This document shows, piece by piece, positions 1 to 64,000 of a stretch of 64,000 bases of DNA. The notes below the pieces were generated by a model. It had not been told where the DNA came from, did not search any database, and saw only the letters and a list, made by a program, of their open reading frames with translations. The first letter of the stretch is position 1, and the number at the start of each line of letters is the position of its first letter. Origin of the DNA: Planctomycetota bacterium (GTDB lineage Bacteria; Planctomycetota; Phycisphaerae; Phycisphaerales; UBA1924); the NCBI GenBank assembly GCA_963204725.1, contig CAUJHH010000054.1, forward strand, positions 62,001-126,000, given 5' to 3'. The translations under genes were made by a program, and so were the position numbers.

Positions 1-477
1 GAAGCCGCGGCACTGGTTGACCTTCTCAGCAATCGCCTCGGTCCCGATCGCGTGACGCGTATCGAGGCCCGCACCACGCACATCCCGGAGCGCGTCACGC
101 GGCACCGGCCCGCGATGCACGGCGACGACACGGAGAGAGCCAAGCCCGCAGGTGAGGACATCACGCACAGGCCGTTCTGCCACCCCTCGATGCTCTTCGA
201 TCGACCCGAGCCCGCCGAGGCGCTCGCGATCGTGCCGGACTCGCCGCCCTCGCGCCTGCGCTGGCGGGGGCGCGAGCTCGCGATCACTGCGGGTCAGGGA
301 CCGGAGCGGATCGAGCCCGAGTGGTGGCTGGCTCGGGACGGCAACGGGACTCGCGGGAGCGGCGTGAGTGGCGCAGCGCGCGACTACTACCGCGTGCGCG
401 ACGAGAGCGGCGTTTGGCTCTGGGTCTATCGCGAGGTGGAGACGACCAGGTGGTTCGTCCACGGCATGTGGGCCTGA
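1..477 (+). CDS. imuB: ImuB, Y-family polymerase-like mutasome protein (3' end only)
   Basis: The reading frame is open from base 1 to a TGA at 475-477, so this is the C-terminal part (about 158 residues) of a gene that begins outside the window. The segment reads like the ImuB C-terminus: a stretch ending in SHIPER-like text (here THIPERV), then RLRWRGRELAI, ERIEPEWW, DYYRVRDESG and finally RWFVHGMWA, which are typical of ImuB tails. ImuB is a catalytically inactive Y-family polymerase relative that bridges the beta clamp and DnaE2 in SOS translesion synthesis. The error-prone polymerase gene follows after 16 bases, the usual imuA-imuB-dnaE2 order. Any LexA operator would lie upstream, outside the window. 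Confidence 0.82.
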   Translation, partial: EAAALVDLLSNRLGPDRVTRIEARTTHIPERVTRHRPAMHGDDTERAKPAGEDITHRPFCHPSMLFDRPEPAEALAIVPDSPPSRLRWRGRELAITAGQGPERIEPEWWLARDGNGTRGSGVSGAARDYYRVRDESGVWLWVYREVETTRWFVHGMWA

Positions 478-493
478 GCCCGGGGAGGTGTGT

Positions 494-3400
494 GTGCCCG
501 AACAGCCGCCCGGCAAGCGTGTCGCCCATCCATGGGAAGCGGCCAAGGCCGACGACGCCTCGCGCGCGTTTCTCGGCGAGGAATGCCCGAGGCCGCGCGC
601 CAGGTCACATGGCCCGGGCTACGCCGAACTTGCCGTCACCAGCAACTACACCTTCCTCTCGGGTGCCAGTCACCCCGAGGAACTCGTCGCAGAGGCCGCG
701 ACGCTCGGCCACCGGGCCATCGCCATCACCGATGATCTCACGCTCGGTGGCATCGTGCGCGCCCACGTCGCGGCCAAGGAGCGCGGCATCCAGTTGCTCG
801 TCGGAACCTCGCTGCGGTTCACCGATCCTGAGGCGGCGGGCATGCGGATGCTGGTCTACCCGACCGATCGAACCGCATATGGACGGCTCTGTCGTCTGCT
901 GACCCTCGGCAAGCGTCGCGCGCCCAAGGGAGCGTGCCATCTCACGATCCACGACCTTGTCGAGTACGCCGAGGGGATGCTCGCGGTGATCGTTCTGCCC
1001 GAGGAGATCGGCTCCGAAGCCATGAGCGTCATCGCGGGCCTGCGGGATCACTTCGGCAATGATCGTCTCTCGATCGCGGCCTCTCGTTCCTATGCGGGCG
1101 ATGACGAGGAGCGGCTGCGGTCCATCGCCGATCTCTGCGGGCATGTGCGGGTCCCGATGGTCGCGGTGAACGACGTGGTCTACCACGCGCCGGAGCGCCG
1201 CCCTCTCCTGGATGTCCTCACCTGTATCCGCCACAGCTGCACCCTCGACCAGGCGGGCTACTTGCTGCTCGCCAACGCCGAGCGTCACCTCAAGCCAGCC
1301 GACGAGATGACCCGGCTCTTCGCGGCGTATCCGCGCGCGATCGAGCGCACGCTGGCGATCGCCGATCGCTGCTCGGGCTTCTCGCTCGACCAGTTGAGGT
1401 ACGAGTACCCGGAGGAGGTCGTGCCCGCGGGCAGCACGCCGATGGGCCACCTCGTCACACTGACGTGGGCGGGGGCGCAGGAGCGGTATCCCGGCGGCGT
1501 GCCGCCCAAGGTGCGGGCGCAGATCGAGCACGAGTTCCGGCTGATCGACGAGCTGCGGTTCGCGTCCTACTTCCTGACCGTGCACGACATCGTGGTCTTC
1601 GCGAGGTCGAGGGGCATCCTCTGCCAGGGGCGCGGGGCCGCGGCCAACTCCGCCGTCTGCTACGTGCTGGGCGTCACAAGCGTCGATCCCGATCGCACAA
1701 ACGTGCTCTTCGAGCGGTTCATCAGCAAGGAGCGGAACGAGCCGCCGGACATCGACATCGACTTCGAGCACGAGCGCCGCGAAGAGGTGATCCAGTACCT
1801 CTACGCCAAGTACGGGCGCGAGCGTGCGGCCCTCACCGCCGAGATCATCTCGTACCGGGGTCGGAGCGCGGTGCGCGATGTCGGCAAGGCCCTGGGCCTC
1901 TCGCTCGACACGGTGGACCGTCTCGCAAAGGACATGGACTGGTGGGGTGGCGGTGATATTGATGGAGAGAGTCTGCGCCACCACGGGCTCAACCCCGACG
2001 ATCCCACGGTGGGATGGCTGGCGCGGCTGGTGGGAGAGATCGTGGGCTTCCCGCGCCACCGCTCGCAGCACGTGGGCGGCTTCGTGATCAGCCGCGGGGC
2101 GCTCTCGGAGATCGTGCCGATCGAGAACGCGGCGATGGACGACCGCACCGTCGTGGAGTGGGACAAGGACGACCTCGATGCGATGGGGCTCCTCAAGGTG
2201 GATGTTCTGGGGCTGGGGATGCTCACCTGCATCCGGAAGGCGTTCGAACTCGTCGATCGCCATCACGGGCACTCTCTCTCGCTCGCGACCGTGCCCGCGG
2301 AGGATCCGGCGGTGTACGACATGCTCTGCAAGGCGGACACCATCGGCGTCTTCCAGATCGAGAGCCGTGCCCAGATGTCGATGCTGCCGCGACTCAGGCC
2401 CCGCTGCTTCTACGACCTCGTCATCGAGGTCGCGATCGTCAGGCCGGGTCCGATCCAGGGGAAGATGGTGCATCCATACCTGCGCCGCCGGGCGGGCGAG
2501 GAGCCGGTGACGTATCCGAGCGCGGATGTGCAAGCCGTCCTCGGCCGTACGCTCGGCGTGCCACTCTTTCAGGAGCAGGCGATGTCGCTGGCGATCGTCG
2601 CGGCGGGTTTCACGCCGGGGGAGGCGGATCAGCTTCGCCGCGCCATGGCCGCGTGGAAGCGCAAGGGCGACCTGATCTATCGCTTCGGCGAGAAGATCAT
2701 CACGGGGATGACCGCGCGCGGCTATCCGCAGGAGTTCGCGGAGCGTTGCTTCGAGCAGATCAAGGGGTTCAGTTCATACGGCTTCCCCGAGAGCCATGCC
2801 GCGTCGTTCGCGCTGCTGGTCTACGTCTCCTCGTGGCTAAAGCGCCATCGCCCCGCGGCGTTCGCGGCCGCGCTCCTCAACAGCCAGCCGATGGGCTTCT
2901 ACGCCCCCGCGCAGATCATCCGCGACGCCCGAGAGCACGGCGTCGAGGTCAGACCGGTGGATGCCAACGCGAGCCGCTGGGACTGCACGCTGGAACCCAT
3001 GCTGGATCCCGCGTCGCCAGCGATCCGGCTGGGCATGCGCCTCGTCTCAGGCATGTCCGAGGCGGATGCCAACGCCATCGTTGAGGCAATCCGGATACAC
3101 GGGCCAACGCGCGACGTGGCCGCGCTGCATCGGGCGTCGGGCGTGCGTGCCGTATCGCTCCGCAGACTCGCGCTCGCCGACGCCTTCTCGTCGATGGGGA
3201 TCGACCGGCAGCGGGCGATGTGGGAGGTGCGTGCACTGCATGATGAACAGATGCCGCTCTTTGACGGCGCTACACGCGACGTGGACGTGCGAGCCAACGC
3301 TGATATCGCGCCGCAATCGGTGGGTATGTCCGCGCCGGATCAAGCCACGACAGATCGAGGCCATGCCGATCAAGCCCCGCCGCTGGCGCTCCCCCGCTTC

Positions 3401-3829
3401 TCCGAGTCGCGCGAGGTCACACACGACTACAACGCCGTCGGCCTCTCCTTGCGCAGGCACCCACTCTCCTTCGCTCGCGAGGGACTTGACGCCAAGCGCG
3501 TTCGCCGCGCGTCCGACCTCGCCGATGCGTCGTTGACGCCCGCCGGCTCTCACATCACCGTCGCCGGGCTTGTGCTGGTCCGTCAGAGGCCGAGCACTGC
3601 CAGCGGCATCGTCTTCATCACGCTTGAGGACGAGACGGGCGTCGCCAACCTGATCGTGCGGCCGAACATCTACGAGAAGTACCGCCGCGTCGCACGGCAC
3701 GGCACCACGCTTGTCGCCAGCGGCAAGGTCGAGCGACAGGGGCTGGTCGTACACCTGCTCGTAACTCGGCTCGCAACGCTGGCGAACCCGCTCGCGCCGG
3801 TGAGGACGAGGTCGCGGGACTTCCATTGA
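494..3829 (+). CDS. dnaE2: Error-prone DNA polymerase III alpha subunit DnaE2 (ImuC)
   Basis: About 1111 residues if started at GTG 494, which has GGGGAGG at 482-488 just upstream; the frame is open further upstream, but that part overlaps imuB. The N-terminus carries the PHP domain (ELAVTSNYTFLSGASHPEEL, then AITDDLTLGGIVRAH). The polymerase core contains the metal-binding aspartates in PDIDIDFEHERREEV near residue 420, and KGFSSYGFPESHAASFALL is typical of DnaE2. An OB-fold nucleic-acid-binding region lies near the C-terminus (VAGLVLVRQRPSTASGIVF). The product is the polymerase of the ImuABC mutasome, which copies past DNA lesions at the cost of mutations. It follows imuB directly and is probably co-transcribed. 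Length and motifs fit DnaE2 better than the replicative DnaE1. Confidence 0.95.
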   Translation: MPEQPPGKRVAHPWEAAKADDASRAFLGEECPRPRARSHGPGYAELAVTSNYTFLSGASHPEELVAEAATLGHRAIAITDDLTLGGIVRAHVAAKERGIQLLVGTSLRFTDPEAAGMRMLVYPTDRTAYGRLCRLLTLGKRRAPKGACHLTIHDLVEYAEGMLAVIVLPEEIGSEAMSVIAGLRDHFGNDRLSIAASRSYAGDDEERLRSIADLCGHVRVPMVAVNDVVYHAPERRPLLDVLTCIRHSCTLDQAGYLLLANAERHLKPADEMTRLFAAYPRAIERTLAIADRCSGFSLDQLRYEYPEEVVPAGSTPMGHLVTLTWAGAQERYPGGVPPKVRAQIEHEFRLIDELRFASYFLTVHDIVVFARSRGILCQGRGAAANSAVCYVLGVTSVDPDRTNVLFERFISKERNEPPDIDIDFEHERREEVIQYLYAKYGRERAALTAEIISYRGRSAVRDVGKALGLSLDTVDRLAKDMDWWGGGDIDGESLRHHGLNPDDPTVGWLARLVGEIVGFPRHRSQHVGGFVISRGALSEIVPIENAAMDDRTVVEWDKDDLDAMGLLKVDVLGLGMLTCIRKAFELVDRHHGHSLSLATVPAEDPAVYDMLCKADTIGVFQIESRAQMSMLPRLRPRCFYDLVIEVAIVRPGPIQGKMVHPYLRRRAGEEPVTYPSADVQAVLGRTLGVPLFQEQAMSLAIVAAGFTPGEADQLRRAMAAWKRKGDLIYRFGEKIITGMTARGYPQEFAERCFEQIKGFSSYGFPESHAASFALLVYVSSWLKRHRPAAFAAALLNSQPMGFYAPAQIIRDAREHGVEVRPVDANASRWDCTLEPMLDPASPAIRLGMRLVSGMSEADANAIVEAIRIHGPTRDVAALHRASGVRAVSLRRLALADAFSSMGIDRQRAMWEVRALHDEQMPLFDGATRDVDVRANADIAPQSVGMSAPDQATTDRGHADQAPPLALPRFSESREVTHDYNAVGLSLRRHPLSFAREGLDAKRVRRASDLADASLTPAGSHITVAGLVLVRQRPSTASGIVFITLEDETGVANLIVRPNIYEKYRRVARHGTTLVASGKVERQGLVVHLLVTRLATLANPLAPVRTRSRDFH

Positions 3830-3909
3830 GGCTCGATCGGTCCCAGCGCGACGGAACGGTGCAATTGTTGTGGAGCGATTCGTAGGCAGAAACGTAACGC
3901 AACAGTTTT

Positions 3910-3934
3910 CCGGCGCGCGGAGGTACCGCGCCGG
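3910..3934. terminator. GC-rich hairpin between convergent dnaE2 and fic genes
   Basis: CCGGCGCG at 3910-3917 pairs perfectly with CGCGCCGG at 3927-3934 around a nine-base loop. It sits in the 122-base gap between the 3' ends of dnaE2 (plus) and the Fic gene (minus), so it could slow transcription from either side. There is no T-run after the stem on either strand, so intrinsic termination is uncertain. Confidence 0.35.
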
Positions 3935-3951
3935 ACTCGTCGCCGCGAGCG

Positions 3952-5103
3952 TCACCCGCCTGTGAGCACATTAAGGTACTTCTGGTAGGCGTAGACGCGG
4001 TCGCGACGCTTGCCGGTTGTCTCCTTGAGGATTCCGGTCTTCTCGAGCGACTCGATCGCCTTGATCGCGGTTGGCTTGCTGACCTGGAGGAGTTCGACGG
4101 CCAGCGACAGCGTGACGACTGGGTTCGAGGGCAGAAGATCGAGCAGACGCACCGCGGGCACGGTCACGGTGCCGTGCTTGATCAAGCGGGCGCGGTCCTT
4201 CCCGATGAGCGTAAAGATGGCCTCCGCGGCGCGCACGCCGTCGTCCGCGGCCTCCCGCACGCACTCGAGATAGAACGTCGTCCACGCTTCCCACTCACCT
4301 TCGGTGCGCACACCGCTGAGACGCGCGTAGTACTCCTGCTGCCTGCGCTTGAACGCCAGGCTGAGGTAAAGCATGGGCGTCTTCAGCAGTCCCCAGTGCT
4401 CGAGCAGCAGCGTGACGAGCAATCGCCCGATCCGCCCGTCGCCATCGAGGAACGGGTGGATCGTCTCGAACTGAACATGTGCCAGCCCGGCCTTCACCAA
4501 GGGCGGCAGCGAGTCGTCGGAATGCATCCACGTGTCGAGCTGCGCCATGAGCGCGGGCACGTCCTCCGGCGGCGGGGGCACGAACCGTGCGTTGCCGGGT
4601 CGTGTCCCGTCGATCCAGTTCTGCGAGCGCCGGATCTCGCCGGGCTGCTTCTCCGCACCGCGCACGCCGCGCATGAGCCGCTTGTGCGTTTCGCAGAGCA
4701 GACGCGTGCTCAGCGGCAGCCCCTTTGGCTTGGCGAACTCGGCCCGCGCGTAGGTGAGCGCATCGACATAGTTGCAGACCTCGCGCACATCATCGGGCCG
4801 CTCGGCCTGCTTGGTGGCTTCGTAGGTGACGACATCCTGCAGCGTGGCCTGAGTGCCCTCAATCTCCGACGAGACCACGGCCTCCTTGCGAACGAACCCG
4901 TAGATGAACCACTGGGGGCTCGTCACCATCGCGCCCGCGACGCCCAACTTGCCGACGGCGGCGACTGCCTCCGCGTGCAGTTCCAGCAGAGCATCATCGA
5001 ACTGGAGCGGCGGATCGGCCGGCGGAAGCGGCATGGGAACAAACGCCCGCACCTCCTCGTTGCCCACCCTGGTTACCCGATATGTCCCGGTCGTTCGTGG
5101 CAT
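3952..5103 (-). CDS. Fic family protein with C-terminal winged-helix domain
   Basis: 383 residues starting at an ATG whose complement is at 5101-5103. The Fic core motif HPFLDGDGRIGR is at residues 216-227; it has Asp where many Fic enzymes have Asn, which is common in this subgroup. The catalytic His216 is present, so AMP transfer or a related transfer to a hydroxyl side chain is plausible. An inhibitory-helix motif of the (S/T)xxxE(G/N) type, SSEIEG, is at residues 78-83, so the enzyme is probably self-inhibited as in class II Fic proteins. The C-terminal ~75 residues (VVTLSLAVELLQVSKPTAIK and on) look like a winged helix-turn-helix. Together with the two palindromes upstream this suggests an autorepressor. 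The target protein is unknown. Confidence 0.9.
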   Translation of the reverse strand: MPRTTGTYRVTRVGNEEVRAFVPMPLPPADPPLQFDDALLELHAEAVAAVGKLGVAGAMVTSPQWFIYGFVRKEAVVSSEIEGTQATLQDVVTYEATKQAERPDDVREVCNYVDALTYARAEFAKPKGLPLSTRLLCETHKRLMRGVRGAEKQPGEIRRSQNWIDGTRPGNARFVPPPPEDVPALMAQLDTWMHSDDSLPPLVKAGLAHVQFETIHPFLDGDGRIGRLLVTLLLEHWGLLKTPMLYLSLAFKRRQQEYYARLSGVRTEGEWEAWTTFYLECVREAADDGVRAAEAIFTLIGKDRARLIKHGTVTVPAVRLLDLLPSNPVVTLSLAVELLQVSKPTAIKAIESLEKTGILKETTGKRRDRVYAYQKYLNVLTGG

Positions 5104-5139
5104 GACTAAGAAAGCTTCCTTTCCTAGCCGCGTTCGCTA

Positions 5140-5155
5140 GTCAAGAAGTCTTGAC
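5140..5155 (-). promoter_or_regulatory. Palindromic operator copy 1 upstream of the Fic gene
   Basis: GTCAAG-AAGT-CTTGAC, a perfect 6-bp inverted repeat with a four-base spacer, about 37 bp upstream of the Fic start codon. It lies in a longer shared context, GCTAG before and CAG after, repeated in the second copy. A binding site for the winged-helix domain of the adjacent Fic protein is inferred. Confidence 0.6.
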
Positions 5156-5170
5156 CAGTATCGGTCGCTA

Positions 5171-5186
5171 GTCAAGCGGGCTTGAC
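5171..5186 (-). promoter_or_regulatory. Palindromic operator copy 2 upstream of the Fic gene
   Basis: GTCAAG-CGGG-CTTGAC, the same inverted repeat with a different spacer, also flanked by GCTA and CAG. Its centre lies 31 bp from that of copy 1, close to three helical turns, so two dimers would bind the same face of the DNA. The arms are conserved while the spacers differ, as expected for a real operator. Confidence 0.6.
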
Positions 5187-5190
5187 CAGC

Positions 5191-5764
5191 GAGCCCTTGA
5201 TCTGACGCCGTATTCATGGGCTGCGACCGGGTCTTGCGGACCCGAATGCGCGTTCTGATAGCGCCTGCCGCCCCGGGAGCCCTTCCCACAAGTACGATCC
5301 GCTGATGCCCAAACGCCCATTTGAAGGCTCGCCTTCGCGCGACGATCCGGGCGTCCGATTCTCGGCTCGGGGTTCAACCTGGGCCAGTCGGAAACGACTG
5401 TCGACAGTCGGGCGCGTGAAGGTCTCCCTTCACACCAGGGTACCAATTGGGAGAAGGGCCGGCGCGTTTGGAAGCGAGCGGATTCCTGTGTGGAGGGTCG
5501 TTCACTCGCTCTCCATACGGTTCGCTTCTTTCTGGGTGGCCGGCTTTCCGCGAGGCCCCGCAACAAGGAGCACGGACGGCCGCACGCCGTGGCCGCACTC
5601 GGTAGGTGCTGAATCCGGTTGTCTTCGCCTTGTGCGAGGCATCACATTGCCATCACGATTGGCGAAGGCGGCGGGATATGACTTCCTGCGAGTCGGAACG
5701 TGTGTTCCGCCCACCGCTTCATCTTGCCGCACGGGAACAACCCGTGAGGACACGGAGTCTGGAC
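5191..5764. other. Intergenic region without a convincing gene
   Basis: About 570 bases between the Fic operators and the secreted PepSY-like protein. Open frames cross it on both strands but show no recognisable domain, no good ribosome-binding site and arginine/serine-rich translations typical of random GC-rich DNA. It contains a cluster of inverted repeats at 5385-5458, listed separately. The promoter of the metal-response genes should lie here, but I cannot place it. Confidence 0.5.
5385..5458 (+). other. Cluster of overlapping inverted repeats, possible structured RNA or operator
   Basis: CAGTCG at 5385-5390 can pair with CGACTG at 5395-5400 across a GAAA loop. The same CGACTG can instead pair with CAGTCG at 5405-5410 across TCGA, giving a perfect 16-bp palindrome CGACTGTCGACAGTCG at 5395-5410. 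Next, GTGAAGG (5416-5422) pairs with CCTTCAC (5427-5433) around TCTC, and part of that arm, CCCTTC (5426-5431), can also pair with GAAGGG (5453-5458). The two mutually exclusive pairings suggest an RNA switch or a leader. An operator is the alternative explanation. No known RNA family is recognised. Confidence 0.35.
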
Positions 5765-6397
5765 ATGGAGAGCCGCACGCTATCGATCGGGATCACTTCG
5801 CTCGCACTGCTCGCGGGGGCGTGCGGGTGGGCGTTCGCACAGCAGGAGCAGCCATCGAGATCGGCGGCCGCCCCCCGGATCGACGAGGACGAGGGCGAGG
5901 ATGTCATTTCGCTCGACAAGGCTCCTGAGGCGGTTCGGCGAGCGGCGATCAAGCTCGCCGGCGATGCCAATCGCATCACTCGCGTGACGCGGGAAGAGGA
6001 CGAGGAGGATGTGGTTGTGTATGAGATCGAGTACACCGATGGCGCAACCAGTTGCTCGGCGGTGTTCTCGGAAGCGGGAGAACTGATGGAGGCCGAGCGG
6101 GAGATCGCGGCGGCATCGCTGCCTGCGACCGCGCTTCGGGCTCTCCGCGAGGAGTTCCCGGACGCGACATTCGCCGACGTTCAGTTCGTCACGAAGATGT
6201 ACTACGAGGTGGAGGCAGTAATCGGCGGCGAGTCCCACGAGGTTGTGGTCGATGCTGCGGGAAACATCGAGGACGATTGCTGCCAGGCCGGCGACGGAGA
6301 TCACGACGAAGAGCACGCGGATCATGAACATGGCGATGATGAGCACCACGGCGGGAAGATGCATCACGAGGAAGAAGATGAAGAGGACGACGACTGA
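5765..6397 (+). CDS. Secreted PepSY-like protein with acidic, His-rich tail
   Basis: 210 residues from ATG 5765, with CGGAGT at 5753-5758 as ribosome-binding site; the longer open frame upstream lacks a signal sequence at its start. A signal peptide covers about residues 1-26, with likely cleavage after AFA. Two PepSY-like segments follow (roughly 50-110 and 118-170), with the pattern 'protein residue - YEVE - hydrophobic - D-GNI' seen in such domains. Residues 171-210 are almost only Cys, Asp, Glu and His, including a CC pair and many H-D/E-H repeats, which should bind divalent metal ions in the periplasm. Gene order (COG4705 protein, OmpR regulator, kinase) suggests a metal-response module. 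The exact metal is unknown. Confidence 0.75.
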   Translation: MESRTLSIGITSLALLAGACGWAFAQQEQPSRSAAAPRIDEDEGEDVISLDKAPEAVRRAAIKLAGDANRITRVTREEDEEDVVVYEIEYTDGATSCSAVFSEAGELMEAEREIAAASLPATALRALREEFPDATFADVQFVTKMYYEVEAVIGGESHEVVVDAAGNIEDDCCQAGDGDHDEEHADHEHGDDEHHGGKMHHEEEDEEDDD

Positions 6398-6496
6398 GGC
6401 GCATCGCGTGGGTTGCCGGCTTGAGGTGTGCCGCCACACTGTTCGACCGGCGTTTGACGTTGTCGCGGGAACTTCTATTGGAAGGATCGGTGTCAC

Positions 6497-7318
6497 ATGC
6501 GCCACGGACCATCGGCTGCTCGTGACGAGGTGCAAAGCAAGCTCCCCGCGCTCACGCTGCTCTTCTGGGTGATGAAAGTCGCGGCCACCACGCTCGGCGA
6601 AACGGCGGGCGACCTGCTCTCCATGACGCTGCATGTGGGGTATTTGCTCAGTACCGTGGTTCTCATGGCGGGATTCGTCGTCGTCCTGACGGCACAACTC
6701 CGGGCGCGACGGTATGTGCCGTTTCTGTACTGGGGCGTGATTCTGGCGACGAGCACGGCAGGCACGACGATGTCGGACTTCATGAACCGCACGCTCGGGC
6801 TTGGATATGCCACGGGAAGCGTGATCCTGTTGAGCACGCTTGTTGGAGTGCTGGTCGTGTGGCAGCTCATCGAGCGATCGCTCTCGGTGACGGACGTGCG
6901 GTCGTTCCGCGCGGAGGTTCTATACTGGAGCGCCATCCTCGTTTCCAACACGCTGGGCACCTCGCTCGGCGACTATCTCGCCGACGATTCCGGCTTGGGC
7001 TTCGCGGGCGGCGCAGCGCTCATCGGCGGCATCATCGCGCTGATCGTCGCGGTGTATCTGCTGGCCAAACGCATGAACGTGGCCAGCCCGGCCCTGTATG
7101 TCGGCCTCTTCTGGGCGGCGTTCGTTCTCACACGCCCATTTGGCGCGACGATGGGCGATGTGCTGACCAAGGATCCAGACAAAGGAGGGCTCGGATTCGG
7201 CACGGTCGGTTCATCGATCGTGCTCGCCACGGCACTCGTGGGGCTGATTGCCTACACCATGCTTCGCGATCGCACCGCGACGCGGCCCGTGGTGGCGACT
7301 GATTCCGCGTCCGCGTAG
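6497..7318 (+). CDS. COG4705-type multi-pass membrane protein with four internal repeats
   Basis: 273 residues with about eight membrane segments. The opening (LLFWVMKVAATTLGETAGD) matches my memory of the COG4705 family of uncharacterised membrane proteins. Four repeats are visible, each with a Gly-x(4)-Asp core followed by a hydrophobic stretch, three of them with a clear LG(L/F)G-type motif: GETAGD ending at Asp39, GTTMSD ending at Asp94, GTSLGD ending at Asp159 and GATMGD ending at Asp221. The conserved Asp in each repeat suggests a four-sided pore or ion-binding site made by internal duplication. It lies between a secreted metal-binding-like protein and a two-component system, so a role in metal or cation homeostasis is inferred. 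No transport activity is established for the family to my knowledge. Confidence 0.8.
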   Translation: MRHGPSAARDEVQSKLPALTLLFWVMKVAATTLGETAGDLLSMTLHVGYLLSTVVLMAGFVVVLTAQLRARRYVPFLYWGVILATSTAGTTMSDFMNRTLGLGYATGSVILLSTLVGVLVVWQLIERSLSVTDVRSFRAEVLYWSAILVSNTLGTSLGDYLADDSGLGFAGGAALIGGIIALIVAVYLLAKRMNVASPALYVGLFWAAFVLTRPFGATMGDVLTKDPDKGGLGFGTVGSSIVLATALVGLIAYTMLRDRTATRPVVATDSASA

Positions 7319-7381
7319 CGGCGGGTCGGCCCGATGAGTTGCGATTGCACTGTTGGCGCACGGGCCACCCGGGGAGAGACG

Positions 7382-8074
7382 ATGCGGATCCTGATCGTCG
7401 AAGACTCAGAGGTTCTGCGCGAATCGCTCGCCCAAGGGCTGCGCGAGGCGGGCTTCGCCGTGGATGCCGTCGGCGATGGCAAGCAGGGCCTCATTCACGC
7501 TCGAACGACAGACTATGACGTGATCGTGCTCGACTGGATGCTCCCGGAACTGGATGGACTCACCGTGCTCTCAAGAATCAGAGAGTGCCGATTGCCAGCG
7601 GCTGTGCTCATGCTCACCGCCATGGACACGCTTGATGACAAGGTGCGGGGCCTGACCACCGGCGCGGACGATTACCTCGTCAAGCCATTTGCATTCAAGG
7701 AGCTGCTGGCACGCGTTCAATCGCTTGCTCGCAGGCGACATGGCGCGCTCGCACCAATCATCAGGGTCGGTCCCTTGTCGATCGACACCTCGGCGAGATC
7801 GGCGCAGATCGAGCGGCCAAGTGGCGGCGTGGCGGTGCTCGACCTGACACCACGTGAGTACACGTTGCTGGCGTATCTGGGGGCGCGGGCCGGAACGCCT
7901 GTGGGAAGGGCCGAACTGGAAGAGCACCTCTACGACGAGCGATCGCAGGTCTTCTCGAATGCGATCGACTCGGCTATCGCGGCGATCCGCGGGAAACTCG
8001 ACGCGTCGGGGTGCCCGCCCCTGATCCACACCCGCCGGAAGGTGGGATACCTGCTGAAAGCGGGTGAGCCGTGA
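7382..8074 (+). CDS. OmpR-family response regulator
   Basis: 230 residues from ATG 7382. The receiver domain has acidic residues E7/D8, phospho-acceptor Asp51 (VIVLDWMLPELDG), the Thr79 region (LMLTAMD) and Lys101 (YLVKPF). A winged-helix DNA-binding domain of the OmpR/PhoB type follows (LTPREYTLLAYL, then SNAIDSAIAAIRGKLD and HTRRKVGYLL). It overlaps the histidine kinase gene by four bases (GTGA), so the pair is translationally coupled. It resembles regulators of heavy-metal and envelope-stress systems (QseB/CzcR-like). It probably controls the two genes just upstream. Confidence 0.93.
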   Translation: MRILIVEDSEVLRESLAQGLREAGFAVDAVGDGKQGLIHARTTDYDVIVLDWMLPELDGLTVLSRIRECRLPAAVLMLTAMDTLDDKVRGLTTGADDYLVKPFAFKELLARVQSLARRRHGALAPIIRVGPLSIDTSARSAQIERPSGGVAVLDLTPREYTLLAYLGARAGTPVGRAELEEHLYDERSQVFSNAIDSAIAAIRGKLDASGCPPLIHTRRKVGYLLKAGEP

Positions 8075-9609
8075 CGAGCATCCGCCGACGCACGGCCACG
8101 CTGGTCGCGGTGAGCATTGCCGGGCTGCTGCTGCTGGGCGGGCTCACGCTCTTTGTCGTTCTCACGAGCGCGATGACGGCGCAGTTCGATGCCGCGCTCG
8201 CGGTTCGGACGGGCGCACTTCAGAGCCTGACGCACTACGACGGGAGCGAGGTCGAGATTGACTTTTCCGGAGAAGCGTTGCCTGGTTTCGCGGGCGCACG
8301 CAACGGAGATCTCGCGGGTGCGGAGGCGGAGTACTTCGTCGCTTGGATTGCGGACGGATCCGAATGGCGGCTGCTGGAGCGTTCGGAGTCGCTCCGCGGA
8401 AGGGCGTGGCCGCCACTGGCCTTCGCGAGCGGCGGCGATGGGCCGCACGACATCAGACTCCCCGAAGGGGGGCGCGGCCGGGGGCTCGTGGTCGAATTCG
8501 ACCCGACACCAGAAGAGGCCGACGAGCACGGCCACGACGCGCACGAGGGTGCTCGCGGCGCGGTTGGTGAGGCGGGCGGCCTTCCGTCCGCACCTTCGGT
8601 CCGGATCCTCGTGGCCCTTTCACGTGCTCCGCTTGACCGCACGCTGACGGTGATCGCCTGGTGCATCGCCGGCGTCGGGATGTCGCTCGCGATTGCGAGC
8701 GTGCTCGCTTCGAGATGGGCGGTCGAACACGGACTCGCGCCGGTGACCGAACTTTCCCGGCGCGTCAGCGCACTCGGCCCCGAGACGCTTGATGCTCGCT
8801 TCGGGAACGCCGGATTGCCAGCGGAGCTGCGACCGATCGCTGTGCAACTCGATTCACTGCTGGCGCGGCTCGAGGGAGCGTTCGAACGCGAGAAGCGGTT
8901 CACGGCGGCGGCAAGCCATGAGCTTCGCACGCCTATCGCGGAGCTGCGGATGCTGCTTGAAGTTGCCGAGAGCAAGCCACGGAGCGATCGGGAGTGGGCG
9001 GAGACGTGCGTCACTGCGATCGGAGTGCTCGACCGTGCACAATCCCTCTGTGAGACGCTCCTGCGGTTGTCGCGTGCCGGCAATGGACCGCCTCCGTCTC
9101 GGAACACGACGCGTGTGGACGTCGGGTTGCTGCTCGCTGCGGAGGCCGCTCGGGCTTCGGCGTTGCACGCTCGGGACTCGCGGTTGATCCGCGTCGCGTG
9201 CGATGAGAGTCTTGCGGTCCATATCGATGAAGCGACTCTCGCGTCGATCATCGGGAATCTGCTCGACAACGCGTTCCGACACGGCGCAGCGGCACCGGAG
9301 ACTCCGGTGCTCGTCGGGGCTGAGATCCGCGATGGCACGCTGACGATCCGAATCACCAACTCGGCACCTGCGCTCACGAATGCGGACCTCATGAGCCTCT
9401 TCGAGCCGTTCTGGCGCAAGGATGCGGCGCGGCAGGATCAGAGCGGCTTTGGCTTGGGGCTTTGCGTGGCAAGGGCACTCGCCCATGCGCTGGGTGGAGA
9501 GATTGCTGCACGGCGAGAGGCATGTTGTTCGCTCTCGATGGTGTTGACGATTCCGACGATACCAATCGACTGCGGCGATGTGCATGCGGATTCTGCTCCA
9601 TCGGACTGA
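8071..9609 (+). CDS. Sensor histidine kinase with His-rich periplasmic loop
   Basis: 512 residues starting at GTG 8071 inside the regulator's stop. Membrane segments lie at about 10-33 and 192-213 and enclose a ~155-residue periplasmic sensor domain. That loop ends in a His/Glu/Asp cluster (EEADEHGHDAHEG, about 148-160), a likely metal ligand set. After a HAMP-like linker comes the dimerisation/phosphorylation helix with His283 (ASHELRTPIAE), the N box (IIGNLLDNAFRHG) and the ATP lid (SGFGLGLCVARALA). The usual DxGxG box reads TNSAPAL, a variant also found in a subgroup of QseC-like kinases whose 'FEPFWRKDAAR' segment is present here. It most likely signals to the adjacent regulator in response to metal. 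Confidence 0.92.
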   Translation: MTSIRRRTATLVAVSIAGLLLLGGLTLFVVLTSAMTAQFDAALAVRTGALQSLTHYDGSEVEIDFSGEALPGFAGARNGDLAGAEAEYFVAWIADGSEWRLLERSESLRGRAWPPLAFASGGDGPHDIRLPEGGRGRGLVVEFDPTPEEADEHGHDAHEGARGAVGEAGGLPSAPSVRILVALSRAPLDRTLTVIAWCIAGVGMSLAIASVLASRWAVEHGLAPVTELSRRVSALGPETLDARFGNAGLPAELRPIAVQLDSLLARLEGAFEREKRFTAAASHELRTPIAELRMLLEVAESKPRSDREWAETCVTAIGVLDRAQSLCETLLRLSRAGNGPPPSRNTTRVDVGLLLAAEAARASALHARDSRLIRVACDESLAVHIDEATLASIIGNLLDNAFRHGAAAPETPVLVGAEIRDGTLTIRITNSAPALTNADLMSLFEPFWRKDAARQDQSGFGLGLCVARALAHALGGEIAARREACCSLSMVLTIPTIPIDCGDVHADSAPSD

Positions 9610-9665
9610 TGGCGGACCCGGTTCGCGGGTCGTCGTGTGGGCGGCTCAGTTGCTACGCTCACTCG

Positions 9666-10667
9666 ATGGTCTCTGCTCCCCCCAGTGATACGCCATCTCG
9701 CTCTCCAAGTGAGCCCGCCACCGCAGTTGGCTCCGAGCTGCGCGTGCGTGCCATCATGAATCGGAACTCGGGAACGGCCGGTGAGGCCGAGACTCTCACG
9801 CCTCACATCCAGGAGGTGCTTGCGGGTCGCAGCTGGTCGGTGCAGACCGAGGTTGTGCCGGGCGCCGATCTGGACGCAGCGATTCGCGCGGCACTTGAGC
9901 ACAGGCCAGATGTGCTGCTCATCGGCGGCGGCGATGGCACGATTCGCACCGCGATCTCCCGGGTGCTCGGCACCAAGACAGCACTTGGCATCATCCCGAT
10001 GGGCACGATGAACTTTGTGGCCAAGGACCTTGGCATTCCGACCAATCCCGCGGAGGCGATCGCGTCGCTCGCGAGCGCGGAGGTGCGGGCCGTGGACGTC
10101 GGAGAGGTCAACGGACGACACTTCTTCCACTCGTCGGCGATCGGCATCGTCCCGACGCTCACGGAGAAGCGGGAGCGGATTCGCGCGGCATCCCATTGGC
10201 GAGAACGGGCGGGCCACATGATTGATGCGATCCGGACCGCGGGCGCGGCGCGGCCGCTCTCGCTCTCGCTGGAGCACGACGGCAAGCGCCGAGCGAACCG
10301 GACGTTTTCCATCATCGTGGCAAACAATGCGCTGAGCAGCGATCCGCTCACCCCCTATCGCCGCCACGTGGTCGACGGAGGGGAGTTGTCGGTGTATGTC
10401 GCGTCTCATTCCGGGCGGTTCGGCATTGCGAGGTTGCTCTTCACGTTCGGTTCGGGCTGGTGGTTCTGGGACAGCGCGATCAGCGAGATCAAGACGCCCC
10501 GGCTGCGTGTCCATGCCAGACGGAAGCGGATCGCCGTGAGCAACGACGGGGAGTTGGATGTGCTGTCGCTTCCGCTCCGTTACAGCATCCATGCCAAGGC
10601 GATCCGAGTGCTTGCACCGCCGCGGGCGCAGACGGCGGAAACAGGGTCATCATCGTTGGGTTCGTGA
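9666..10667 (+). CDS. Diacylglycerol kinase/sphingosine kinase-like lipid kinase
   Basis: 333 residues from ATG 9666; the open frame continues upstream into the kinase gene, but that part is a shadow. The nucleotide-binding motif LLIGGGDGTIRTAIS and the following GIIPMGTMNFVAKDLGIP are the hallmarks of the diacylglycerol-kinase catalytic domain (YegS/DgkB/LCB5 type). A second beta-rich domain follows and includes VVDGGELSVYV and ISNDGEL-like text (AVSNDGELDVL). The substrate is a membrane lipid or a related alcohol, not determinable here. It is followed after 15 bases by a metallophosphoesterase, and the two may be co-transcribed. Confidence 0.88.
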   Translation: MVSAPPSDTPSRSPSEPATAVGSELRVRAIMNRNSGTAGEAETLTPHIQEVLAGRSWSVQTEVVPGADLDAAIRAALEHRPDVLLIGGGDGTIRTAISRVLGTKTALGIIPMGTMNFVAKDLGIPTNPAEAIASLASAEVRAVDVGEVNGRHFFHSSAIGIVPTLTEKRERIRAASHWRERAGHMIDAIRTAGAARPLSLSLEHDGKRRANRTFSIIVANNALSSDPLTPYRRHVVDGGELSVYVASHSGRFGIARLLFTFGSGWWFWDSAISEIKTPRLRVHARRKRIAVSNDGELDVLSLPLRYSIHAKAIRVLAPPRAQTAETGSSSLGS

Positions 10668-10682
10668 GGCCAGGCAGTTTCG

Positions 10683-11522
10683 ATGCCGACACTCGTACAT
10701 CTCTCTGATCTTCACTTCTCCGAGATCGAACCGGGATCGGACGACGCGATCGTCGATGCGATCCGTGCCATTGCTCCCGATGTCATTGTCGTCAGCGGCG
10801 ACCTGACGCTTTCGGGTCGGCGCTCGGAGTTTCTCGATGCCCGGAGGTTTCTCGATCGGCTCGAACGCCCAACGCTTGTTGTGCCCGGCAACCATGACAT
10901 CCCGGCGTTCAATCTTGCGCAGCGATTCACCCGACCACTCGGGCGGTATCACGATCTGGTCACGGATGAGCGGGAGCCGACGATCTCCCGGCCGGACCTG
11001 TGCGTGCTCGGGTTGAACACGGCTCGCGCATATGACCTCTCGTGGAACTGGTCGCACGGTCGGTTCTCGGAGAGGCAGATCCGTGCGGCGGACGCGTACT
11101 TTCGCGAGCAGGCGGCGTGCCCGTTCAAGTGCCTGGTGGTGCACCATCCGTTCTTTCTGCCCGAGGGCTTCGCGGGCTTCCGGGTTGTGGGCCGGGCGGC
11201 GGCGATGCTCGATACGCTCGGGCGGCGCGGCGTTGACGTTGTGCTGGCAGGCCACCTGCACCGCGGGTTCTGGCGGGCGCACGAGCACGTCGCCACGGAT
11301 GCACGCCGTCACATGCTCGTCATCCAGGCGTCGACAGCGACTTCGGTTCGCAGGCGAGGCGAGCCAAACGCGTTCAATCACCTGTCTCTGGATGGGGATT
11401 CGCTGACACTCACACCCTGGAGCCGAGAGTCCGGGGCGTTCGAGCCGCAGCGGCCGATTCGATTCCGGCGGACCAAGCGGGGGTGGTCCGACGACGCACT
11501 GGACGAGCCGGGAGCGCCGTGA
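10683..11522 (+). CDS. Calcineurin-like metallophosphoesterase
   Basis: 279 residues. All metal-binding motifs are present in order: HLSDLHFSE (D-x-H), VSGDLTLSG, VPGNHDIPAF, VVHHPF and AGHLHRG. These bind a two-metal centre that hydrolyses phosphomono- or diesters. No signal peptide is visible, so the protein is cytoplasmic. Placement right after a lipid-kinase-like gene hints at phospholipid or nucleotide turnover, as for UDP-diacylglucosamine or cyclic-nucleotide phosphoesterases, but the specificity cannot be read from the sequence. Its stop overlaps the proposed hrpA start (GTGA). Confidence 0.9.
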   Translation: MPTLVHLSDLHFSEIEPGSDDAIVDAIRAIAPDVIVVSGDLTLSGRRSEFLDARRFLDRLERPTLVVPGNHDIPAFNLAQRFTRPLGRYHDLVTDEREPTISRPDLCVLGLNTARAYDLSWNWSHGRFSERQIRAADAYFREQAACPFKCLVVHHPFFLPEGFAGFRVVGRAAAMLDTLGRRGVDVVLAGHLHRGFWRAHEHVATDARRHMLVIQASTATSVRRRGEPNAFNHLSLDGDSLTLTPWSRESGAFEPQRPIRFRRTKRGWSDDALDEPGAP

Positions 11523-14500
11523 CGGTTCGGCGGCTTGCCGACGCGCCGGCTCGATACCCGCTACAACTTCCCCACGTGTCCGATCGAACCAGTCAACTCG
11601 AAGCCCTGATTGAGCGTTGTACGCTTGTCGACGCCCGGCGGTTGAGCGCGAGGCTGCGTGCTCTGGAGAGGCGATCTCGGCCAGCGGAGCGAGGGATCGG
11701 TGCTCGCCAGCCCCGAGAGTCCGTGGAGGCAATCGCCCGGGATATCGAGCGGGCGATTGCGAGGCGGGAGGAGCGTGCCCGCCGCATTCCCCGCCCGACA
11801 TTCACGCTCGAGCTTCCCGTGCTCGCAAAGCGGGCGGAGATCGCGGCGGCGATCGAGGCCAATCAGGTTGTGATCGTGTGTGGCGAGACCGGATCCGGTA
11901 AGACGACGCAGCTTCCCAAGATCTGCCTGTCACTCGGGCGCGGAGTGGACGGGCTCATCGGGCATACACAGCCGAGGAGGATTGCGGCGCGGAGCGTTGC
12001 GGCACGACTCGCGGAGGAGTTGAACTCGCCGCTTGGGGCCGATGTGGGTTACAAGGTTCGATTCGGAGACAAGACCTCGCCCCAGACGTACATCAAGGTG
12101 ATGACCGACGGCATCCTGCTCGCGGAGACACAGGGCGATCGGATGCTGGAACGCTACGACACGCTGATCATCGATGAGGCCCACGAGCGGAGTCTGAACG
12201 TCGACTTCCTGTTCGGATACCTGCGCCGGCTGTTGCCCCGCAGGCCTGAGCTCAAGGTCATCGTCACATCGGCGACGATCGATCCCGAGCGGTTTGCGAT
12301 GCACTTCAAGGATCACGAGGGTGCACCCGCGCCGATTATCGAAGTCTCGGGACGCACGTTCCCGGTTGAGGTCCGTTACCGACCCCTGGTGGCCGAGGAC
12401 CACGCGGACATGGACGGCCAACCGGTGCGAGAGGATCGCGATCTTGAGTCCGGCGTGCTGCACGCGGTCGATGAGCTCACCAAGGAGGGGCCGGGAGACA
12501 TTCTGGTCTTCCTGAGCGGCGAGCGAGAGATTCGTGAACTCGCCGAGTCATTGCGGAAGCACCATCCAGCTCACACGGAGATCCTGCCGCTGTACGCGAG
12601 GCTGTCGGCTGACGAACAGATGCGGGTGTTCAAGCCGCATGGCAATCGCCGGATCATCCTGTCGACGAACGTGGCGGAGACTTCGCTGACGGTTCCGGGG
12701 ATCCGATACGTGATTGATGCGGGCGAGGCGCGGATCTCTCGGTACAACGCCCGTTCGAAGGTTCAGCGCCTGCCCATCGAGGCGATCTCGCAGGCCTCGG
12801 CGAATCAGAGGTCGGGCAGATGCGGACGCGTTGCCGAGGGTATCGCGATCCGGCTCTACAGCGAGCAGGATTATCTGGGACGCGACCGATTCACCGATCC
12901 CGAGATCCAGCGGGCGAACCTTGCGAGCGTCATTCTCCAGATGAAGGCGCTGGGCCTGGGCATTGTGGAGCAGTTCCCGTTCATCGACCCGCCTGACTCC
13001 AGGCAGATTCGCGACGGGTACGAGACGCTGCGGGAACTCGGGGCAACGGACGATCGGGGTGAATTGACACCGTTGGGCGTTCGGCTGGCTCGGATGCCGA
13101 TCGATCCGCGACTTGGGCGGCTGATCCTCGCTTCGGAGCATGAGGGGTGTCTCGCCGAGGCGCTCGTGATCGCGGCGGCGCTTTCGGTGCAGGACCCGCG
13201 CGAGCGCCCGATGGAACTTGTTGAGAAGGCGGATGCGGCGCACCTCGAGTTTCGCAACGAGGACTCGGACTTCCTCGGCATCCTCGCGCTCTGGCAGTTT
13301 GTGCGGGGGCAGGAGCGGCACCTCTCGCACAGCAAGTTCCGGAAGATGTGCAAGGAGCGTTTCCTGAGCTTTGTCCGGCTTCGCGAGTGGGAGGACATCC
13401 ACAAGCAGCTTCGATCGTTGGTGCTGGAGATGGGCGTTCGCGAGAGTGCCGCGCCGAACAAGCCCGATCTGATCCATCGGGCGTTGCTGACGGGGTTGCT
13501 CACAAGCGTCGGCAAGAAGGAAGAGGATCGCGAGTATGCGGGCTGCCGCGGGCTTAAGTTCGTGATACACCCGGGCTCGGGCATCAGCAAGCGTCGTCCG
13601 GGGTGGGTGATGGCCGGCGAACTGGTGCAGACGACGCGGCTGTTCGCGAGATCGTGCGCGAGGATCAACCCCGAGTGGATCGAGGAACTGGGCGGCCATC
13701 TGCTCAAGCGGAGCCACAGCGATCCGATGTGGGACGGACGCAAGGGGCGGGTGCTCGCAAGCGAGAAGGCCACGCTCTACGGGCTGGAAGTCGTCTCCGG
13801 GCGGCGGGTGGACTTCGGCAAGATCGACCCACCTGAGGCGAGAGCGATCTTCATCCAGCAAGGGCTGGTGGACGGCGAGGTGCGGTGCGGCGTTCCGTTC
13901 ATCCGGCGCAACCGAACTCTGATCGAGGACGCGAAGGGTCTTGAGGCGAGGGCGAGGACGCGAGACCTTCTCGTCGATGCCGGCGCACTCTACGCGTTCT
14001 ACAACGAGCGTTTGCCCGCAGCGGTGCACGATGTGCCCTCACTGGAACGCTGGTGGACTCGGGCGGCGCGGGAGGATCGCGACAAGCTGTTCATGTCGCA
14101 CGAGGATGTGCTGAGGCGCGACGCCGAGCCCGTCGACGACGAGATGTACCCTGATCGGCTGCCGGGCGAGGGCCTGGCGCTGCCGCTCAGCTATGTCTAT
14201 CAGCCGGGAGACGCAGAGGATGGGATCACCGTGACGGTGCCTCTGGAGGCGCTCGGTTCGCTCGATGAGATCCGGCTCGAGTGGCTTGTGCCCGGCATGG
14301 TGCGAGAGAAGATCACGGCAATGGTCAAGTCGCTTCCCAAGCAGCACCGGCGTCTCTACGACGCCTCGTTGCTGGCGGAGCGCGTCCTCGGCTCTCCAGC
14401 GCGGGGCGCAAAGCGGCTGGCCGACGTCGTACGTGAGGAGATGTCGCGGCTGTCGGAGTTCCCGCCACCGGCTCTTGATGAGATCGAGCGCTCTCTGCCG

Positions 14501-15508
14501 GATTATCTGCGGATGAATATCCGGGTCCTGGATGCCGGGGGCGAGTTCGTTGCGGAGGGGAGGGATCCGGTCTCGCTCAAGCGGGGGCTGAAAGAGCGTG
14601 TCAGGAGCAGTCTGGCGTCGATGGCATCCGGCACATTCAATCGCGATCGGATCGAGCGGTGGGACTTTGGCGACCTGCCGGAGTCGGTGCGGGTCCAGCG
14701 GGGCGACATGTCGGCCGAGGCGTTCCCATCACTCGTCGATGAGGGCAAGTATCTTGCGCTTCGGGTGCTGCCAGAGCCGGATGCTGCATCGGAGGCGATG
14801 CGAGTCGCGTTGCCTCGGCTTTACATGCTCGAGTCCACGGCCGCATTCATGAATGTCAAGCGGCTGCTCCCGGGCCTTCAGTCTCTGACGCTCGCGTACG
14901 CGACGATCGGCAGTGCCGAGGAACTGAAACGAGATCTGCTGTGGCTGGTCGCGTATAGGGCATTCATGCCGGATGGCGGCCTCGTTCGAACGGAAGCCGA
15001 CTTCCGCGCGAGAGCGGCAGCGGGTTTCGGGAGGGTGGACTCGGTGGCTGCGGCGGTCGTTGAGGCCGCCGGCGCGATCCTGCGATCGCACCAGTCGCTC
15101 CGTCTGAAGCTGTCGGAGACTTCCTCGCCGCCTTTGGCGCCGATCGTGGCTGAAGTCGAGCGATGGGAGCGCACGCTTGTCTATCCCGGCTTTCTGGTGC
15201 GAACGCCGTGGGACCGACTCATGCACATTGCTCGATATCTCCGCGCGGGGGAGCACAGGTTGATGAAGCTTGGGAACGCCGGTCTGCAGCGGGACGCCCG
15301 GATGGCAGCACAGATCTCGCCCTATCTGCAGCGGCTGGTCGGCCGGGCGGCGAGCCACCGGGAGCGGGGCATCGTGGACGCCAATCTGGACAGGTTTCGG
15401 TGGATGCTGGAGGAGTTTCGCGTCTCACTGTTCGCCCAGGAACTCGGCACGGCCGAGACGGTGTCGCCGAAGCGACTCGACGGCGCGTGGGCCGAGGTGC
15501 GGGCTTGA
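11519..15508 (+). CDS. hrpA: ATP-dependent RNA helicase HrpA
   Basis: About 1329 residues if started at GTG 11519, which overlaps the preceding stop (GTGA); GTG 11576 is an alternative. It matches E. coli HrpA along its full length: Walker A GETGSGKTTQLPKI, the DEAH box in IIDEAHERSLN, the SAT motif VTSATIDPERF, TNVAETSLTVPGI, and QASANQRSGRCGR. The helicase-associated and OB domains follow, then the long C-terminal DUF3418-type region (DRIERWDFGDLPESV). HrpA is a 3'-5' DEAH-box helicase that rescues stalled ribosomes and processes mRNA. The argR promoter lies within its last codons. Confidence 0.96.
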   Translation: MTVRRLADAPARYPLQLPHVSDRTSQLEALIERCTLVDARRLSARLRALERRSRPAERGIGARQPRESVEAIARDIERAIARREERARRIPRPTFTLELPVLAKRAEIAAAIEANQVVIVCGETGSGKTTQLPKICLSLGRGVDGLIGHTQPRRIAARSVAARLAEELNSPLGADVGYKVRFGDKTSPQTYIKVMTDGILLAETQGDRMLERYDTLIIDEAHERSLNVDFLFGYLRRLLPRRPELKVIVTSATIDPERFAMHFKDHEGAPAPIIEVSGRTFPVEVRYRPLVAEDHADMDGQPVREDRDLESGVLHAVDELTKEGPGDILVFLSGEREIRELAESLRKHHPAHTEILPLYARLSADEQMRVFKPHGNRRIILSTNVAETSLTVPGIRYVIDAGEARISRYNARSKVQRLPIEAISQASANQRSGRCGRVAEGIAIRLYSEQDYLGRDRFTDPEIQRANLASVILQMKALGLGIVEQFPFIDPPDSRQIRDGYETLRELGATDDRGELTPLGVRLARMPIDPRLGRLILASEHEGCLAEALVIAAALSVQDPRERPMELVEKADAAHLEFRNEDSDFLGILALWQFVRGQERHLSHSKFRKMCKERFLSFVRLREWEDIHKQLRSLVLEMGVRESAAPNKPDLIHRALLTGLLTSVGKKEEDREYAGCRGLKFVIHPGSGISKRRPGWVMAGELVQTTRLFARSCARINPEWIEELGGHLLKRSHSDPMWDGRKGRVLASEKATLYGLEVVSGRRVDFGKIDPPEARAIFIQQGLVDGEVRCGVPFIRRNRTLIEDAKGLEARARTRDLLVDAGALYAFYNERLPAAVHDVPSLERWWTRAAREDRDKLFMSHEDVLRRDAEPVDDEMYPDRLPGEGLALPLSYVYQPGDAEDGITVTVPLEALGSLDEIRLEWLVPGMVREKITAMVKSLPKQHRRLYDASLLAERVLGSPARGAKRLADVVREEMSRLSEFPPPALDEIERSLPDYLRMNIRVLDAGGEFVAEGRDPVSLKRGLKERVRSSLASMASGTFNRDRIERWDFGDLPESVRVQRGDMSAEAFPSLVDEGKYLALRVLPEPDAASEAMRVALPRLYMLESTAAFMNVKRLLPGLQSLTLAYATIGSAEELKRDLLWLVAYRAFMPDGGLVRTEADFRARAAAGFGRVDSVAAAVVEAAGAILRSHQSLRLKLSETSSPPLAPIVAEVERWERTLVYPGFLVRTPWDRLMHIARYLRAGEHRLMKLGNAGLQRDARMAAQISPYLQRLVGRAASHRERGIVDANLDRFRWMLEEFRVSLFAQELGTAETVSPKRLDGAWAEVRA

Positions 15509-15532
15509 CAACGTATTCACGCCATGTATAGT
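15505..15532 (+). promoter_or_regulatory. Sigma-70 type promoter of argR
   Basis: TTGACA at 15505-15510 and TATAGT at 15527-15532, separated by 16 bp. The -35 box overlaps the hrpA stop codon. Transcription would begin about 7 bp after the -10 box, at or within a few bases of the argR ATG at 15538, giving a leaderless or nearly leaderless mRNA. Confidence 0.65.
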
Positions 15533-15540
15533 TATGCATG
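15523..15540 (+). promoter_or_regulatory. ARG-box-like palindrome over the argR -10 box and start codon
   Basis: CATGTATAGTTATGCATG is an 18-bp imperfect palindrome (14 of 18 positions symmetric) with an AT-rich centre, as in ARG boxes bound by ArgR. It covers the -10 hexamer and the ATG, so binding would block RNA polymerase. Autorepression by arginine-loaded ArgR is inferred. Confidence 0.5.
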
Positions 15541-15984
15541 GATGAGCAACACCGTCGAAGAGAGATCCTGCACGATCTGCTCGGTCGTGGCCCGATCGAG
15601 AGCCAGGAGAAGCTCGCGGAGTTGCTCGGACGCCATGGGATCAAGGCGACGCAGGCGACGATCTCGCGCGATCTGCGTGAGATCGGCGCGGTCAAGGGGC
15701 CGGATGGGTACGTGCTCCCGGTCTTGAACCCGACCGGCAACGAACTGGGGCTGGAGCGAGCGCTGCGGGGATTTGTGAAGAATGTTGATCGCGGGGCGAC
15801 GCTCGTGGTCATCCGGACGGGCCCCGGCCATGCGCAGCTTGTTGCGCTCGAACTCGATCGATCGCCTCCGCAGGGAATCATCGGCACCATCGCGGGAGAT
15901 GACACGATCTTCATCGCGACCCGTTCGGAGCGAGCGGCAGTCCAGCTCGTCCATCGCCTGCGCTCGCTGGGCGGCCTGGCATAG
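15538..15984 (+). CDS. argR: Arginine repressor ArgR
   Basis: 148 residues, the usual ArgR size. The N-terminal winged helix includes SQEKLAELLGRHGIKATQAT and ISRDLREIGAVK, the typical recognition region. The C-terminal arginine-binding hexamerisation domain contains GHAQLVALELDR and GIIGTIAGDDTIFIATR, with the paired Asp (GDD) that contact arginine. The protein represses arginine biosynthesis when arginine is abundant. It heads the argC-B-F-G-H run on the same strand, so it is probably a local regulator of that cluster as well as of itself. The ATG lies only about six bases after the -10 box. Confidence 0.95.
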   Translation: MDEQHRRREILHDLLGRGPIESQEKLAELLGRHGIKATQATISRDLREIGAVKGPDGYVLPVLNPTGNELGLERALRGFVKNVDRGATLVVIRTGPGHAQLVALELDRSPPQGIIGTIAGDDTIFIATRSERAAVQLVHRLRSLGGLA

Positions 15985-16067
15985 TCCGGCGACCTCGCCA
16001 CGGCCATACAACAATCGCGGCGTCGAAGCTCCAACTCTCGCACCCAAGTCAGGCACCCCCACAGCCC

Positions 16068-17138
16068 TTGAACGACACCCTCAACATCTCGATCGTCGGC
16101 GCGAGCGGCTACACAGGCGGCGAACTCGTCGAACGCCTGCTCGGCCATCCGCACGCCCGTATCGTGTCGCTGCTGGGCTCTGAGGGATCTGGCATCAAGG
16201 GTGAGCCCCGCTCGTTTGAGAGTCTGTTCCCCAGATTGCGAGGCCGGGTTGGCCAATCGATCACGCCTCTGAATGTTGAGGCCCTGTGCGAGTCGGACAC
16301 GGATGTCGCGTTCCTGGCGACGCCACACGAAACGAGCATGCAACTCGCACCCGCGCTGGTCGATGCCGGCAAGCGGGTGATCGACCTTTCGGGGGCGTGG
16401 CGACTCGGCGGCGCAGCGTTGACCGAGGCGACCTATGGGCTTCGCACGACGCGTCCGGAGTTCTTCGACGCGGCGGTGTACGGGCTCGTTGAGATCAGCC
16501 GCGACCGGATTGCCAGTGCGCGGCTCGTGTCCAATCCGGGTTGCTACCCCACCGCTTCGATCCTCGCGCTGCACCCGCTGGTCAAGGCGGGCGTGGTTCG
16601 CTCGGGCACGAGGCCGATCATCGATGCGACGAGCGGCGTTTCCGGCGCGGGGCGGAGCGCGAACGCTCGGACAACATTCGGCGAGGTGAGTCTGCAACCC
16701 TACGGCGTGCTGAATCACCGGCACGCGCCGGAGATCGAGTTGCACGCGGGCGCTGGAGTGGTGTTTACGCCGCACCTCGGCGCGTACGACCGCGGGATCC
16801 TGGCGACGATCCACGTCGAGCTCGCGCCGGGATGGACCGCTGCGCGAATTGGTGAGGTTTATCGCGATATGTATGCGCACGAACGGTTCGTGCGTCTCTT
16901 GCCGCCGGGAGAGTGGCCGTCGGTCGCGGGCGTTCGCCAGACGAACTTCTGCGATTTGAGCTGGGGGTGCGATGAGAAGCACGGGCACCTGATCGTCGTG
17001 AGCGCGATCGACAATCTTGTGAAGGGCGCCTCGGGGCAGGCGATCCAGGCGATGAACGTCATGCACGGGCTTCCGGAGCATTTGGGCCTGCTCGACAGCA
17101 CCGACGCGGGCGTGCTCTCTGGCAAGGGGGATGTGTGA
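16068..17138 (+). CDS. argC: N-acetyl-gamma-glutamyl-phosphate reductase ArgC
   Basis: 356 residues. The start is TTG 16068; no ATG or GTG gives the expected N-terminus, and the NADP-binding motif ISIVGASGYTGGEL begins right after it. The catalytic cysteine is in VSNPGCYPTAS. ArgC reduces N-acetylglutamyl phosphate to N-acetylglutamate semialdehyde, the third step of arginine synthesis. The end overlaps the next gene (TGATG). The TTG start and lack of an obvious ribosome-binding site suggest modest translation, or dependence on argR translation 83 bases upstream. Confidence 0.94.
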   Translation: MNDTLNISIVGASGYTGGELVERLLGHPHARIVSLLGSEGSGIKGEPRSFESLFPRLRGRVGQSITPLNVEALCESDTDVAFLATPHETSMQLAPALVDAGKRVIDLSGAWRLGGAALTEATYGLRTTRPEFFDAAVYGLVEISRDRIASARLVSNPGCYPTASILALHPLVKAGVVRSGTRPIIDATSGVSGAGRSANARTTFGEVSLQPYGVLNHRHAPEIELHAGAGVVFTPHLGAYDRGILATIHVELAPGWTAARIGEVYRDMYAHERFVRLLPPGEWPSVAGVRQTNFCDLSWGCDEKHGHLIVVSAIDNLVKGASGQAIQAMNVMHGLPEHLGLLDSTDAGVLSGKGDV

Positions 17139-17995
17139 TGGCAACAACCAAGAGCAGCGGGCGGGGCGGCCCGATTGTGCTGAAGCTCGGCGGGCTGGCG
17201 ATCGATGATCCGGCCTCGAACGTACCTCTCTGGGAAGCGGTCGCCAAACTCGCGAAGTCGGCCCCCGGCGGCCTTGTCGTTGTGCATGGCGGCGGCCTCT
17301 TGGTCGATCGGCACCTTGCGGCATTGAACATGCCAAGCGAGCGGCGCGAGGGGATCCGCATCACGCCCCCGGAGCAGGTCTGGGAGATCACTGCGGTGCT
17401 GGCGGGTCGGGTCAGTGTCGCGCTGGTCGGCGCGCTCCGTGTCGCGGGCGCGAAACCGGTTGGCGTCTCGCTCGGTTCGGCGGGAGTTGCCAACTGCAAG
17501 AAGTCGACGAAGTTCAGCTTTGACCCCGGGAGGGTCGGCGAGGTCTCGGGGGGCGATGGCTCGGCGTTACTCGCGCTCTTGCGGAGCGGGTTCCTGCCCG
17601 TTGTGTCGTGCATCGGCATCGGCGACGACGGCGTGCCGCTCAATGTCAACGCGGACGACGCGGCGTCGGGGCTCGCGCTCAATCTGAACGCCGACCGACT
17701 GATCCTTTTGACAGACGTTGCGGGGATACAGGATGCGGCGGGCGACGTGGTGCCCGAGATCTCGACCGAAGGCGTGAATGAGCTGATCGCCAGCGGCGTG
17801 ATCCACGGCGGGATGATCGCCAAGGCGCGGGCCGCGGTGGACGCCGCAAATCGTTCGGGGGCCCCCACCGTCATCGCTTCCTGGAAGAACCCGAAGATCA
17901 TCGCTGATCTGGCACGCGGATTGAAGGCGGGGACGTGCGTGATGCCGCGACGACGACCGGCGTTTGTTGACCCGTCGGGAGCGGCTGCGACATAG
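17138..17995 (+). CDS. argB: Acetylglutamate kinase ArgB
   Basis: 285 residues from ATG 17138, overlapping the argC stop; GTG 17135 is an alternative start one codon earlier. Amino-acid-kinase fold motifs are visible: VLKLGGLAI, VVVHGGGLLVDRHLA, and LNVNADDAASGLALNLNADR followed by LILLTDVAGI. IHGGMIAKARAAVDA corresponds to the conserved GGM-K segment near the active site. The enzyme phosphorylates N-acetylglutamate and is usually the arginine-inhibited step in organisms that recycle acetyl groups. I do not see the long N-terminal helix typical of arginine-sensitive forms, so feedback inhibition is uncertain. Confidence 0.93.
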   Translation: MATTKSSGRGGPIVLKLGGLAIDDPASNVPLWEAVAKLAKSAPGGLVVVHGGGLLVDRHLAALNMPSERREGIRITPPEQVWEITAVLAGRVSVALVGALRVAGAKPVGVSLGSAGVANCKKSTKFSFDPGRVGEVSGGDGSALLALLRSGFLPVVSCIGIGDDGVPLNVNADDAASGLALNLNADRLILLTDVAGIQDAAGDVVPEISTEGVNELIASGVIHGGMIAKARAAVDAANRSGAPTVIASWKNPKIIADLARGLKAGTCVMPRRRPAFVDPSGAAAT

Positions 17996-18024
17996 CCGAC
18001 ACGGTCCCCCACTGCCTTGCCGGT

Positions 18025-18036
18025 CGATTCGAATCG
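18025..18036. promoter_or_regulatory. Perfect palindrome in the argB-argF gap
   Basis: CGATTCGAATCG, a perfect 12-bp palindrome 30 bp after argB. It could be an operator, but it does not match a standard ARG box. Confidence 0.25.
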
Positions 18037-18089
18037 GCACCTTTCAGAGACCTTGATATGCGACCGGTCCCCCTCTCGGCGACGAGCTG

Positions 18090-18133
18090 GGGCGGGACGT
18101 CAGACGAAGTGAGTTTCCCGCCCTTCGGGGCGG
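18090..18133 (+). promoter_or_regulatory. Competing hairpins in the argF leader
   Basis: GGGCGGGA (18090-18097) pairs with TCCCGCCC (18116-18123). The second arm can instead fold into a local hairpin, CCGCCC (18118-18123) with GGGCGG (18128-18133) closed by a TTCG tetraloop, which is exceptionally stable in RNA. Both cannot form together. The hairpin ends 18 bases before the argF ATG, so it could affect ribosome access or attenuate transcription. There is no T-run, so simple termination is unlikely. Confidence 0.35.
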
Positions 18134-18151
18134 ATCAGCGACAGAAAGCAG

Positions 18152-19117
18152 ATGAGCATGACCACGGTGACACAGCAGACAACGAAGCCGACCGACCTCC
18201 TCACGCTCGAAGAGCTGGGCGGCGATGGCGTCCGCTCGCTGTTCGAGACGGCGGCGGCGATGAAGGCGAATCCGGCCGAGTTCAAGGGCGTGCTCGCGGG
18301 CAGGAGCGTGATCATGCTCTTCGAGAAGCCATCGCTGCGGACACGCATCTCGTTCGAGGTGGGCGTCGCCCGGCTCGGCGGGCACGCGATCTACTACGAC
18401 CACGGCGCGGTAAAGATCGGTGAGCGTGAGTCGGTGAAGGACTACGCCAAGAACCTCGAACGCTGGGTGGACTGCATCATCGCACGCGTTTTCAAGCACA
18501 CGATCCTGGATGAGCTGGCGTATTACGCCTCGAAGCCGGTCGTGAATGCGCTCTCGGACCTGCACCACCCGTGCCAGGCGCTGGCGGACTTCTTCACGCT
18601 CAGGGAGCATGTGGGAACCACGGACGGGCTGAAGCTCGCGTACGTCGGCGACGGGAACAACGTGGCGCACTCGCTGATCATGGCCGGGGCGATGCTCGGG
18701 GCGCAGCTGACGGTGGTGACGCCGCCGGGCTTCGAGCCGCAGTTCGACGTACTGCGCAAGGCGATGGCGTACGCACAGAAATCGGGCGCAAAGATCACCG
18801 TGACGAACGATGTCGAAGCGATCGCGGGGCACGATGCGGTCTACACCGATGTCTGGGTCTCCATGGGGCAGGCGTCGCAGCAGGCCTTCCGCCTTGCGGC
18901 GTTCCAGGGGTACCAGGTCGATCGGGAACTCATGGCTCTGGCAAGCAAGGGACGGGAGAAGCCGGCCCTTTTCATGCACTGCCTGCCGGCGAACAGGAAT
19001 ATCGAGGTCACGGACGACGTGATCGACTCTCCTTCGTCGGTCGTGTACGACCAGGCGGAGAACCGGATGCACGTGCAGATGGCGTTGCTGGCCAGACTGC
19101 TGGGCGATGGCGGTTGA
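18152..19117 (+). CDS. argF: Ornithine carbamoyltransferase ArgF
   Basis: 321 residues from ATG 18152 (ATG 18158 is also possible). The carbamoyl-phosphate-binding motif reads EKPSLRTRISFEVG, with Leu in place of the more usual Thr (STRTR). HPCQALADFF and the ornithine-binding VWVSMGQ loop are present, as is the catalytic-cysteine motif MHCLPANRN and the C-terminal AENRMHVQMALL. It makes citrulline from ornithine and carbamoyl phosphate. The SMG loop and HCLP motif fit ornithine rather than aspartate or putrescine transcarbamylase. An acetyl- or succinyl-ornithine preference cannot be fully excluded because of the altered STRTR motif. Confidence 0.9.
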   Translation: MSMTTVTQQTTKPTDLLTLEELGGDGVRSLFETAAAMKANPAEFKGVLAGRSVIMLFEKPSLRTRISFEVGVARLGGHAIYYDHGAVKIGERESVKDYAKNLERWVDCIIARVFKHTILDELAYYASKPVVNALSDLHHPCQALADFFTLREHVGTTDGLKLAYVGDGNNVAHSLIMAGAMLGAQLTVVTPPGFEPQFDVLRKAMAYAQKSGAKITVTNDVEAIAGHDAVYTDVWVSMGQASQQAFRLAAFQGYQVDRELMALASKGREKPALFMHCLPANRNIEVTDDVIDSPSSVVYDQAENRMHVQMALLARLLGDGG

Positions 19118-19185
19118 GGGAGAACGGGGTCGGGTGAGGATGCCAAAGATACGCGTCAGGCAATAGGAACAGGAAGCAACACTCA

Positions 19186-19200
19186 CGGCGCGGAGCGCCG
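19186..19200 (+). other. Short hairpin before the argG ribosome-binding site
   Basis: CGGCGC (19186-19191) pairs with GCGCCG (19195-19200) around GGA, immediately upstream of AGGAG (19204-19208) and the argG ATG at 19215. It may shape translation initiation, but no regulatory role is shown. Confidence 0.25.
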
Positions 19201-19214
19201 AGCAGGAGCGAGCA

Positions 19215-20435
19215 ATGTCGAAGGCGAAGAAGGTTGTGGTGGCGTATTCCGGCGGGCTTGATACGACGGTGGTCATCCCGTGGCTCGTTGAGAACTACGG
19301 CTGCGAGGTGATCGCGTACGTCGGTGACGTGGGGCAGGGCGAGGAAGAGCTGCAGGGGATCCGTGAGAAGGCGATCCGCACCGGCGCGAGCGAGTGCTAC
19401 ATCGACGACCTTCGGCGCGAGTTCGTGGAGGACTATGTCTATCCGACAATGATCACGGGGGCGGTGTACGAGGGGAAGTATCTCCTCGGTACGGCGATTG
19501 CACGCCCGATCCTGGCCAAGGGTCAGGTCGACTGCGCCCGCAGGGTCGGCGCGGATGCGCTGGCACACGGGTGCACAGGCAAGGGCAACGATCAGGTTCG
19601 GTTCGAGGGTGCGTACGCCGCGCTCGCGCCGGATCTGAAGGTGATTGCTCCGTGGCGTGAGTGGGACCTGCGTTCGCGTGAGGATCTGCTCGGCTACCTG
19701 GCCGAGCGGAAGATCCCGACGACGGCGAGTCTGACGAAGATCTACAGCCGCGACAGGAACCTGTGGCACATGTCTCACGAGGGAGCGGGGATCGAGAATC
19801 CCTGGAACGCGCCGCCCGAGGACGCCTGGACGATGACGGTGTCTCCCGAGCAGGCACCGGATCTCGCCGAGGAGGTGACGATCGAGATCGAGAAGGGCCG
19901 TCCCGTCGCGCTCAACGGCAAGACGCTCGCGGGCGAAGAGATGGTCGCGGCTCTGAACGCGATCGCAGGGAAGCACGGTGTCGGCCGGATCGATCTGGTG
20001 GAGAATCGGTTGGTCGGCATGAAGTCTCGCGGGCTCTACGAGACGCCGGGCGGCACGGTGCTGGTCGAAGCGATGCGCGGCGTCGAGCACCTCGTGCTCG
20101 ATCGCGAGACGCTGCACTTCCGCGAACACCTTGGCCTGCTCTTCGCCGAGCAGACATACAACGGACGCTGGTTCACGCCCCTGCGCGAAGCCCTTTGGGC
20201 GGCGGCGGATCAGATCGCCCAGCGGCTCACCGGCAGGGTGGTCGTCAAGCTCTACAAGGGCACGGCGACGGCGATCAAGCGTCAGTCTGAGAACAGTCTC
20301 TACGCCGAGCAGTACGCGACCTTTGGCGCGGACGAGGTCTACAACCAGAAGCACGCCGAGGGCTTCAACCGCCTCTGGCACCTGCCGGCACGGATCGCGG
20401 GCTCTCAGGCGTTGCAGGCGGAGGTCGCGCATTGA
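19215..20435 (+). CDS. argG: Argininosuccinate synthase ArgG
   Basis: 406 residues from ATG 19215 with AGGAG at 19204-19208. The ATP pyrophosphatase P-loop is [11 protein letters not shown]. Family signatures follow: [13 protein letters not shown], then [19 protein letters not shown] and EGAGIENPW. The C-terminal part carries RGLYETPGG. It joins citrulline and aspartate to form argininosuccinate using ATP. The length equals the usual bacterial short form. Its stop codon overlaps the TTG start of argH by four bases (TTGA), so the two are translationally coupled. Confidence 0.96.
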
Positions 20436-20638
20436 GCCAACCCTCGGGAGGCGAAGGCGCGCCCGGCGGCAAGCCGGCGGCGATGTGGGGCGGTCGGTTT
20501 GAGGGCGCAGCCGACGAGTTGTTCCGCGCCGTCAACGACTCGCTCGGCGTGGACTGGGAACTGGTCCAGCAGGACATCCGTGGCTCGATCGCGTGGGCAC
20601 GTGCGATCGGCGACGCGGGCGTGCTGACGCCGGACTAA
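20432..20638 (+). CDS. argH: Argininosuccinate lyase, N-terminal part ended by an in-frame TAA
   Basis: The start TTG 20432 overlaps the argG stop and has GGAGGT at 20420-20425 six bases upstream. The 68 codons encode the normal ArgH N-terminus ([36 protein letters not shown]). A TAA at 20636-20638 then ends the frame where E. coli ArgH continues VLTAEEQAQ. A glutamate codon is expected, and one G-to-T change from GAA would make this stop. Translation resumes in the same frame at the very next codon, GTG 20639. Three explanations are open: a point mutation or sequencing error, a truly split enzyme made by stop-restart, or readthrough. Confidence 0.85.
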
Positions 20639-21856
20639 GTGCGGAAGATCGAGGCCGGGTTGAATGAGCTCGCGAAGGAGGCGGCGGGGATCCCGTCGCC
20701 TCCAATCGAGAGCGGCGCGGAGGATGTCCACTCATGGGTTGAGCAGGAGCTGACCAAGCGAATCGGACCGCTCGGAAAGAAGCTGCACACGGGGCTCAGC
20801 CGCAACGACCAGGTGGCGACGGACCTGCGTCTCTGGGCGGTTGCGCAGTGTGACACGCGGCTCGCCGAGGTGCGGGGGCTTCAATGTGCGCTGGTTGCGC
20901 TGGGCACGCGCCACCAGGGGGCACCGATCTCCGCGTATACGCACCTGCAGCGGGCCCAGCCGGTGACGATCGGGCACTGGACGCTCGCGTACGTGGAGAT
21001 GCTGGCCAGAGACATCGAACGACTTGAGGGGGCGAAGCGGATGGCCGCGAGATCGCCGCTGGGCTCGGCGGCGCTGGCTGGGACGACGTTTCCGGTCGAT
21101 CGCGCGGCGCTCGCAACACGACTGGGCTTCGCGGAGCCGACGCGGAACTCCCTGGATGCGGTTTCGGATCGCGACTTTGCGCTCGACCTTCTGCACGCCT
21201 CGTCTGTGTGCGCAATGCACCTCTCGCGTCTGGCAGAAGAAATGGTGATTTTTGCGACATCGGAGTTTGCGTTCATCACGCTGGATGACTCGGTGACGAG
21301 TGGATCTTCGCTCATGCCGCAGAAGAAGAATCCCGATGCGCTGGAACTGATTCGGGCGGGAGTCGGGCGTGCGCTCGGAAACTACACGAATCTGATGACG
21401 CTCCTGAAGGGCCTGACGCTTGCGTACAACAAGGACATGCAGGAGGACAAGCCCCCGGTGTTCGACTCGATGAAGCGGCTGTCGCTCCTGCTGCGGATCG
21501 CGGCGCGGGTGGTCGAGCGGACGACGTTCAATCTTGAGACGTGCGAGCGAGCTGCACGGGGCGGGCACGCGAACTCGACGGAGTTGGCCGATTACCTCGT
21601 CGAGAAGGGGATTCCCTTCCGCGACGCGCACGAGGTTGCGGGGAAGCTTGTGCGAGAGGCGCTCGCGAACGGGTGCGCCCTCGAGAACCTGCCGATCGAG
21701 ACGTACAAGAAGCACCATGCGCTGATCGAGCGAGACGTCTACCAGCGGCTGACGCTGGAGGCGGTGCTGGCGCGGCGCGATGTGCTGGGCGGGACAGCGC
21801 CCGCACGTGTGCGCGATGCGCTCGGTGCCTGGCGAACAACGCTCGGGATGGCATGA
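20639..21856 (+). CDS. argH: Argininosuccinate lyase, main part after the in-frame TAA
   Basis: 405 residues if started at GTG 20639, immediately after the TAA and in the same frame as the upstream fragment. All downstream lyase motifs are intact: DVHSWVEQEL, KLHTGLSRNDQVATDLRLW, THLQRAQPVTIGHW, TRNSLDAVSDRD and the signature loop SGSSLMPQKKNPDALE with the catalytic Ser. The conserved C-terminus (ADYLVEKGIPFRDAHE) is also present. Conservation throughout argues against a long-dead pseudogene. The N-terminal segment it lacks contributes to folding and substrate binding in known lyases, so this part alone may be inactive. The last step of arginine synthesis (argininosuccinate to arginine plus fumarate) depends on how the stop is handled. 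Confidence 0.88.
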   Translation: MRKIEAGLNELAKEAAGIPSPPIESGAEDVHSWVEQELTKRIGPLGKKLHTGLSRNDQVATDLRLWAVAQCDTRLAEVRGLQCALVALGTRHQGAPISAYTHLQRAQPVTIGHWTLAYVEMLARDIERLEGAKRMAARSPLGSAALAGTTFPVDRAALATRLGFAEPTRNSLDAVSDRDFALDLLHASSVCAMHLSRLAEEMVIFATSEFAFITLDDSVTSGSSLMPQKKNPDALELIRAGVGRALGNYTNLMTLLKGLTLAYNKDMQEDKPPVFDSMKRLSLLLRIAARVVERTTFNLETCERAARGGHANSTELADYLVEKGIPFRDAHEVAGKLVREALANGCALENLPIETYKKHHALIERDVYQRLTLEAVLARRDVLGGTAPARVRDALGAWRTTLGMA

Positions 21857-21868
21857 GCGGGCGGACAA

Positions 21869-22810
21869 TCACTCGGGGGCGGGCTCGGTGAACATGGCCT
21901 CGATGAACGCGTCGGGATCGAACGGCTGCACGTCTTCTGGCGTCTCGCCGACGCCGATGAACTTGACTGGGATCGAGGTTGCTTCGCGGATCGCAACGAC
22001 GATGCCGCCCTTTGCGGTGCCGTCGAGCTTCGTGAGGAAGATGCCTGTGACGCCGGCGGCTTTGTCGAACTCCTGCGCCTGACGGAGGGCGTTCTGGCCT
22101 GCGGTGGCGTCAAGGACGAGGAGCGTCTCGTGCGGGCCACCCTCGATCTGCTTGCCAATGACGGAACGGATTTTGGTGAGCTGGCGCATCAGCGGATCCT
22201 GCGTCTGCAGGCGGCCGGCGGTATCGAGGATCAGGATGTCGACGCCACGAGCCTTGGCAGCGGCGCAGGCGTCGAAGGCGACGGCGGCGGGATCTCCCCC
22301 CTGCTGCCCCTTGACGACCTCGACGCCGAGGCGTTCGGCCCAGATTTCCAGTTGGCGGACCGCCCCAGCGCGAAACGTGTCGCACGCACCAAGCAGCACC
22401 GTGTTGCCCTGTGCGCGGAGGGTGTGGCAGAGCTTGGCGATGCTGGTCGTCTTGCCCGCGCCGTTCACGCCGGTAACGAGAATGACCGTCGGCTTCACGC
22501 CCGGGGGAGCGAGGTGGAGTTCGCGATCGGACGGGGGCCACATCGCCTTGAGCTCTCGCTTGAGGTGCTCGAGGACCTCCTCACCTTTGGTGAGCTTCCC
22601 GGCCTTGAAGTCGGTGCGGATCGAGTCGATGAGCTTGGTGGTCGCCTGGACGCCGACATCGGCCTGGAGAAGGCGACGCTCGATTTCGTCGATCAGGGCC
22701 TCGTCGAGCTTGCGGCCTAGGAGCACGGAACGCAGACCGGCGACGAATGAGTCGCGCGTCTTGCTCAGTCCGTGCCCGAGCTTTGAGAGGATCGACTTGA
22801 AAAGCTTCAT
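21869..22810 (-). CDS. ftsY: Signal recognition particle receptor FtsY
   Basis: 313 residues from an ATG overlapping the nusB stop (ATGA). The NG domains are complete: an N-domain helical bundle with LIDEIERRLLQADVG, the G1 loop VTGVNGAGKTTSIAKL, DTFRAGAVRQLE, the G3 box LDTAGR, and G4 TKLDGTAKGG followed by the C-terminal FIGVGETPEDVQPFD. The long acidic A domain of E. coli FtsY is absent, as in many short bacterial forms. It receives ribosome-nascent chain complexes from SRP at the membrane. It is the last gene of ribH-nusB-ftsY, converging on argH. Confidence 0.96.
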   Translation of the reverse strand: MKLFKSILSKLGHGLSKTRDSFVAGLRSVLLGRKLDEALIDEIERRLLQADVGVQATTKLIDSIRTDFKAGKLTKGEEVLEHLKRELKAMWPPSDRELHLAPPGVKPTVILVTGVNGAGKTTSIAKLCHTLRAQGNTVLLGACDTFRAGAVRQLEIWAERLGVEVVKGQQGGDPAAVAFDACAAAKARGVDILILDTAGRLQTQDPLMRQLTKIRSVIGKQIEGGPHETLLVLDATAGQNALRQAQEFDKAAGVTGIFLTKLDGTAKGGIVVAIREATSIPVKFIGVGETPEDVQPFDPDAFIEAMFTEPAPE

Positions 22811-23385
22811 GGCTCGGCATCGACTCCGGATGGCTTCTTGGAGTCGCCGAGCCCGAGCCCCTTCATCAGTCGATCGAGCAGACCATTGACGAATGCCGGC
22901 GATTTCTCGGAACTGAACGACTTTGCCAGTTCGACGGCCTCGTTGATCACGATCTTCGGATGCGTGTCGGTTGCGGACATCTCGAAGTGGGCCAGACGCA
23001 GGATCGCCCGATCGACCGGGGCCATGCGATGCGACGGCCATTCGGGCGCGATCTTCTGGAACGCCTCGTCGGCGGCCTTGCGCCCGGCGTACGCACCTGA
23101 GATCATCGCGACCAGCGGCTCGAGCTGGTGTGACGCTAGGCCTCGAGTTCGGGAGAGAATCGATGCGGCTTCCGATGCGTCCGATGCCCGCGACGAGTCG
23201 AGCTCGAAGAGCACCTGGAACGCAAGTCGCCGGGCGGCCATTGTGAGCACACGCTCTTGTTCCGCGGGCGATAGGGCCGCGAGCGCATCGTCGGACGTGC
23301 CTTCCTGCGCAACAACGCCCTCGGCATCGCCGAGCACGAGCACATCCTCCATCGCCATCCGCCTCAGATCCCGCTTGACGCTCAC
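22807..23385 (-). CDS. nusB: Transcription antitermination factor NusB
   Basis: 192 residues from a GTG start. The conserved NusB core begins near ARRLAFQVLFELD (about residue 50) and continues to APVDRAILRLAHFEM, the motif before IVINEAVELAKSFSSEKSPAFVNGLLDRL. This is about 50 residues longer at the N-terminus than E. coli NusB, and the first ~48 residues have no recognised motif, so a later start is possible. NusB pairs with NusE (S10) at boxA RNA to promote rRNA transcription. It follows ribH after 18 bases and overlaps ftsY by four. Confidence 0.92.
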   Translation of the reverse strand: MSVKRDLRRMAMEDVLVLGDAEGVVAQEGTSDDALAALSPAEQERVLTMAARRLAFQVLFELDSSRASDASEAASILSRTRGLASHQLEPLVAMISGAYAGRKAADEAFQKIAPEWPSHRMAPVDRAILRLAHFEMSATDTHPKIVINEAVELAKSFSSEKSPAFVNGLLDRLMKGLGLGDSKKPSGVDAEP

Positions 23386-23403
23386 AGATGCTCCTGACGG
23401 GGC

Positions 23404-23931
23404 TCACACCGAGCCGGTTGCCTTGTCATTGAGGACGGACTGAATGGTAAACGCCCCGCCGGAAGCGGCCATCCGATGTTTCCACGCCTGATCGATGACG
23501 CCCAGGACATCGAGCAGGGCTCCCATGGCGTCGGTTCCCTTGTTGCCGTGTACGCCACCCGCACGCTCCGAGGCCTGCTCTGGCGTGTTGACAGTCAGCA
23601 CCCCGAGGGTGACCGGTCGGCCGTGCTTGAGGGAGACCTGCATGACGCCCTGGGTGACGGCTACGGCGATGTGCTGGTCGTGGCTCGTCGCGCCCCGGAT
23701 GATGCAGCCGAGGGTGACCGCCCCCGCGTATCGCCCGCCGGTCAGCGCGCGGTCCGCCAGTGTCGGCAATTCGAAGGCACCCGGCGCGTGCCAGATGTCG
23801 ACGACGCATGGGCCGCGCCGATCCGCCTCTCCGATCGCGCCCGCGAGGAGACGATCGGTCACACTCGCGTTGTATCGGCTCACCACCACCGCGATTCGGG
23901 GTGCAAACGGGCTTGTCGGTTCCGGGATCAT
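23404..23931 (-). CDS. ribH: 6,7-dimethyl-8-ribityllumazine synthase RibH
   Basis: 175 residues from an ATG at 23931. Motifs for the lumazine synthase fold are clear: VVSRYNASVTDRLLAGA, the substrate-binding HAPGAFELP, LGCIIRGATSHDQHI with the catalytic His, GVLTVNTPEQASERAGG and KGTDA. It condenses the ribityl-aminouracil with dihydroxybutanone phosphate in riboflavin synthesis. The ribH-nusB pairing is widespread among bacteria. The gene is divergent from the UbiA-like gene, with a 76-base gap that should hold both promoters. Confidence 0.95.
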   Translation of the reverse strand: MIPEPTSPFAPRIAVVVSRYNASVTDRLLAGAIGEADRRGPCVVDIWHAPGAFELPTLADRALTGGRYAGAVTLGCIIRGATSHDQHIAVAVTQGVMQVSLKHGRPVTLGVLTVNTPEQASERAGGVHGNKGTDAMGALLDVLGVIDQAWKHRMAASGGAFTIQSVLNDKATGSV

Positions 23932-24007
23932 GAGGCCGATCGTAGATGCTCGGCCCTGCAGGGTCACCCGGGACCCGCGGCGGGCTCTCTGAAAGTACCA
24001 TAGGCAC

Positions 24008-24991
24008 GTGCGAACGCTGCTCTCGTCGGTTTCCCCGGTTCTCCGTCTGACCCGAGTCACCTCGGGCTTTGCCGCGATCGGCAATGTGTGGTTCGTGGTG
24101 CTCTGGTCGCGAGCCAACGGTGAAGAGACCGGCAGCATGACCGTCCGACAGGAGCCATTGTGGCTGCTGCTGCTCGGCGGCGCTGCTGCGGCGGTCGGCC
24201 TGTATGCGTTCGGTGCGTCGCTGAACGATCTGGTGGACCTGAGGCGGGATCGGATGCTTCGTCCCGAGCGTCCCCTCGCTGCCGGGCGGGTGACGCCCGC
24301 GCTCGGCATCGCGATTGTCTCGATCTCCCTGGCGGCGGCGTTGCTCGGTTCAACGGTGTTCGGGACCGGTGCCGTGGTGTTGACACTGCTGCTCTCGATC
24401 TCCGTGCTGGCGTACACGCTTGGCGCACGGTTTGTCCCGGGCGTGGGACTCATCGTGCTGGGGCTGGTCTATGCCGGCCACATGCTGGTGCCGAACTTCG
24501 GCCTGCGCTTTCTGTGGCCGGTATGGGTGGTGATGACGCACGCACTGATCGTGGCGTTGATCTCGCACGTTGTTGGACGAAAGGTCCCCGCGCTCTCCAG
24601 GCGCGCGGGCATCGCAGTCGCACTCGGTTGGGCGTTCTGGACCTTTGTGCTCGGTTGGTGGAGCACCCGTCGCAACGGCGGTGACCTGTGGCCGGAATGG
24701 GTTGATCTGGGCTCGCTCGTCTGGGTCGCGCCGGTCGCGATCGCATTCGGCGTTTTCCTCTGGTCACGCCTCAGGCGTCCGAGCCCGCCGGCTCGCCAAT
24801 CGGAGCGCGTGGTTCGATACGGCTCGCTCTGGCTACCCCTCTACGGTGCGGCGTGGCTCTTTGGTGACGGCGCACACTCGACGGGTTCGGCATGGCTGCT
24901 GATCGGAGTTGCGGGCGTGAGCCTTATCGGCATGACGGTGCTGCGCGAGCTGTACGGGCTCGCGGAGCAGCCGATCGGCTATCGACGCTGA
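24008..24991 (+). CDS. UbiA-like membrane prenyltransferase family protein
   Basis: 327 residues from GTG 24008, with about eight membrane segments. The first Asp-rich motif of UbiA prenyltransferases is present at residues 73-81 (NDLVDLRRD), followed by RPERPLAAGRV, which is characteristic. The second Asp-rich motif of the family is not apparent at the expected place. The protein may therefore be a divergent member, perhaps with a different substrate, or may have lost classical activity. No quinone or haem genes are adjacent, so the substrate is unknown. It lies alone on the plus strand between ribH and an MlaE-like permease gene. Confidence 0.75.
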   Translation: MRTLLSSVSPVLRLTRVTSGFAAIGNVWFVVLWSRANGEETGSMTVRQEPLWLLLLGGAAAAVGLYAFGASLNDLVDLRRDRMLRPERPLAAGRVTPALGIAIVSISLAAALLGSTVFGTGAVVLTLLLSISVLAYTLGARFVPGVGLIVLGLVYAGHMLVPNFGLRFLWPVWVVMTHALIVALISHVVGRKVPALSRRAGIAVALGWAFWTFVLGWWSTRRNGGDLWPEWVDLGSLVWVAPVAIAFGVFLWSRLRRPSPPARQSERVVRYGSLWLPLYGAAWLFGDGAHSTGSAWLLIGVAGVSLIGMTVLRELYGLAEQPIGYRR

Positions 24992-25004
24992 GACGGGCAG
25001 TCGT

Positions 25005-25865
25005 TCAGACCAGCTTGAGTGCGTAGAAGATAGCGGTGAAGACGAGGTCCGCGATCACGATGGCGACCACGGACTGCACGACGGTGCCGGTGGTGGCATT
25101 TCCTACGCCGGCCGCGCCTCCCGTGACCTTCAGGCCATTGCCGCAGGCGATGAGGCCGATGAGCGCGCCAAACACGGTTGCCTTCATGGTGCCGGTCAGG
25201 AAGTCGACGAGCTTTGCTTGGTTGAGCGTGTTATCGATGTAGGTGGTGACAGGGATGTCCAGCACGAGCACCGAGACCGCCATCGCGGAGAGGATAGAGA
25301 CGAGACTTGCGATCACGCCCAAGGCCGTCATGCTCACGATGGTCGCGAAGACACGGGGAACAACGAGGAACCGAACGGGATTCAGGGCGTGTGCCTGCAG
25401 AGCCTCGACCTCTTCGCTCACGACCATAGTGCCGATCTCGGCGGCGATGGATGCGCCCGCGAAGCCGGTGAGCACGATCGCACCGATCAGCGGTCCGAGT
25501 TCGCGCAGCACCGCGACCCCCACGATGTTGGCGACGAGATCTCGCTGCCCGAAGCCGTCGAGTGGCGGCGCCAGCTGGAGCGCCAGGATGAGCCCGACAC
25601 AGCCGGAGACCAGGCTGACGATGAAGATCGAACGCACTCCCACACGCACGATCTGCGTGATGAGCGCCGAGTTGCCCTTGCGCACCTTTCGATCGGTGAA
25701 GCCCCGGGCGAACCACTTGGTGGCGGACGTGAAGAGCAGCATCAGGTCGCCAATGTGCCCCAGAAGGCCGAGCAGGCGATCGCCGATCGCGTTGAGCGTG
25801 CCGACCACGACCCCGAGCAGTCGGGGGGCGGGTCGCGATGCCGAATCAGGGTCGGTTGGTGCCAT
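25005..25865 (-). CDS. MlaE-type ABC transporter permease
   Basis: 286 residues with five to six membrane segments. The family signature region is present: LQLAPPLDGFGQRDLVANIV, VLRELGPLIGAIVLTGFAGASIAAEIGTM, VSEEVEALQAHALNPVRFLVVPRVFA and FGALIGLIACGNGLKVTGGAAGVG (each only partly quoted from a longer match). MlaE-like permeases move phospholipids or hydrophobic compounds between the membranes. The partner ATPase (MlaF) and substrate-binding protein (MlaD) are not in the window. It follows a STAS protein by 29 bases, reminiscent of the STAS subunit MlaB, but that STAS gene is paired with an RsbW-like kinase. Confidence 0.9.
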   Translation of the reverse strand: MAPTDPDSASRPAPRLLGVVVGTLNAIGDRLLGLLGHIGDLMLLFTSATKWFARGFTDRKVRKGNSALITQIVRVGVRSIFIVSLVSGCVGLILALQLAPPLDGFGQRDLVANIVGVAVLRELGPLIGAIVLTGFAGASIAAEIGTMVVSEEVEALQAHALNPVRFLVVPRVFATIVSMTALGVIASLVSILSAMAVSVLVLDIPVTTYIDNTLNQAKLVDFLTGTMKATVFGALIGLIACGNGLKVTGGAAGVGNATTGTVVQSVVAIVIADLVFTAIFYALKLV

Positions 25866-25894
25866 GCGTCGGGCTCGAGTGTGCGAAACGGGGA

Positions 25895-26242
25895 CTACGA
25901 GCCGATCGCGTCGTCGAGCGATGCCACAATGTTGAAATAGTGGTGTAGGCGGGCGATCTCGAAGAGCGCTTTCACCTTCTGGTTCATGGCGCAGAGAACG
26001 AGACGGGTGCTGTTGTTCTTTGCGTTCTTCATCGCCTCAACCAGCGTCGCGAGGCCCGAGGAATCCATGTATTCGACGCTCGCGAGATTCACGACCAGTG
26101 TCTTGGGCCGGTCACCCTGCACAGCGCGGAGCGAGTTGCGCAGTGCGGGAGAGCGGCTCATGTCGAGGTCGCCCTTGGGCGATACGACCACGGCGGTGTC
26201 TCGTTTGTCGATCTGAATGTCTATCGCCGAGGCCTCAGCCAT
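25895..26242 (-). CDS. STAS-domain anti-sigma factor antagonist-like protein
   Basis: 115 residues from ATG 26242. A single STAS domain with TAVVVSPKGDLDMSRSPALR and the phosphorylatable-serine motif VEYMDSSGLATLVEA. In SpoIIAA/RsbV proteins the Ser in DSSG is phosphorylated by the partner kinase, which controls binding. The adjacent upstream gene encodes an RsbW-like kinase and overlaps it by eight bases, so a partner-switch pair is likely. A second possible role is as an MlaB-like subunit of the permease encoded 29 bases downstream. Confidence 0.88.
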   Translation of the reverse strand: MAEASAIDIQIDKRDTAVVVSPKGDLDMSRSPALRNSLRAVQGDRPKTLVVNLASVEYMDSSGLATLVEAMKNAKNNSTRLVLCAMNQKVKALFEIARLHHYFNIVASLDDAIGS

Positions 26243-26723
26243 GATTGCACCCCGTACACGAAGCGGATGAAGGAGCAGACCCGGCACTGTCGGAGACTCC
26301 GACCTTCTTCGCCATCGTCAGTCGCATCCCGACCTCGCCTCGCTTCTCGTATCGTACCTCATCCATTACTTCTTTGATGATGTGGACTCCGAGGCCGCCC
26401 GGGCGGACGTCTTCGAGGTCTCGACTCTTGATCACGTCGGGCTCGACCTGCTTGGCCTCGTCCTCAATCACGATACGGAGCAGGTCCGGCTTGTCTGCGG
26501 GTCCTTCTGGGAAGATGCTCAGCCAGATCGGGCGATCCGACTGGCGCTCATAGCCGTGTCTGATGACATTGCAGAGGGCCTCATCGACGGCGAGCGCGAT
26601 CTGGCAGCACGCCATCTCATCGAAGGAGAGCCGCTTCGCGACGGCGGCGACCAGCTCTCGCGCACCGCACAGATAGAGCGGATTGCTCAGCATCTCCAAA
26701 CGGACATGGGGTTTTTCGCTCAT
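26235..26723 (-). CDS. RsbW-like anti-sigma factor serine kinase
   Basis: 162 residues with a GHKL (HATPase) fold. The N box is QIALAVDEALCNVIRHGYE, and the following segment has IVIEDEAKQVEPDV where RsbW proteins have the DxGxG region, then LEDVRPGGLGVHIIKEVMDEV, the typical GGLGL-like ATP lid. Such kinases bind a sigma factor or other target and phosphorylate a STAS antagonist. No sigma factor gene is next to it. It is cotranslated with the STAS gene. The C-terminal ~15 residues, which include two Cys, are an unusual extension beyond the fold. Confidence 0.87.
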   Translation of the reverse strand: MSEKPHVRLEMLSNPLYLCGARELVAAVAKRLSFDEMACCQIALAVDEALCNVIRHGYERQSDRPIWLSIFPEGPADKPDLLRIVIEDEAKQVEPDVIKSRDLEDVRPGGLGVHIIKEVMDEVRYEKRGEVGMRLTMAKKVGVSDSAGSAPSSASCTGCNHG

Positions 26724-26756
26724 GCATGATCCCCGGACGGCTTGCGCCCCATGATC

Positions 26757-27119
26757 TCACGAACCCTTCACCCCGCTCACCGAAACCTCGTTCGGGAGCG
26801 ACCTTTGCTCGTACCACTCTACCCAGCGATCCGCCGCGTGCCTTCGTTCGGATTCAGGAGCAGCGAAATCATATCCAAGTGTCTGTCCCGTAAGACGTTC
26901 CAACGTTCCGATTGCCGTCAGACGCACCGCGCTGTCGTCCGAGTCGAGCGCGGCGATCAGGTTCGGGATCTTCGACGTGTCATTCGTCGCAGCGACTTCG
27001 AGCATTGCCTCGATCCTGCCGGTCGGGTCGTAGGAATCGATCCCGCGAGGAATTGGCTTGGTGCACGCGCTCGCGAATGCGAGGGGCACGGAAAGGACGT
27101 ACACGAAGACTGTGGCCAT
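26757..27119 (-). CDS. Small HEAT-repeat lipoprotein
   Basis: 120 residues from ATG 27119 (GTG 27125 also possible). The N-terminus is a signal sequence ending in a lipobox-like FASAC, so a lipid anchor is likely. The middle holds HEAT-type helices ([20 protein letters not shown], then [15 protein letters not shown]), and [13 protein letters not shown] follows. This 'LERLTGQ-GYD-W' arrangement is frequent in planctomycete proteins. Its role is unknown; HEAT repeats bind other proteins. It is divergent from guaA. Confidence 0.75.
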
Positions 27120-27265
27120 TCTCACAACTTGGATGGTACCCGGTCACACGCGGATACGCCCGGTCCGAACTCCGAACGTCCGAGAACCGGGCTTGGACCG
27201 GCGAGGGTTGGTTCCTACGCTTGCCCCTTCCCTCGGCTCGGGCCGACACTCTCAAGGAGCCTTCG

Positions 27266-28828
27266 ATGGCGCAGCGCGTTCACGATGAACTCGTCACGGT
27301 ACTCGATTTCGGGTCCCAAACCGCGCAGCTGATTGCTCGGCGCGTTCGGGAAGCGGGCGTCTTCTCGATGATGGTGCGCCCCGACATCCCTGCGAAGGAA
27401 CTGCTCGCGATGGCTCCCAAGGGGATCATCCTGTCGGGCGGCCCCTCAAGCGTCTATGAACCGGGCGCGCCAAAGTGTGATCCAGCGATCTTTGATCTTG
27501 GCATTCCGGTGCTCGGGATCTGCTATGGCATGCAACTGGCCTGCCACACACTCGGCGGGAAGGTCTCGCCCGCGGGGCATCGCGAGTTCGGACGGGCCAA
27601 TCTCACCGTCAGCGATCGCAGCGGCCTCTTGGCGGCGATCCCCGGGAAAACGAGCGTGTGGATGTCGCACGGGGATCAGGTGACGGGACTGGGCGAGGCG
27701 GGGTTTGAGACGCTGGCGAGCACGCCGACGTGTCCGCAGGCCGCGGTTCGTCTGCTCAAGGGAGGCCGGAGGTTCTTCGGCGTGCAGTTCCACCCGGAAG
27801 TCACGCACACGCCCCACGGCGGCGAGATCATCCGCAATTTCCTGTTCGAGGTGTGCGGGTGCTCCGGCTCCTGGAAGATGGCGGACTTTGCGAAGCAGGA
27901 GATCGAGCACATCCGTGCAAAGGTCGGATCCGAACGGGTCATTTGCGGCCTCTCCGGGGGCGTGGACTCGTCCGTTGCTGCGGTGCTGCTGCACGAGGCC
28001 ATCGGGGACCAACTGACGTGCGTGTTCGTGGACAACGGCCTGCTCCGCAAGAACGAGCGGGAGCTTGTGGAAGCGACGTTCAAAGACCACTTCAAGATCG
28101 ATCTTCGGGTCGCTGAATCGTCGGAGGCGTTTCTCGGCGATCTGGCGGGTGTGACAGACCCTCAGGAAAAGCGGAAGCGGATCGGGGCGCGGTTCATCAA
28201 GGTGTTCGACGAGGCGTCGGATTCGGTAGGGAACGCCAAGTACCTGGCGCAGGGGACGCTCTACCCCGACGTGATCGAGTCCGGGCACGGGCACGCGGGA
28301 CAGTCGGCGAACATCAAGCTCCACCACAACGTGGGCGGCTTGCCCGCGGACATGAGGTTCATGCTGATCGAACCGCTCCGGGACCTCTTCAAGGACGAGG
28401 TCCGGCAGCTCGGCGAGGTGCTCGGCCTGCCATCACAGATCGTCTGGCGTCACCCGTTCCCTGGCCCGGGGCTCGCGGTGCGCGTCCTCGGCGAGGTCAC
28501 GAAGGAGCGGCTGGATGTTCTGCGAGACTGCGATGAGATCCTGCTGGAAGAGATCGTTGCCAACGAGCTCTACCGGCGGACGAGCCAGGTCTTCGCGGTG
28601 CTGCTGCCCGTGAAGAGCGTTGGTGTGATGGGAGACGGAAGGACCTACGACAGCGTCGTGGCGATTCGGGCCGTGGAGACGCAGGACTTCATGACTGCGG
28701 ACTGGGCGAGAATCCCGTTCGATGTGCTGGCGACGATCTCGAACCGGATCATCAATGAGGTGCGCGGCGTGAACCGTGTTGTGTACGACATCTCGAGCAA
28801 GCCGCCCGCGACCATCGAGTGGGAATAA
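27266..28828 (+). CDS. guaA: GMP synthase (glutamine-hydrolysing) GuaA
   Basis: 520 residues from ATG 27266; upstream in-frame sequence lacks homology. The class I glutamine amidotransferase domain has Cys86 ([10 protein letters not shown]) with FHPEV for the catalytic His/Glu. The ATP-pyrophosphatase domain starts with [20 protein letters not shown], and [13 protein letters not shown] lies in the XMP-binding part. The C-terminal dimerisation domain ends in KPPATIEWE, as expected. It converts XMP to GMP with glutamine and ATP. The length is standard. Confidence 0.97.
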
Positions 28829-28852
28829 GCCGGAACCGGGTGGCGTTGCCGA

Positions 28853-30850
28853 TCAGAACAGCTTGGCGGCGAAGACGGCGTCGAGGATGCCCATAAGCGC
28901 CGCACCCGCGATGATACCTGCGCAGATCGGCTCGTGGTTCTCGACCCAGATGGGCTTTGGAGCGTCCGGGTTCTTGGGCTTGCGGCCGACGCCGAGGAAC
29001 CAGAAGATGATCGCGCCCGAGGCCATCGCCAGGACGTAATCGAAACTGATCACGAAGGAGAGACCGATCGCGACTGGGGAGAGCGGGAACTTGCCCTTGG
29101 TGAAGATTCGTCCAAGCTCGAGCGTCAGACCGACGATTGCGCCGACGATCGCGGCGTAGAGCACGCTCGTCGGGAGCGAACCGAGGCCATGTGTGAGCGC
29201 CTCGGCAACGGCCTTCCAGATCGTCGCTGCAGGCATGGGGAAGTCACTGCTCTGGATGTTCGCGATCGTCGAGGCAGTCGTGTCTGCGGTCGAGAGATCC
29301 ACGGCCGAGTTGCCCTTCACGAACAGGATGAAGAAGAGCGGGATGCTCGCCAAAGATCCCGCAAAGATGCCGATGATGTGCCCGATCGCCTGCTGGCGGG
29401 GCTTGGCCCCGAGCATGTAGCCGGGCTTGATGTCCATGAGCAGGTTGGAGGCGTTCGAAACGACCTCTGCGGTCAGACTGGCCGTGGCGAGGTTTGTCTG
29501 GATGTTCCCCTTGGCCACCACGCCATAGAAGAGCTGGGTGACCTTGCTGGTCGCGCCGACGGGCGTCGTACCCGTCAGGGCGGTCGAGCTGGCGGCGACG
29601 AGCGCGAGAATGAACGCGAGGGGGAGCCCGAGCAGGCAGACCCACCATGTCACGCCGAAGAACGCCTGCGCCATGAAGGCCGCGATGACGCTGATCACCG
29701 GAACGCCCACGAGCGAGATCCAGAGCGGAAACTCGATATGGCCGAGCACGTCTGATCCGGGTTTCTTCTTGCCCGAGAGCGCGGAGAACGCCGCAACAAA
29801 GGCCTGCGGCTTGGCGAAGAGCGCGGTGAACGACGCGAAGACCATGCAGGCGACGCCCGGCCAGAGGGCCCATGTCGTGATCGTGCGGAAGTTGTATTCC
29901 GCGTCGTTTCCTGCCACAGAGCCGCTGACCGGAACGATCTGTTCTGCGTGGATCATGATCGGCGCGAGGATCGCGTAGTTGATCAGCCCGCCGATGAGCA
30001 TCGACATGCCGGCCTTGATGCCCATGAGACCGCCCGCGCCGATGAGCGCGAACTCGAGCGTGGGATTGATGGTGAGCTGGCGGATATCGATGCCGCCGAT
30101 GGTGGGACCGTTCGCCGATCCCGTGATCTTCATCCACCCGGCCGCGATCAGGTCGCCGAGTTGCTCGGGGAATGTGACGACCTCACCCTTGAGCTTGAGG
30201 AGCCCGTGCTGCACACGCTCCTGGATCGAATGGGCCTGGATGAACTTCAGAAACGCGGCGACCCCCGCGGTGATGATGAGCACCCGGGCCTTCACCATGC
30301 CAGCAGCCGCGTCCGAGGTGTGGAGCGCGTCGAGTACGACGCCGCAGGCACGGCCCTCGGGGAACGGATGTTGCTCGTCGTTGATGAAGCGTCGCTTCAT
30401 CGGGAACGCGAAGAGGACGCCCAGGATCGAGACGACGACGTTCCACGCCATCATCTGCCACCACGGGATCATGTGGCCGCTGACGATCATGTACGCAACC
30501 AGCGACGAGATCAGAGGGGCAGTCATGTAGCCCGCGCTGGTCGCGATGGACTGCACACAGTTGTTCTCGAGGATCGTGAACTCCTTGGCGAACCCCGTGG
30601 ACTGGAGCACACGGAAGAACGCGAAGGAGAGGATCACCGACGTGATGCCGACGCCCAGAGACCAGCCGGTCTTGGCGCCAACATAGAGATTGGTAGCGGA
30701 GAGGATGCCGCCGAGCATGAAGCCCATGAGCGCGGAGCGCAGGGTGAGCTGGGCCATGTTCCCCCGGAACACGTTCTCCAGCCACCAGCGGTCTTTCTGC
30801 TCAAGGGACCAGTCACGAATCTGTTCATCGTTCAGTTGCTTCAGCGACAT
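28853..30850 (-). CDS. OPT family oligopeptide-type transporter
   Basis: 665 residues with about 14 membrane segments. The N-terminus resembles bacterial OPT proteins: LTLRSALMGFMLGGILSATN, then GAKTGWSLGVGITSVILSF and LENNCVQSIATSAGYMTA. Later segments include FPEGRACGVVLDA, the GxG-type loop, and GATSKVTQLFYGV followed by NIQTNLATASLTAEVVSNASNLLMD-like text. OPT transporters are proton-coupled and carry peptides, glutathione or metal chelates in other organisms. The substrate here is unknown. It is convergent with guaA (24-base gap) and divergent from the symporter gene. Confidence 0.92.
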   Translation of the reverse strand: MSLKQLNDEQIRDWSLEQKDRWWLENVFRGNMAQLTLRSALMGFMLGGILSATNLYVGAKTGWSLGVGITSVILSFAFFRVLQSTGFAKEFTILENNCVQSIATSAGYMTAPLISSLVAYMIVSGHMIPWWQMMAWNVVVSILGVLFAFPMKRRFINDEQHPFPEGRACGVVLDALHTSDAAAGMVKARVLIITAGVAAFLKFIQAHSIQERVQHGLLKLKGEVVTFPEQLGDLIAAGWMKITGSANGPTIGGIDIRQLTINPTLEFALIGAGGLMGIKAGMSMLIGGLINYAILAPIMIHAEQIVPVSGSVAGNDAEYNFRTITTWALWPGVACMVFASFTALFAKPQAFVAAFSALSGKKKPGSDVLGHIEFPLWISLVGVPVISVIAAFMAQAFFGVTWWVCLLGLPLAFILALVAASSTALTGTTPVGATSKVTQLFYGVVAKGNIQTNLATASLTAEVVSNASNLLMDIKPGYMLGAKPRQQAIGHIIGIFAGSLASIPLFFILFVKGNSAVDLSTADTTASTIANIQSSDFPMPAATIWKAVAEALTHGLGSLPTSVLYAAIVGAIVGLTLELGRIFTKGKFPLSPVAIGLSFVISFDYVLAMASGAIIFWFLGVGRKPKNPDAPKPIWVENHEPICAGIIAGAALMGILDAVFAAKLF

Positions 30851-31003
30851 AGGTCCGCCAGTCTAGGGAAAGCCGTGCCCGGCTGCAAAGGGCTATGCGG
30901 CAACTCGCCACAAAGGGGGTCCGGTGGTGCAGTCGAACGCCGCGTCCGAACCGATACAACCACACGGTGTCGACGCTGCACCAGCCGAGGTCCCCGCTCT
31001 CCC

Positions 31004-32650
31004 ATGGTCTCCCGCTTTGGCACGCTTGATTGGATCGCACTGGGCACGTATGCGCTGGTGTTGATCGGCACGGGATGGTGGTTCTCGCGGCGCAAGCAGT
31101 CATCTGCGTCCGATTACTTCCTGGGCGGACGTTCGATGCCCGCCTGGGCGGTCGCAGTCTCCACCGCGGCAACAGCGATCTCCGCCGCAACCTTTGTCGG
31201 CGTGCCCGAAGTGGCATATGCGGGCGATCTCACGTATCTGGCGGCGAACATCGGCGCCGTCCTGGCGATTCTCGTCGTGGCGTTCCTCTTCATTCCGGCG
31301 TTCTACAGGGCGAATGTGACCACCGTCTACGGGCTGCTGGAGCAGCGGCTCGGACCGGGGGCTCGGACCGCGGCTTCGATCGCGTTCCTGATTGGACGGG
31401 TTCTTTCTTCCGGGGCCAGGGTCTATATCGCGGCCATTCCAGCGGCGATGGTCATCTGGGGCGACGCTCCGGCGAGCGGCAATGCCACCCACCTGATTGC
31501 CTCGATCGTGATTCTCACGGTCATCGGGATCGTGTACACCCTCATCGGAGGGGTGCGGTCGGTCATATGGACCGACATCGCTCAAACCGTTGTCTTTGTG
31601 ACTGCGGCCTCCGTTGTTCTGTGGCTGCTCTTGACAAGGATCGACGCCACGATCCCGGAGATATGGCGAACGCTCGCCGAATCACCGACCGTGTCGGGCA
31701 CGACGAAGGCGACGGTGATCTCGCTCTCGACCGACCCTGCCAACCCATACACGCTCTGGGCGTCGGCCATTGGAATGATGCTGTTCTATCTGGCGGCGTA
31801 TGGCACCGATCACGACATGGCCCAGCGGATGCTGACCTGCAAGAGCCCCGCTGCCGGCGGGAGGTCGGCGATCGCAGCGGTGCTGATGCAGATTCCGCTG
31901 ATCGCGATGTTCCTTGCGATTGGATCGCTGCTCTGGGTCTTCCATCACCGACCTGACTTGGTTTCACCGGGCCGGGATGGGGGTGTCGCGGTGCCACCGG
32001 CGGGCAGCCGCGTGTTCATTGCTTTCATCGTGAATCATGGCCCGGCTGGGCTCTCTGGGTTGACGATCGCGGGGCTGTATGCGGCGACGCTCTCGACACT
32101 GAACTCGGGGCTCAACGCGATGGGGGCATCGCTGTACTCGGATATCTTCCTGCCTCTCCGCGCCAAGCCCAACCGTGGCGCCGGACGCGCTGCGCCGGCG
32201 CAGCGTGAGGTGCGCGCGGGTCGTGCTTTCGTTTCGCTCGCCGGTGTCGCCGTCGGCGGTTTCGCGTGTCTCTGCGTTTGGTGGCAGAGAGCGGATGGAA
32301 GGACACTCATCGACCTGGCGCTCGGGGTGATGACCTTCGCGTACGCCGGGCTGCTGGCCGTCTTCCTCACCGCAATCCTGACGAAGCGGGGCAACTCGAT
32401 CTCGGCGGTGCTGGCGATCGCCGCCGGATTCGTGACAGTTGCGGCCTTGCAACCGGCCTGGATCGGCACATGGACCGCGTGGGTTCCACCTCTGGCCGCG
32501 ACCCCGACCATCGCGGACGACTGGCGATTCGGCGAGCTGCGGCTGGCGTTCCCGTGGCAGCTCATGATCGGCGTTGCGGTCTCGTTTGCGGTGTGCGTGT
32601 GCGGACGACGCCGGGCCGTCACCACCCCCACTACCGTTCCAGCGACCTGA
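31004..32650 (+). CDS. Sodium:solute symporter, likely muropeptide sugar uptake
   Basis: 548 residues from ATG 31004, with about 13 membrane segments typical of the SSS family (DYFLGGRSMPAWAVAVSTAA, GLTIAGLYAATLSTLNSGLNAM). The second motif matches the sodium-binding segment of the family. Because anmK follows after 8 bases and murQ after that, the natural substrate may be N-acetylmuramic acid or its anhydro form. In Tannerella forsythia a symporter of this family (MurT) lies beside murK and murQ and takes up MurNAc. That comparison is established; applying it here is inference. Confidence 0.88.
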   Translation: MVSRFGTLDWIALGTYALVLIGTGWWFSRRKQSSASDYFLGGRSMPAWAVAVSTAATAISAATFVGVPEVAYAGDLTYLAANIGAVLAILVVAFLFIPAFYRANVTTVYGLLEQRLGPGARTAASIAFLIGRVLSSGARVYIAAIPAAMVIWGDAPASGNATHLIASIVILTVIGIVYTLIGGVRSVIWTDIAQTVVFVTAASVVLWLLLTRIDATIPEIWRTLAESPTVSGTTKATVISLSTDPANPYTLWASAIGMMLFYLAAYGTDHDMAQRMLTCKSPAAGGRSAIAAVLMQIPLIAMFLAIGSLLWVFHHRPDLVSPGRDGGVAVPPAGSRVFIAFIVNHGPAGLSGLTIAGLYAATLSTLNSGLNAMGASLYSDIFLPLRAKPNRGAGRAAPAQREVRAGRAFVSLAGVAVGGFACLCVWWQRADGRTLIDLALGVMTFAYAGLLAVFLTAILTKRGNSISAVLAIAAGFVTVAALQPAWIGTWTAWVPPLAATPTIADDWRFGELRLAFPWQLMIGVAVSFAVCVCGRRRAVTTPTTVPAT

Positions 32651-32658
32651 GGGAGACC

Positions 32659-33759
32659 ATGTCGATGGAACGACGACTGGTGGTCGGTTGCATGACGGGC
32701 ACGAGCATCGATGGGATCGACGCCGCACTCGTAGCGATCGAGGGACGCGGTCTTGATCAGCGACCTCTGATCGTGCGCGGGATCTCACGCCCGCTGGGCA
32801 GCCTCGCGTCCGGCCTTCGCGAAGCGGCGGACCAACGGCCGCTCACCGCGGCGCGGTTCAGCGAGCTCGCGCACGAGCTTGCCATGGCGCACGTGAGAGC
32901 GATCACGGAACTCTTGAGCGGCGACCGATGCGACCTGATCGCAGTCCACGGCCAGACGATTGTTCATGCGCCACCGCTCTCCTGGCAGATCATCAATCCC
33001 TCTCCCATTGCGCACCACTTCGGCGTGCCGGTGGTGTACGACATGCGTGCCGCCGATCTATCCAGCGGCGGTCAGGGCGCACCGATCACACCCATCACCG
33101 ACGCGATCCTGCTGCGGGAGTATCCGTCGCGGGCAGCTGTCGTGAACCTTGGCGGCTTCTGCAACGTGACGACGGGTGTCGGCCGGACGGAGCGAGGGCT
33201 GGACACGGCCATGATCGGGGGGAGAGATGTGTGTGCGTGCAATCATGTGCTCGACACCGTGTCTCGCGCCGCTCTGCATCAGCCCTACGACGAGGGCGGT
33301 GGGCATGCGCTCGCCGGCTCGGTCGACCCCGAAGCGCTCGATGGCCTGCTCGCGATTCTCAATGAGCAGTCGATGTCGGGACGCTCGCTCGGAACCGGCG
33401 ACGAGGTGTCGGGCTGGATCGAGGCCCACCTCACCCGGGTCAAGCCGAACGATCTGGCCGCCACGGCCTGCGCCGCCATCGGACGCGCGGTCGCCGAATC
33501 GGTCCGGGACGCGGAGACAATCCTGCTCGCTGGAGGGGGGACGCGGAACATGGCACTCGTGAAGGCGATCCGACTCGCGGCTGTTCCGGCAGGGGTTCGA
33601 TTCGCAGATGAGGCCGGGATCTCCAGCACCTATCGGGAGCCGGTCGCCATCGCGATCCTCGGCTCGCTCTGTCAGGATCGTGTGCCGATCACGCTGCCGC
33701 AGGTCACCGGCGGTGGCTCGGTGCCGCCGCCACTCTCCGGCTGCTGGGTGCTGCCATGA
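32659..33759 (+). CDS. anmK: Anhydro-N-acetylmuramic acid kinase AnmK
   Basis: 366 residues from ATG 32659. The N-terminal VVGCMTGTSIDGIDAALV is the AnmK phosphate-loop signature. VHGQTIVHAPP, then VVYDMRAADLSSGGQGAPITP and VVNLGGFCNVT are further family motifs, and LAGGGTRN is in the ATP-binding part. The enzyme opens and phosphorylates 1,6-anhydro-MurNAc to MurNAc-6-phosphate, which MurQ then splits. It lies between the symporter and murQ and overlaps murQ by four bases (ATGA), so the three are one operon for peptidoglycan recycling. Confidence 0.95.
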   Translation: MSMERRLVVGCMTGTSIDGIDAALVAIEGRGLDQRPLIVRGISRPLGSLASGLREAADQRPLTAARFSELAHELAMAHVRAITELLSGDRCDLIAVHGQTIVHAPPLSWQIINPSPIAHHFGVPVVYDMRAADLSSGGQGAPITPITDAILLREYPSRAAVVNLGGFCNVTTGVGRTERGLDTAMIGGRDVCACNHVLDTVSRAALHQPYDEGGGHALAGSVDPEALDGLLAILNEQSMSGRSLGTGDEVSGWIEAHLTRVKPNDLAATACAAIGRAVAESVRDAETILLAGGGTRNMALVKAIRLAAVPAGVRFADEAGISSTYREPVAIAILGSLCQDRVPITLPQVTGGGSVPPPLSGCWVLP

Positions 33760-34712
33760 GCGACCCACACTCTGAACCATCCGGCCGCGCGTTGCCCGAT
33801 CGGTCATGGGTAACGACCGAGCAGCGAAATCCGCGTTCCATGAGGTTGCACGAAGCGACAGTTGCGGAGTGCGTGGACCTGATCACGGACGAGGACCAAC
33901 GAGTCCATCAGGCGATGCTCCAGGCCGGGCCCGCCTTGACACTGCTGATTGAGAGCGTCCTGCCGGGGTTCCTGCGTGGGGGACGAATCGTTTATGTCGG
34001 TGCCGGCACGTCCGGCCGCCTCGGCGTGCTCGACGCGTCGGAAGTCCCTCCCACGTTCCAGCTTGATGCGGACCGGATCATCGGGATCATCGCAGGAGGC
34101 GACCGGACGCTCCGGAAATCGTCGGAGGGCGCGGAAGACGATCCCCAGGGCGCGAGCGAGGATCTCCGGCGGCTCGGGCTGACAGCCGACGACTCGATCA
34201 TCGGAATCGCTGCGGGCGGCACCACGCCGTATGTTATTGGAGCACTTGCACTTGCGAGAGATTTCTCGCCACTGAGCGTCTCCGCGTTGCTCACCTGCGC
34301 GAGCGTTCCCAAGCCGCCATCCGCGAGCCATTTGGTTGTGCTGGATACCGGTCCCGAGATCCTGACGGGGTCGACTCGGATGAAGGCGGGCACAGCAACC
34401 AAACTGGCCCTGAACACAATCTCGACGACGCTCATGATCCAGCTCGGCAAAGTCTACGAGAACCTGATGGTGGATCTCCGAGCGACGAACGACAAGCTGA
34501 CCGACCGTGCCGCGCGGATTGTGTCGACAGTCACGGGGATCGATCGCCAGACCGCGCTGTTGCTGGTCGCGGCGGCGCGCGGGTCGGCGAAGGCCGCGAT
34601 CGTGATGCACAGCCTCGGTGTCGATGTCGGCGTTGCAGAGGCCCGATTGGAGCAAGCCCACGGGCGCCTCGACGTTGTGTTGTCCGAAGCCCCGCCGACC
34701 CGATCAATATGA
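33756..34712 (+). CDS. murQ: N-acetylmuramic acid 6-phosphate etherase MurQ
   Basis: 318 residues, starting in the anmK stop. The SIS-type sugar-binding region shows RIVYVGAGTSGRLGVLDASE, and the downstream motif GPEILTGSTRMKAGTATKL is the family signature. The catalytic Glu lies in the DASEVPPTF segment. It cleaves the lactyl ether of MurNAc-6-phosphate to give GlcNAc-6-phosphate and lactate. Substrate comes from AnmK, so together they recycle anhydromuropeptides from the cell's own or external peptidoglycan. Confidence 0.95.
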   Translation: MSDPHSEPSGRALPDRSWVTTEQRNPRSMRLHEATVAECVDLITDEDQRVHQAMLQAGPALTLLIESVLPGFLRGGRIVYVGAGTSGRLGVLDASEVPPTFQLDADRIIGIIAGGDRTLRKSSEGAEDDPQGASEDLRRLGLTADDSIIGIAAGGTTPYVIGALALARDFSPLSVSALLTCASVPKPPSASHLVVLDTGPEILTGSTRMKAGTATKLALNTISTTLMIQLGKVYENLMVDLRATNDKLTDRAARIVSTVTGIDRQTALLLVAAARGSAKAAIVMHSLGVDVGVAEARLEQAHGRLDVVLSEAPPTRSI

Positions 34713-34753
34713 GAGGTTGGTCGACCCAGAATCGGCTTTTTGCGGGGCCTCTC

Positions 34754-35203
34754 ATGAAACGCAATCGCTCTCCAAGTCTGATCACAGCGATGCTGGCGCT
34801 GCTTGCCGCGCCCTTCGCTTCGGCGGTGGTGGTGCTCGCACAATCGAGTGCGGAGAGCCAGCCCGAGCCCACAGAATCGATCGCCGCACCGAGACCGGCG
34901 TTGATCAGCCATGTTGTGCTGATCACCCTTCGCGATGCGAACGACGCGGACGCCCTCGTCTCGGACTGCGATCGGCTGCTCGGCACGATTCCTTCGGTGG
35001 TCTCGTACTCATGCGGTACACCCCTCGACACCGGGCGAGCGAGCGTCGACGGGACGTACCACGTCGGTGTCTACCTCGGATTCGAGTCCGCGACGGGATA
35101 CACGCAGTATCTTGAGCACGAGAGCCACCTCGCGTTGGTCGAGGCATGGAAGGCCCGCACCGAGTCGATGCGGATCTTCGACATCGCCGACCCGACACCC
35201 TGA
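34754..35203 (+). CDS. Secreted Dabb-domain protein
   Basis: 149 residues from ATG 34754; ATG 34709, overlapping the murQ stop, would give 15 more residues. The N-terminus is a signal peptide (SLITAMLALLAAPFASA). The mature part has the stress-responsive alpha/beta barrel (Dabb) pattern: ISHVVLITLRDANDADALVSDC, TYHVGVYLGFESATGYTQYLEHESH and MRIFDIADPTP, with the central YLEHESH typical of the fold. Dabb domains usually form small dimeric barrels and their function is often unknown. Secretion is less usual for the family. Confidence 0.72.
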   Translation: MKRNRSPSLITAMLALLAAPFASAVVVLAQSSAESQPEPTESIAAPRPALISHVVLITLRDANDADALVSDCDRLLGTIPSVVSYSCGTPLDTGRASVDGTYHVGVYLGFESATGYTQYLEHESHLALVEAWKARTESMRIFDIADPTP

Positions 35204-35245
35204 CGGCCTCGGGCGTGAAGATCCGACGTGCCAGAGAGAAGCCGC

Positions 35246-36286
35246 ATGATTCGTGTTCTGCAACTTGGACTGGGTCCACTCGGGCGAATGATCGTCGAGC
35301 AGATTCATCGCTCCGGCACTGGGATTGTCGCCGCTGCGATTGATCCCGATTCCATGATGCGGGGCAAGCGACTGTCGGACGTCACAACCGACTACGGACC
35401 TGTCAACCCCACCATCCTCGGCACGATTGAAGAGATCGATTCCGAATCGGCGTTCGATGCCGCGATCGTGTCCACGTCGTCGTCGCTCGCGGCGTGCAGG
35501 CCGACGTTTGAGCGATTGCTCGCCCGAGGCATGGCCGTCGTGAGCACCTGCGAGGAACTGCTGTTTCCCTGGCTTCGGCATCGGGATCTGGCCGGGGAGC
35601 TTGACGACCTTGCACGAAGCACCGGCGGGCGGCTCCTCGGAACGGGCGTGAACCCCGGATTCCTGATGGACACGCTCCCTGTTGCGGCAACAGCCGTGTG
35701 CGCGAACGTCCGAGGAGTGCTGATCGAGCGCGTCCAGGACGCTACAACGCGGCGGATTCCATTCCAGAAGAAGATCGGCGCAGGGCTCACGCCCGCAGAG
35801 TTCTCCAGACGGGTCGCGGACCAATCGCTTCGGCATGTCGGGCTGGGGGAGTCGCTCCATTTCGTGGCGCACTACCTCGGCTTGAAGCCGGACGCGTGGA
35901 GCGAGTCCATCGAGCCCGTCTTGGCGGAGAAGCCCGTTGCGTGGACCATGGGCACGATCCCCCCCGGCAACGCGATCGGCGTGCATCAATCCGCTCAAGG
36001 GATGCGGAACGGTCGGGAGGTCATCCGGCTCGAATTCATAGCGGCGATCGGGCAGCCCGATCCCCATGATCGCGTGCGGATCGATGCCGAGCCGCCGATC
36101 GATCTGGTGCTGCGAGGCGGGGTTCACGGCGATCTCGCCACGGTCAATATTGTTGTGAACGCACTGCCCTGCCTGATCGATGCCGCGCCCGGGTTGCACA
36201 CCATGGCCACGATCCGCCCCGTCCACGCCCGCTCGCTGACGAATCGACCCGTCGGCGGTCGTCCCGCCGCCCATATCCTTTCTTGA
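35246..36286 (+). CDS. 2,4-diaminopentanoate dehydrogenase-like oxidoreductase
   Basis: 346 residues from ATG 35246; AGAGAGAAG lies upstream. An NAD(P)-binding Rossmann segment opens the protein (VLQLGLGPLGRMIVEQIH). The middle contains VVSTCEELLFPW and LLGTGVNPGFLMDTLPVAAT, which in my reading characterise the diaminopentanoate dehydrogenase/dihydrodipicolinate-reductase-like family, followed by RRIPFQKKIGAGLTPAEF. In ornithine-fermenting bacteria this enzyme (Ord) oxidises 2,4-diaminopentanoate to 2-amino-4-oxopentanoate. Whether that substrate exists here is unknown. The next gene, 60 bases on, encodes a PLP enzyme that could act on the same type of compound. Confidence 0.75.
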   Translation: MIRVLQLGLGPLGRMIVEQIHRSGTGIVAAAIDPDSMMRGKRLSDVTTDYGPVNPTILGTIEEIDSESAFDAAIVSTSSSLAACRPTFERLLARGMAVVSTCEELLFPWLRHRDLAGELDDLARSTGGRLLGTGVNPGFLMDTLPVAATAVCANVRGVLIERVQDATTRRIPFQKKIGAGLTPAEFSRRVADQSLRHVGLGESLHFVAHYLGLKPDAWSESIEPVLAEKPVAWTMGTIPPGNAIGVHQSAQGMRNGREVIRLEFIAAIGQPDPHDRVRIDAEPPIDLVLRGGVHGDLATVNIVVNALPCLIDAAPGLHTMATIRPVHARSLTNRPVGGRPAAHILS

Positions 36287-36346
36287 GGCACACATCCCTC
36301 GTTGGGAATCGCCAGTACGGACGCCGACGCCCCCGAAAGGCCACGG

Positions 36347-37555
36347 ATGCCAAAGCTCCCGATCGAGTGCTCAACCGCGACGAACACCACCATGGATGGA
36401 CGCAACATACTCGCGTTCGCAGGCTGCAACTACCTCGGTCTTGCCAACGACCCGCGTGTGCTCCAGGCCGTGAGGGCCGGGCTTGACCGATACGGCCTGT
36501 CCACCACGGCATCGCGTGAGACGACCGGCAACACCACCGCGTTCGATGAACTCGAACTCGCCCTATCGCGATTCTTGGGCATGGAGCGTTCGCTGCTCCT
36601 TGCGGACGGATACACGGCCAACATCGCCATGGCACAGGCCCTCGCGACCCGGTTCCGCACCGTGCTGATCGACGCCAAGAGCCATCATTCGGTGCATGAC
36701 GCCGCCCGCAGCGCGGGGCTCATCGTCGTTTCGTACCCGCACGGCGATACCGCGGCTGCCGCGCGGCTCGCGCGAATGCACACCGACGCCGATCCCGCCG
36801 GGGCAATCGCGATCCTGACCGATGGCGTCTTCACCTCCGATGGCGCGATCGCGAAGTTGCCGGATCTGCTCGCGGCACTGCCGAATGACCGCTCGCTGCT
36901 GGTCGTGGACGACTGCCACGGCGTGTGCGTCCTCGGGCCAGAAGGCCGCGGAACGATCACTCACTTCGGCCTCTCGGATCCGCGCCTCATCGTGACGACC
37001 ACGCTCGCCAAGGGCTTCGGCTCCTACGGCGGATGCATCGCGGGTGCGGCATGGTTCGTGGAACTGGCCCGGGCTGTGTCCGGGATCTACCGGTGCTCAA
37101 CGCCGATCCCTCCCGCCGTTGCGATGGCCGCGAACGAAGCGATCCGGATCGTGCTGGCGGAGCCGGAGCGACTCGACCGTCTTCGCAGCAATATCGCAAG
37201 GCTGAGAGGACGGCTGAGCGAGTTGGGGCTGCCGATCATCGCGGACGGCCCATTGATCCCGATCTTCGCGTTCGTTCTCGATGGCCCGGAGCGGATGGAT
37301 CGAGTGCATCGCTCGCTCCTCAGCGACGGGATCCTCGCGCCATACATCAAGTACCCCAATGGACCAGCGGAAGCCTTCTTCCGGGTTGTCGTCAACGCGG
37401 CGCACACGAACGAGCAGATCGATCGGCTCGCCGATGCGTTTGCTCGCCGCCTGCCCGCGATGGGTCTCTTGCCAGCCGTATTGCACGTTGGTTCAGCGTG
37501 CGGGCCGGATCTCGAGTCGCCAGCGAGACGCTCGTCCGTCGAGGGCGTTGCCTGA
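36347..37555 (+). CDS. BioF/Kbl-like PLP-dependent alpha-oxoamine synthase
   Basis: 402 residues from ATG 36347, with GAAAGG six bases upstream. Fold type I PLP enzyme of the alpha-oxoamine synthase group: LAFAGCNYLGLANDPRVLQA, SRETTGNTTAFDELE, DDCHGVCVLGPEGRGT (PLP-binding Asp), and TTTLAKGFGSYGG with the PLP lysine at residue 222. The group includes 8-amino-7-oxononanoate synthase, 2-amino-3-ketobutyrate CoA ligase and serine palmitoyltransferase. The specific reaction is not clear because no biotin or threonine genes are near. Its 3' end overlaps the YcfL-like gene on the other strand by 63 bases. Confidence 0.82.
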   Translation: MPKLPIECSTATNTTMDGRNILAFAGCNYLGLANDPRVLQAVRAGLDRYGLSTTASRETTGNTTAFDELELALSRFLGMERSLLLADGYTANIAMAQALATRFRTVLIDAKSHHSVHDAARSAGLIVVSYPHGDTAAAARLARMHTDADPAGAIAILTDGVFTSDGAIAKLPDLLAALPNDRSLLVVDDCHGVCVLGPEGRGTITHFGLSDPRLIVTTTLAKGFGSYGGCIAGAAWFVELARAVSGIYRCSTPIPPAVAMAANEAIRIVLAEPERLDRLRSNIARLRGRLSELGLPIIADGPLIPIFAFVLDGPERMDRVHRSLLSDGILAPYIKYPNGPAEAFFRVVVNAAHTNEQIDRLADAFARRLPAMGLLPAVLHVGSACGPDLESPARRSSVEGVA

Positions 37556-37930
37556 CATGAAGACCTGGGAGCGTGCGGGCATCCGCATGTATCGCCACTC
37601 CCCTTCCTCCTGAACCGGCACCTGCTGATCGTTCAGCCAGAAGAACCGGTATTGCACGTTCAACTCGGCCCCATTGGTCAGCGCCCGTACCGGAACGTTG
37701 ACGCTCAGCGGCTGCCCCGGAGTTCGATCCTCCACAGGAGCAGAGACTCCGATGTAGGGCTGCAAACCCTCAAGGGCGACGACCGTCGGGTAGTTCTCCA
37801 TCAACGTCGGATCGGCCATCGCGCCGGGCGGCGGCTTGTCCGAACTCTTGCACCCGGCAGCCAGCATTCCTGTGCCGAGCAGCGAGACGATGCCAATGAG
37901 CGTTGTGATGCGAGCGTTCGGGCGATTCAT
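37493..37930 (-). CDS. YcfL-like DUF1425 lipoprotein
   Basis: 145 residues from ATG 37930. Signal sequence with lipobox LLAAGC(K), so outer-membrane or periplasmic lipid anchoring is likely. The mature region ends in RFFWLNDQQVPVQEEGEWRY, similar to the YcfL/DUF1425 family. In E. coli ycfL lies beside lpoB, and here two LpoB-like genes are in the same minus-strand run. The exact role is unknown; an accessory function in cell-wall synthesis is inferred from neighbours. Confidence 0.75.
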   Translation of the reverse strand: MNRPNARITTLIGIVSLLGTGMLAAGCKSSDKPPPGAMADPTLMENYPTVVALEGLQPYIGVSAPVEDRTPGQPLSVNVPVRALTNGAELNVQYRFFWLNDQQVPVQEEGEWRYMRMPARSQVFMSGNALDGRASRWRLEIRPAR

Positions 37931-37979
37931 GACTCATTCTCCGTTCTGCCCGCAGTGTCGCGAGCGTGTGCGATGGATC

Positions 37980-39710
37980 TCAAGGAGAGGGCGAACCGAC
38001 GTGCGGGTCTGCCCTCAGCGAAGCCGCGAACTCCGCGACCTGCTTTGACTTGGCTCGATAGGGAGGGTGCTCCTGCCCAAACAGCCTGGCATACCCCGCG
38101 GTGCCGGGCTGGGGACAGGCGAGCGAGTTGCCGCCCTCAAGGATGTGGACGCCGACCTGCTCGAGTTCATCTCCGGGGTCGACCACGATCCCCTCGAGTC
38201 GATAGAACTCCAACAGGTCCGCAAGCGTGAGGCCCAAGAGCGAGCCGCGGGTGTGATAGCGGGCCATCGACTCGTGCGTGGGAACTCGCACGCAGCGGCC
38301 GCCGAGAATGTACGGCAGCTCGTCTCCGGCGACGTCTCCCGCCCATCCATCGTTCCCGTAACGGATCTCTCCCGACCGCATCCACGTGAGCGGCATGGCC
38401 ACGGTTGGGAGCCGCACATACCTCAGCTGCACTCGGGTGCCCGAATCGGGAGCGGGCGGCTTCAGCCCCGCGAGGACCATCTCCGTCTGCCCGAGTCCGT
38501 CGATCATCAGACGCACGCTCGCGCCGGATTCCGGGAGTTCCAACGGCACGATATACGTGCGCTGCGGGAGCGATTCGAGGTGACGGAGATCGGCCCGCGC
38601 GGTCCCCTTCATCAGCGCGCCGAGCGCGGCCGCGGAGAGCCCGACGATCTGCGCGGTGCCGTTGTCGTCGTCAACGGACGCCGCAACCACCACGCCCCCG
38701 AGCAGCAGCGCGGTGCCGAGCGTGCTCTTGGCCGTTCGCACGTCCTCGAGGTTGTTCCACATGTGGTCGCGCGACATCTCGTTGACATCCGCTGCCTGCG
38801 CGATCGTCCGATGCCCGATCGCATCTCCATCGACCATCATCCCGCGCTGATCGCTGCGCGTGCGCGGCTCGAATCTTGCGAGCGCCTCGTCCGGGCCGTA
38901 GCCGACCTTTGAGGGCCCTCTCCCCGCGTCAACGATCAGGATCGTGCTCGCCCGGCCGCTCCGGATGGTGTCAACGGTTGCGGCAAGATCGGGCCGTAGT
39001 CTGACCGCTTGCTGGAAGTTGTCGGAGGCTTCTTCGGCGCGCCCGAGCGCGTGCGATGCGATGCCATGGAGCATGTAGCCGAGCGCAAAGTCTGTTGGGG
39101 AAGCCACGTATCCGTGATCGATGTATCCGTCGCCATCGCTCTCTTCCTCGCTCGCGGCACGCTTTGCGATATCGAGCGTACTCAGCCGTTCGCCAGCTTC
39201 GTTCACGCCGAAGTCTCTCAGCAAGAAAAGCGAGCTCTCCGCTGCAGCCCGCATGTTGCCCCAGTCTCCGATCGACCCCTTCTGGATTGCGACGTAGGCG
39301 TACGCCATGGCCTGCTCGAAGGGCTCGCCCTTCCAGATTCGGACGCCATCGCTGAACACAACGCTCGGCACTGTCTTGTCCGCGTTCAGGCCCTGGATCC
39401 GGAGCACCTCGTACACGCGGTTGGCGAGCGACTCGGCGTGTTCGGGAAGTCCGTCCGCCAGCGTGACCATCATCAGACGCTCTCGGTCCAGCAGGTACTG
39501 CTTGTCCGATAGCTTGGTCGCAACGCCGCGGTTGTAGAGATAGCCGCGAGCGCGGGCGTACTCGCCTCGGTCGACACGCATGGCATACGACTCATCGAGT
39601 CGATTGCCGGCGCAGCAGCCGAGGCCCAGGCAAAGGATGACCGCCGCGACACGAGCCCAGACGCTCGCGGCGCTCCGTTCATTCCATTCGCGTGTATCCA
39701 CCGCTGCCAC
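37980..39710 (-). CDS. COG3014-like lipoprotein
   Basis: 576 residues from GTG 39710, with AGGAG about nine bases upstream. The N-terminus has a short signal and a lipobox-like GLGCC. Downstream are helical repeats (EHAESLANRVYEVLRIQG, DFALGYMLHGIASHALGRAEEASDNFQQAV) of the tetratricopeptide type, then a beta-rich C-terminal half. The layout resembles the COG3014 family, which occurs beside ycfL and lpoB homologues in Vibrio and Shewanella. Function is not established. It sits between an LpoB-like gene and the YcfL-like gene on the same strand, so one operon is likely. Confidence 0.7.
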   Translation of the reverse strand: MAAVDTREWNERSAASVWARVAAVILCLGLGCCAGNRLDESYAMRVDRGEYARARGYLYNRGVATKLSDKQYLLDRERLMMVTLADGLPEHAESLANRVYEVLRIQGLNADKTVPSVVFSDGVRIWKGEPFEQAMAYAYVAIQKGSIGDWGNMRAAAESSLFLLRDFGVNEAGERLSTLDIAKRAASEEESDGDGYIDHGYVASPTDFALGYMLHGIASHALGRAEEASDNFQQAVRLRPDLAATVDTIRSGRASTILIVDAGRGPSKVGYGPDEALARFEPRTRSDQRGMMVDGDAIGHRTIAQAADVNEMSRDHMWNNLEDVRTAKSTLGTALLLGGVVVAASVDDDNGTAQIVGLSAAALGALMKGTARADLRHLESLPQRTYIVPLELPESGASVRLMIDGLGQTEMVLAGLKPPAPDSGTRVQLRYVRLPTVAMPLTWMRSGEIRYGNDGWAGDVAGDELPYILGGRCVRVPTHESMARYHTRGSLLGLTLADLLEFYRLEGIVVDPGDELEQVGVHILEGGNSLACPQPGTAGYARLFGQEHPPYRAKSKQVAEFAASLRADPHVGSPSP

Positions 39711-39750
39711 GTTGCATTCTCTCCTCGCACCCGAACTCCCTTCGGGCGCT

Positions 39751-40341
39751 TCAGTCGTATTGCTTCCCCACCGCGGCCCGTTTGATCTCGAAAGAGTCCG
39801 ACCAGATCACATTCCCGGACGCGAGGTCGAGCACACGCGTCTCGAATGAGTACAGATCCGTCCGGTCCACTCCCGCCGAACGCGTCACCGATCGCAGCAC
39901 GCCCCGCATGGCGTGGGTCGGGGATCGCCCGGCGCCCGCGAGCGCCGCCTCCGCTCCGACTCGTTCCTTCAGTTGGCGAAGCTGGGCGGCGGGGATCACG
40001 AACGCCACATTCCGCTGTGATCCGAGCGACCCGATCGGTGTCGAGGCACGGATCCGCTCCATCAGGTACCACTGCTCGGAAACGGGAACCACATCCGAGG
40101 AGAGGTTCTCAACCCGATCGATCGCGACAACCAATCGCTCGGACGACGGCGATCGCTCGCGCAGAAAATCGCTGGCCGCGAGGCTCGCCGCGATCTGCAC
40201 GGAGAGCTCCTTGACGTCGTCCGTCGTCAGCCGGGTCGACTTCTGGGTGCTCGCGCAGGCGCCCATGGTCGCCGCCACACCGAGCGAGAGCGCCGCGAGA
40301 AGGAACCAGTGCGCCACATGTTCGATCGGCCAGATCCTCAC
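39751..40341 (-). CDS. LpoB-like penicillin-binding protein activator, second copy
   Basis: 196 residues from GTG 40341, which overlaps the stop of the first copy (GTGA); GTG 40350 would add three codons. Signal peptide with lipobox MGAC at about residue 30. The mature domain follows the LpoB/COG3417 plan: DVKELSVQIAASLAASDFL, LVVAIDRVENLSSDVV, IPAAQLRQLKERV, MRGVLRSVTRS and VLDLASGNVIWSDSFEIKR. LpoB activates class A penicillin-binding proteins from the outer membrane. Here two similar genes are tandem, possibly for two synthases. Confidence 0.78.
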   Translation of the reverse strand: MRIWPIEHVAHWFLLAALSLGVAATMGACASTQKSTRLTTDDVKELSVQIAASLAASDFLRERSPSSERLVVAIDRVENLSSDVVPVSEQWYLMERIRASTPIGSLGSQRNVAFVIPAAQLRQLKERVGAEAALAGAGRSPTHAMRGVLRSVTRSAGVDRTDLYSFETRVLDLASGNVIWSDSFEIKRAAVGKQYD

Positions 40342-40955
40342 GACCCCCACCGCTTGCTCTCGTAGTCCTTCGTCCAGACGATCTCGCCACTGGTGAAGCT
40401 GACGAGCTGGAATGTCATGAGATAGAGCGAGGTATCGCCTCTCGCGACGCGGTACATCGTGCCGTTCAGGAAATAGGTGCTCGCCTGATCGATGCGATCA
40501 CCCACCGCGGCGCCCGATGGCCCCGTCTCCATCGCTCGCAGCTCCTGCAGCTGGGCCTTCGAGATCAGGAACCGGAAGTTCTGGCGGAACGTCTGCGATT
40601 GCATGAGCCGGTTCTTCATCTTCTCGCGCACGAGCTCGAATTCGGCCGAGGAGATATTCCCCGTCTTGTTCATGATGTCGCCATACACGATTGTCGAGCG
40701 AACGCCCTGTTGGAACGCGGGCACACCGGGCAGGTCCATGACCAGCCCCGACGCCAACTGCTCCGCAAACTCCATGTAGTCCGCAGGAAGAACCCGCACA
40801 TCTCTCGCCTCGGCCGGGGTCGAGTGACCGACATCAACTCGACCGGAGGGCAGCCCGCGGGGTGGGTCATTCGTCGAGCACCCGGCCGCAAAGACTGCCA
40901 TCCCAAGTGCCAGACCCACACCCAACTTGCCCACCTCTCGCATGCTCGCAGCCAT
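40338..40955 (-). CDS. LpoB-like penicillin-binding protein activator, first copy
   Basis: 205 residues from ATG 40955, chosen because GGAGG lies five bases upstream; ATG 40967 gives four extra codons but no ribosome-binding site. The lipobox is FAAGC. The mature protein matches LpoB: MEFAEQLASGLVMDLPGVP, VYGDIMNKTGNISSAEFEL, RFLISKAQLQELRAMETG, YFLNGTMYRVARGDTS, and LVSFTSGEIVWTKDYESKR. It is the first gene of the minus-strand envelope operon. The ~200-base gap to the divergent kinase gene should hold its promoter. Confidence 0.82.
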   Translation of the reverse strand: MAASMREVGKLGVGLALGMAVFAAGCSTNDPPRGLPSGRVDVGHSTPAEARDVRVLPADYMEFAEQLASGLVMDLPGVPAFQQGVRSTIVYGDIMNKTGNISSAEFELVREKMKNRLMQSQTFRQNFRFLISKAQLQELRAMETGPSGAAVGDRIDQASTYFLNGTMYRVARGDTSLYLMTFQLVSFTSGEIVWTKDYESKRWGS

Positions 40956-41153
40956 CGCGGCCTCCATTCTTTGTTAGCGTCTACTAAATGATACGAGGGA
41001 CCCCGCAGAAAGTTTCCCAATCTCTCGACTGCTTGCCGAACTCGATCGGCCCTGCCAAGATGATCCAAACCGGGCATGTTCCCGGCCCGAACGGACGTGT
41101 GACCCGCCTCGCTGGGGCGGGTGCACGCTCTCAAACGCTGGATCTGCAAGATC

Positions 41154-43238
41154 ATGGAACCACTGGGCCGCACGCGAGCCCTCCTCATCCCCGGCCTCAT
41201 CGTCATCGTGGTGACGGTCGTGATGTCGATCGTGATCGCGCAGGCCATGAACCCCAACATCGGGCTCGGTGTTGTAGGAGCGGGGCTGGTCTGCCTGGTC
41301 TGGATCGTGATGGTCGCTCCCGGCGGCTTGCTGGCCCGCGAGCGTCGGGCCGTCGCGGCGCTCGCTCAGAGTGAACGACGGTATCGCACCCTCGTCCAAA
41401 CGGCTCAGGATCTGATCTGGTCGGTCGACGCCTCGGGCGAGTGGACGTTTGTGAACGACGCGGCCCGCGCGATCTATGGCTTGGAGCCCGAGACCGTCAT
41501 CGGCACCACATTGATGGAGCGTGCCGAGGATGGCAAGGGAGAGGGTGACGCACAGATGTTGATCCGGGCGATGCGGGGCGAGCCCTGCATCGGGCAGGTG
41601 CGCCGCCACCGGCGCGCCGATGGGTCGCTGGTCGACCTCGCGTTTAACGCCGCGGCGCTGCGCGACTCCGACGGCAATGTCATCGGAGCGACCGGCACCG
41701 CCTCGGACATCACCGAACGCATCCGAACCGAGCGTGAGCTGGAACGCAGCGAGGCCCAGCTGCGCCTGGTGACCGACGCGCTGCCGGTGCTGATCTCGTA
41801 CGTCGATTCCGAGCGTGTGATCCGATTCGCGAATCGCCAGCACGCGGATTGGCTGCGACGACCCGCCGGCAGCATCGCGGGCCGACCGATCGACGAGGTA
41901 CTCGACGAAGAGACACTCGACGAGGCCGCCGAGCATATCGATGCCGCGCTCGCGGGCGAGCACGTCTCATTTACGCGCACCTTCGAGCATCCGACGCTCG
42001 GCCTGCGACACCTCCGCGTCGACCTCGAGCCCCACATCGTCACCCAGCCATGGGCCGACCCGGGCGCTGCCGGATTTGTCGCACTGATCACCGACGAGAC
42101 TGAGCGGCTCAAGATGGAGACCGAGCTCCGGCACGTGCAGATGATGGAGGCCGTGGGGCAACTCGCGAGCGGCGTCGCGCACGACTTCAACAACCTCCTC
42201 ACGGCAATGTTCTCGCAGATCGCGGTCGCCCGCGTCAGACTCGGTTCCAACCATGGCGCAGCAGAGGTCATCGAGGAGCTCGAGCTGACCGCCCAGCAGG
42301 CGCGGGGCGTCGCCAAATTCCTCCTCTCGCTGGGACGCAAGGGCTCCGCAGACCGCACCCACGTCGAGCTGCTCAACCTTGTCACGCGAGCCGGACAGAT
42401 GCTGCGACGCGTGCTCCCCTCGTCGATCAACCTCGACATCCAGTCCGACGCCGGCGGCAAGGTCTGGGTCTATGCCGACAGCGTCCAGTTGCAGCAGGCG
42501 CTGCTGAACCTTGCGCTCAATGCCCGCGACGCGATGCCGTCGGGAGGCACGCTCACCGTGATCGTCTCGACAGAGCCGGCCCCCGACGAGCACCGCAATC
42601 CCTCCGCGTTGCTCTCGGTCGCGGACACCGGCCACGGCATGGAGCCCGAGGTGCTCGCCCACATCTTTGAGCCGTTCTTCACGACCAAGCCAAAGGGCCA
42701 GGGCACCGGGCTCGGGCTGTCGATCATCCGAGGCATCATTGAGGAGCACGGGGGCACAATCACCGCCCGGTCGATCATCGGTCGCGGATCGGAGTTCACC
42801 GTGCGCCTGCCAACGGTGAAACCACCCCAGGAACTTACCCCAGATTCTGAGCACGCGTCGAATAGCGGCGAGCGTCCGACAGTCGTCCTCGCCTCAAATA
42901 ACAGGCATATTCGTGAGATTCTCGCGACCGCGCTCGCAGGTGAACGGTTCTCTGTCACGCAGGTCTCGAATGCCGAGGATCTGGTTCGACGCGTCCGCGA
43001 GGGCCTGACCCGCGTACATGGTGTCGTGGTGGACCTCGGGCCCGTGCCGGGAGCGTCGAGCATCGCGGACCTGCGCCGGTCCGGTTGGCTGGGCCCCGTG
43101 CTGCTGGTCACCGACGGCCACACGCCGGAGACGGACCCATGCACGCGACCGCTGCACAAACCGTTCGCCGTGACGACGCTGCTGAGCGCCGTTCGAGAAA
43201 TGATGTCGACGCCGCAAGGACGTGGAGGTCTCCCATGA
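41154..43238 (+). CDS. PAS-domain histidine kinase with degenerate receiver domain
   Basis: 694 residues from ATG 41154 (GTG 41121 would add eleven codons). Two membrane segments lie at the N-terminus. Two PAS-type sensor domains follow (RYRTLVQTAQDLIWSVD; RLVTDALPVLISYVD). The phosphorylation motif is GVAHDFNNLLTAMFSQ, with the N box (NLALNARDAMPSGG), DTGHGM and GTGLGLSIIRGIIEEHGG of the kinase domain. A C-terminal receiver-like domain keeps the acceptor-like Asp (VVVDLGPVPG) and the HKPF lysine, but the acidic pair at the start is replaced (VVLASNNRHI). It overlaps the next regulator gene (ATGA). The receiver is probably weakly phosphorylated or only structural. Confidence 0.9.
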   Translation: MEPLGRTRALLIPGLIVIVVTVVMSIVIAQAMNPNIGLGVVGAGLVCLVWIVMVAPGGLLARERRAVAALAQSERRYRTLVQTAQDLIWSVDASGEWTFVNDAARAIYGLEPETVIGTTLMERAEDGKGEGDAQMLIRAMRGEPCIGQVRRHRRADGSLVDLAFNAAALRDSDGNVIGATGTASDITERIRTERELERSEAQLRLVTDALPVLISYVDSERVIRFANRQHADWLRRPAGSIAGRPIDEVLDEETLDEAAEHIDAALAGEHVSFTRTFEHPTLGLRHLRVDLEPHIVTQPWADPGAAGFVALITDETERLKMETELRHVQMMEAVGQLASGVAHDFNNLLTAMFSQIAVARVRLGSNHGAAEVIEELELTAQQARGVAKFLLSLGRKGSADRTHVELLNLVTRAGQMLRRVLPSSINLDIQSDAGGKVWVYADSVQLQQALLNLALNARDAMPSGGTLTVIVSTEPAPDEHRNPSALLSVADTGHGMEPEVLAHIFEPFFTTKPKGQGTGLGLSIIRGIIEEHGGTITARSIIGRGSEFTVRLPTVKPPQELTPDSEHASNSGERPTVVLASNNRHIREILATALAGERFSVTQVSNAEDLVRRVREGLTRVHGVVVDLGPVPGASSIADLRRSGWLGPVLLVTDGHTPETDPCTRPLHKPFAVTTLLSAVREMMSTPQGRGGLP

Positions 43239-43891
43239 GCAAGCCGATCGGTGTGGTGCTCGCCGATGATCACACCATGGTGCGGGGCGCGCTGGCCGCG
43301 TGGCTCAACGCCACAGACGACATCGGCGTGCTCGCCGATGTGACCAACGCCGAGGAAGCGATCCAGGCGTGCCTGAAGCACGAGCCAAACGTGCTCGTGC
43401 TGGACATCGACATGCCCGGGCTCTCCTGCTTCGATGCGGCGCGAACCATCCGGGCACGCTGTCCCTCGACGCGCATCATCTTCTTGAGCGCGTTCTTCCA
43501 CGATCGCTACATTCAGGAGGCGCTGGCCGTCGAGGCATCCGGTTACCTCACCAAGGGCGAGCCGCCCCAGACCGTCGAGTCCGCGATCCGGCTCGCCGCA
43601 GGGGGTGGCGTCTGCTTCTCCGATCAGGTCCAGACCCGAATGGTCATCGGTCCCGACGGCGCACGCCTGAGCGATGGCACAAAGACACGCGTGGAGACGC
43701 TCACTCCCAGAGAGCTCGAGATCCTCCGCTACCTTGCGCGTGGCATGTCGAAGAAAGAGATCGCTCAGACCATGTCGCTGAGCGTCAAGACCGTCGACAA
43801 CCATTGCACCAACCTCATGATGAAGCTCGACATCCACGACCGAGTGGAACTGGCGAGATTCGCCATCCGCGAGGGCTTGGCGGAGCCCTGA
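43235..43891 (+). CDS. LuxR/NarL-family response regulator
   Basis: 218 residues from ATG 43235, overlapping the kinase stop. The receiver has Asp11/Asp12 (LADDHTMVRG), phospho-acceptor Asp57 (LVLDIDMPGL) and the YLTKGEPP lysine. The C-terminal helix-turn-helix is typical: LTPRELEILRYLARGMSKKE then VKTVDNHCTNLMMKLDI. It is most likely phosphorylated by the kinase just upstream. Target genes are not evident; neighbours include a Fur-family regulator and a lipoprotein. Confidence 0.94.
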   Translation: MSKPIGVVLADDHTMVRGALAAWLNATDDIGVLADVTNAEEAIQACLKHEPNVLVLDIDMPGLSCFDAARTIRARCPSTRIIFLSAFFHDRYIQEALAVEASGYLTKGEPPQTVESAIRLAAGGGVCFSDQVQTRMVIGPDGARLSDGTKTRVETLTPRELEILRYLARGMSKKEIAQTMSLSVKTVDNHCTNLMMKLDIHDRVELARFAIREGLAEP

Positions 43892-43996
43892 ACGCAGGAC
43901 TGTGCGGCGCGAGGCCGCGAGGTCGGCCGAGCCCGCCCATCTCCATTCACACGCTGATCGCCCGTCGGCCGTTCGTGCCCGCCCATACCATGGGCC

Positions 43997-44503
43997 ATGC
44001 GCACGACCCGCCAGCGCGGCGCCATCCTGCACACCCTCGAGCACGCGGATCGACCGCTCAGCGCGGCAGAAGTTCTCACGCTCGCACGCGCACGCGTGCC
44101 GGGCCTCGGGCTGGCGACCGTCTATCGCACCATCGAATCGCTGATTGACACCGGCGCCCTCATGCCGGTGGAGATCCCCGGCAAGGCCCCTCGATACGAG
44201 GTCGCCGGCAAGGACCACCACCACCACTTTCTGTGCAAGCGATGCCATCGCGTCTTTGAGGTCCACGGCTGCCCGGGCAACATCGATGCCCACGTGCCAC
44301 GCGGCTTCGTGCTCGAGGGGCATGAACTCACGCTCTTCGGACGATGTGCCGCGTGCTCGGCCCCTCCCAAGCGTCCCGCCGCAGCGAGCGCCAAGCCCAC
44401 CACGCCCGCGGCACACAAGTCGCGCGCCAAGAATCGGTCCAACGACACCCGGACGGTGGCGTCATCGCGCCGACGATCCCGAACCTCCGAGCGAGGCACC
44501 TGA
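43997..44503 (+). CDS. Fur-family metal-responsive regulator
   Basis: 168 residues from ATG 43997. The winged-helix part reads RQRGAILHTLEHADRPLSAA and LATVYRTIESLIDTGALM. The metal-binding part has KDHHHHFLCKRCHRVFEV and a second Cys pair (GRCAACS) for structural zinc. Residues from about 130 on are a Lys/Arg/Ala-rich tail not usual in Fur proteins. The subgroup (Fur, Zur or PerR) cannot be assigned. The stop is fused with the start of the lipoprotein gene (TGATG), so the two are probably co-expressed. Confidence 0.9.
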   Translation: MRTTRQRGAILHTLEHADRPLSAAEVLTLARARVPGLGLATVYRTIESLIDTGALMPVEIPGKAPRYEVAGKDHHHHFLCKRCHRVFEVHGCPGNIDAHVPRGFVLEGHELTLFGRCAACSAPPKRPAAASAKPTTPAAHKSRAKNRSNDTRTVASSRRRSRTSERGT

Positions 44504-45144
44504 TGCAGAGATCGCACAGCACACTTGTCATCCTGATCCTCGGCGCGTGCCTCGGCGGCTGCGCCGGCCGCCCCGGTCAGACGCAAGCCGGATTCCTGTC
44601 GAGCTACGACGGCCTCAAGCGGATCAGCGATGCGGAGTATGCCCGCGCCGATCGTGATGCGCTCTCGCTGCTGACCGGGATCTATCTGGAAGAGGCCTGT
44701 CTTCTGGTCGACAAGACACCGGACGGCACCCAAATCCCCGAACGTGACGCGGCACTGATCAAGGACCACATCCGCATCTCGCTCGCCAAGTCCCTCGGCA
44801 CGGAGTATGTAGTCGCCGATGCGCCGGGCCCAAACATCGGACGCCTCCGCGTCGCCGTGACCGAGGTCAAGAAGCCCGCCACGCTTCTCAATCTGCACCC
44901 GGTCAGCAAGATGACCGGCGCGGGACTCGGCGGCGCGACGATCGAATCAGAGATCCTCGACTCCGAGGGCCGCCAGATCGCGGCGCTGGTCGAGCCGCGC
45001 AAGGGCGATCAGTTCGAGCTCGACACGCTCTCTGACTACGACGATGCGATGGATGCGATCGAGGCCTGGGCAGCATCGCTCCGGAAGCGGCTCGATGCCG
45101 CGCGCGGCCTGTCGGCACCGTCAAAGGGGATCGCCCGCGATTGA
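44503..45144 (+). CDS. DUF3313-like lipoprotein
   Basis: 213 residues from ATG 44503. Signal peptide with lipobox LGGC. The mature part begins SYDGLKRISDAEYARADRDA and includes EYVVADAPGPNIGRLRVAVT and GGATIESEILDSEGRQIAAL, a pattern of the DUF3313 family of outer-membrane lipoproteins. The function of that family is unknown. Close coupling to a Fur-family gene may point to metal-linked expression. Confidence 0.72.
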   Translation: MQRSHSTLVILILGACLGGCAGRPGQTQAGFLSSYDGLKRISDAEYARADRDALSLLTGIYLEEACLLVDKTPDGTQIPERDAALIKDHIRISLAKSLGTEYVVADAPGPNIGRLRVAVTEVKKPATLLNLHPVSKMTGAGLGGATIESEILDSEGRQIAALVEPRKGDQFELDTLSDYDDAMDAIEAWAASLRKRLDAARGLSAPSKGIARD

Positions 45145-45161
45145 GACCGGTACGATCTGGC

Positions 45162-45247
45162 GGGCCCGTGGCGGAACTGGCAGACGCAGGGGACTTAAAA
45201 TCCCCATTGCCGCAAGGCGAGTGCGGGTTCGACTCCCGCCGGGCCCA
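45162..45247 (+). tRNA. tRNA-Leu (anticodon UAA)
   Basis: An 86-base cloverleaf. The acceptor GGGCCCG (45162-45168) pairs with CGGGCCC (45240-45246), with discriminator A at 45247. The anticodon stem GGGGA/TCCCC closes a loop with TAA. A long variable arm (about TGCCGCAAGGCGA) marks it as leucine type. The T arm is GCGGG-TTCGACT-CCCGC. CCA is not encoded; it would be added by enzyme. Confidence 0.95.
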
Positions 45248-45253
45248 TTCGGA

Positions 45254-46501
45254 TCAGTCGTCGACGACGCGAGCGAGCGAGTCGGTCTTCATCAGCATGT
45301 TGTAGCGCACCACGAAGCCGGGCGGCGGGTTGTCGTAGTAGGTCGAATCACGCGTGATCGTCACGACATCCTTCTTGAACACGATCGCCGCACCGCTCAC
45401 AATCTGTCCGTAGAGCTTGACGGTGTTCTCGACGGTGATCTGCCCGGACGCGTAGACCAGCCCGGAGATCTGGGTGGGGTAGGTATCGAGCTGATCGGAA
45501 TCCGAGACGCCGTTGTAGGGCGCTGCAGGGGGATTGAAGTTGACCTTCTGTGAGGACTCGGACAGGACCTTGTCGTCCGGCTTGATAGTGATCGAGCCCT
45601 TGATCAGGAGCGCGGGCAGCGTGGCAACTGCCGGCTTCCAGTTGATGGTGTTCTCGATGGTTGAGTCGCTCTTGGGATTGAGGAGCACGAGCGTCCCCTC
45701 GATTCGGGAGTCTCTAATCTTGATCTGGTTTCCGGCGCAGTCGATGACGTAGATTCCCCGTGCGTTCGGTGTGCCATAGGGGTTGCTGTTCGGCCCGAGA
45801 ACGACTTTGTCAATGTCTCCACCCGGCAGCAGCGAGCGGTTGATCACGGTTCCATTCGCGACGTACCAGTCGAAAACGGTCGCGGAGTCGGGATGCTGCC
45901 GCGTGCCGGAGTTGGGGAACTTGGACTGTCGGAACGTCAGGCCCAGAATCGAGGACGCGGCATAGACATTGGCGTTCACCGTGGCGCCGGACGCAGCCAT
46001 CGATCCGTTCGAGGCGATCGGCGCGTTCGCCGTAATCACCTTCTCGAACCCCGTGTTGCCGACCGAAGAGGACGCGTAGGTGAGGCAGTCCATCGGCACC
46101 GCGAGGGGAGTCAGTGTGACGCTGGCTGTCTGGCGCGCACGCCCGAAGGAGCCCTCGCTGACGATCGTGATATCGTCCATGTAGTCGTCGATCGCGCTCC
46201 CATCGGGATCGACCGCCGTCACGGTCACCGTGCCTCCGAGCAGGGGCTGATCGCGCATCCACTCGCCGAGACCGCGAAGCGTTCGCCATGACGAATCCGA
46301 TTGGATGTACGCGACCGCGAGTTCGATCCCTGACTGCGAGATGGCGCGGGCACGCTCGATCTCCCACGCCCGGGCCAGACGGTCACGCCGAGACTTGTGG
46401 ACCATCGAACCGCTCACGCCGATCGCCACCGTGACGAGCACGGCAACCAGCACGAGCAGATACGCAGAACCGGCACGGGATTTGGCAGGCATGATCTTCA
46501 C
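45254..46501 (-). CDS. PilX/GspK-like minor pseudopilin-type protein
   Basis: 415 residues from GTG 46501 overlapping the previous stop (GTGA); ATG 46492 is an alternative. The start has a hydrophobic helix (SAYLLVLVAVLVTVAIGVS) preceded by Lys/Arg, with a Gly-Ser junction resembling a pilin leader, and SQSGIELAVAYIQSD after it, as in PilX or GspK. The remainder is a beta-rich, Ser/Asn/Thr-rich extracellular-type domain. It is the last gene of the pseudopilus operon, next to tRNA-Leu. Identity as a tip-located minor pseudopilin is inferred from position. Confidence 0.7.
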   Translation of the reverse strand: MKIMPAKSRAGSAYLLVLVAVLVTVAIGVSGSMVHKSRRDRLARAWEIERARAISQSGIELAVAYIQSDSSWRTLRGLGEWMRDQPLLGGTVTVTAVDPDGSAIDDYMDDITIVSEGSFGRARQTASVTLTPLAVPMDCLTYASSSVGNTGFEKVITANAPIASNGSMAASGATVNANVYAASSILGLTFRQSKFPNSGTRQHPDSATVFDWYVANGTVINRSLLPGGDIDKVVLGPNSNPYGTPNARGIYVIDCAGNQIKIRDSRIEGTLVLLNPKSDSTIENTINWKPAVATLPALLIKGSITIKPDDKVLSESSQKVNFNPPAAPYNGVSDSDQLDTYPTQISGLVYASGQITVENTVKLYGQIVSGAAIVFKKDVVTITRDSTYYDNPPPGFVVRYNMLMKTDSLARVVDD

Positions 46502-47196
46502 TTTCCAAGAAGGCCACCGAGGCCACCCAGAACGCCGCCGACAACACCGCCGACCGCGCCTCCCACGGTGTCCAACGACCCGCCAACAACGCCCGTCACG
46601 CCCGAAAGGACGTTTCCCGCCCCGTCGAGGATGTCAACGAGCGTGCCATCGGACTTGACCCCGACAGCCGCGGCTTTCGTATAGATGCCGAGGCGTGCAT
46701 CATCCCACGCGCTGGTTCGGTACATCGTCTGGCTCGAGAGCGTCTTCCCGTTCAGACTTGCGGTGACCTCGATTCGCTTCACGCGCGAGTCATATGTCAC
46801 CACCGCGCCCTCGGGATCTGCAAGGCTTACCCGGGCAACCACAACCGAGACCTTCCAACCGGCGAGGTCCGCCCGCTTGTCGCCCCCGTAGTCCTTGGGT
46901 GGCGACTCGACCCATTGGTCATAGTCGTCGACATCGTTGATGGCCGCGCGGGACGTCGCGCCGACCTCCGCGCCGCCCCGGCCGAACGACCCCACCGAAC
47001 CCGGCTGCTCGAACGCAGTCCCCGTTGCGTCCGCGATGAACTCCGCGACAAGTGAGTCGGCGATCGCCCGCGACTTCGCATGGGCCTCTGCTTGGGCAGA
47101 AGAACTGACAACGCCGAGCGCGGCCACCAGGGCACCGGATGCGAGCACGAGCGAGAGCATCGCTTCGACAAGACTGAATGCCGATCGCTTCCGCAT
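46498..47196 (-). CDS. Prepilin-type protein (GspI-like position) with glycine-zipper tail
   Basis: 232 residues from ATG 47196. A short basic leader precedes the prepilin motif AFSLVEAMLSLVLASGAL, with the conserved Glu5 of mature pilins. The mature domain is small and ends in a low-complexity Gly/Val/Leu stretch (about the last 35 residues, repeated GGVVGG and LGGLGG units). Such a tail is unusual for a pseudopilin and could insert in a membrane or help packing. It lies between the GspJ-like and GspK-like genes, so a minor pseudopilin role is inferred. Confidence 0.78.
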   Translation of the reverse strand: MRKRSAFSLVEAMLSLVLASGALVAALGVVSSSAQAEAHAKSRAIADSLVAEFIADATGTAFEQPGSVGSFGRGGAEVGATSRAAINDVDDYDQWVESPPKDYGGDKRADLAGWKVSVVVARVSLADPEGAVVTYDSRVKRIEVTASLNGKTLSSQTMYRTSAWDDARLGIYTKAAAVGVKSDGTLVDILDGAGNVLSGVTGVVGGSLDTVGGAVGGVVGGVLGGLGGLLGK

Positions 47197-47209
47197 GGGC
47201 ACTCCTCTT

Positions 47210-47755
47210 TCAGGGGAACGGGGGCAAACCCACACACCGCACCGTTCGCCGCAGCGACACAGAGTCGGTTGGCTCGATCGTCACGTTGACGGCACGGACG
47301 ACCGTGCTGGTCGTGCCTCGAACGGTGACCGAGTCGGTCAGGTACGAGAACTCCATCGCTCGGATGCCCGTGAAGACAACCACAGCGTCCGAGTTCACCG
47401 AGCGATAGATCTGGCCCCCGGCCGAATCGGAGAACGCGTAGCCGATATCGTCGCCGCTGCCGTCCCCGTCCGCGTCGGGACCGACGAAACTCACGAAGTC
47501 CGATTCTGCCGCGATGATCTCGGTCGCGAGCCCCACCTCGATCGACATGAGCGCGAGAATGTCAGCCAGTTCGACGGCCGCGGCGGAGCCTCCCGTCGCG
47601 GGCGGAGCCGAGCGTGCCGCAACCATCAAGACAGAAGAAACGGCCGCGCCGACCATCGCCAGGATCGTCGACGCGATCGCAAGCTCGATCAGCGTGAAAG
47701 CACGCCGAACACGGCGCACAGCCCCAGTCCTGTCAACATGCGAGCGCTCGCTCAC
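47210..47755 (-). CDS. Prepilin-type protein, GspJ/PulJ-like
   Basis: 181 residues from GTG 47755, overlapping the previous gene (GTGA). After a basic leader (about 18 residues) the motif AFTLIELAIASTILAMVGAA is a classical prepilin cleavage and methylation site. The mature part contains ILALMSIEVGLATEI, followed by VSFVGPDADGDGSGDD, an Asp-rich loop that may bind calcium. PulJ-type proteins are minor pseudopilins at the pseudopilus tip. The assignment rests on order and the SIEVGL-like region. Confidence 0.78.
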   Translation of the reverse strand: MSERSHVDRTGAVRRVRRAFTLIELAIASTILAMVGAAVSSVLMVAARSAPPATGGSAAAVELADILALMSIEVGLATEIIAAESDFVSFVGPDADGDGSGDDIGYAFSDSAGGQIYRSVNSDAVVVFTGIRAMEFSYLTDSVTVRGTTSTVVRAVNVTIEPTDSVSLRRTVRCVGLPPFP

Positions 47756-48246
47756 TTCCCCTGCGCCCCTTTCCCGGTGCTGCTCGCTCGAAGCTCCGAA
47801 GCCTTGACGGCGCCGGTCTGCGCATCGATCTTGATGTCGCAGGCAAAGCCGTTCGCGGCGACGACCACGGTGCCATTGGCGGAACCGACACCTCTCCCAT
47901 CGAAGATAAGCTTCTGCGTTCCGCCGAAGTCGGCGGAGCTGACCGCCACCAGGTAGGGCCGATTCGTGAGCGTCACCACAGTCGCCTTCGAGCCGTGCGA
48001 GGGGGTGACGGTGTAGTCAGTGCCCGTGAACGTGATGACGACCGGAGCGCTCGACGCAATCGCGGTCGTTCGCGCTTGCCCGATGTCCGCGGCGATCCGG
48101 CGCGCCGCACCCTGAACCCGCCAGCGGGACTCGGACTCCATGATCCGAGGAACCGCCAGCGCCGACATCGTGGCAATGATGGCCAGCACCATCAGCAGCT
48201 CGATGAGCGTGAAAGCGCGGGGCGCAAACGAACCCAGCCCCATCAT
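47752..48246 (-). CDS. Prepilin-type protein, GspH-like
   Basis: 164 residues from ATG 48246; the frame is open upstream to 48345, where a TTG overlaps the previous stop, but that would give an abnormally long leader. The cleavage motif is RAFTLIELLMVLAIIATMSA. The mature part has RRIAADIGQARTTAIASSAPV, typical of GspH/FimT. It would be a minor pseudopilin. The overlap with the GspJ-like gene suggests coupled translation. Confidence 0.8.
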   Translation of the reverse strand: MMGLGSFAPRAFTLIELLMVLAIIATMSALAVPRIMESESRWRVQGAARRIAADIGQARTTAIASSAPVVITFTGTDYTVTPSHGSKATVVTLTNRPYLVAVSSADFGGTQKLIFDGRGVGSANGTVVVAANGFACDIKIDAQTGAVKASELRASSTGKGAQGK

Positions 48247-48341
48247 TCGTCCCGGCTCACGGAGGGAGCAGGGCGAACAAGGGGGCCGGGCGATGGTGGT
48301 GCAAGTGTCGGCCATGGGCCGTCCAATCAGAAGCGACTCGA

Positions 48342-48818
48342 TCAATAGTCGCGGTAATCGATGCCGCGAGCATCGGCCTCGCCGGCGGAGATGTTCGCAT
48401 GGATGTGGCCGGTGGCCTCGACGTAGACCCAGGCCGCGCCGGCCTCGCCGTCCGTGGCCGTGATCGTGCGTGCTCCCTTGGCGCTCCCGACCTTGATCGC
48501 GGGCACCTTGCGGATGTAGGGGCCGTAGATCCGGGTCGCGTCCTTCGCGCCAAAGTCGTCGCCCTCGATGTTCGAGTAGAGCGTGAGCGCGTCCTCGATG
48601 TCAGAAGCCGGCGGATAGACGCCGCCGTGCTCGGCCTGATAGAGGTCGATCGCGTTGCGGAGGACCGCCAGATCGGCGACGAGCGAAGAATCGGCCGCGC
48701 CTTCGGCGCCGCGGCTCATACGCGGGATCGCGATCGCGCCGATGATCCCGAGGATCACCACGACGATCACGAGTTCGATCAGACTGAAGGCACGCCGAGT
48801 TCTATTGATTGCCAGCAT
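48342..48818 (-). CDS. Major pseudopilin-like protein, GspG type
   Basis: 158 residues from ATG 48818 with GGAG upstream. The leader and cleavage motif RRAFSLIELVIVVVILGIIG is close to GspG proteins. The mature sequence has DLAVLRNAIDLYQAEHGGVYP, as in type II major pseudopilins, and GPYIRKVPAIKVG. It is the first pilin gene of the run. No GspD secretin or prepilin peptidase is in the window. Confidence 0.88.
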   Translation of the reverse strand: MLAINRTRRAFSLIELVIVVVILGIIGAIAIPRMSRGAEGAADSSLVADLAVLRNAIDLYQAEHGGVYPPASDIEDALTLYSNIEGDDFGAKDATRIYGPYIRKVPAIKVGSAKGARTITATDGEAGAAWVYVEATGHIHANISAGEADARGIDYRDY

Positions 48819-48933
48819 GTGGATCTCCGTGAGGTATGGCCTTCTCCCGTCGGGCCACGCAGTTCATCGGAGCACGCCACCAATCACTTCAATGGTTCAT
48901 GACGGGGACAGGCCGGATTCTGGCGAACCGTCT

Positions 48934-49473
48934 TTATCGGACGCTCGTCGCAGACCCGTCGGCGACGGGAATCGTGTACTCAATGCCTTCTGACTCGACG
49001 GTCACGATGCCGTTGGCGATCCCCACCAGCATGAGGCCACCCGGGGTGCGTTCCCCGATACGCAGGACCTTCCCATCCAGCACGGCGAATCCGCCCGAGG
49101 CATCCTGGACGACCATCGTGACCCTGGGGGCCTTGAACTCGCGGCCCGCAGAATCGGACGACCTGGCCGACGTTGCGACACTCGCATCGACCGGACTCAG
49201 TTCGGCGTACCACGCCCGATCGATCTGGAAGGACTTGCCGGCGGAGCTCGGATCGAGCGGCACCGCCAGCTGCGCGAGATGCTCATGGAGCGCCACCCGC
49301 CGTGCCTGAGCCGGTGCGGCTGAGCCATCGCCCGACTCGGAAGAAGCGGCCGCGACCTTTGTCGTCGAAGCCGTGGCCGAGGAGGGCCCTCCCATGAATC
49401 GATCAGCGCCGAGCACACAGCCGCCCAGTGCCAGGATCGCCACGTACACCTTTCGTTCCCGCGAAAGCTTCAT
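48934..49473 (-). CDS. Small periplasmic/inner-membrane protein of the pilus operon, PilP/GspC-like position
   Basis: 179 residues from ATG 49473. One membrane segment near the N-terminus (VYVAILALGGCVLGADRF) is followed by an Ala/Ser-rich linker and a compact beta-rich C-terminal part (VTMVVQDASGGFAVLDGKV; RIGERTPGGLMLVGIANGIV). The pattern of a short segment carrying 'G-L-V-G-I' turns resembles PilP or GspC homology regions. Position right after PilO supports that, but similarity is weak. It probably links inner- and outer-membrane parts. Confidence 0.6.
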   Translation of the reverse strand: MKLSRERKVYVAILALGGCVLGADRFMGGPSSATASTTKVAAASSESGDGSAAPAQARRVALHEHLAQLAVPLDPSSAGKSFQIDRAWYAELSPVDASVATSARSSDSAGREFKAPRVTMVVQDASGGFAVLDGKVLRIGERTPGGLMLVGIANGIVTVESEGIEYTIPVADGSATSVR

Positions 49474-49531
49474 GCCTCAAGTGGACGATTCGATCCACGA
49501 GCATGCAAGCACATCGCAAAGAATTCCTGGC

Positions 49532-50101
49532 TCACCGTTCCGACTTTGCGGCGTACCACTCGATCTCCATCTGCACGCTCGCGAGACCGCCATTACCGGA
49601 GAGGTCCGCGCGGATGTCGAATGTTCGGACGATGACGTCCGAAAACCGTTCGCGGATCGCCCGCATGAACTCCGATACATCCTGAGCGGTCGCCCTGCCG
49701 GCGAGCCGGACGGGGATACGCGTGAATTGGCTCTCCGCAATCGGAGTCGAAGCGTTGAGCGAGTCCACTTCAACTCGCATCTCCGATGCCAGAGCGGCGA
49801 TGTCTCGCACCTGGGCGTTGAGCTGCGTGGCGGGCTGGAGCTTCACGCCACGGCTGTGCAGAAACTCCTGAAGCTCGCTCTGGGCCGACTCCGCCTCACG
49901 ATGGCGCCTGCGAAGGTCCGATTCCTCGGTCGACTTCGCCTTGAGAGAGACCCGCAGCGACTGCTGCTTGTCCCGAAGCGAATCAACCGGCGCGACACCC
50001 AGAAAGTAGCCGCCGGCCACCAAGAGAGCGACGAGGCCCAGGCCTGCCGCATGGACGATGACACAGGGCTTGTGACGAGCCAGCAGAGCTTTGGTGTTCA
50101 T
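49532..50101 (-). CDS. PilO/GspM-like pilus assembly protein
   Basis: 189 residues from an ATG overlapping the PilN stop (ATGA). One membrane helix near the start (VIVHAAGLGLVALLVAGGYF), then a heptad-rich coiled coil (about 45-85, DKQQSLRVSLKAKSTEESDL and on) and a ferredoxin-like C-terminal region with FTRIPVRLAGRATAQDVSEF. This is the PilO plan. PilO pairs with PilN in the inner-membrane alignment complex. Downstream position after PilM and PilN is as expected. Confidence 0.82.
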   Translation of the reverse strand: MNTKALLARHKPCVIVHAAGLGLVALLVAGGYFLGVAPVDSLRDKQQSLRVSLKAKSTEESDLRRRHREAESAQSELQEFLHSRGVKLQPATQLNAQVRDIAALASEMRVEVDSLNASTPIAESQFTRIPVRLAGRATAQDVSEFMRAIRERFSDVIVRTFDIRADLSGNGGLASVQMEIEWYAAKSER

Positions 50102-50763
50102 GGCGTGGCCTCCATGGCGGCCGCAAGCTCGGCTCGGATCTCGAAGCCGATGGCCTCGCCGCGAAGGAGAGACCGCCGGCGCATCTGCACAAGCGTCGTC
50201 TGGGTGAAGAGCCCCGACCGCTCCATAGCCATCACAATCTCCGAGACTCGATCCTGATCTCGCGCGGCCCCACCGAGCTGCAACACGTAGCCAGCGAGCG
50301 CGGGCCCCTCATCCGTCTTGATCTGCTGCTTCGCCCCACCGGGAGCCGGCTTCGTCGATGGCTTCGTGACCACCCGCACTGCCGGAGGAGCCGCGGCTTC
50401 GGTGATACGGCACTGCTCGATGACCGCTCCCTCTCCGACGAAGCTGCTCAAGAGCGTGAGCAACTGGCTCCATTCCGGTCGCGCGCGGATATGGTCCGAT
50501 ACGACAAGTTCCTTCTGCACCGTCGCCATCACAGAACTCGTTCGAGCAATCTGCTGCTTGATCGACTCGATGCTCTTGACCCGCTCTCCGAGCAGGCGTG
50601 TGAGCTCACGACCGCCGTCACCGCTCTGAGATCTGCTGTGCAGAGCCCAGAGGCCCGACGCGACGCACGCCACGATGCACACAACGCCCCAGGCGCACGC
50701 CGCGCGGCGGCGGACACGAGCATCACGGATGGATCTTGGAAGCAGATTGATGTCGATGCTCAC
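50098..50763 (-). CDS. PilN/GspL-C-like pilus assembly protein
   Basis: 221 residues, starting in the PilM stop (ATGA). The N-terminus SIDINLLPRSIRDARVRRR is the conserved PilN cytoplasmic peptide that docks in PilM. One membrane helix follows (WGVVCIVACVASGLWAL), then a coiled coil and a ferredoxin-like domain (VLQLGGAARDQDRVSEIVMA). PilN joins PilM to PilO. A proline/Lys-rich insert around residue 130-145 is unusual but not disruptive. Confidence 0.85.
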   Translation of the reverse strand: MSIDINLLPRSIRDARVRRRAACAWGVVCIVACVASGLWALHSRSQSGDGGRELTRLLGERVKSIESIKQQIARTSSVMATVQKELVVSDHIRARPEWSQLLTLLSSFVGEGAVIEQCRITEAAAPPAVRVVTKPSTKPAPGGAKQQIKTDEGPALAGYVLQLGGAARDQDRVSEIVMAMERSGLFTQTTLVQMRRRSLLRGEAIGFEIRAELAAAMEATP

Positions 50764-51773
50764 GCGTCGAACTCCTCATTGCCGCGCATCCCGAGTCCGG
50801 CTGCCATGGCCTCGACGCTGCTCACAACGCCACCTGCCTGATCCTTGCCGACAGCCGTCGCGCGATGCCCGCTCTGTTCGGTGATCTTCTCGGCAAGTCC
50901 TGACGTCGCCCCACCCCACCCCGCGAGCGCGATGAGTTCTGGCTCGACCGAGCCGCCGCGCGTGCGTGCGTACCCGAGCGACTCCTTGACCGCCCGCTCG
51001 ACATCCTCCGCCAGCCGCTCCGTGAACGCGCGCACGATCTCGCCGGCGCTGCGTGTGGTCTGCCCCACATCGCTCTCTCCCGTTCGGAGCAGCCGCCACA
51101 ATGCCTCGACACTGCAGCCGATGGGCGCGGCCGCACGACCGAGCCGCTCTAACATGCCGAGCTCACCGAGTTCTCGCTGCAGCGTGACCGTTCCCTTGTT
51201 CACAACGCAGATTCGCCCACCGGAGGCGCCGAGGTCCGCGACAACAAACGAGGACGCCCGCAGCCATCGCCGGACAACCCGGGCCAGCGCGATGCAGCCC
51301 GGCTCGATCGCCTCGATCACAACGCCAGCATCCTCAAATCCCTCCGCGATGCGCGTGGCTTGCGACGTTGAACACGCAACCGCCATGACCGAAGTGTGCT
51401 GCGCGGCCTTTCCCCCGATCGCCACGTCCCAGGAGACGGTCTCGATCGTGTTGGGCTCACATCGCAGCATGCGCGCCATCTCGATCTGCGCGAGCCGCTC
51501 GATCGGGGCACCGGACGAACGTGGCGGGAGTTCCAGCATGGCGTTCGACGCCATCGAAGGGGGCGCGCTCAACACAACCGAACGCGACCAGATACCGCGT
51601 CGGCGAAGCACCGCAGCGATTCGCGAGATCTCGGTCGCGTCGATCTCCGCGCCGGGCTGGGAACGCGGTATGACGCCCGACACCCTCGCCTCGCCGGTGC
51701 GTGCGTTGATACCCACGAACTTGATCGCCCGAGAGCCGATGTCCAGTCCGATTGTGAAGTGTGGCTCGATCAC
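50760..51773 (-). CDS. PilM-like actin-fold pilus assembly ATPase
   Basis: 337 residues, overlapping GspF by four bases. The actin-fold phosphate-binding opening TIGLDIGSRAIKFVGINA is typical of PilM. LERLAQIEMARMLRCEP-like text (IERLAQIEMARML), VADLGASGGRICVVN and LIALAGWGGATSGLAEKI are further actin-fold segments. PilM lies in the cytoplasm, binds PilN's tail and recruits the motor. The presence of PilM/N/O with GspG-like pilins shows a mixed type IV pilus/type II secretion system. Confidence 0.9.
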   Translation of the reverse strand: MIEPHFTIGLDIGSRAIKFVGINARTGEARVSGVIPRSQPGAEIDATEISRIAAVLRRRGIWSRSVVLSAPPSMASNAMLELPPRSSGAPIERLAQIEMARMLRCEPNTIETVSWDVAIGGKAAQHTSVMAVACSTSQATRIAEGFEDAGVVIEAIEPGCIALARVVRRWLRASSFVVADLGASGGRICVVNKGTVTLQRELGELGMLERLGRAAAPIGCSVEALWRLLRTGESDVGQTTRSAGEIVRAFTERLAEDVERAVKESLGYARTRGGSVEPELIALAGWGGATSGLAEKITEQSGHRATAVGKDQAGGVVSSVEAMAAGLGMRGNEEFDA

Positions 51774-53005
51774 GCGGGACCTCCCGGCTGGGTCATTGCT
51801 GTCAGGTCGAAGAGCGGCAGAAACATCGAGAGCGCCACGAAGCCGACCACGGCGCCGAGTACAACCAGGATCAGCGGCTCGATGATGCTCGAGAGAGCGC
51901 GAAGCGTGACCTCATTGTCTTCATCGAGGAATTCGGCCATGCTGAGCATGACCGTCCCGATCTGCCCCGATGCCTCGCCGTTCCGCACCGCCTCACAGAC
52001 ATTCGGCGGCAGCAGCTTGCCGGACGACAACGCGTCACACATCGGCTCCCCCCGCGTCACAGCATCTTCCGCGCGGATCAGGAGTGCCTCGAAATGCATA
52101 TTGCCCGCGGCGGCGCGGCAGAGGCCGATCGCTTCGAGCAACGGGATCTTTGCTTCGACAAGGACGCCCAGCAGCCGGATCATGCGAGCCGAGAGCACGT
52201 TCCTCGCGATCGCGCCAAAGCGGGGCGTCCGGATCATCATCGTGTCGATCGCGACTCGCCCCTGCGATGACTTGAAAAAGGCGACACCGCCGACCGCAAC
52301 CGCGACGAGAGCGCCCACGACCCATGGCCACTGCGACCTGATGAACTCGCTCGCAGCCATCAGCATGGCGGTAGTCGGGGGCAGCGGCGCATCGAGCGAC
52401 TCGAACATCTCGGCGAATCGAGGAAGCACAAAGACGAGCATCAGCACCAGCACATTGACGGCAATCACCATGAGAACCGACGGGTACGTCATCGCGCCGA
52501 GAACCGCATGGCGGACGTGGAGCTGCTGGCGAGAGAGAGCCGACAGGCGCTGGAGCATCGCGGGCAGTTGCCCGCCCGCTTCGCCCGCGCCGATGAGGCT
52601 GCGCGTCACCGAGTCGAAGTGCGCGGGCCGGGCTTCCATCGCCTGGGCGAGTGAGGCCCCCTCTTCGACCCGGCCACGCACCGCGCCGATCGCCTCACGC
52701 CACGATCCCTCTTTGGTCTGTCTCTCGAGTGCGGCCAAGGCCTGCACAATCGGGGTACCCGCGACGCAGAGCATCGAGAGCTGACGCGTGAACATCGAAA
52801 CGTTCTGGAGGCGCTTCGGCGCCCGACCCCTCGACCGCTTGCCCGCTGCGCTCTTGCCCCGTTCCGCACCCTGTGCGACGCTCACCGAAGAGACGAAGAT
52901 CCCCTGCTTGCGCAGTCGCTCGCCGGCTTCGCGAGCATCCGACGCATCGATCCCACCCGAGACGGCCTTGCCGGAGGAGTCGAATCCCTCGTATGTGAGC
53001 TTCAT
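51770..53005 (-). CDS. Inner-membrane platform protein GspF/PilC
   Basis: 411 residues. Two GspF domains, each with the usual SMFTRQLSMLCVAGTPIVQA and LSARMIRLLGVLVEAKIPLL starts and membrane segments (VLMVIAVNVLVLMLVFVLP; WVVGALVAVAVGGVAFF; LILVVLGAVVGFVALSMF). The C-terminus ends with the expected PLFDLTAM. It forms the membrane platform that the motor ATPase GspE turns to extend the pseudopilus. Both ends overlap neighbours by four bases. Confidence 0.95.
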   Translation of the reverse strand: MKLTYEGFDSSGKAVSGGIDASDAREAGERLRKQGIFVSSVSVAQGAERGKSAAGKRSRGRAPKRLQNVSMFTRQLSMLCVAGTPIVQALAALERQTKEGSWREAIGAVRGRVEEGASLAQAMEARPAHFDSVTRSLIGAGEAGGQLPAMLQRLSALSRQQLHVRHAVLGAMTYPSVLMVIAVNVLVLMLVFVLPRFAEMFESLDAPLPPTTAMLMAASEFIRSQWPWVVGALVAVAVGGVAFFKSSQGRVAIDTMMIRTPRFGAIARNVLSARMIRLLGVLVEAKIPLLEAIGLCRAAAGNMHFEALLIRAEDAVTRGEPMCDALSSGKLLPPNVCEAVRNGEASGQIGTVMLSMAEFLDEDNEVTLRALSSIIEPLILVVLGAVVGFVALSMFLPLFDLTAMTQPGGPA

Positions 53006-54771
53006 GCGGCCTCCCTCACCGGCTCGACGCGGCCCGCTATCGGCAACGCTTCGCAGTCGACGTCATCCGTCCGGGTCACCCGAAGCACCTCCTCGACGCT
53101 GGTCTTGTCGGCCAAGGCCAACTGCACACCTGCCTGCCTGAGCGACAACGCTCCGTCACGAGCCGTTTGCTCACGCAGCATCTGGCTGCTCGCCCGGCTA
53201 TGGATCATCCGACGCATCGGTTGCGTGATCTCGATGACCTCATAGACACCCAGGCGGCCCTGGAATCCGCTGTCATGGCACTGCGGACATCCGCCACCCT
53301 TCTGAAACGGGCGCCCCGCCATCGAGGCGATGCCGGCATCGGCGAGAACCTCGGGAGTCGGATAGTACTTGGTGCGGCATCCCGCGCAGATCGTTCGCGC
53401 GAGCCGCTGCGCGACAACGCCGTTCAGAGCGCTCGAGAGGAGATACGGCTCGACGTGCATGTCGAGCAGCCGCGCCACCGCGCCCACCGCATCGTTCGTG
53501 TGCAGCGTGGCGAGCACGCCGTGCCCGGTGAGGGCGGCCTGCACCGCGACCCGCGCTGTCTCCTCATCGCGGATCTCGCCGACCATGATGATGTCCGGAT
53601 CCTGCCGAAGGATACTGCGGAGAGCGCGCGCAAAGCCGAGCCCGATCTGGTCCTGGACCTGGATCTGGTTCACGCCATCAAGCTGGTACTCGACGGGATC
53701 CTCAACGGTCAGGATGTTCACCTCGGGCGAACGCAGCAGTTCGAGCGCCGAGTACAGCGTCGTCGTCTTGCCGGATCCGGTGGGACCCGTGACGAGCACC
53801 AGGCCGTGCGGCTGCTTGAGCACGAGCTTGAACCGTTGCATCGCCGCGTGCTCAAACCCGAGGTCCTCGAATCGCACCTTGAGATTCTGCTTGTCGAGGA
53901 TGCGGATCACGATCTTCTCGCCCAGCAGCGTCGGCATGCTCGAGACACGCAGATCGATCTCTCGGCCCTCCGCGACGATTCGAACGCGTCCCTCCTGCGG
54001 CAGCCGCTTCTCCGCGATGTCCATGCGCCCGATGACCTTCACGCGAGAGATCACCGCGGCGTGCATCCCAGGGGGCGGCTTCATGAGATCGCGCAGCATG
54101 CCGTCCTTGCGGTAGCGAACTCGGGTTCCGCGCTTGTCCGGCTCGATGTGGATGTCGCTTCCGCGATCCTTGACCGCAGTCAACAGGGCCACGTTCACCA
54201 GATTGACGATCGGGCTTCCCGCGACCAGCTTGTCCAGATCGGTGGCGGGTCCCTCGTCGACCGATTCACGCTCAACCACCTCAACGTCCTGCTCGGCCAG
54301 CGAGGTGAGGAACGCGTCGACATCAACGTTGCCGCCGGCGTACTTCTTGATGTACTCGCGGATGTTGGCCTCGAGCGCGAGCACCGGCCGGATCCTCCGG
54401 CACTTGGTCAGCTGACGAAGGCGGTCGATCGTCGGGAGGCTCTGCGGCTCCGCCATTGCAACCGTGAGCGTGTCGCGAACCATGAACATAGGAATCGCAC
54501 GGAGCCGCTCGGCCTCTTCCTCGCCGATCATGGCGATGAGGACCGGATCGATGAGCCCATGGCGCAGCGTCACACCCTGGATGCCGAGGCACTTGGAGAG
54601 CGATCGAACGAGGATCTGCTGGGTGATCACGCCCTGACCGACCAGCATCTCACCCAGCATCTGGCCGCTGGCTCGCTGTTCTGCCAGCGCACGCGCGAGC
54701 TGGTTCTCGGTGATCACGCCATCGGCAACGAGGAGCTCTCCGACCCGTGGCTTGGGGGTGCCTTCGCTCAC
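53002..54771 (-). CDS. Type II secretion/type IV pilus motor ATPase GspE/PilB
   Basis: 589 residues from GTG 54771, overlapping the STAS stop (GTGA). The N1/N2-like region (GELLVADGVITENQLARALA, GEMLVGQGVITQQILVRSL) is present. The ATPase core has Walker A VTGPTGSGKTTTLYSALELL, the Asp box ILTVEDPVEYQLDG, Walker B IMVGEIRDEETA and the His box LATLHTNDAVGAV. A tetracysteine zinc site follows (CAGCRTKYYPT and GGCPQCHDSGF). It powers pseudopilus assembly in the cytoplasm. Confidence 0.95.
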   Translation of the reverse strand: MSEGTPKPRVGELLVADGVITENQLARALAEQRASGQMLGEMLVGQGVITQQILVRSLSKCLGIQGVTLRHGLIDPVLIAMIGEEEAERLRAIPMFMVRDTLTVAMAEPQSLPTIDRLRQLTKCRRIRPVLALEANIREYIKKYAGGNVDVDAFLTSLAEQDVEVVERESVDEGPATDLDKLVAGSPIVNLVNVALLTAVKDRGSDIHIEPDKRGTRVRYRKDGMLRDLMKPPPGMHAAVISRVKVIGRMDIAEKRLPQEGRVRIVAEGREIDLRVSSMPTLLGEKIVIRILDKQNLKVRFEDLGFEHAAMQRFKLVLKQPHGLVLVTGPTGSGKTTTLYSALELLRSPEVNILTVEDPVEYQLDGVNQIQVQDQIGLGFARALRSILRQDPDIIMVGEIRDEETARVAVQAALTGHGVLATLHTNDAVGAVARLLDMHVEPYLLSSALNGVVAQRLARTICAGCRTKYYPTPEVLADAGIASMAGRPFQKGGGCPQCHDSGFQGRLGVYEVIEITQPMRRMIHSRASSQMLREQTARDGALSLRQAGVQLALADKTSVEEVLRVTRTDDVDCEALPIAGRVEPVREAA

Positions 54772-55103
54772 AGGAAGCTCCTGACTGCGCTCGGTACGTC
54801 CTCGAACTGCTCGATCATCTGCAGGACCTCGGTGAGGTCCATGGCTTCTCGCACGGTCTCGCACACACCGCAGAGCTTGAGCGCCTGTCCGTTGTCGGCC
54901 AGCTCATCCGCGATGTCCAGAATCGATTCCAGACCCTTGGAATCGACGAAGGGAACGTCGGACGCGTCGATGACGAGACGCCCAAGCGTTCGATGAGACG
55001 CCGCGCGGAGCGCGACTCCGAAGGTCTCCGCATCCTGCTGCGAGATCGGCCCCCGGGGCCTGATCACGGTCACGGCGCCATGTGTCTGCTCGTCGATCTT
55101 CAC
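54768..55103 (-). CDS. STAS-domain protein of the pilus operon
   Basis: 111 residues from ATG 55103. STAS features: AVTVIRPRGPISQQDAETF, then FVDSKGLESILDIADEL, in which the phospho-serine position is kept (DSKG). The domain lies between the kinase and the GspE gene and overlaps GspE. It may couple the histidine kinase output to the pilus motor, or act as anti-sigma antagonist. No partner RsbW kinase is adjacent; a second copy is at 25895-26242. Confidence 0.85.
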   Translation of the reverse strand: MKIDEQTHGAVTVIRPRGPISQQDAETFGVALRAASHRTLGRLVIDASDVPFVDSKGLESILDIADELADNGQALKLCGVCETVREAMDLTEVLQMIEQFEDVPSAVRSFL

Positions 55104-55118
55104 GGCAAACTCCTCTCA

Positions 55119-56972
55119 TCAGGCGGCGCGAGCCGGCAGCGAGATCGTGAACGTGCTTCCCTTGTCGAGTTCGGACTTGATCCCGATGTCGCCGCCGTGC
55201 AAGCGGATGACATCACGCGCGAGTGTGAGCCCAAGGCCGGTCCCCGTGATGCTGGAAATCCGGGAGTCCTTCGCGCGATAGAACTTGTCGAAGATGAGCC
55301 CCTGCTCCTCATCCTTGATACCGATGCCGGAGTCCTCGACGGCGATACGAACCTCGTCCTGCTCCCACGAGACCCTCACCGTGACCTTGCCGCCCTCTGG
55401 CGTGTACTTGAGCGCATTGCCCACGACGTTGTGAACCGCCAGAGAGAGCTTGTCGCGATCACCCTTGATCACCGGAAGCTTGGGAGGCAGCTCAAACTTG
55501 AGTGCGATGTGCTTGTCCTTGGCTTGGGCGACATACTCGCCGGAGACCGAGTCGAGGAGCTGCGCCAGACGGACCTCGCCAGCGTGTATCGACATCGAGC
55601 CCGACTCGATCTCCGCGACGCTCAGCATGTCCTGGACCAACCTCTCCAGACGCTGCGACTCGTTGTTGATGACGTTCAGGGCCTGCGCTCGCACTTCCAC
55701 CTCGGTGTCGGAGGCGTCGATCGCCTGCTCAACATAGAGGCGGATGTTCGTGAGCGGCGTCCTCAGCTCGTGAGCCGCCTGGGCCACGAAGGAGTTTCTC
55801 GCCTCCTCCGCCGCACGCTGCTGGGTGATGTCCTCTACGACAACGATCGCCGAGGCGCCGTCCTCACGCCGAATCGGCCGCACGGAGACCCGCAAGACTG
55901 TGCGCCCCTCCGATCGCTTGAGCTCAAATGAGATCCGGCGGCGCGTACCCCCGGAGATCGCTACACGAATCGCTTCATCAACTTCCGTGCTCGCGAAGCG
56001 TCCACTCGCAGTCTTGCCCACGAGCTCCTCTCGCGGCATCTCGAGCAGAAGTCCCGCGGCACCGTTCGCGTACGTCACGTCCATGTTCTCGTCGACGAGC
56101 ACAATCCCCTGCCACATGGCGTCGAATGCACCCGAGACGTTCTCCGACCCGCCCGACCCGGAGCGGCGAGTCGTTGTCGACTGGATGACTTCTGCACTGG
56201 ACTCGCGTTCTTCCCACGCCGCTCTCAGCTCCAACACACGCGCCCACGATTCGGCAACCTCGCCATACTCCGGCGCCAGTCGCACCGCTTCGGTGCTGGT
56301 CTCGCCACGCCCGAGCGCGAGCACGGCATCGCACACAACCGATTGCCGAGCCACGCGCCGGCGGATCCGTCGATACAACGTAAGCAACGCCGCCGCGCCC
56401 GCCGCACCGGAGAGCCCGATGCCCGACACGGCCTCCATCCATGACGCGTCTGCGCTGAAGAGTCCCCACGCAGCCGCACGCGACGGCGACGCCTCAAGCG
56501 TGAGCGTCCCTCGGCCTGTCACAGCGATCGGGAAGAGCCGCATCTCTCCTGTCGCCGGTGCCGTGATGCTCTCCGACAGCCACGTGTCGGGCAGATCGAT
56601 CACGTTGATCTCACTTGGATCGCTCGATGCCACGATCTGCCCGTCACCGAGCACGACGCGGCAGACTCCCAGTCGCCCACTCGAGACGCTCTCCGCAACC
56701 ATCCGCCGAAGCCCGCTCAGCCGCCCGTTCTCAATGAACTCATCCGCTGCATTGGCCAGCGTCTGTCCAACCGCGTTGACCCGATCGATCGAGCGGTCCC
56801 GCTCAAGCCTGTTGATCTCCAGGGCCGCGATCACACCCGCAGAGATCGCAACGCCCGCCACAACACCCAGCATGGCCAGCCCGATGCCGGCGACTTCCCC
56901 CTCACCTGCATTGAGGCCTCGTGCGGCGAAGCGTCGAAAGTTTGGGCGCGGTTTCTCTGAAGCGTTGGGCAT
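55119..56972 (-). CDS. PAS-domain sensor histidine kinase of the pilus operon
   Basis: 617 residues from ATG 56972; GTG 56999 adds nine codons. Two membrane segments at the N-terminus (AMLGVVAGVAISAGVIAALE; LSGAAGAAALLTLY) enclose a periplasmic domain. A PAS domain (AFDAMWQGIVLVDENMDVTY) follows, then the dimerisation motif QAAHELRTPLTNIRLYVEQA, N box (VVGNALKYTPEGG), DSGIGIKDEEQGLIFDKFYR and GTGLGLTLARDVIRLHGGD. It heads the STAS-GspE-F-PilM-N-O-pilins run, with no adjacent response regulator. Possible partner: the STAS protein or an unlinked regulator. Confidence 0.92.
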   Translation of the reverse strand: MPNASEKPRPNFRRFAARGLNAGEGEVAGIGLAMLGVVAGVAISAGVIAALEINRLERDRSIDRVNAVGQTLANAADEFIENGRLSGLRRMVAESVSSGRLGVCRVVLGDGQIVASSDPSEINVIDLPDTWLSESITAPATGEMRLFPIAVTGRGTLTLEASPSRAAAWGLFSADASWMEAVSGIGLSGAAGAAALLTLYRRIRRRVARQSVVCDAVLALGRGETSTEAVRLAPEYGEVAESWARVLELRAAWEERESSAEVIQSTTTRRSGSGGSENVSGAFDAMWQGIVLVDENMDVTYANGAAGLLLEMPREELVGKTASGRFASTEVDEAIRVAISGGTRRRISFELKRSEGRTVLRVSVRPIRREDGASAIVVVEDITQQRAAEEARNSFVAQAAHELRTPLTNIRLYVEQAIDASDTEVEVRAQALNVINNESQRLERLVQDMLSVAEIESGSMSIHAGEVRLAQLLDSVSGEYVAQAKDKHIALKFELPPKLPVIKGDRDKLSLAVHNVVGNALKYTPEGGKVTVRVSWEQDEVRIAVEDSGIGIKDEEQGLIFDKFYRAKDSRISSITGTGLGLTLARDVIRLHGGDIGIKSELDKGSTFTISLPARAA

Positions 56973-57128
56973 GTCCAAGAACCCCTTTGACGCGCACAAG
57001 GTGGCGTCTCTGGGTAATCGGACAAAAACGAGTCCCCATCAACCCGGACCAGCGATGTTCCCGGTCCGTGCCCGCCGCCAGCCCACACCACCCGATCCAG
57101 GAGCCCCACTCAAGGTCCGAGAATACAG

Positions 57129-57155
57129 GAGGCCCCGGGAAAATCCCGGGGCCTC
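57129..57155 (-). terminator. Strong hairpin between tRNA-Tyr and the kinase operon
   Basis: GAGGCCCCGGGA (57129-57140) pairs perfectly with TCCCGGGGCCTC (57144-57155) around AAA. It follows tRNA-Tyr directly on the minus strand, so it can end the tRNA transcript before the kinase operon. The run of T residues after the stem is weak. Confidence 0.6.
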
Positions 57156-57165
57156 GGCGTTCGAA

Positions 57166-57248
57166 TGGGCGCGGAGGGATTCGAACCCCCGTAGGCATAA
57201 GCCAGCGGATTTACAATCCGCCCCGATTGGCCACTCCGGCACGCGCCC
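57166..57248 (-). tRNA. tRNA-Tyr (anticodon GUA)
   Basis: 83-base tRNA on the minus strand. Acceptor GGGCGCG (5' end at 57248) pairs with CGCGCCC, with discriminator A at 57166. The anticodon stem GCGGA/TCCGC holds loop TTGTAAA with GTA, and the long variable arm marks a class II tRNA. The T arm is GGGGG-TTCGAAT-CCCTC. No CCA is encoded. Confidence 0.95.
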
Positions 57249-57355
57249 GTCACATCAGATTGTCTCCCAACCCGCCTCATCGGCCGAATCGGGGACCAGA
57301 AAGATAGCCCCTTGCCCCCCCGATCGGCAATCCGAACGGGATATTCCGCGTCGGC

Positions 57356-58861
57356 TCAGTTCCATCGACCACGCAAGAGCCCGCCCGCAATGCTCTGGAT
57401 CGGCCCGAGCACAACCGCATCTCGCCCCTTCATCGATGCGGCCGCGACAAACCCAAGCTCCGCGATCGCTTCGATCGCACGCTCAACGAGATAGCACTCG
57501 GCACAGGGGAGCGCATGGCTTCCGGATTCATCCTTCCACGCGGCGTGCGGCAGGTCGCCGACGATGCACGGCGACCCGAGTTGCATGTCCGGGCCATCGG
57601 ATACCCACGCCTCGACGATCGAGCGAAGCAGGAGCCATCCGCCACCCGCCCAGGACATCGAGCCATGGCCAGCTGCGAGGCCCCGTTCTCCCGCCTCCAG
57701 TTCCTCAAAGGTGAAACTCTCGATCGGTTCGGACCAGACGCCATAAGGGCGCCGCGCGAGCCACCGCGGCATGACCATTGCAACACCGGGGGCTGCATCG
57801 GAGTCTGCAATCGCTCTCCACCCTCTGTACCACGGCTGAGTCCTGGTACTCTGCCAGCGGGCCGGATCGGGCTCGGCTCCAAAGCCCGGACAACCAGCCA
57901 TCGACGCGTCTGCGCTCAGAATGAGCGTCGCCCCGACCGCCGCTGCGGCTTTCGTCAGATGTGCTGCTCGCTCGATCGACGCCTCATCAGCACAAACCGG
58001 TTCAACGAGAAGCACGACATCGGCAGGCCCGGAGGCATCGTCGACACCGCCGCGAATCCAGTCTTGGAGTGAATTCGTGGAAGAAGAGAGCAATCCAGCG
58101 GCATCGGCGACGCTCAAGGACATCACCTCGAATCGAACACGCTCTTCGTCCCATGCGTTCGAGGCGAGGTGATGAAGTACCCGCCAGGCTGATTCGATCC
58201 GAGCGAACCGCTCGTCTCGCAGTGCCGCACGCATCATGGCTGTCAATCGCTGGTCGATCGCTGCCAGCGCCTCTCGCGTGCCGGGCTCGGGCACGCTGGC
58301 ACCCGGTTGGTCCCCCACCACCTTGCGAATGAAAGACCGGATGTCGACGCCAGCGGGCCCACTCTGATCTTTCCGGCCCGCGCCGCTCCCTCGCCCCAGC
58401 AGCCCGGCGAGGTCGTCCGAGCCGCCAGCGGCTGGCGCGGGAGTTGATTCCGTCTTTGCGGTGCCACTCGGCCTCGCGAGCAGACCCAGACTCTCCACCT
58501 CTCGAACGGCTGCCTCGGACGTCGACGCCACCTTGAGCTGCTTGCGCAGCGCGAGCAGGCGAGCCATCCAGGGCAGCGATCTCGCGATGGCATCCGGATG
58601 AAGGCTGTCGAGTTCTCGAATCTGAAGGCGAGTCCGATCGCCTTCCCACTCAAACTCCAGGGATATTCCCAACTTGGCGATCGCTCGATCAATCTCTGCA
58701 GGCACGACCACGACCGGCTTTCCGTTCGCGTTGCCTTCCCCGCCAAAGTCACCGACGATCAGGACTCGGAGCGGTCGCTCCGGATCTTGACGCCGATTCG
58801 CCCCTCCACCCGAGGCCGAGAACCCGAGTTCGAAGTCCATTCCGCCGCGCTTCCCAGCCAT
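57356..58861 (-). CDS. TssB/TssC-like contractile-sheath domain protein
   Basis: 501 residues. The N-terminal part (about 28-115) reads like the sheath small subunit TssB: RPLRVLIVGDFGGEG and the LHPDAI motif (residues 87-92). The C-terminal part (about 195-500) resembles the large subunit TssC: ERFARIESAWRVLHHL, MPRWLARRPYGVWSEPIESF and IAELGFVAAASMKGRD. The two sheath proteins are normally separate genes; here they look fused and separated by a Pro/Ala-rich linker. No other type VI secretion gene (baseplate, Hcp, VgrG, ClpV) is in the window. It lies divergent from an FHA/Ser-Thr kinase, a combination known around type VI systems. Confidence 0.7.
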   Translation of the reverse strand: MAGKRGGMDFELGFSASGGGANRRQDPERPLRVLIVGDFGGEGNANGKPVVVVPAEIDRAIAKLGISLEFEWEGDRTRLQIRELDSLHPDAIARSLPWMARLLALRKQLKVASTSEAAVREVESLGLLARPSGTAKTESTPAPAAGGSDDLAGLLGRGSGAGRKDQSGPAGVDIRSFIRKVVGDQPGASVPEPGTREALAAIDQRLTAMMRAALRDERFARIESAWRVLHHLASNAWDEERVRFEVMSLSVADAAGLLSSSTNSLQDWIRGGVDDASGPADVVLLVEPVCADEASIERAAHLTKAAAAVGATLILSADASMAGCPGFGAEPDPARWQSTRTQPWYRGWRAIADSDAAPGVAMVMPRWLARRPYGVWSEPIESFTFEELEAGERGLAAGHGSMSWAGGGWLLLRSIVEAWVSDGPDMQLGSPCIVGDLPHAAWKDESGSHALPCAECYLVERAIEAIAELGFVAAASMKGRDAVVLGPIQSIAGGLLRGRWN

Positions 58862-58959
58862 TCTGGCACCTCACTGGTTCGTTCGACCGCAGATTCGACC
58901 GATCCCAGTCTAACTCCGAACCACCAATCGAGCCCGGAGCCTTCCGAACAGGTATATTC

Positions 58960-58979
58960 AAGAGATCAGATAGTCTCTT
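58960..58979. promoter_or_regulatory. Inverted repeat between sheath-like and kinase genes
   Basis: AAGAGA (58960-58965) and TCTCTT (58974-58979) form a 6-bp inverted repeat with an eight-base spacer. It lies in the 133-base divergent gap, just after TATATT at 58953-58958 and before the kinase start at 58995. A shared operator or promoter element is possible. Confidence 0.3.
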
Positions 58980-58994
58980 CTCGGGATCGCAGGC

Positions 58995-61655
58995 GTGCCC
59001 AAACTGTTTTCACTCCAACTCTCCTACCCGAACGGCAAGGCCGAGCGGCTCGCGCTGCGCTTCGCCGGGCCCGATTCGACACTGACGCTTGGCGCTGCCG
59101 CCAGTGCCGACCTCTGCCTGCCGAATCCGGGTGTCGAGCCCCGCCAGTGCCTATTTCGACTCCTCGACGCCGAAACGCTCTGCGTTGAGAACCTCAGCGA
59201 GTCCTCACCGACCCGCCTCAATGGGCGGCCGACTGAGGGCCCTGAAATGGTCGGCGAAGGTGATTGGGTCGAGTTCGCGGACCTTCTCATCGAGGTCGTG
59301 GCAGAGACAGCCGCCAATCCATATACGGTCGCGGACCCAGCCGAGCTCCCGAAGCCGGCAGCGGCCCCGACGCCACCGGCTCCTCCCACCCCTCCGGCCG
59401 CTCCGACTCCAGCGCCCCCCCAATCCCCTCCTCTCCCTACCCGTGAAAGGCCGGTCTCGCAAGCGAGTGGCACGCCGGCGGTGCCGAAACCAGCCAGCGT
59501 ACCGGTGCCGGCAGATCCGTCCCGCCCCGCCTCGAAGCCGAATTCCGGGCACACCTCGCGAGGAGGCACGAAGATCCCCATCCCGGGCGGTCCGGTTCCA
59601 AAGTCGGCCGTCAATCGCGCCGATACGCCGCGCCCGGCGATCCCCCGCATCGAGATCCCCCGCTCAAGGCCGCTTTCGTCGACAATGACCGCGAAGCCGG
59701 CCGCCCCCCCCACACCGCCACCGAGTCGAAGCGCGACGCCGCCCCCTGAAGCCGTCGAGCCACGCCCCATCCTCCCTCCGGCGTCCGAGACCTCATCGAA
59801 GCCCGTCGCCAAGTCCGCGCCCGCCTCGAAAAAACCGAAACCAGAGCCGGACCCCGCACCCGCGCCACCGCCCCCAGTGCCGGATCCGAATCCCTCGCCA
59901 GAGCCGGAAGCTCGCCCCCCGTCGGTGGCGCCACCCGCATCGTCTCGCCCCAGACAGGCGACATTGCGTCCTGCGACCCGCCCGCCATCGAATGCCCCCC
60001 GGCTCGCGCCGCTCTCCCAGCCCGCACCGCCTCCCCGCACGCATATTGCGTCAACTCCGCCCGCCGCGCCGACAAACCCTCTGGTCTCGCGGGGCATAAG
60101 CCAGCTCCGCGCCGAGTTGCCGCAGCAGACCTCGCCATATTCCGACGAGCACCTGCGGTTGGTCGTCGAGCGAGCACGCCACAACGCCAGCACCCTTGGG
60201 TTCACGGCCGAAGACCACATTCTCTCTTTCCTGAAGTGCGTCATTCTCGTAGGCGACGATCTCGGCTCGAGTGAGTCGAGGGTACCGGACGTTTACTTCT
60301 CCCTGAATCTCCCCGGCAAGACGCCGCTCGTGCGCATCGAGCGAGCTCTCAAGATCGCTCAACGCGTCAACGCTCGGGGGGGAGTAGGCCTCGTCGCCGT
60401 ACCCGGATTCGACAGCCCGGACGAGCGTCCGACGTCCGAGATCCGTGTGCCGCCCCCCGGCTCCATCATGGGGCAGCCACCCGCGCAGGTGCGGGTACCG
60501 ACGGTCGGGCACGGCGTCTCAGAAGAGATCCTGCCCTCGGAGCGTCAGTCTCCTTCGATCCAGCCAACCCAGCAAGGACATCGCGAGCGTGACGTAACTG
60601 ATCCTGTCGCCCCCTCGCCATCCGCGTACGCGTCAGCCCCGGAGCCCGTGCCGCACGATTCCAACAAACTTCCCGAGATCGCGGGCTTCAAGGTCCTCGA
60701 GAAGATCGGCTCGGGGGGCATGGGAACCGTGTATCGCGCCTACCACCACCGCCTTGAGGTCGAGGTCGCGATCAAGGTCTTCAAGACCCTGCATCCGGAA
60801 GCAAAGACGCTGCTCTCCCGTGAGGCGCGTGCCGCGGCCCGCCTGCAGCATCCAAACATCGTGCAGGTGCTCGATTACCAGGAATTCGGCCGTGGCGCCT
60901 ACTTCGCGATGCAACTCGTCAAGGGCGAGGATGCCCACGAGCTCATCCAGCGTGTCTCCGGGCGCCTCGTGCACGAGGCCGAGGCGGATGGCGTCGTCCG
61001 GGCCCTCGGGCTGACGAACGACCAGCTCTCTCCCGAGGCACGGTCGATCCTGCAGGGCAAGCTCCCCTGGCACCGCCTCGTCGCGTGGTGGATGGCCGGC
61101 ATCGCCGACGGGCTCGATCGCGCCCATCGCGAAGGAATCGTGCATCGCGACATCAAGCCCTCCAACCTGCTCCTGGCGCGCGACGGGCGCATGGCCATCA
61201 CCGACTTCGGCCTCGCGCTCCGGAGAGAGGACCACGCCGTCGGCGCCAACACCGCGCGCGCCGGAACACCGCGATACCTCGCTCCCGAGCGGATCGCGGA
61301 CTGGGCCTCGGGCGCCGACCTCTCCGGAACCGACGGACGCATCGACGTGTGGGCGGTCGGCGCGACCATGTACGAGTTGCTGACCTATCGGCCTGCCTAC
61401 GACGGCGCGCGCGAGGCGGTCATGCGCGACATCGTCACGCACGACCCGTTGCCCCCGTCGCAGGTCATCTGGGCCGTCCCACAGGAACTCGACAGGATCT
61501 GCCTCCAGGCGATGAAACGAAACCCGGAAGAACGATTCCAGCAGGCCGGCGAGATGGCTTCCGCCCTCCGATCCTGGCTCATGGGTGAGGGCCCCGCAAA
61601 CAAGGGCCAGGCCCAGCAGGGCGGCATCGCCGGATGGTTCAAGAAAGGGACGTGA
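58995..61655 (+). CDS. FHA-domain serine/threonine protein kinase
   Basis: 886 residues from GTG 58995. Residues about 20-105 form an FHA-like domain (LGAAASADLCLPNPGVEPRQ, NLSESSPTRLNG, GDWVEF), here degenerate in its phospho-threonine-binding loops. Residues about 115-365 are Pro/Ala/Ser-rich linker. A helical and a beta segment follow, with unknown role. The kinase begins at the glycine loop KIGSGGMGTVYRAY (about 570), with Lys in VAIKVF, catalytic HRDIKPSN (about 716) and DFGLAL (about 736). It phosphorylates Ser/Thr on target proteins. Divergent pairing with a sheath-like gene suggests it controls that system, as PpkA does in type VI secretion. Confidence 0.9.
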   Translation: MPKLFSLQLSYPNGKAERLALRFAGPDSTLTLGAAASADLCLPNPGVEPRQCLFRLLDAETLCVENLSESSPTRLNGRPTEGPEMVGEGDWVEFADLLIEVVAETAANPYTVADPAELPKPAAAPTPPAPPTPPAAPTPAPPQSPPLPTRERPVSQASGTPAVPKPASVPVPADPSRPASKPNSGHTSRGGTKIPIPGGPVPKSAVNRADTPRPAIPRIEIPRSRPLSSTMTAKPAAPPTPPPSRSATPPPEAVEPRPILPPASETSSKPVAKSAPASKKPKPEPDPAPAPPPPVPDPNPSPEPEARPPSVAPPASSRPRQATLRPATRPPSNAPRLAPLSQPAPPPRTHIASTPPAAPTNPLVSRGISQLRAELPQQTSPYSDEHLRLVVERARHNASTLGFTAEDHILSFLKCVILVGDDLGSSESRVPDVYFSLNLPGKTPLVRIERALKIAQRVNARGGVGLVAVPGFDSPDERPTSEIRVPPPGSIMGQPPAQVRVPTVGHGVSEEILPSERQSPSIQPTQQGHRERDVTDPVAPSPSAYASAPEPVPHDSNKLPEIAGFKVLEKIGSGGMGTVYRAYHHRLEVEVAIKVFKTLHPEAKTLLSREARAAARLQHPNIVQVLDYQEFGRGAYFAMQLVKGEDAHELIQRVSGRLVHEAEADGVVRALGLTNDQLSPEARSILQGKLPWHRLVAWWMAGIADGLDRAHREGIVHRDIKPSNLLLARDGRMAITDFGLALRREDHAVGANTARAGTPRYLAPERIADWASGADLSGTDGRIDVWAVGATMYELLTYRPAYDGAREAVMRDIVTHDPLPPSQVIWAVPQELDRICLQAMKRNPEERFQQAGEMASALRSWLMGEGPANKGQAQQGGIAGWFKKGT

Positions 61656-61687
61656 CGTCGGCCGCGATTCTGGGCACACTGGCCCGC

Positions 61688-62050
61688 TCAGTCCTTGAAC
61701 ATCTTCAGCGGCCGCGGACCCGAGCAGCAGATCGGTCGGCCATCGTCGGGCTGGCAGCATCCGCCGCCCGTGCCGGTGCCGACTTGATCGGAGTCGGGAG
61801 CATGGTCTTCGTGACCTGCGAACACCGCCGCGGCGGCGATAAGCCCGAAGCACGCGAGCGGCACCCACACCGGCACCCACACGCCAAATCGCGGCAGCAC
61901 GATCCAGCAGCCCGCCGCGATGGCACACGAGATGACAAACGCGATCACGAGACGCCGGCCGACGCCACGGCCGGATCGGTCGCCGTCGAATCCGCTCGCG
62001 TGCACGAAGTCCGTCTGATCGAGTTGGCTCGTGCGATCAATACGGCCCAT
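61688..62050 (-). CDS. Small membrane protein with Cys-rich tail
   Basis: 120 residues from ATG 62050. Two membrane segments (LVIAFVISCAIAAGCWIVL; VWVPLACFGLIAAAAVFAG) are followed by a short His-Glu-Asp-His motif (HEDHAPD) and a tail with two Cys pairs (GGGCCQPDDGRPICCSGPRP) ending in LKMFKD. The double CC motif could bind metal or form disulfides. I do not recognise the family. It follows the E2 gene on the same strand after 32 bases and may be co-transcribed. Confidence 0.6.
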   Translation of the reverse strand: MGRIDRTSQLDQTDFVHASGFDGDRSGRGVGRRLVIAFVISCAIAAGCWIVLPRFGVWVPVWVPLACFGLIAAAAVFAGHEDHAPDSDQVGTGTGGGCCQPDDGRPICCSGPRPLKMFKD

Positions 62051-62082
62051 GCCTCACCGCGCTTTCGGATCGAGTGCGTGCC

Positions 62083-63444
62083 TCACACCAGCAGCGTCGC
62101 CGGCTTCTCAAGGAACCCCTTGACGGTGTTCAGATACTGGGCCGCCATCGCGCCATCGACGATCCGGTGGTCGCTCGACATCGTCATCGACATGACCCAG
62201 CCCGGAACGATCTCGTCGTTCTTCACGACCGGCTTCTTGATCGCAGCGCCGACGGCGAGGATCGCCACGTTCGGCGGGTTGATGATCGCCGTGAAGTGAT
62301 CGACGCCGAACATGCCGAGGTTGGAGATCGTGAAGGTCGCGTCGGACATCTCCTCAATCGAGAGCCCCTTCTCGCGGGCCTTGGATGACAGAGACTTCGT
62401 CTGCTGACTGATCTGGCGGAGGCCGATCTGGTCGGCGTTCCGCAGCGTTGCGACCACGAGCCCGCCCCCTCGCTCTTCCGGGAGCGCGATCGCCACGCCG
62501 ACATTCACCTGCCCGATGATCTCGACCGAGGCCTCGCTCCCCTTCTCCGCCCAACGCGAGTTCACGAACGGGTGCTGGTGCATCGCCAGAGCGCACGCGC
62601 GGACGAGGAAGTCGTTGACGGTGAGCTTCACGCCCTGCGCGGACAACTGATCGTTCAACTGCTCGCGGAGCGCCATCAGCGCATCCATATCCGCTTCGAC
62701 CGTCACCTGGTAGTGCGGGATCGTCGTCTTGGACTGCACCAGGCGTGTCGCGATTGTCCGCCGCATGTTCGACAGCGGCACCGTGCGAGCCGCCAGCGTC
62801 GAGCCCGTGGGCGGCAGCATCGGAGCCGGGGCGGGCTTCTTCGAGGCACTGCCTTGTGAGGTGCCGCTCTCCAGGGTGGTGACTTGGTTCCCACGGCTCT
62901 GGAGAGCCGTGCCACCGGCCATCGCTGCCTCAACATCCTTGCGAACGATCCGGCCGCTCGGGCCGGAACCCTGGATGGACGCCAGATCGACATTCCCCTC
63001 GGTCGCGATCTTGCGGGCCAGAGGCGACACGAAGATCCGTTGCCCGCCATGCCCGTTCGCACCCGCCGCCGGGCTGTGGCTCAATGCCGACACAGGCGGC
63101 TCGGCAACCGCTGTCGAAACGCTCGCTGGCTTCGACGCGCTGCTTTCGGACGCCGCCTTGGTTTCGCCAGACGACGCCCCGGCCTTGGCCTTTGCAACGT
63201 CCTCACCCGCAGCAGCAAGCACGGCGATCACGGTGCCGACAGGGACAGTCTTGCCCTCCGCCACCGAGAGCGACGCCACGACGCCGTCGTCAAACGTGGT
63301 GAGCTCCATCGTGGCCTTGTCGGTCTCGATGTCGGCGATGGTGTCGCCGCTGGAGACCTTCTGGCCCTCCTTCACCGCCCAGCGCACGATCGTGCCCTGC
63401 TGCATGGTGTCGGAGAGACGGGGCATCGTGATTTCGATGGACAT
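62083..63444 (-). CDS. Dihydrolipoamide acyltransferase (E2), pyruvate dehydrogenase type
   Basis: 453 residues from ATG 63444. One N-terminal lipoyl domain with the lipoylated Lys in IETDKATMEL. A linker, then the peripheral subunit-binding domain (FVSPLARKIATEGNVDLASI, QGSGPSGRIVRKDVE). The catalytic domain has TIPHYQVTVEADMDAL and the active-site motif MSSDHRIVDGAMAAQYL. The organisation fits PdhC/AceF-like E2 of pyruvate dehydrogenase, but the acyl preference cannot be told from this gene. E1 and E3 genes are not in the window. Confidence 0.92.
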   Translation of the reverse strand: MSIEITMPRLSDTMQQGTIVRWAVKEGQKVSSGDTIADIETDKATMELTTFDDGVVASLSVAEGKTVPVGTVIAVLAAAGEDVAKAKAGASSGETKAASESSASKPASVSTAVAEPPVSALSHSPAAGANGHGGQRIFVSPLARKIATEGNVDLASIQGSGPSGRIVRKDVEAAMAGGTALQSRGNQVTTLESGTSQGSASKKPAPAPMLPPTGSTLAARTVPLSNMRRTIATRLVQSKTTIPHYQVTVEADMDALMALREQLNDQLSAQGVKLTVNDFLVRACALAMHQHPFVNSRWAEKGSEASVEIIGQVNVGVAIALPEERGGGLVVATLRNADQIGLRQISQQTKSLSSKAREKGLSIEEMSDATFTISNLGMFGVDHFTAIINPPNVAILAVGAAIKKPVVKNDEIVPGWVMSMTMSSDHRIVDGAMAAQYLNTVKGFLEKPATLLV

Positions 63445-63475
63445 GGGGAAACCTCAAAGCGTAAAGCGAGCGATC

Positions 63476-63994
63476 TCAGGCAGGACAACCAGCAAGGTAG
63501 GGCGGATTCTGAAGAGCCGCGTTCAGATCCGCACGCCGATAGAACGGCCAGATACGGTCGTCGATCATGCGGAACTTGGCTTTCATGTCGTTGGAATCAT
63601 CGTCGCAGCGGCGGTGAGTGAACAGTTTCGCGATGTGGGCGCTCAGCGAGCGACGGCATGGGACGCTCTCTTCCTTATCCGCCGTCGGATCCACCCCCAC
63701 ACGATGCTCCAGATTCTTGGGCCATTCGTAGGGAATCCCGGACCGCAGGAAGAGCACACACCGAGCGAACAACTGACGCTCAAGGGGGGTCAACCGATGC
63801 GCGCCCCGAAGCCGATGCTCGTGAAAATCGTCGAAGCAGCACCACGCGGCATGAAAGACGGCCCACTCGGCGTCTGCCATCCGCGCTGGAAGCGAGTCCT
63901 CGAATTGATCGTTCGTGATGCGACCGCTGGCGAGCTGCCTGAGCAGCTCCGCCATTCGGTTCCGATCGGCCTGGCTCGTCACACGAGATGCCAT
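63476..63994 (-). CDS. Hypothetical protein
   Basis: 172 residues, near the window edge with its start at 63994. No known domain is recognised. The text is mostly helical with acidic and Arg-rich segments (LLRQLASGRITNDQFEDSLP; WAVFHAAWCCFDDFHEHRL; TPLERQLFARCVLFLRSG). The last part has several aromatic residues (DDRIWPFYRRADLNAAL). It may be a cytoplasmic protein. It lies 31 bases upstream of the E2 gene on the same strand. Confidence 0.6.
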   Translation of the reverse strand: MASRVTSQADRNRMAELLRQLASGRITNDQFEDSLPARMADAEWAVFHAAWCCFDDFHEHRLRGAHRLTPLERQLFARCVLFLRSGIPYEWPKNLEHRVGVDPTADKEESVPCRRSLSAHIAKLFTHRRCDDDSNDMKAKFRMIDDRIWPFYRRADLNAALQNPPYLAGCPA

Positions 63995-64000
63995 CGATTC

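Follow-up and report, generated by a model that had tools for sequence, protein, structure and literature searches.

The window, the 64,000-nucleotide stretch analysed here, carries a reverse-strand gene whose product joins a TssB-like and a TssC-like part of the type VI secretion system (T6SS) sheath in one chain. The features of the locus are:

57166..57248, minus strand: tRNA-Tyr(GTA), on the other flank of the hybrid gene (ARAGORN and alignment; conserved in the related genomes G001, G002 and G003)
57356..58861, minus strand: TssB-TssC hybrid open reading frame, 501 aa, ATG start (Pfam and AlphaFold2)
57359..58303, minus strand: TssC N-terminal (wall) domain, residues 187-501, the last being the protein end (structure alignment)
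58391..58420, minus strand: short linker motif SDDLAGLLGR, residues 148-157 (conservation among relatives)
58532..58792, minus strand: TssB/VipA-like core, residues 24-110 (PF05591, 26 bits)
58952..58959, plus strand: GTATATTC box upstream of the kinase gene (four-genome alignment)
58995..61655, plus strand: FHA Ser/Thr kinase, 886 aa, divergent from the hybrid (Pfam FHA 31-94, Pkinase 565-849)

Both reading frames lie exactly where a preliminary description had placed them, and its account of an FHA kinase facing a protein with a TssB-like N-terminus, a TssC-like C-terminus and the motifs VGDFGG and LHPD agrees with what we find. Profile searches return a sheath match in each half of the hybrid: T6SS_VipA (TssB, PF05591) over residues 24-110, with 26 bits versus a cut-off of 24, and the VipB N-terminal domain (PF05943) over residues 198-491, with 95 bits versus a cut-off of 27. 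Since the two halves follow each other as they should and many genomes encode relatives of full length, the match is not due to chance. Scores against the NCBIfam models stay below their cut-offs, with 85.3 bits (cut-off 271.5) for the TssC equivalog TIGR03355 and 26.3 bits (cut-off 97.25, over part of the length) for the TssB model TIGR03358. The N-terminal core resembles TssB/VipA, aligning in Pfam with TssB positions 21-121, and the family profile matches solved TssB chains with E ~1e-12; the hybrid, however, stops before the TssB C-terminus and runs on into TssC.

The AlphaFold2 model of the hybrid (pLDDT 82) matches solved T6SS sheath chains, as expected of the sheath protein proposed earlier; VIA-align superimposes residues 187-501 on residues 60-397 of TssC1 (5N8N chain B) with Z 29.2 and an rmsd of 2.7 over 308 aligned residues. 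One hybrid chain would thereby fold like the wall part (domain 2) of a TssB-TssC heterodimer. The chain ends at the equivalent of TssC1 residue 397, where the TssC handshake domain would start, and canonical TssC runs 103-106 residues further. The gpW/gp25-like handshake domain (PF18945) gave no Pfam match in the 501-aa protein or in seven further hybrids scanned, and none of the hybrids placed in the tree extends into it. For the N-terminal strand, through which a neighbouring subunit would be contacted, the model has a pLDDT below 50. In canonical sheaths, the C-terminal handshake domain of TssC takes strands from its neighbours and gives one (PMC5807055). With this domain missing, the hybrid should be unable to propagate a sheath, and the model thus points to a non-propagating sheath paralog.

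Compared with TssC/VipB (PF05943 plus PF18945; TIGR03355), the hybrid is alike in its wall fold, in a putative counterpart of the N-terminal helix motif (see below) and in its association with T6SS, but it is fused to a TssB part, lacks PF18945, is shorter by about 105 residues at the C-terminus and belongs to a separate clade. This clade unites the hybrids in the tree with 100/100 support, is separated by a branch from canonical TssC and spans at least five phyla; a repeated origin from tssB-tssC operons is thereby ruled out. One genome (G275, locus L072) does encode a true full-length fusion, which shares with the hybrid the joining of TssB and TssC in one chain; unlike the hybrid, it keeps PF18945 and sits inside the canonical TssC clade, and must therefore be an independent fusion. 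The second TssC of tandem tssC clusters, genes that, judging by gene order, are putatively of the ImpD/TssC40 type, is likewise an extra TssC paralog in T6SS-bearing genomes, but retains the handshake domain and falls within the canonical clade. Phage records yielded nothing beyond one weak partial match, and we found no published description of a TssB-TssC fusion, a TssC-like protein or an orphan TssC among the open-licence papers searched. The family is apparently old, widespread and undescribed.

Its shortness relative to TssC, and a rate of evolution higher than that of the neighbouring genes, might suggest a decaying, functionless copy of a tssB-tssC pair. This explanation is hardly credible, as comparisons between relatives give dN/dS values of 0.07-0.17, which indicate purifying selection, and a single clade keeps the identical truncation point and the same core across several phyla.

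The hybrid is an orphan with regard to its locus only, not to its genome. Whole-genome searches for VipB, TssF and TssK confirm that no other T6SS gene lies nearby and give their only further matches on contig C27 of the same genome, where a T6SS cluster comprises its own tssB and tssC together with hcp, clpV, tssEFG, vgrG, PAAR and TssK. The Hcp and VgrG genes that the preliminary description had thought worth seeking elsewhere are thus present. This cluster also encodes a 3878-aa protein without Pfam matches. A search for TssM (PF06761) gave no match in any of G000, G001 and G003.

Across genomes, the association of the hybrid with T6SS is strong but not absolute. TssF is present in all 34 hybrid-bearing planctomycete genomes tested. 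Canonical tssC occurs in 18/18 hybrid genomes versus 55/163 overall in the family sample (hypergeometric ~4e-10) and in 17/17 versus 85/392 in the phylum sample (~1e-12), both probabilities ignoring relatedness. Among 11 hybrid genomes reached through other loci, eight have a T6SS; the exceptions (G556, which is recorded as a single chromosome, G557 and G560) have a hybrid but neither TssF nor canonical VipB. Conversely, G002, of the same genus as the window and without T6SS matches, is missing exactly the hybrid gene between conserved flanks. The gene is located in or beside the T6SS cluster in G181, G325, G131, G342, Leisingera and Eleftheria and near tssC in some Myxococcota; in most of the family, as in the window, it stands apart from such a cluster. 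Leisingera sp. M527 is a culturable T6SS-positive host with a linked copy. Only about a third of the T6SS-bearing genomes in the family carry a hybrid, so that T6SS in general can do without it.

Pyocins, phages and extracellular injection systems have sheaths made of a single type of chain, and in pyocin R2, PVC/AFP and phage this sheath protein retains handshake strands and polymerises. Like the hybrid, such proteins combine TssB- and TssC-like wall parts in one chain, and residues 27-501 of the model match them (Z ~18); the hybrid, however, is without the handshake strands. A separate system, contractile or forming filaments, with the single fused protein as its building block would be in keeping with this match and with the three hybrid genomes lacking T6SS matches. 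We consider it very improbable, given the missing handshake domain in the tree members, the lack of tube, baseplate or spike genes nearby in the window and the presence of T6SS in nearly all hosts. The reduced contractile system envisaged in the preliminary description has to be abandoned, as a T6SS with its own tssB and tssC is encoded on C27, a finding that the description had itself named as a refutation, and the subunit-joining domain is absent; its alternative of a sheath-derived protein not yet described holds.

PpkA and Fha proteins control T6SS, and by analogy the facing FHA kinase could phosphorylate the hybrid or its partner and so control assembly, making the hybrid a regulated scaffold. 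The TATATTC core of the GTATATTC box is shared by G001, G002 and G003, for which reason the box is probably the kinase promoter; we read it as a -10 box. The divergent pair is kept in G000, G001 and G003, and relatives of the N-terminal part of the kinase are found mostly in hybrid-bearing genomes among the 163 of the family. FHA proteins also adjoin hybrid genes in a Myxococcales MAG (L151, with T6SS_FHA_C) and in G166 (L074). In the T6SS cluster of Leisingera, a few genes separate TagH from the hybrid. Pairing is, however, conserved within the genus only; in most genomes no kinase adjoins the hybrid. Nor is the kinase tied to T6SS genomes or genes as in a PpkA/Fha-type pathway: G002 retains it (L127) with neither hybrid nor T6SS, and its orthologs in other genera adjoin murE-murF-mraY. 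The genomic association is confounded by relatedness, and these two observations break it. Regulation by the kinase, the other part of the earlier proposal, is therefore improbable, and the kinase is probably not a dedicated partner of the hybrid.

Between the two sheath-like parts lies a variable linker of low pLDDT, in which the short motif is the most conserved stretch (L155 in 18/21 and L154 in 15/21 sequences). Most relatives have it as DFExLLG, where the window protein reads SDDLAGLLGR. It sits where TssC has its N-terminal helix motif, which is EFESLL in the TssC of the same genome, and the linkers of most hybrids carry a motif matching a TssC helix type (LLDEII or EFASLL), which makes it a candidate ClpV-binding site. 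At least seven relatives carry an acidic extension in which a motif of this kind recurs 2-12 times (shuffled means 0.01-0.55), and the counts of linker motif and repeats lie far above those in shuffled sequences. The linker class of the hybrids visibly corresponds to the class of TssC, but with only 2-3 independent pairs this proves nothing about coevolution. ClpV binds the N-terminal helix of TssC (PMC4239648, PMC5048182); for TssC peptides, the binding is near 30 uM (PMC5048182). In Pseudomonas aeruginosa, the N-domain of ClpV1 did not yield a complex with a HsiC1 peptide of the EFASLL type (PMC4239648), so that it is uncertain whether the DFExLL form acts through ClpV.

Position, conservation within the disordered linker and the repeats in the acidic extensions would all suit a soluble decoy or adaptor that shows TssC-like helices to ClpV, with the sheath fold a mere carrier; such a protein might keep ClpV off extended sheaths or gather it at contracted ones. 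We regard this explanation as possible, though rather unlikely. The conserved core fold, in which Trp, Pro and Tyr positions are invariant, exceeds what a carrier needs, the acidic LDxLL repeats may bind another partner, and TssC of the EFxxLL class may depend on TagJ rather than on ClpV directly (PMC4239648).

The reading we prefer, with a probability of roughly one half, is that the hybrid is an accessory sheath paralog of T6SS that may work at a sheath end, in ClpV engagement, or both; its task is probably to cap the system, to adapt it or to assist in its recycling. Its target would be the canonical sheath from C27, at one end of which it would most likely sit as a subunit unable to propagate, either a cap or an adaptor onto the gp25-like baseplate protein TssE. 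The linker motif, repeated in the acidic tails of some relatives, could recruit ClpV, and the hybrid may in this way help to target, time or buffer sheath recycling. No part is required of the adjacent FHA kinase.

The known set of T6SS accessories (TssA, TagA, TagJ) comes mostly from Proteobacteria. To our knowledge, it is an open question what determines the length of the sheath, and another how ClpV reaches contracted sheaths only; a widespread sheath paralog with a wall domain and a ClpV-type helix, but no polymerisation domain, is a natural candidate for both. More tentatively, the hybrid could be an ancient new T6SS component that starts or ends the sheath without propagating it and, by offering ClpV an array of docking sites made up of anything from one to twelve helices of the TssC kind, sets sheath length or recycling. 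In public annotation it is hidden as 'contractile sheath large subunit', and counts of PF05943 matches overestimate the number of sheaths per genome.

The hybrid gene and the FHA kinase gene are arranged as follows in the window:

57166-57248: tRNA-Tyr, flanking the hybrid gene
57356-58861, (-): TssB-TssC hybrid, open frame of 501 codons
58995-61655, (+): FHA Ser/Thr kinase, both domains recognized by Pfam, divergent from the hybrid

Genes outside annotated records were called by a simple script, and their starts may be off. Pfam recognizes a TssB/VipA domain in residues 24-110 of the hybrid (26 bits, barely above the cut-off) and a TssC/VipB N-terminal domain in residues 198-491 (95 bits), and NCBIfam reports the same two families with scores far under the equivalog cut-offs; PF18945, the TssC C-terminal "handshake" domain, was not found by Pfam. 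The TssB/TssC-like character assigned in the preliminary description thus holds, but an orphan or reduced system does not, as a type VI secretion system (T6SS) with its own TssB and TssC lies on contig C27 of the same genome. A single run there encodes TssA, TssB, TssC, Hcp, TagJ/ImpE, a gp25-like TssE, TssF, TssG, a ClpV-like ATPase, VgrG, and PAAR, with TssK nearby; this TssC keeps the handshake domain, and TssM was not recognized in the genome. In this cluster, tssA adjoins the gene of a 3878-residue protein without Pfam match (L023:6281-17917), preceded by an FhaC/ShlB-like protein.

We consider the hybrid a T6SS-associated sheath paralog, with a probability of about 0.9. In an AlphaFold2 model based on 21 relatives, pLDDT averages 82 and is low at the first 22 residues and in the linker (131-171). 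The model's residues 187-501 superpose with TssC1 60-397 (5N8N, chain B; Z 29.2, rmsd 2.7, 308 aligned). The next matches are the V. cholerae and M. xanthus TssC chains; pyocin and extracellular injection system sheaths made of a single chain align over 27-501, with Z about 18. No solved structure of the family was found. TssC contributes strands 11 and 12 to the handshake sheet of the P. aeruginosa sheath, a neighboring TssC contributes strand 13, and TssB strand 1 (PMC5807055). Judging from domain boundaries, which place the TssC strands in the missing C-terminal part, the hybrid chain would stop before them and therefore lack both the handshake acceptor and the TssC donor strand.

Maximum-likelihood analysis of the shared domain places 41 hybrids on one side of a branch (support 100/100, length 1.03), and on the other canonical TssC, tandem TssC2, and a single true TssB-TssC fusion of full length. 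Complete canonical TssC sequences in the alignment all run 103-106 residues beyond the hybrid end, and most hybrids 0-3; in five (G412, G325, G342, G166, and Eleftheria), a low-complexity tail replaces the handshake domain, the Leisingera hybrid having been cut for the tree and so not counted among them. The genus, family, and order contain full-length relatives, as do Planctomycetota at large and genomes or MAGs labeled Nitrospira, Verrucomicrobia, Ereboglobus, Myxococcales, Deltaproteobacteria, and Rhodopirellula baltica; those of Leisingera, Ruegeria, and Eleftheria are plasmid-borne. In the opened plasmid regions of Leisingera sp. M527 and Eleftheria terrae, the hybrid bears the annotation "T6SS sheath large subunit" and shares a cluster with canonical tssC. 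No published description of the family was found among the open-license articles searched.

Other sheath-gene variants were seen. Tandem second tssC genes lie between tssC and tagJ in two planctomycete T6SS clusters (L068:3403-5022, L071:589-2109) and group together on a separate branch within canonical TssC; that of L068 keeps the handshake domain (Pfam). The full-length fusion (L072:2834-4783, G275), an independent event, is encoded upstream of tssF and retains this domain. A 2340-residue frame has TssC at its N-terminus (L075:1933-8955, G394), and a 1326-residue frame contains several TssB/TssC-like units (L076:5991-9971, G354).

TssF was present in 34/34 hybrid-bearing planctomycete genomes tested; two more genomes, G002 and G354, are without TssF and were not counted as hybrid-bearing. 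Canonical tssC occurred in 18/18 hybrid genomes versus 55/163 overall in the family sample, and in 17/17 versus 85/392 in the phylum sample (our reading of match coordinates). All these counts come from draft genomes and take no account of relatedness. Among 11 hybrid genomes reached through other loci, TssF was found in 8 and not in G556, G557, and G560, where the hybrid stood alone. G556 (L147), recorded as one chromosome, has no TssF or canonical VipB match. Several hybrids in Myxococcota lie a few kilobases from tssC.

The variable linker contains a single conserved stretch, DFExLLG in most members and SDDLAGLLG in the window, located where TssC has its N-terminal helix. TssC of the same genome starts with EFESLL, of the same class as HsiC1 of P. 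aeruginosa (EFASLL); the V. cholerae counterpart, LLDEIM, is the ClpV-bound helix (PMC4239648, PMC5048182). Where TssC is of the LLDxxI type, the hybrid linker mostly reads LLDQxx or LFxxxL, in only 2-3 independent comparisons. Hybrids of Leisingera, Ereboglobus, Eleftheria, G412, G325, G342, and G166 carry 2-12 copies of D-L-D-x-L-L in acidic extensions, far exceeding shuffled sequence. The 1207-residue Leisingera hybrid (plasmid, L160:16141-19764) has ten LDxLL motifs in an acidic N-terminal region of roughly 620 residues and two at the C-terminus; its gene adjoins vgrG, PAAR, and tagH inside a T6SS cluster.

From these motifs we infer that linker and repeats may bind ClpV, the ATPase recycling the sheath. 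Such binding would also suit the main rival reading, a ClpV decoy or adaptor. Because the wall domain is present and the handshake missing, the hybrid can at most join the sheath edge, not extend the sheath. We favor, at about even odds, an adaptor at the sheath end or baseplate that would also engage ClpV.

The proposed partnership with the kinase probably does not go beyond the arrangement itself, which occurs in G000 (the window's genome), G001, and G003 only. Same-genus G002 (89% complete, 270 contigs), the clearest comparison for the link between hybrid and T6SS, gave no TssC, TssF, or TssK match, which could in principle be an assembly gap. No such gap explains the missing hybrid: on one contig, kinase, tRNA-Tyr, and histidine kinase keep their order, and no hybrid gene lies between tRNA and kinase. 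The genes preceding the kinase orthologs in G036, G452, G451, and G483 were identified in G036, by Pfam, as Mur ligases and MraY; an FHA protein is encoded downstream. We read the kinase as a resident gene, with the hybrid either acquired next to it or lost in G002. FHA proteins adjoining hybrids in a few unrelated loci fit their general presence in T6SS clusters.

In L128, L131, L132, and L135, the FHA kinase and a further FHA protein lie directly downstream of murE-murF-mraY, which suggests that in Phycisphaerae peptidoglycan synthesis is under kinase control. At two planctomycete T6SS loci, a PKMT-type methyltransferase gene adjoins the hybrid on the same strand (L068:17874-19655, L071:13356-14945), and six RebB-family R-body genes lie downstream of the hybrid-containing T6SS cluster on the Eleftheria terrae plasmid (L161:33202-35301).
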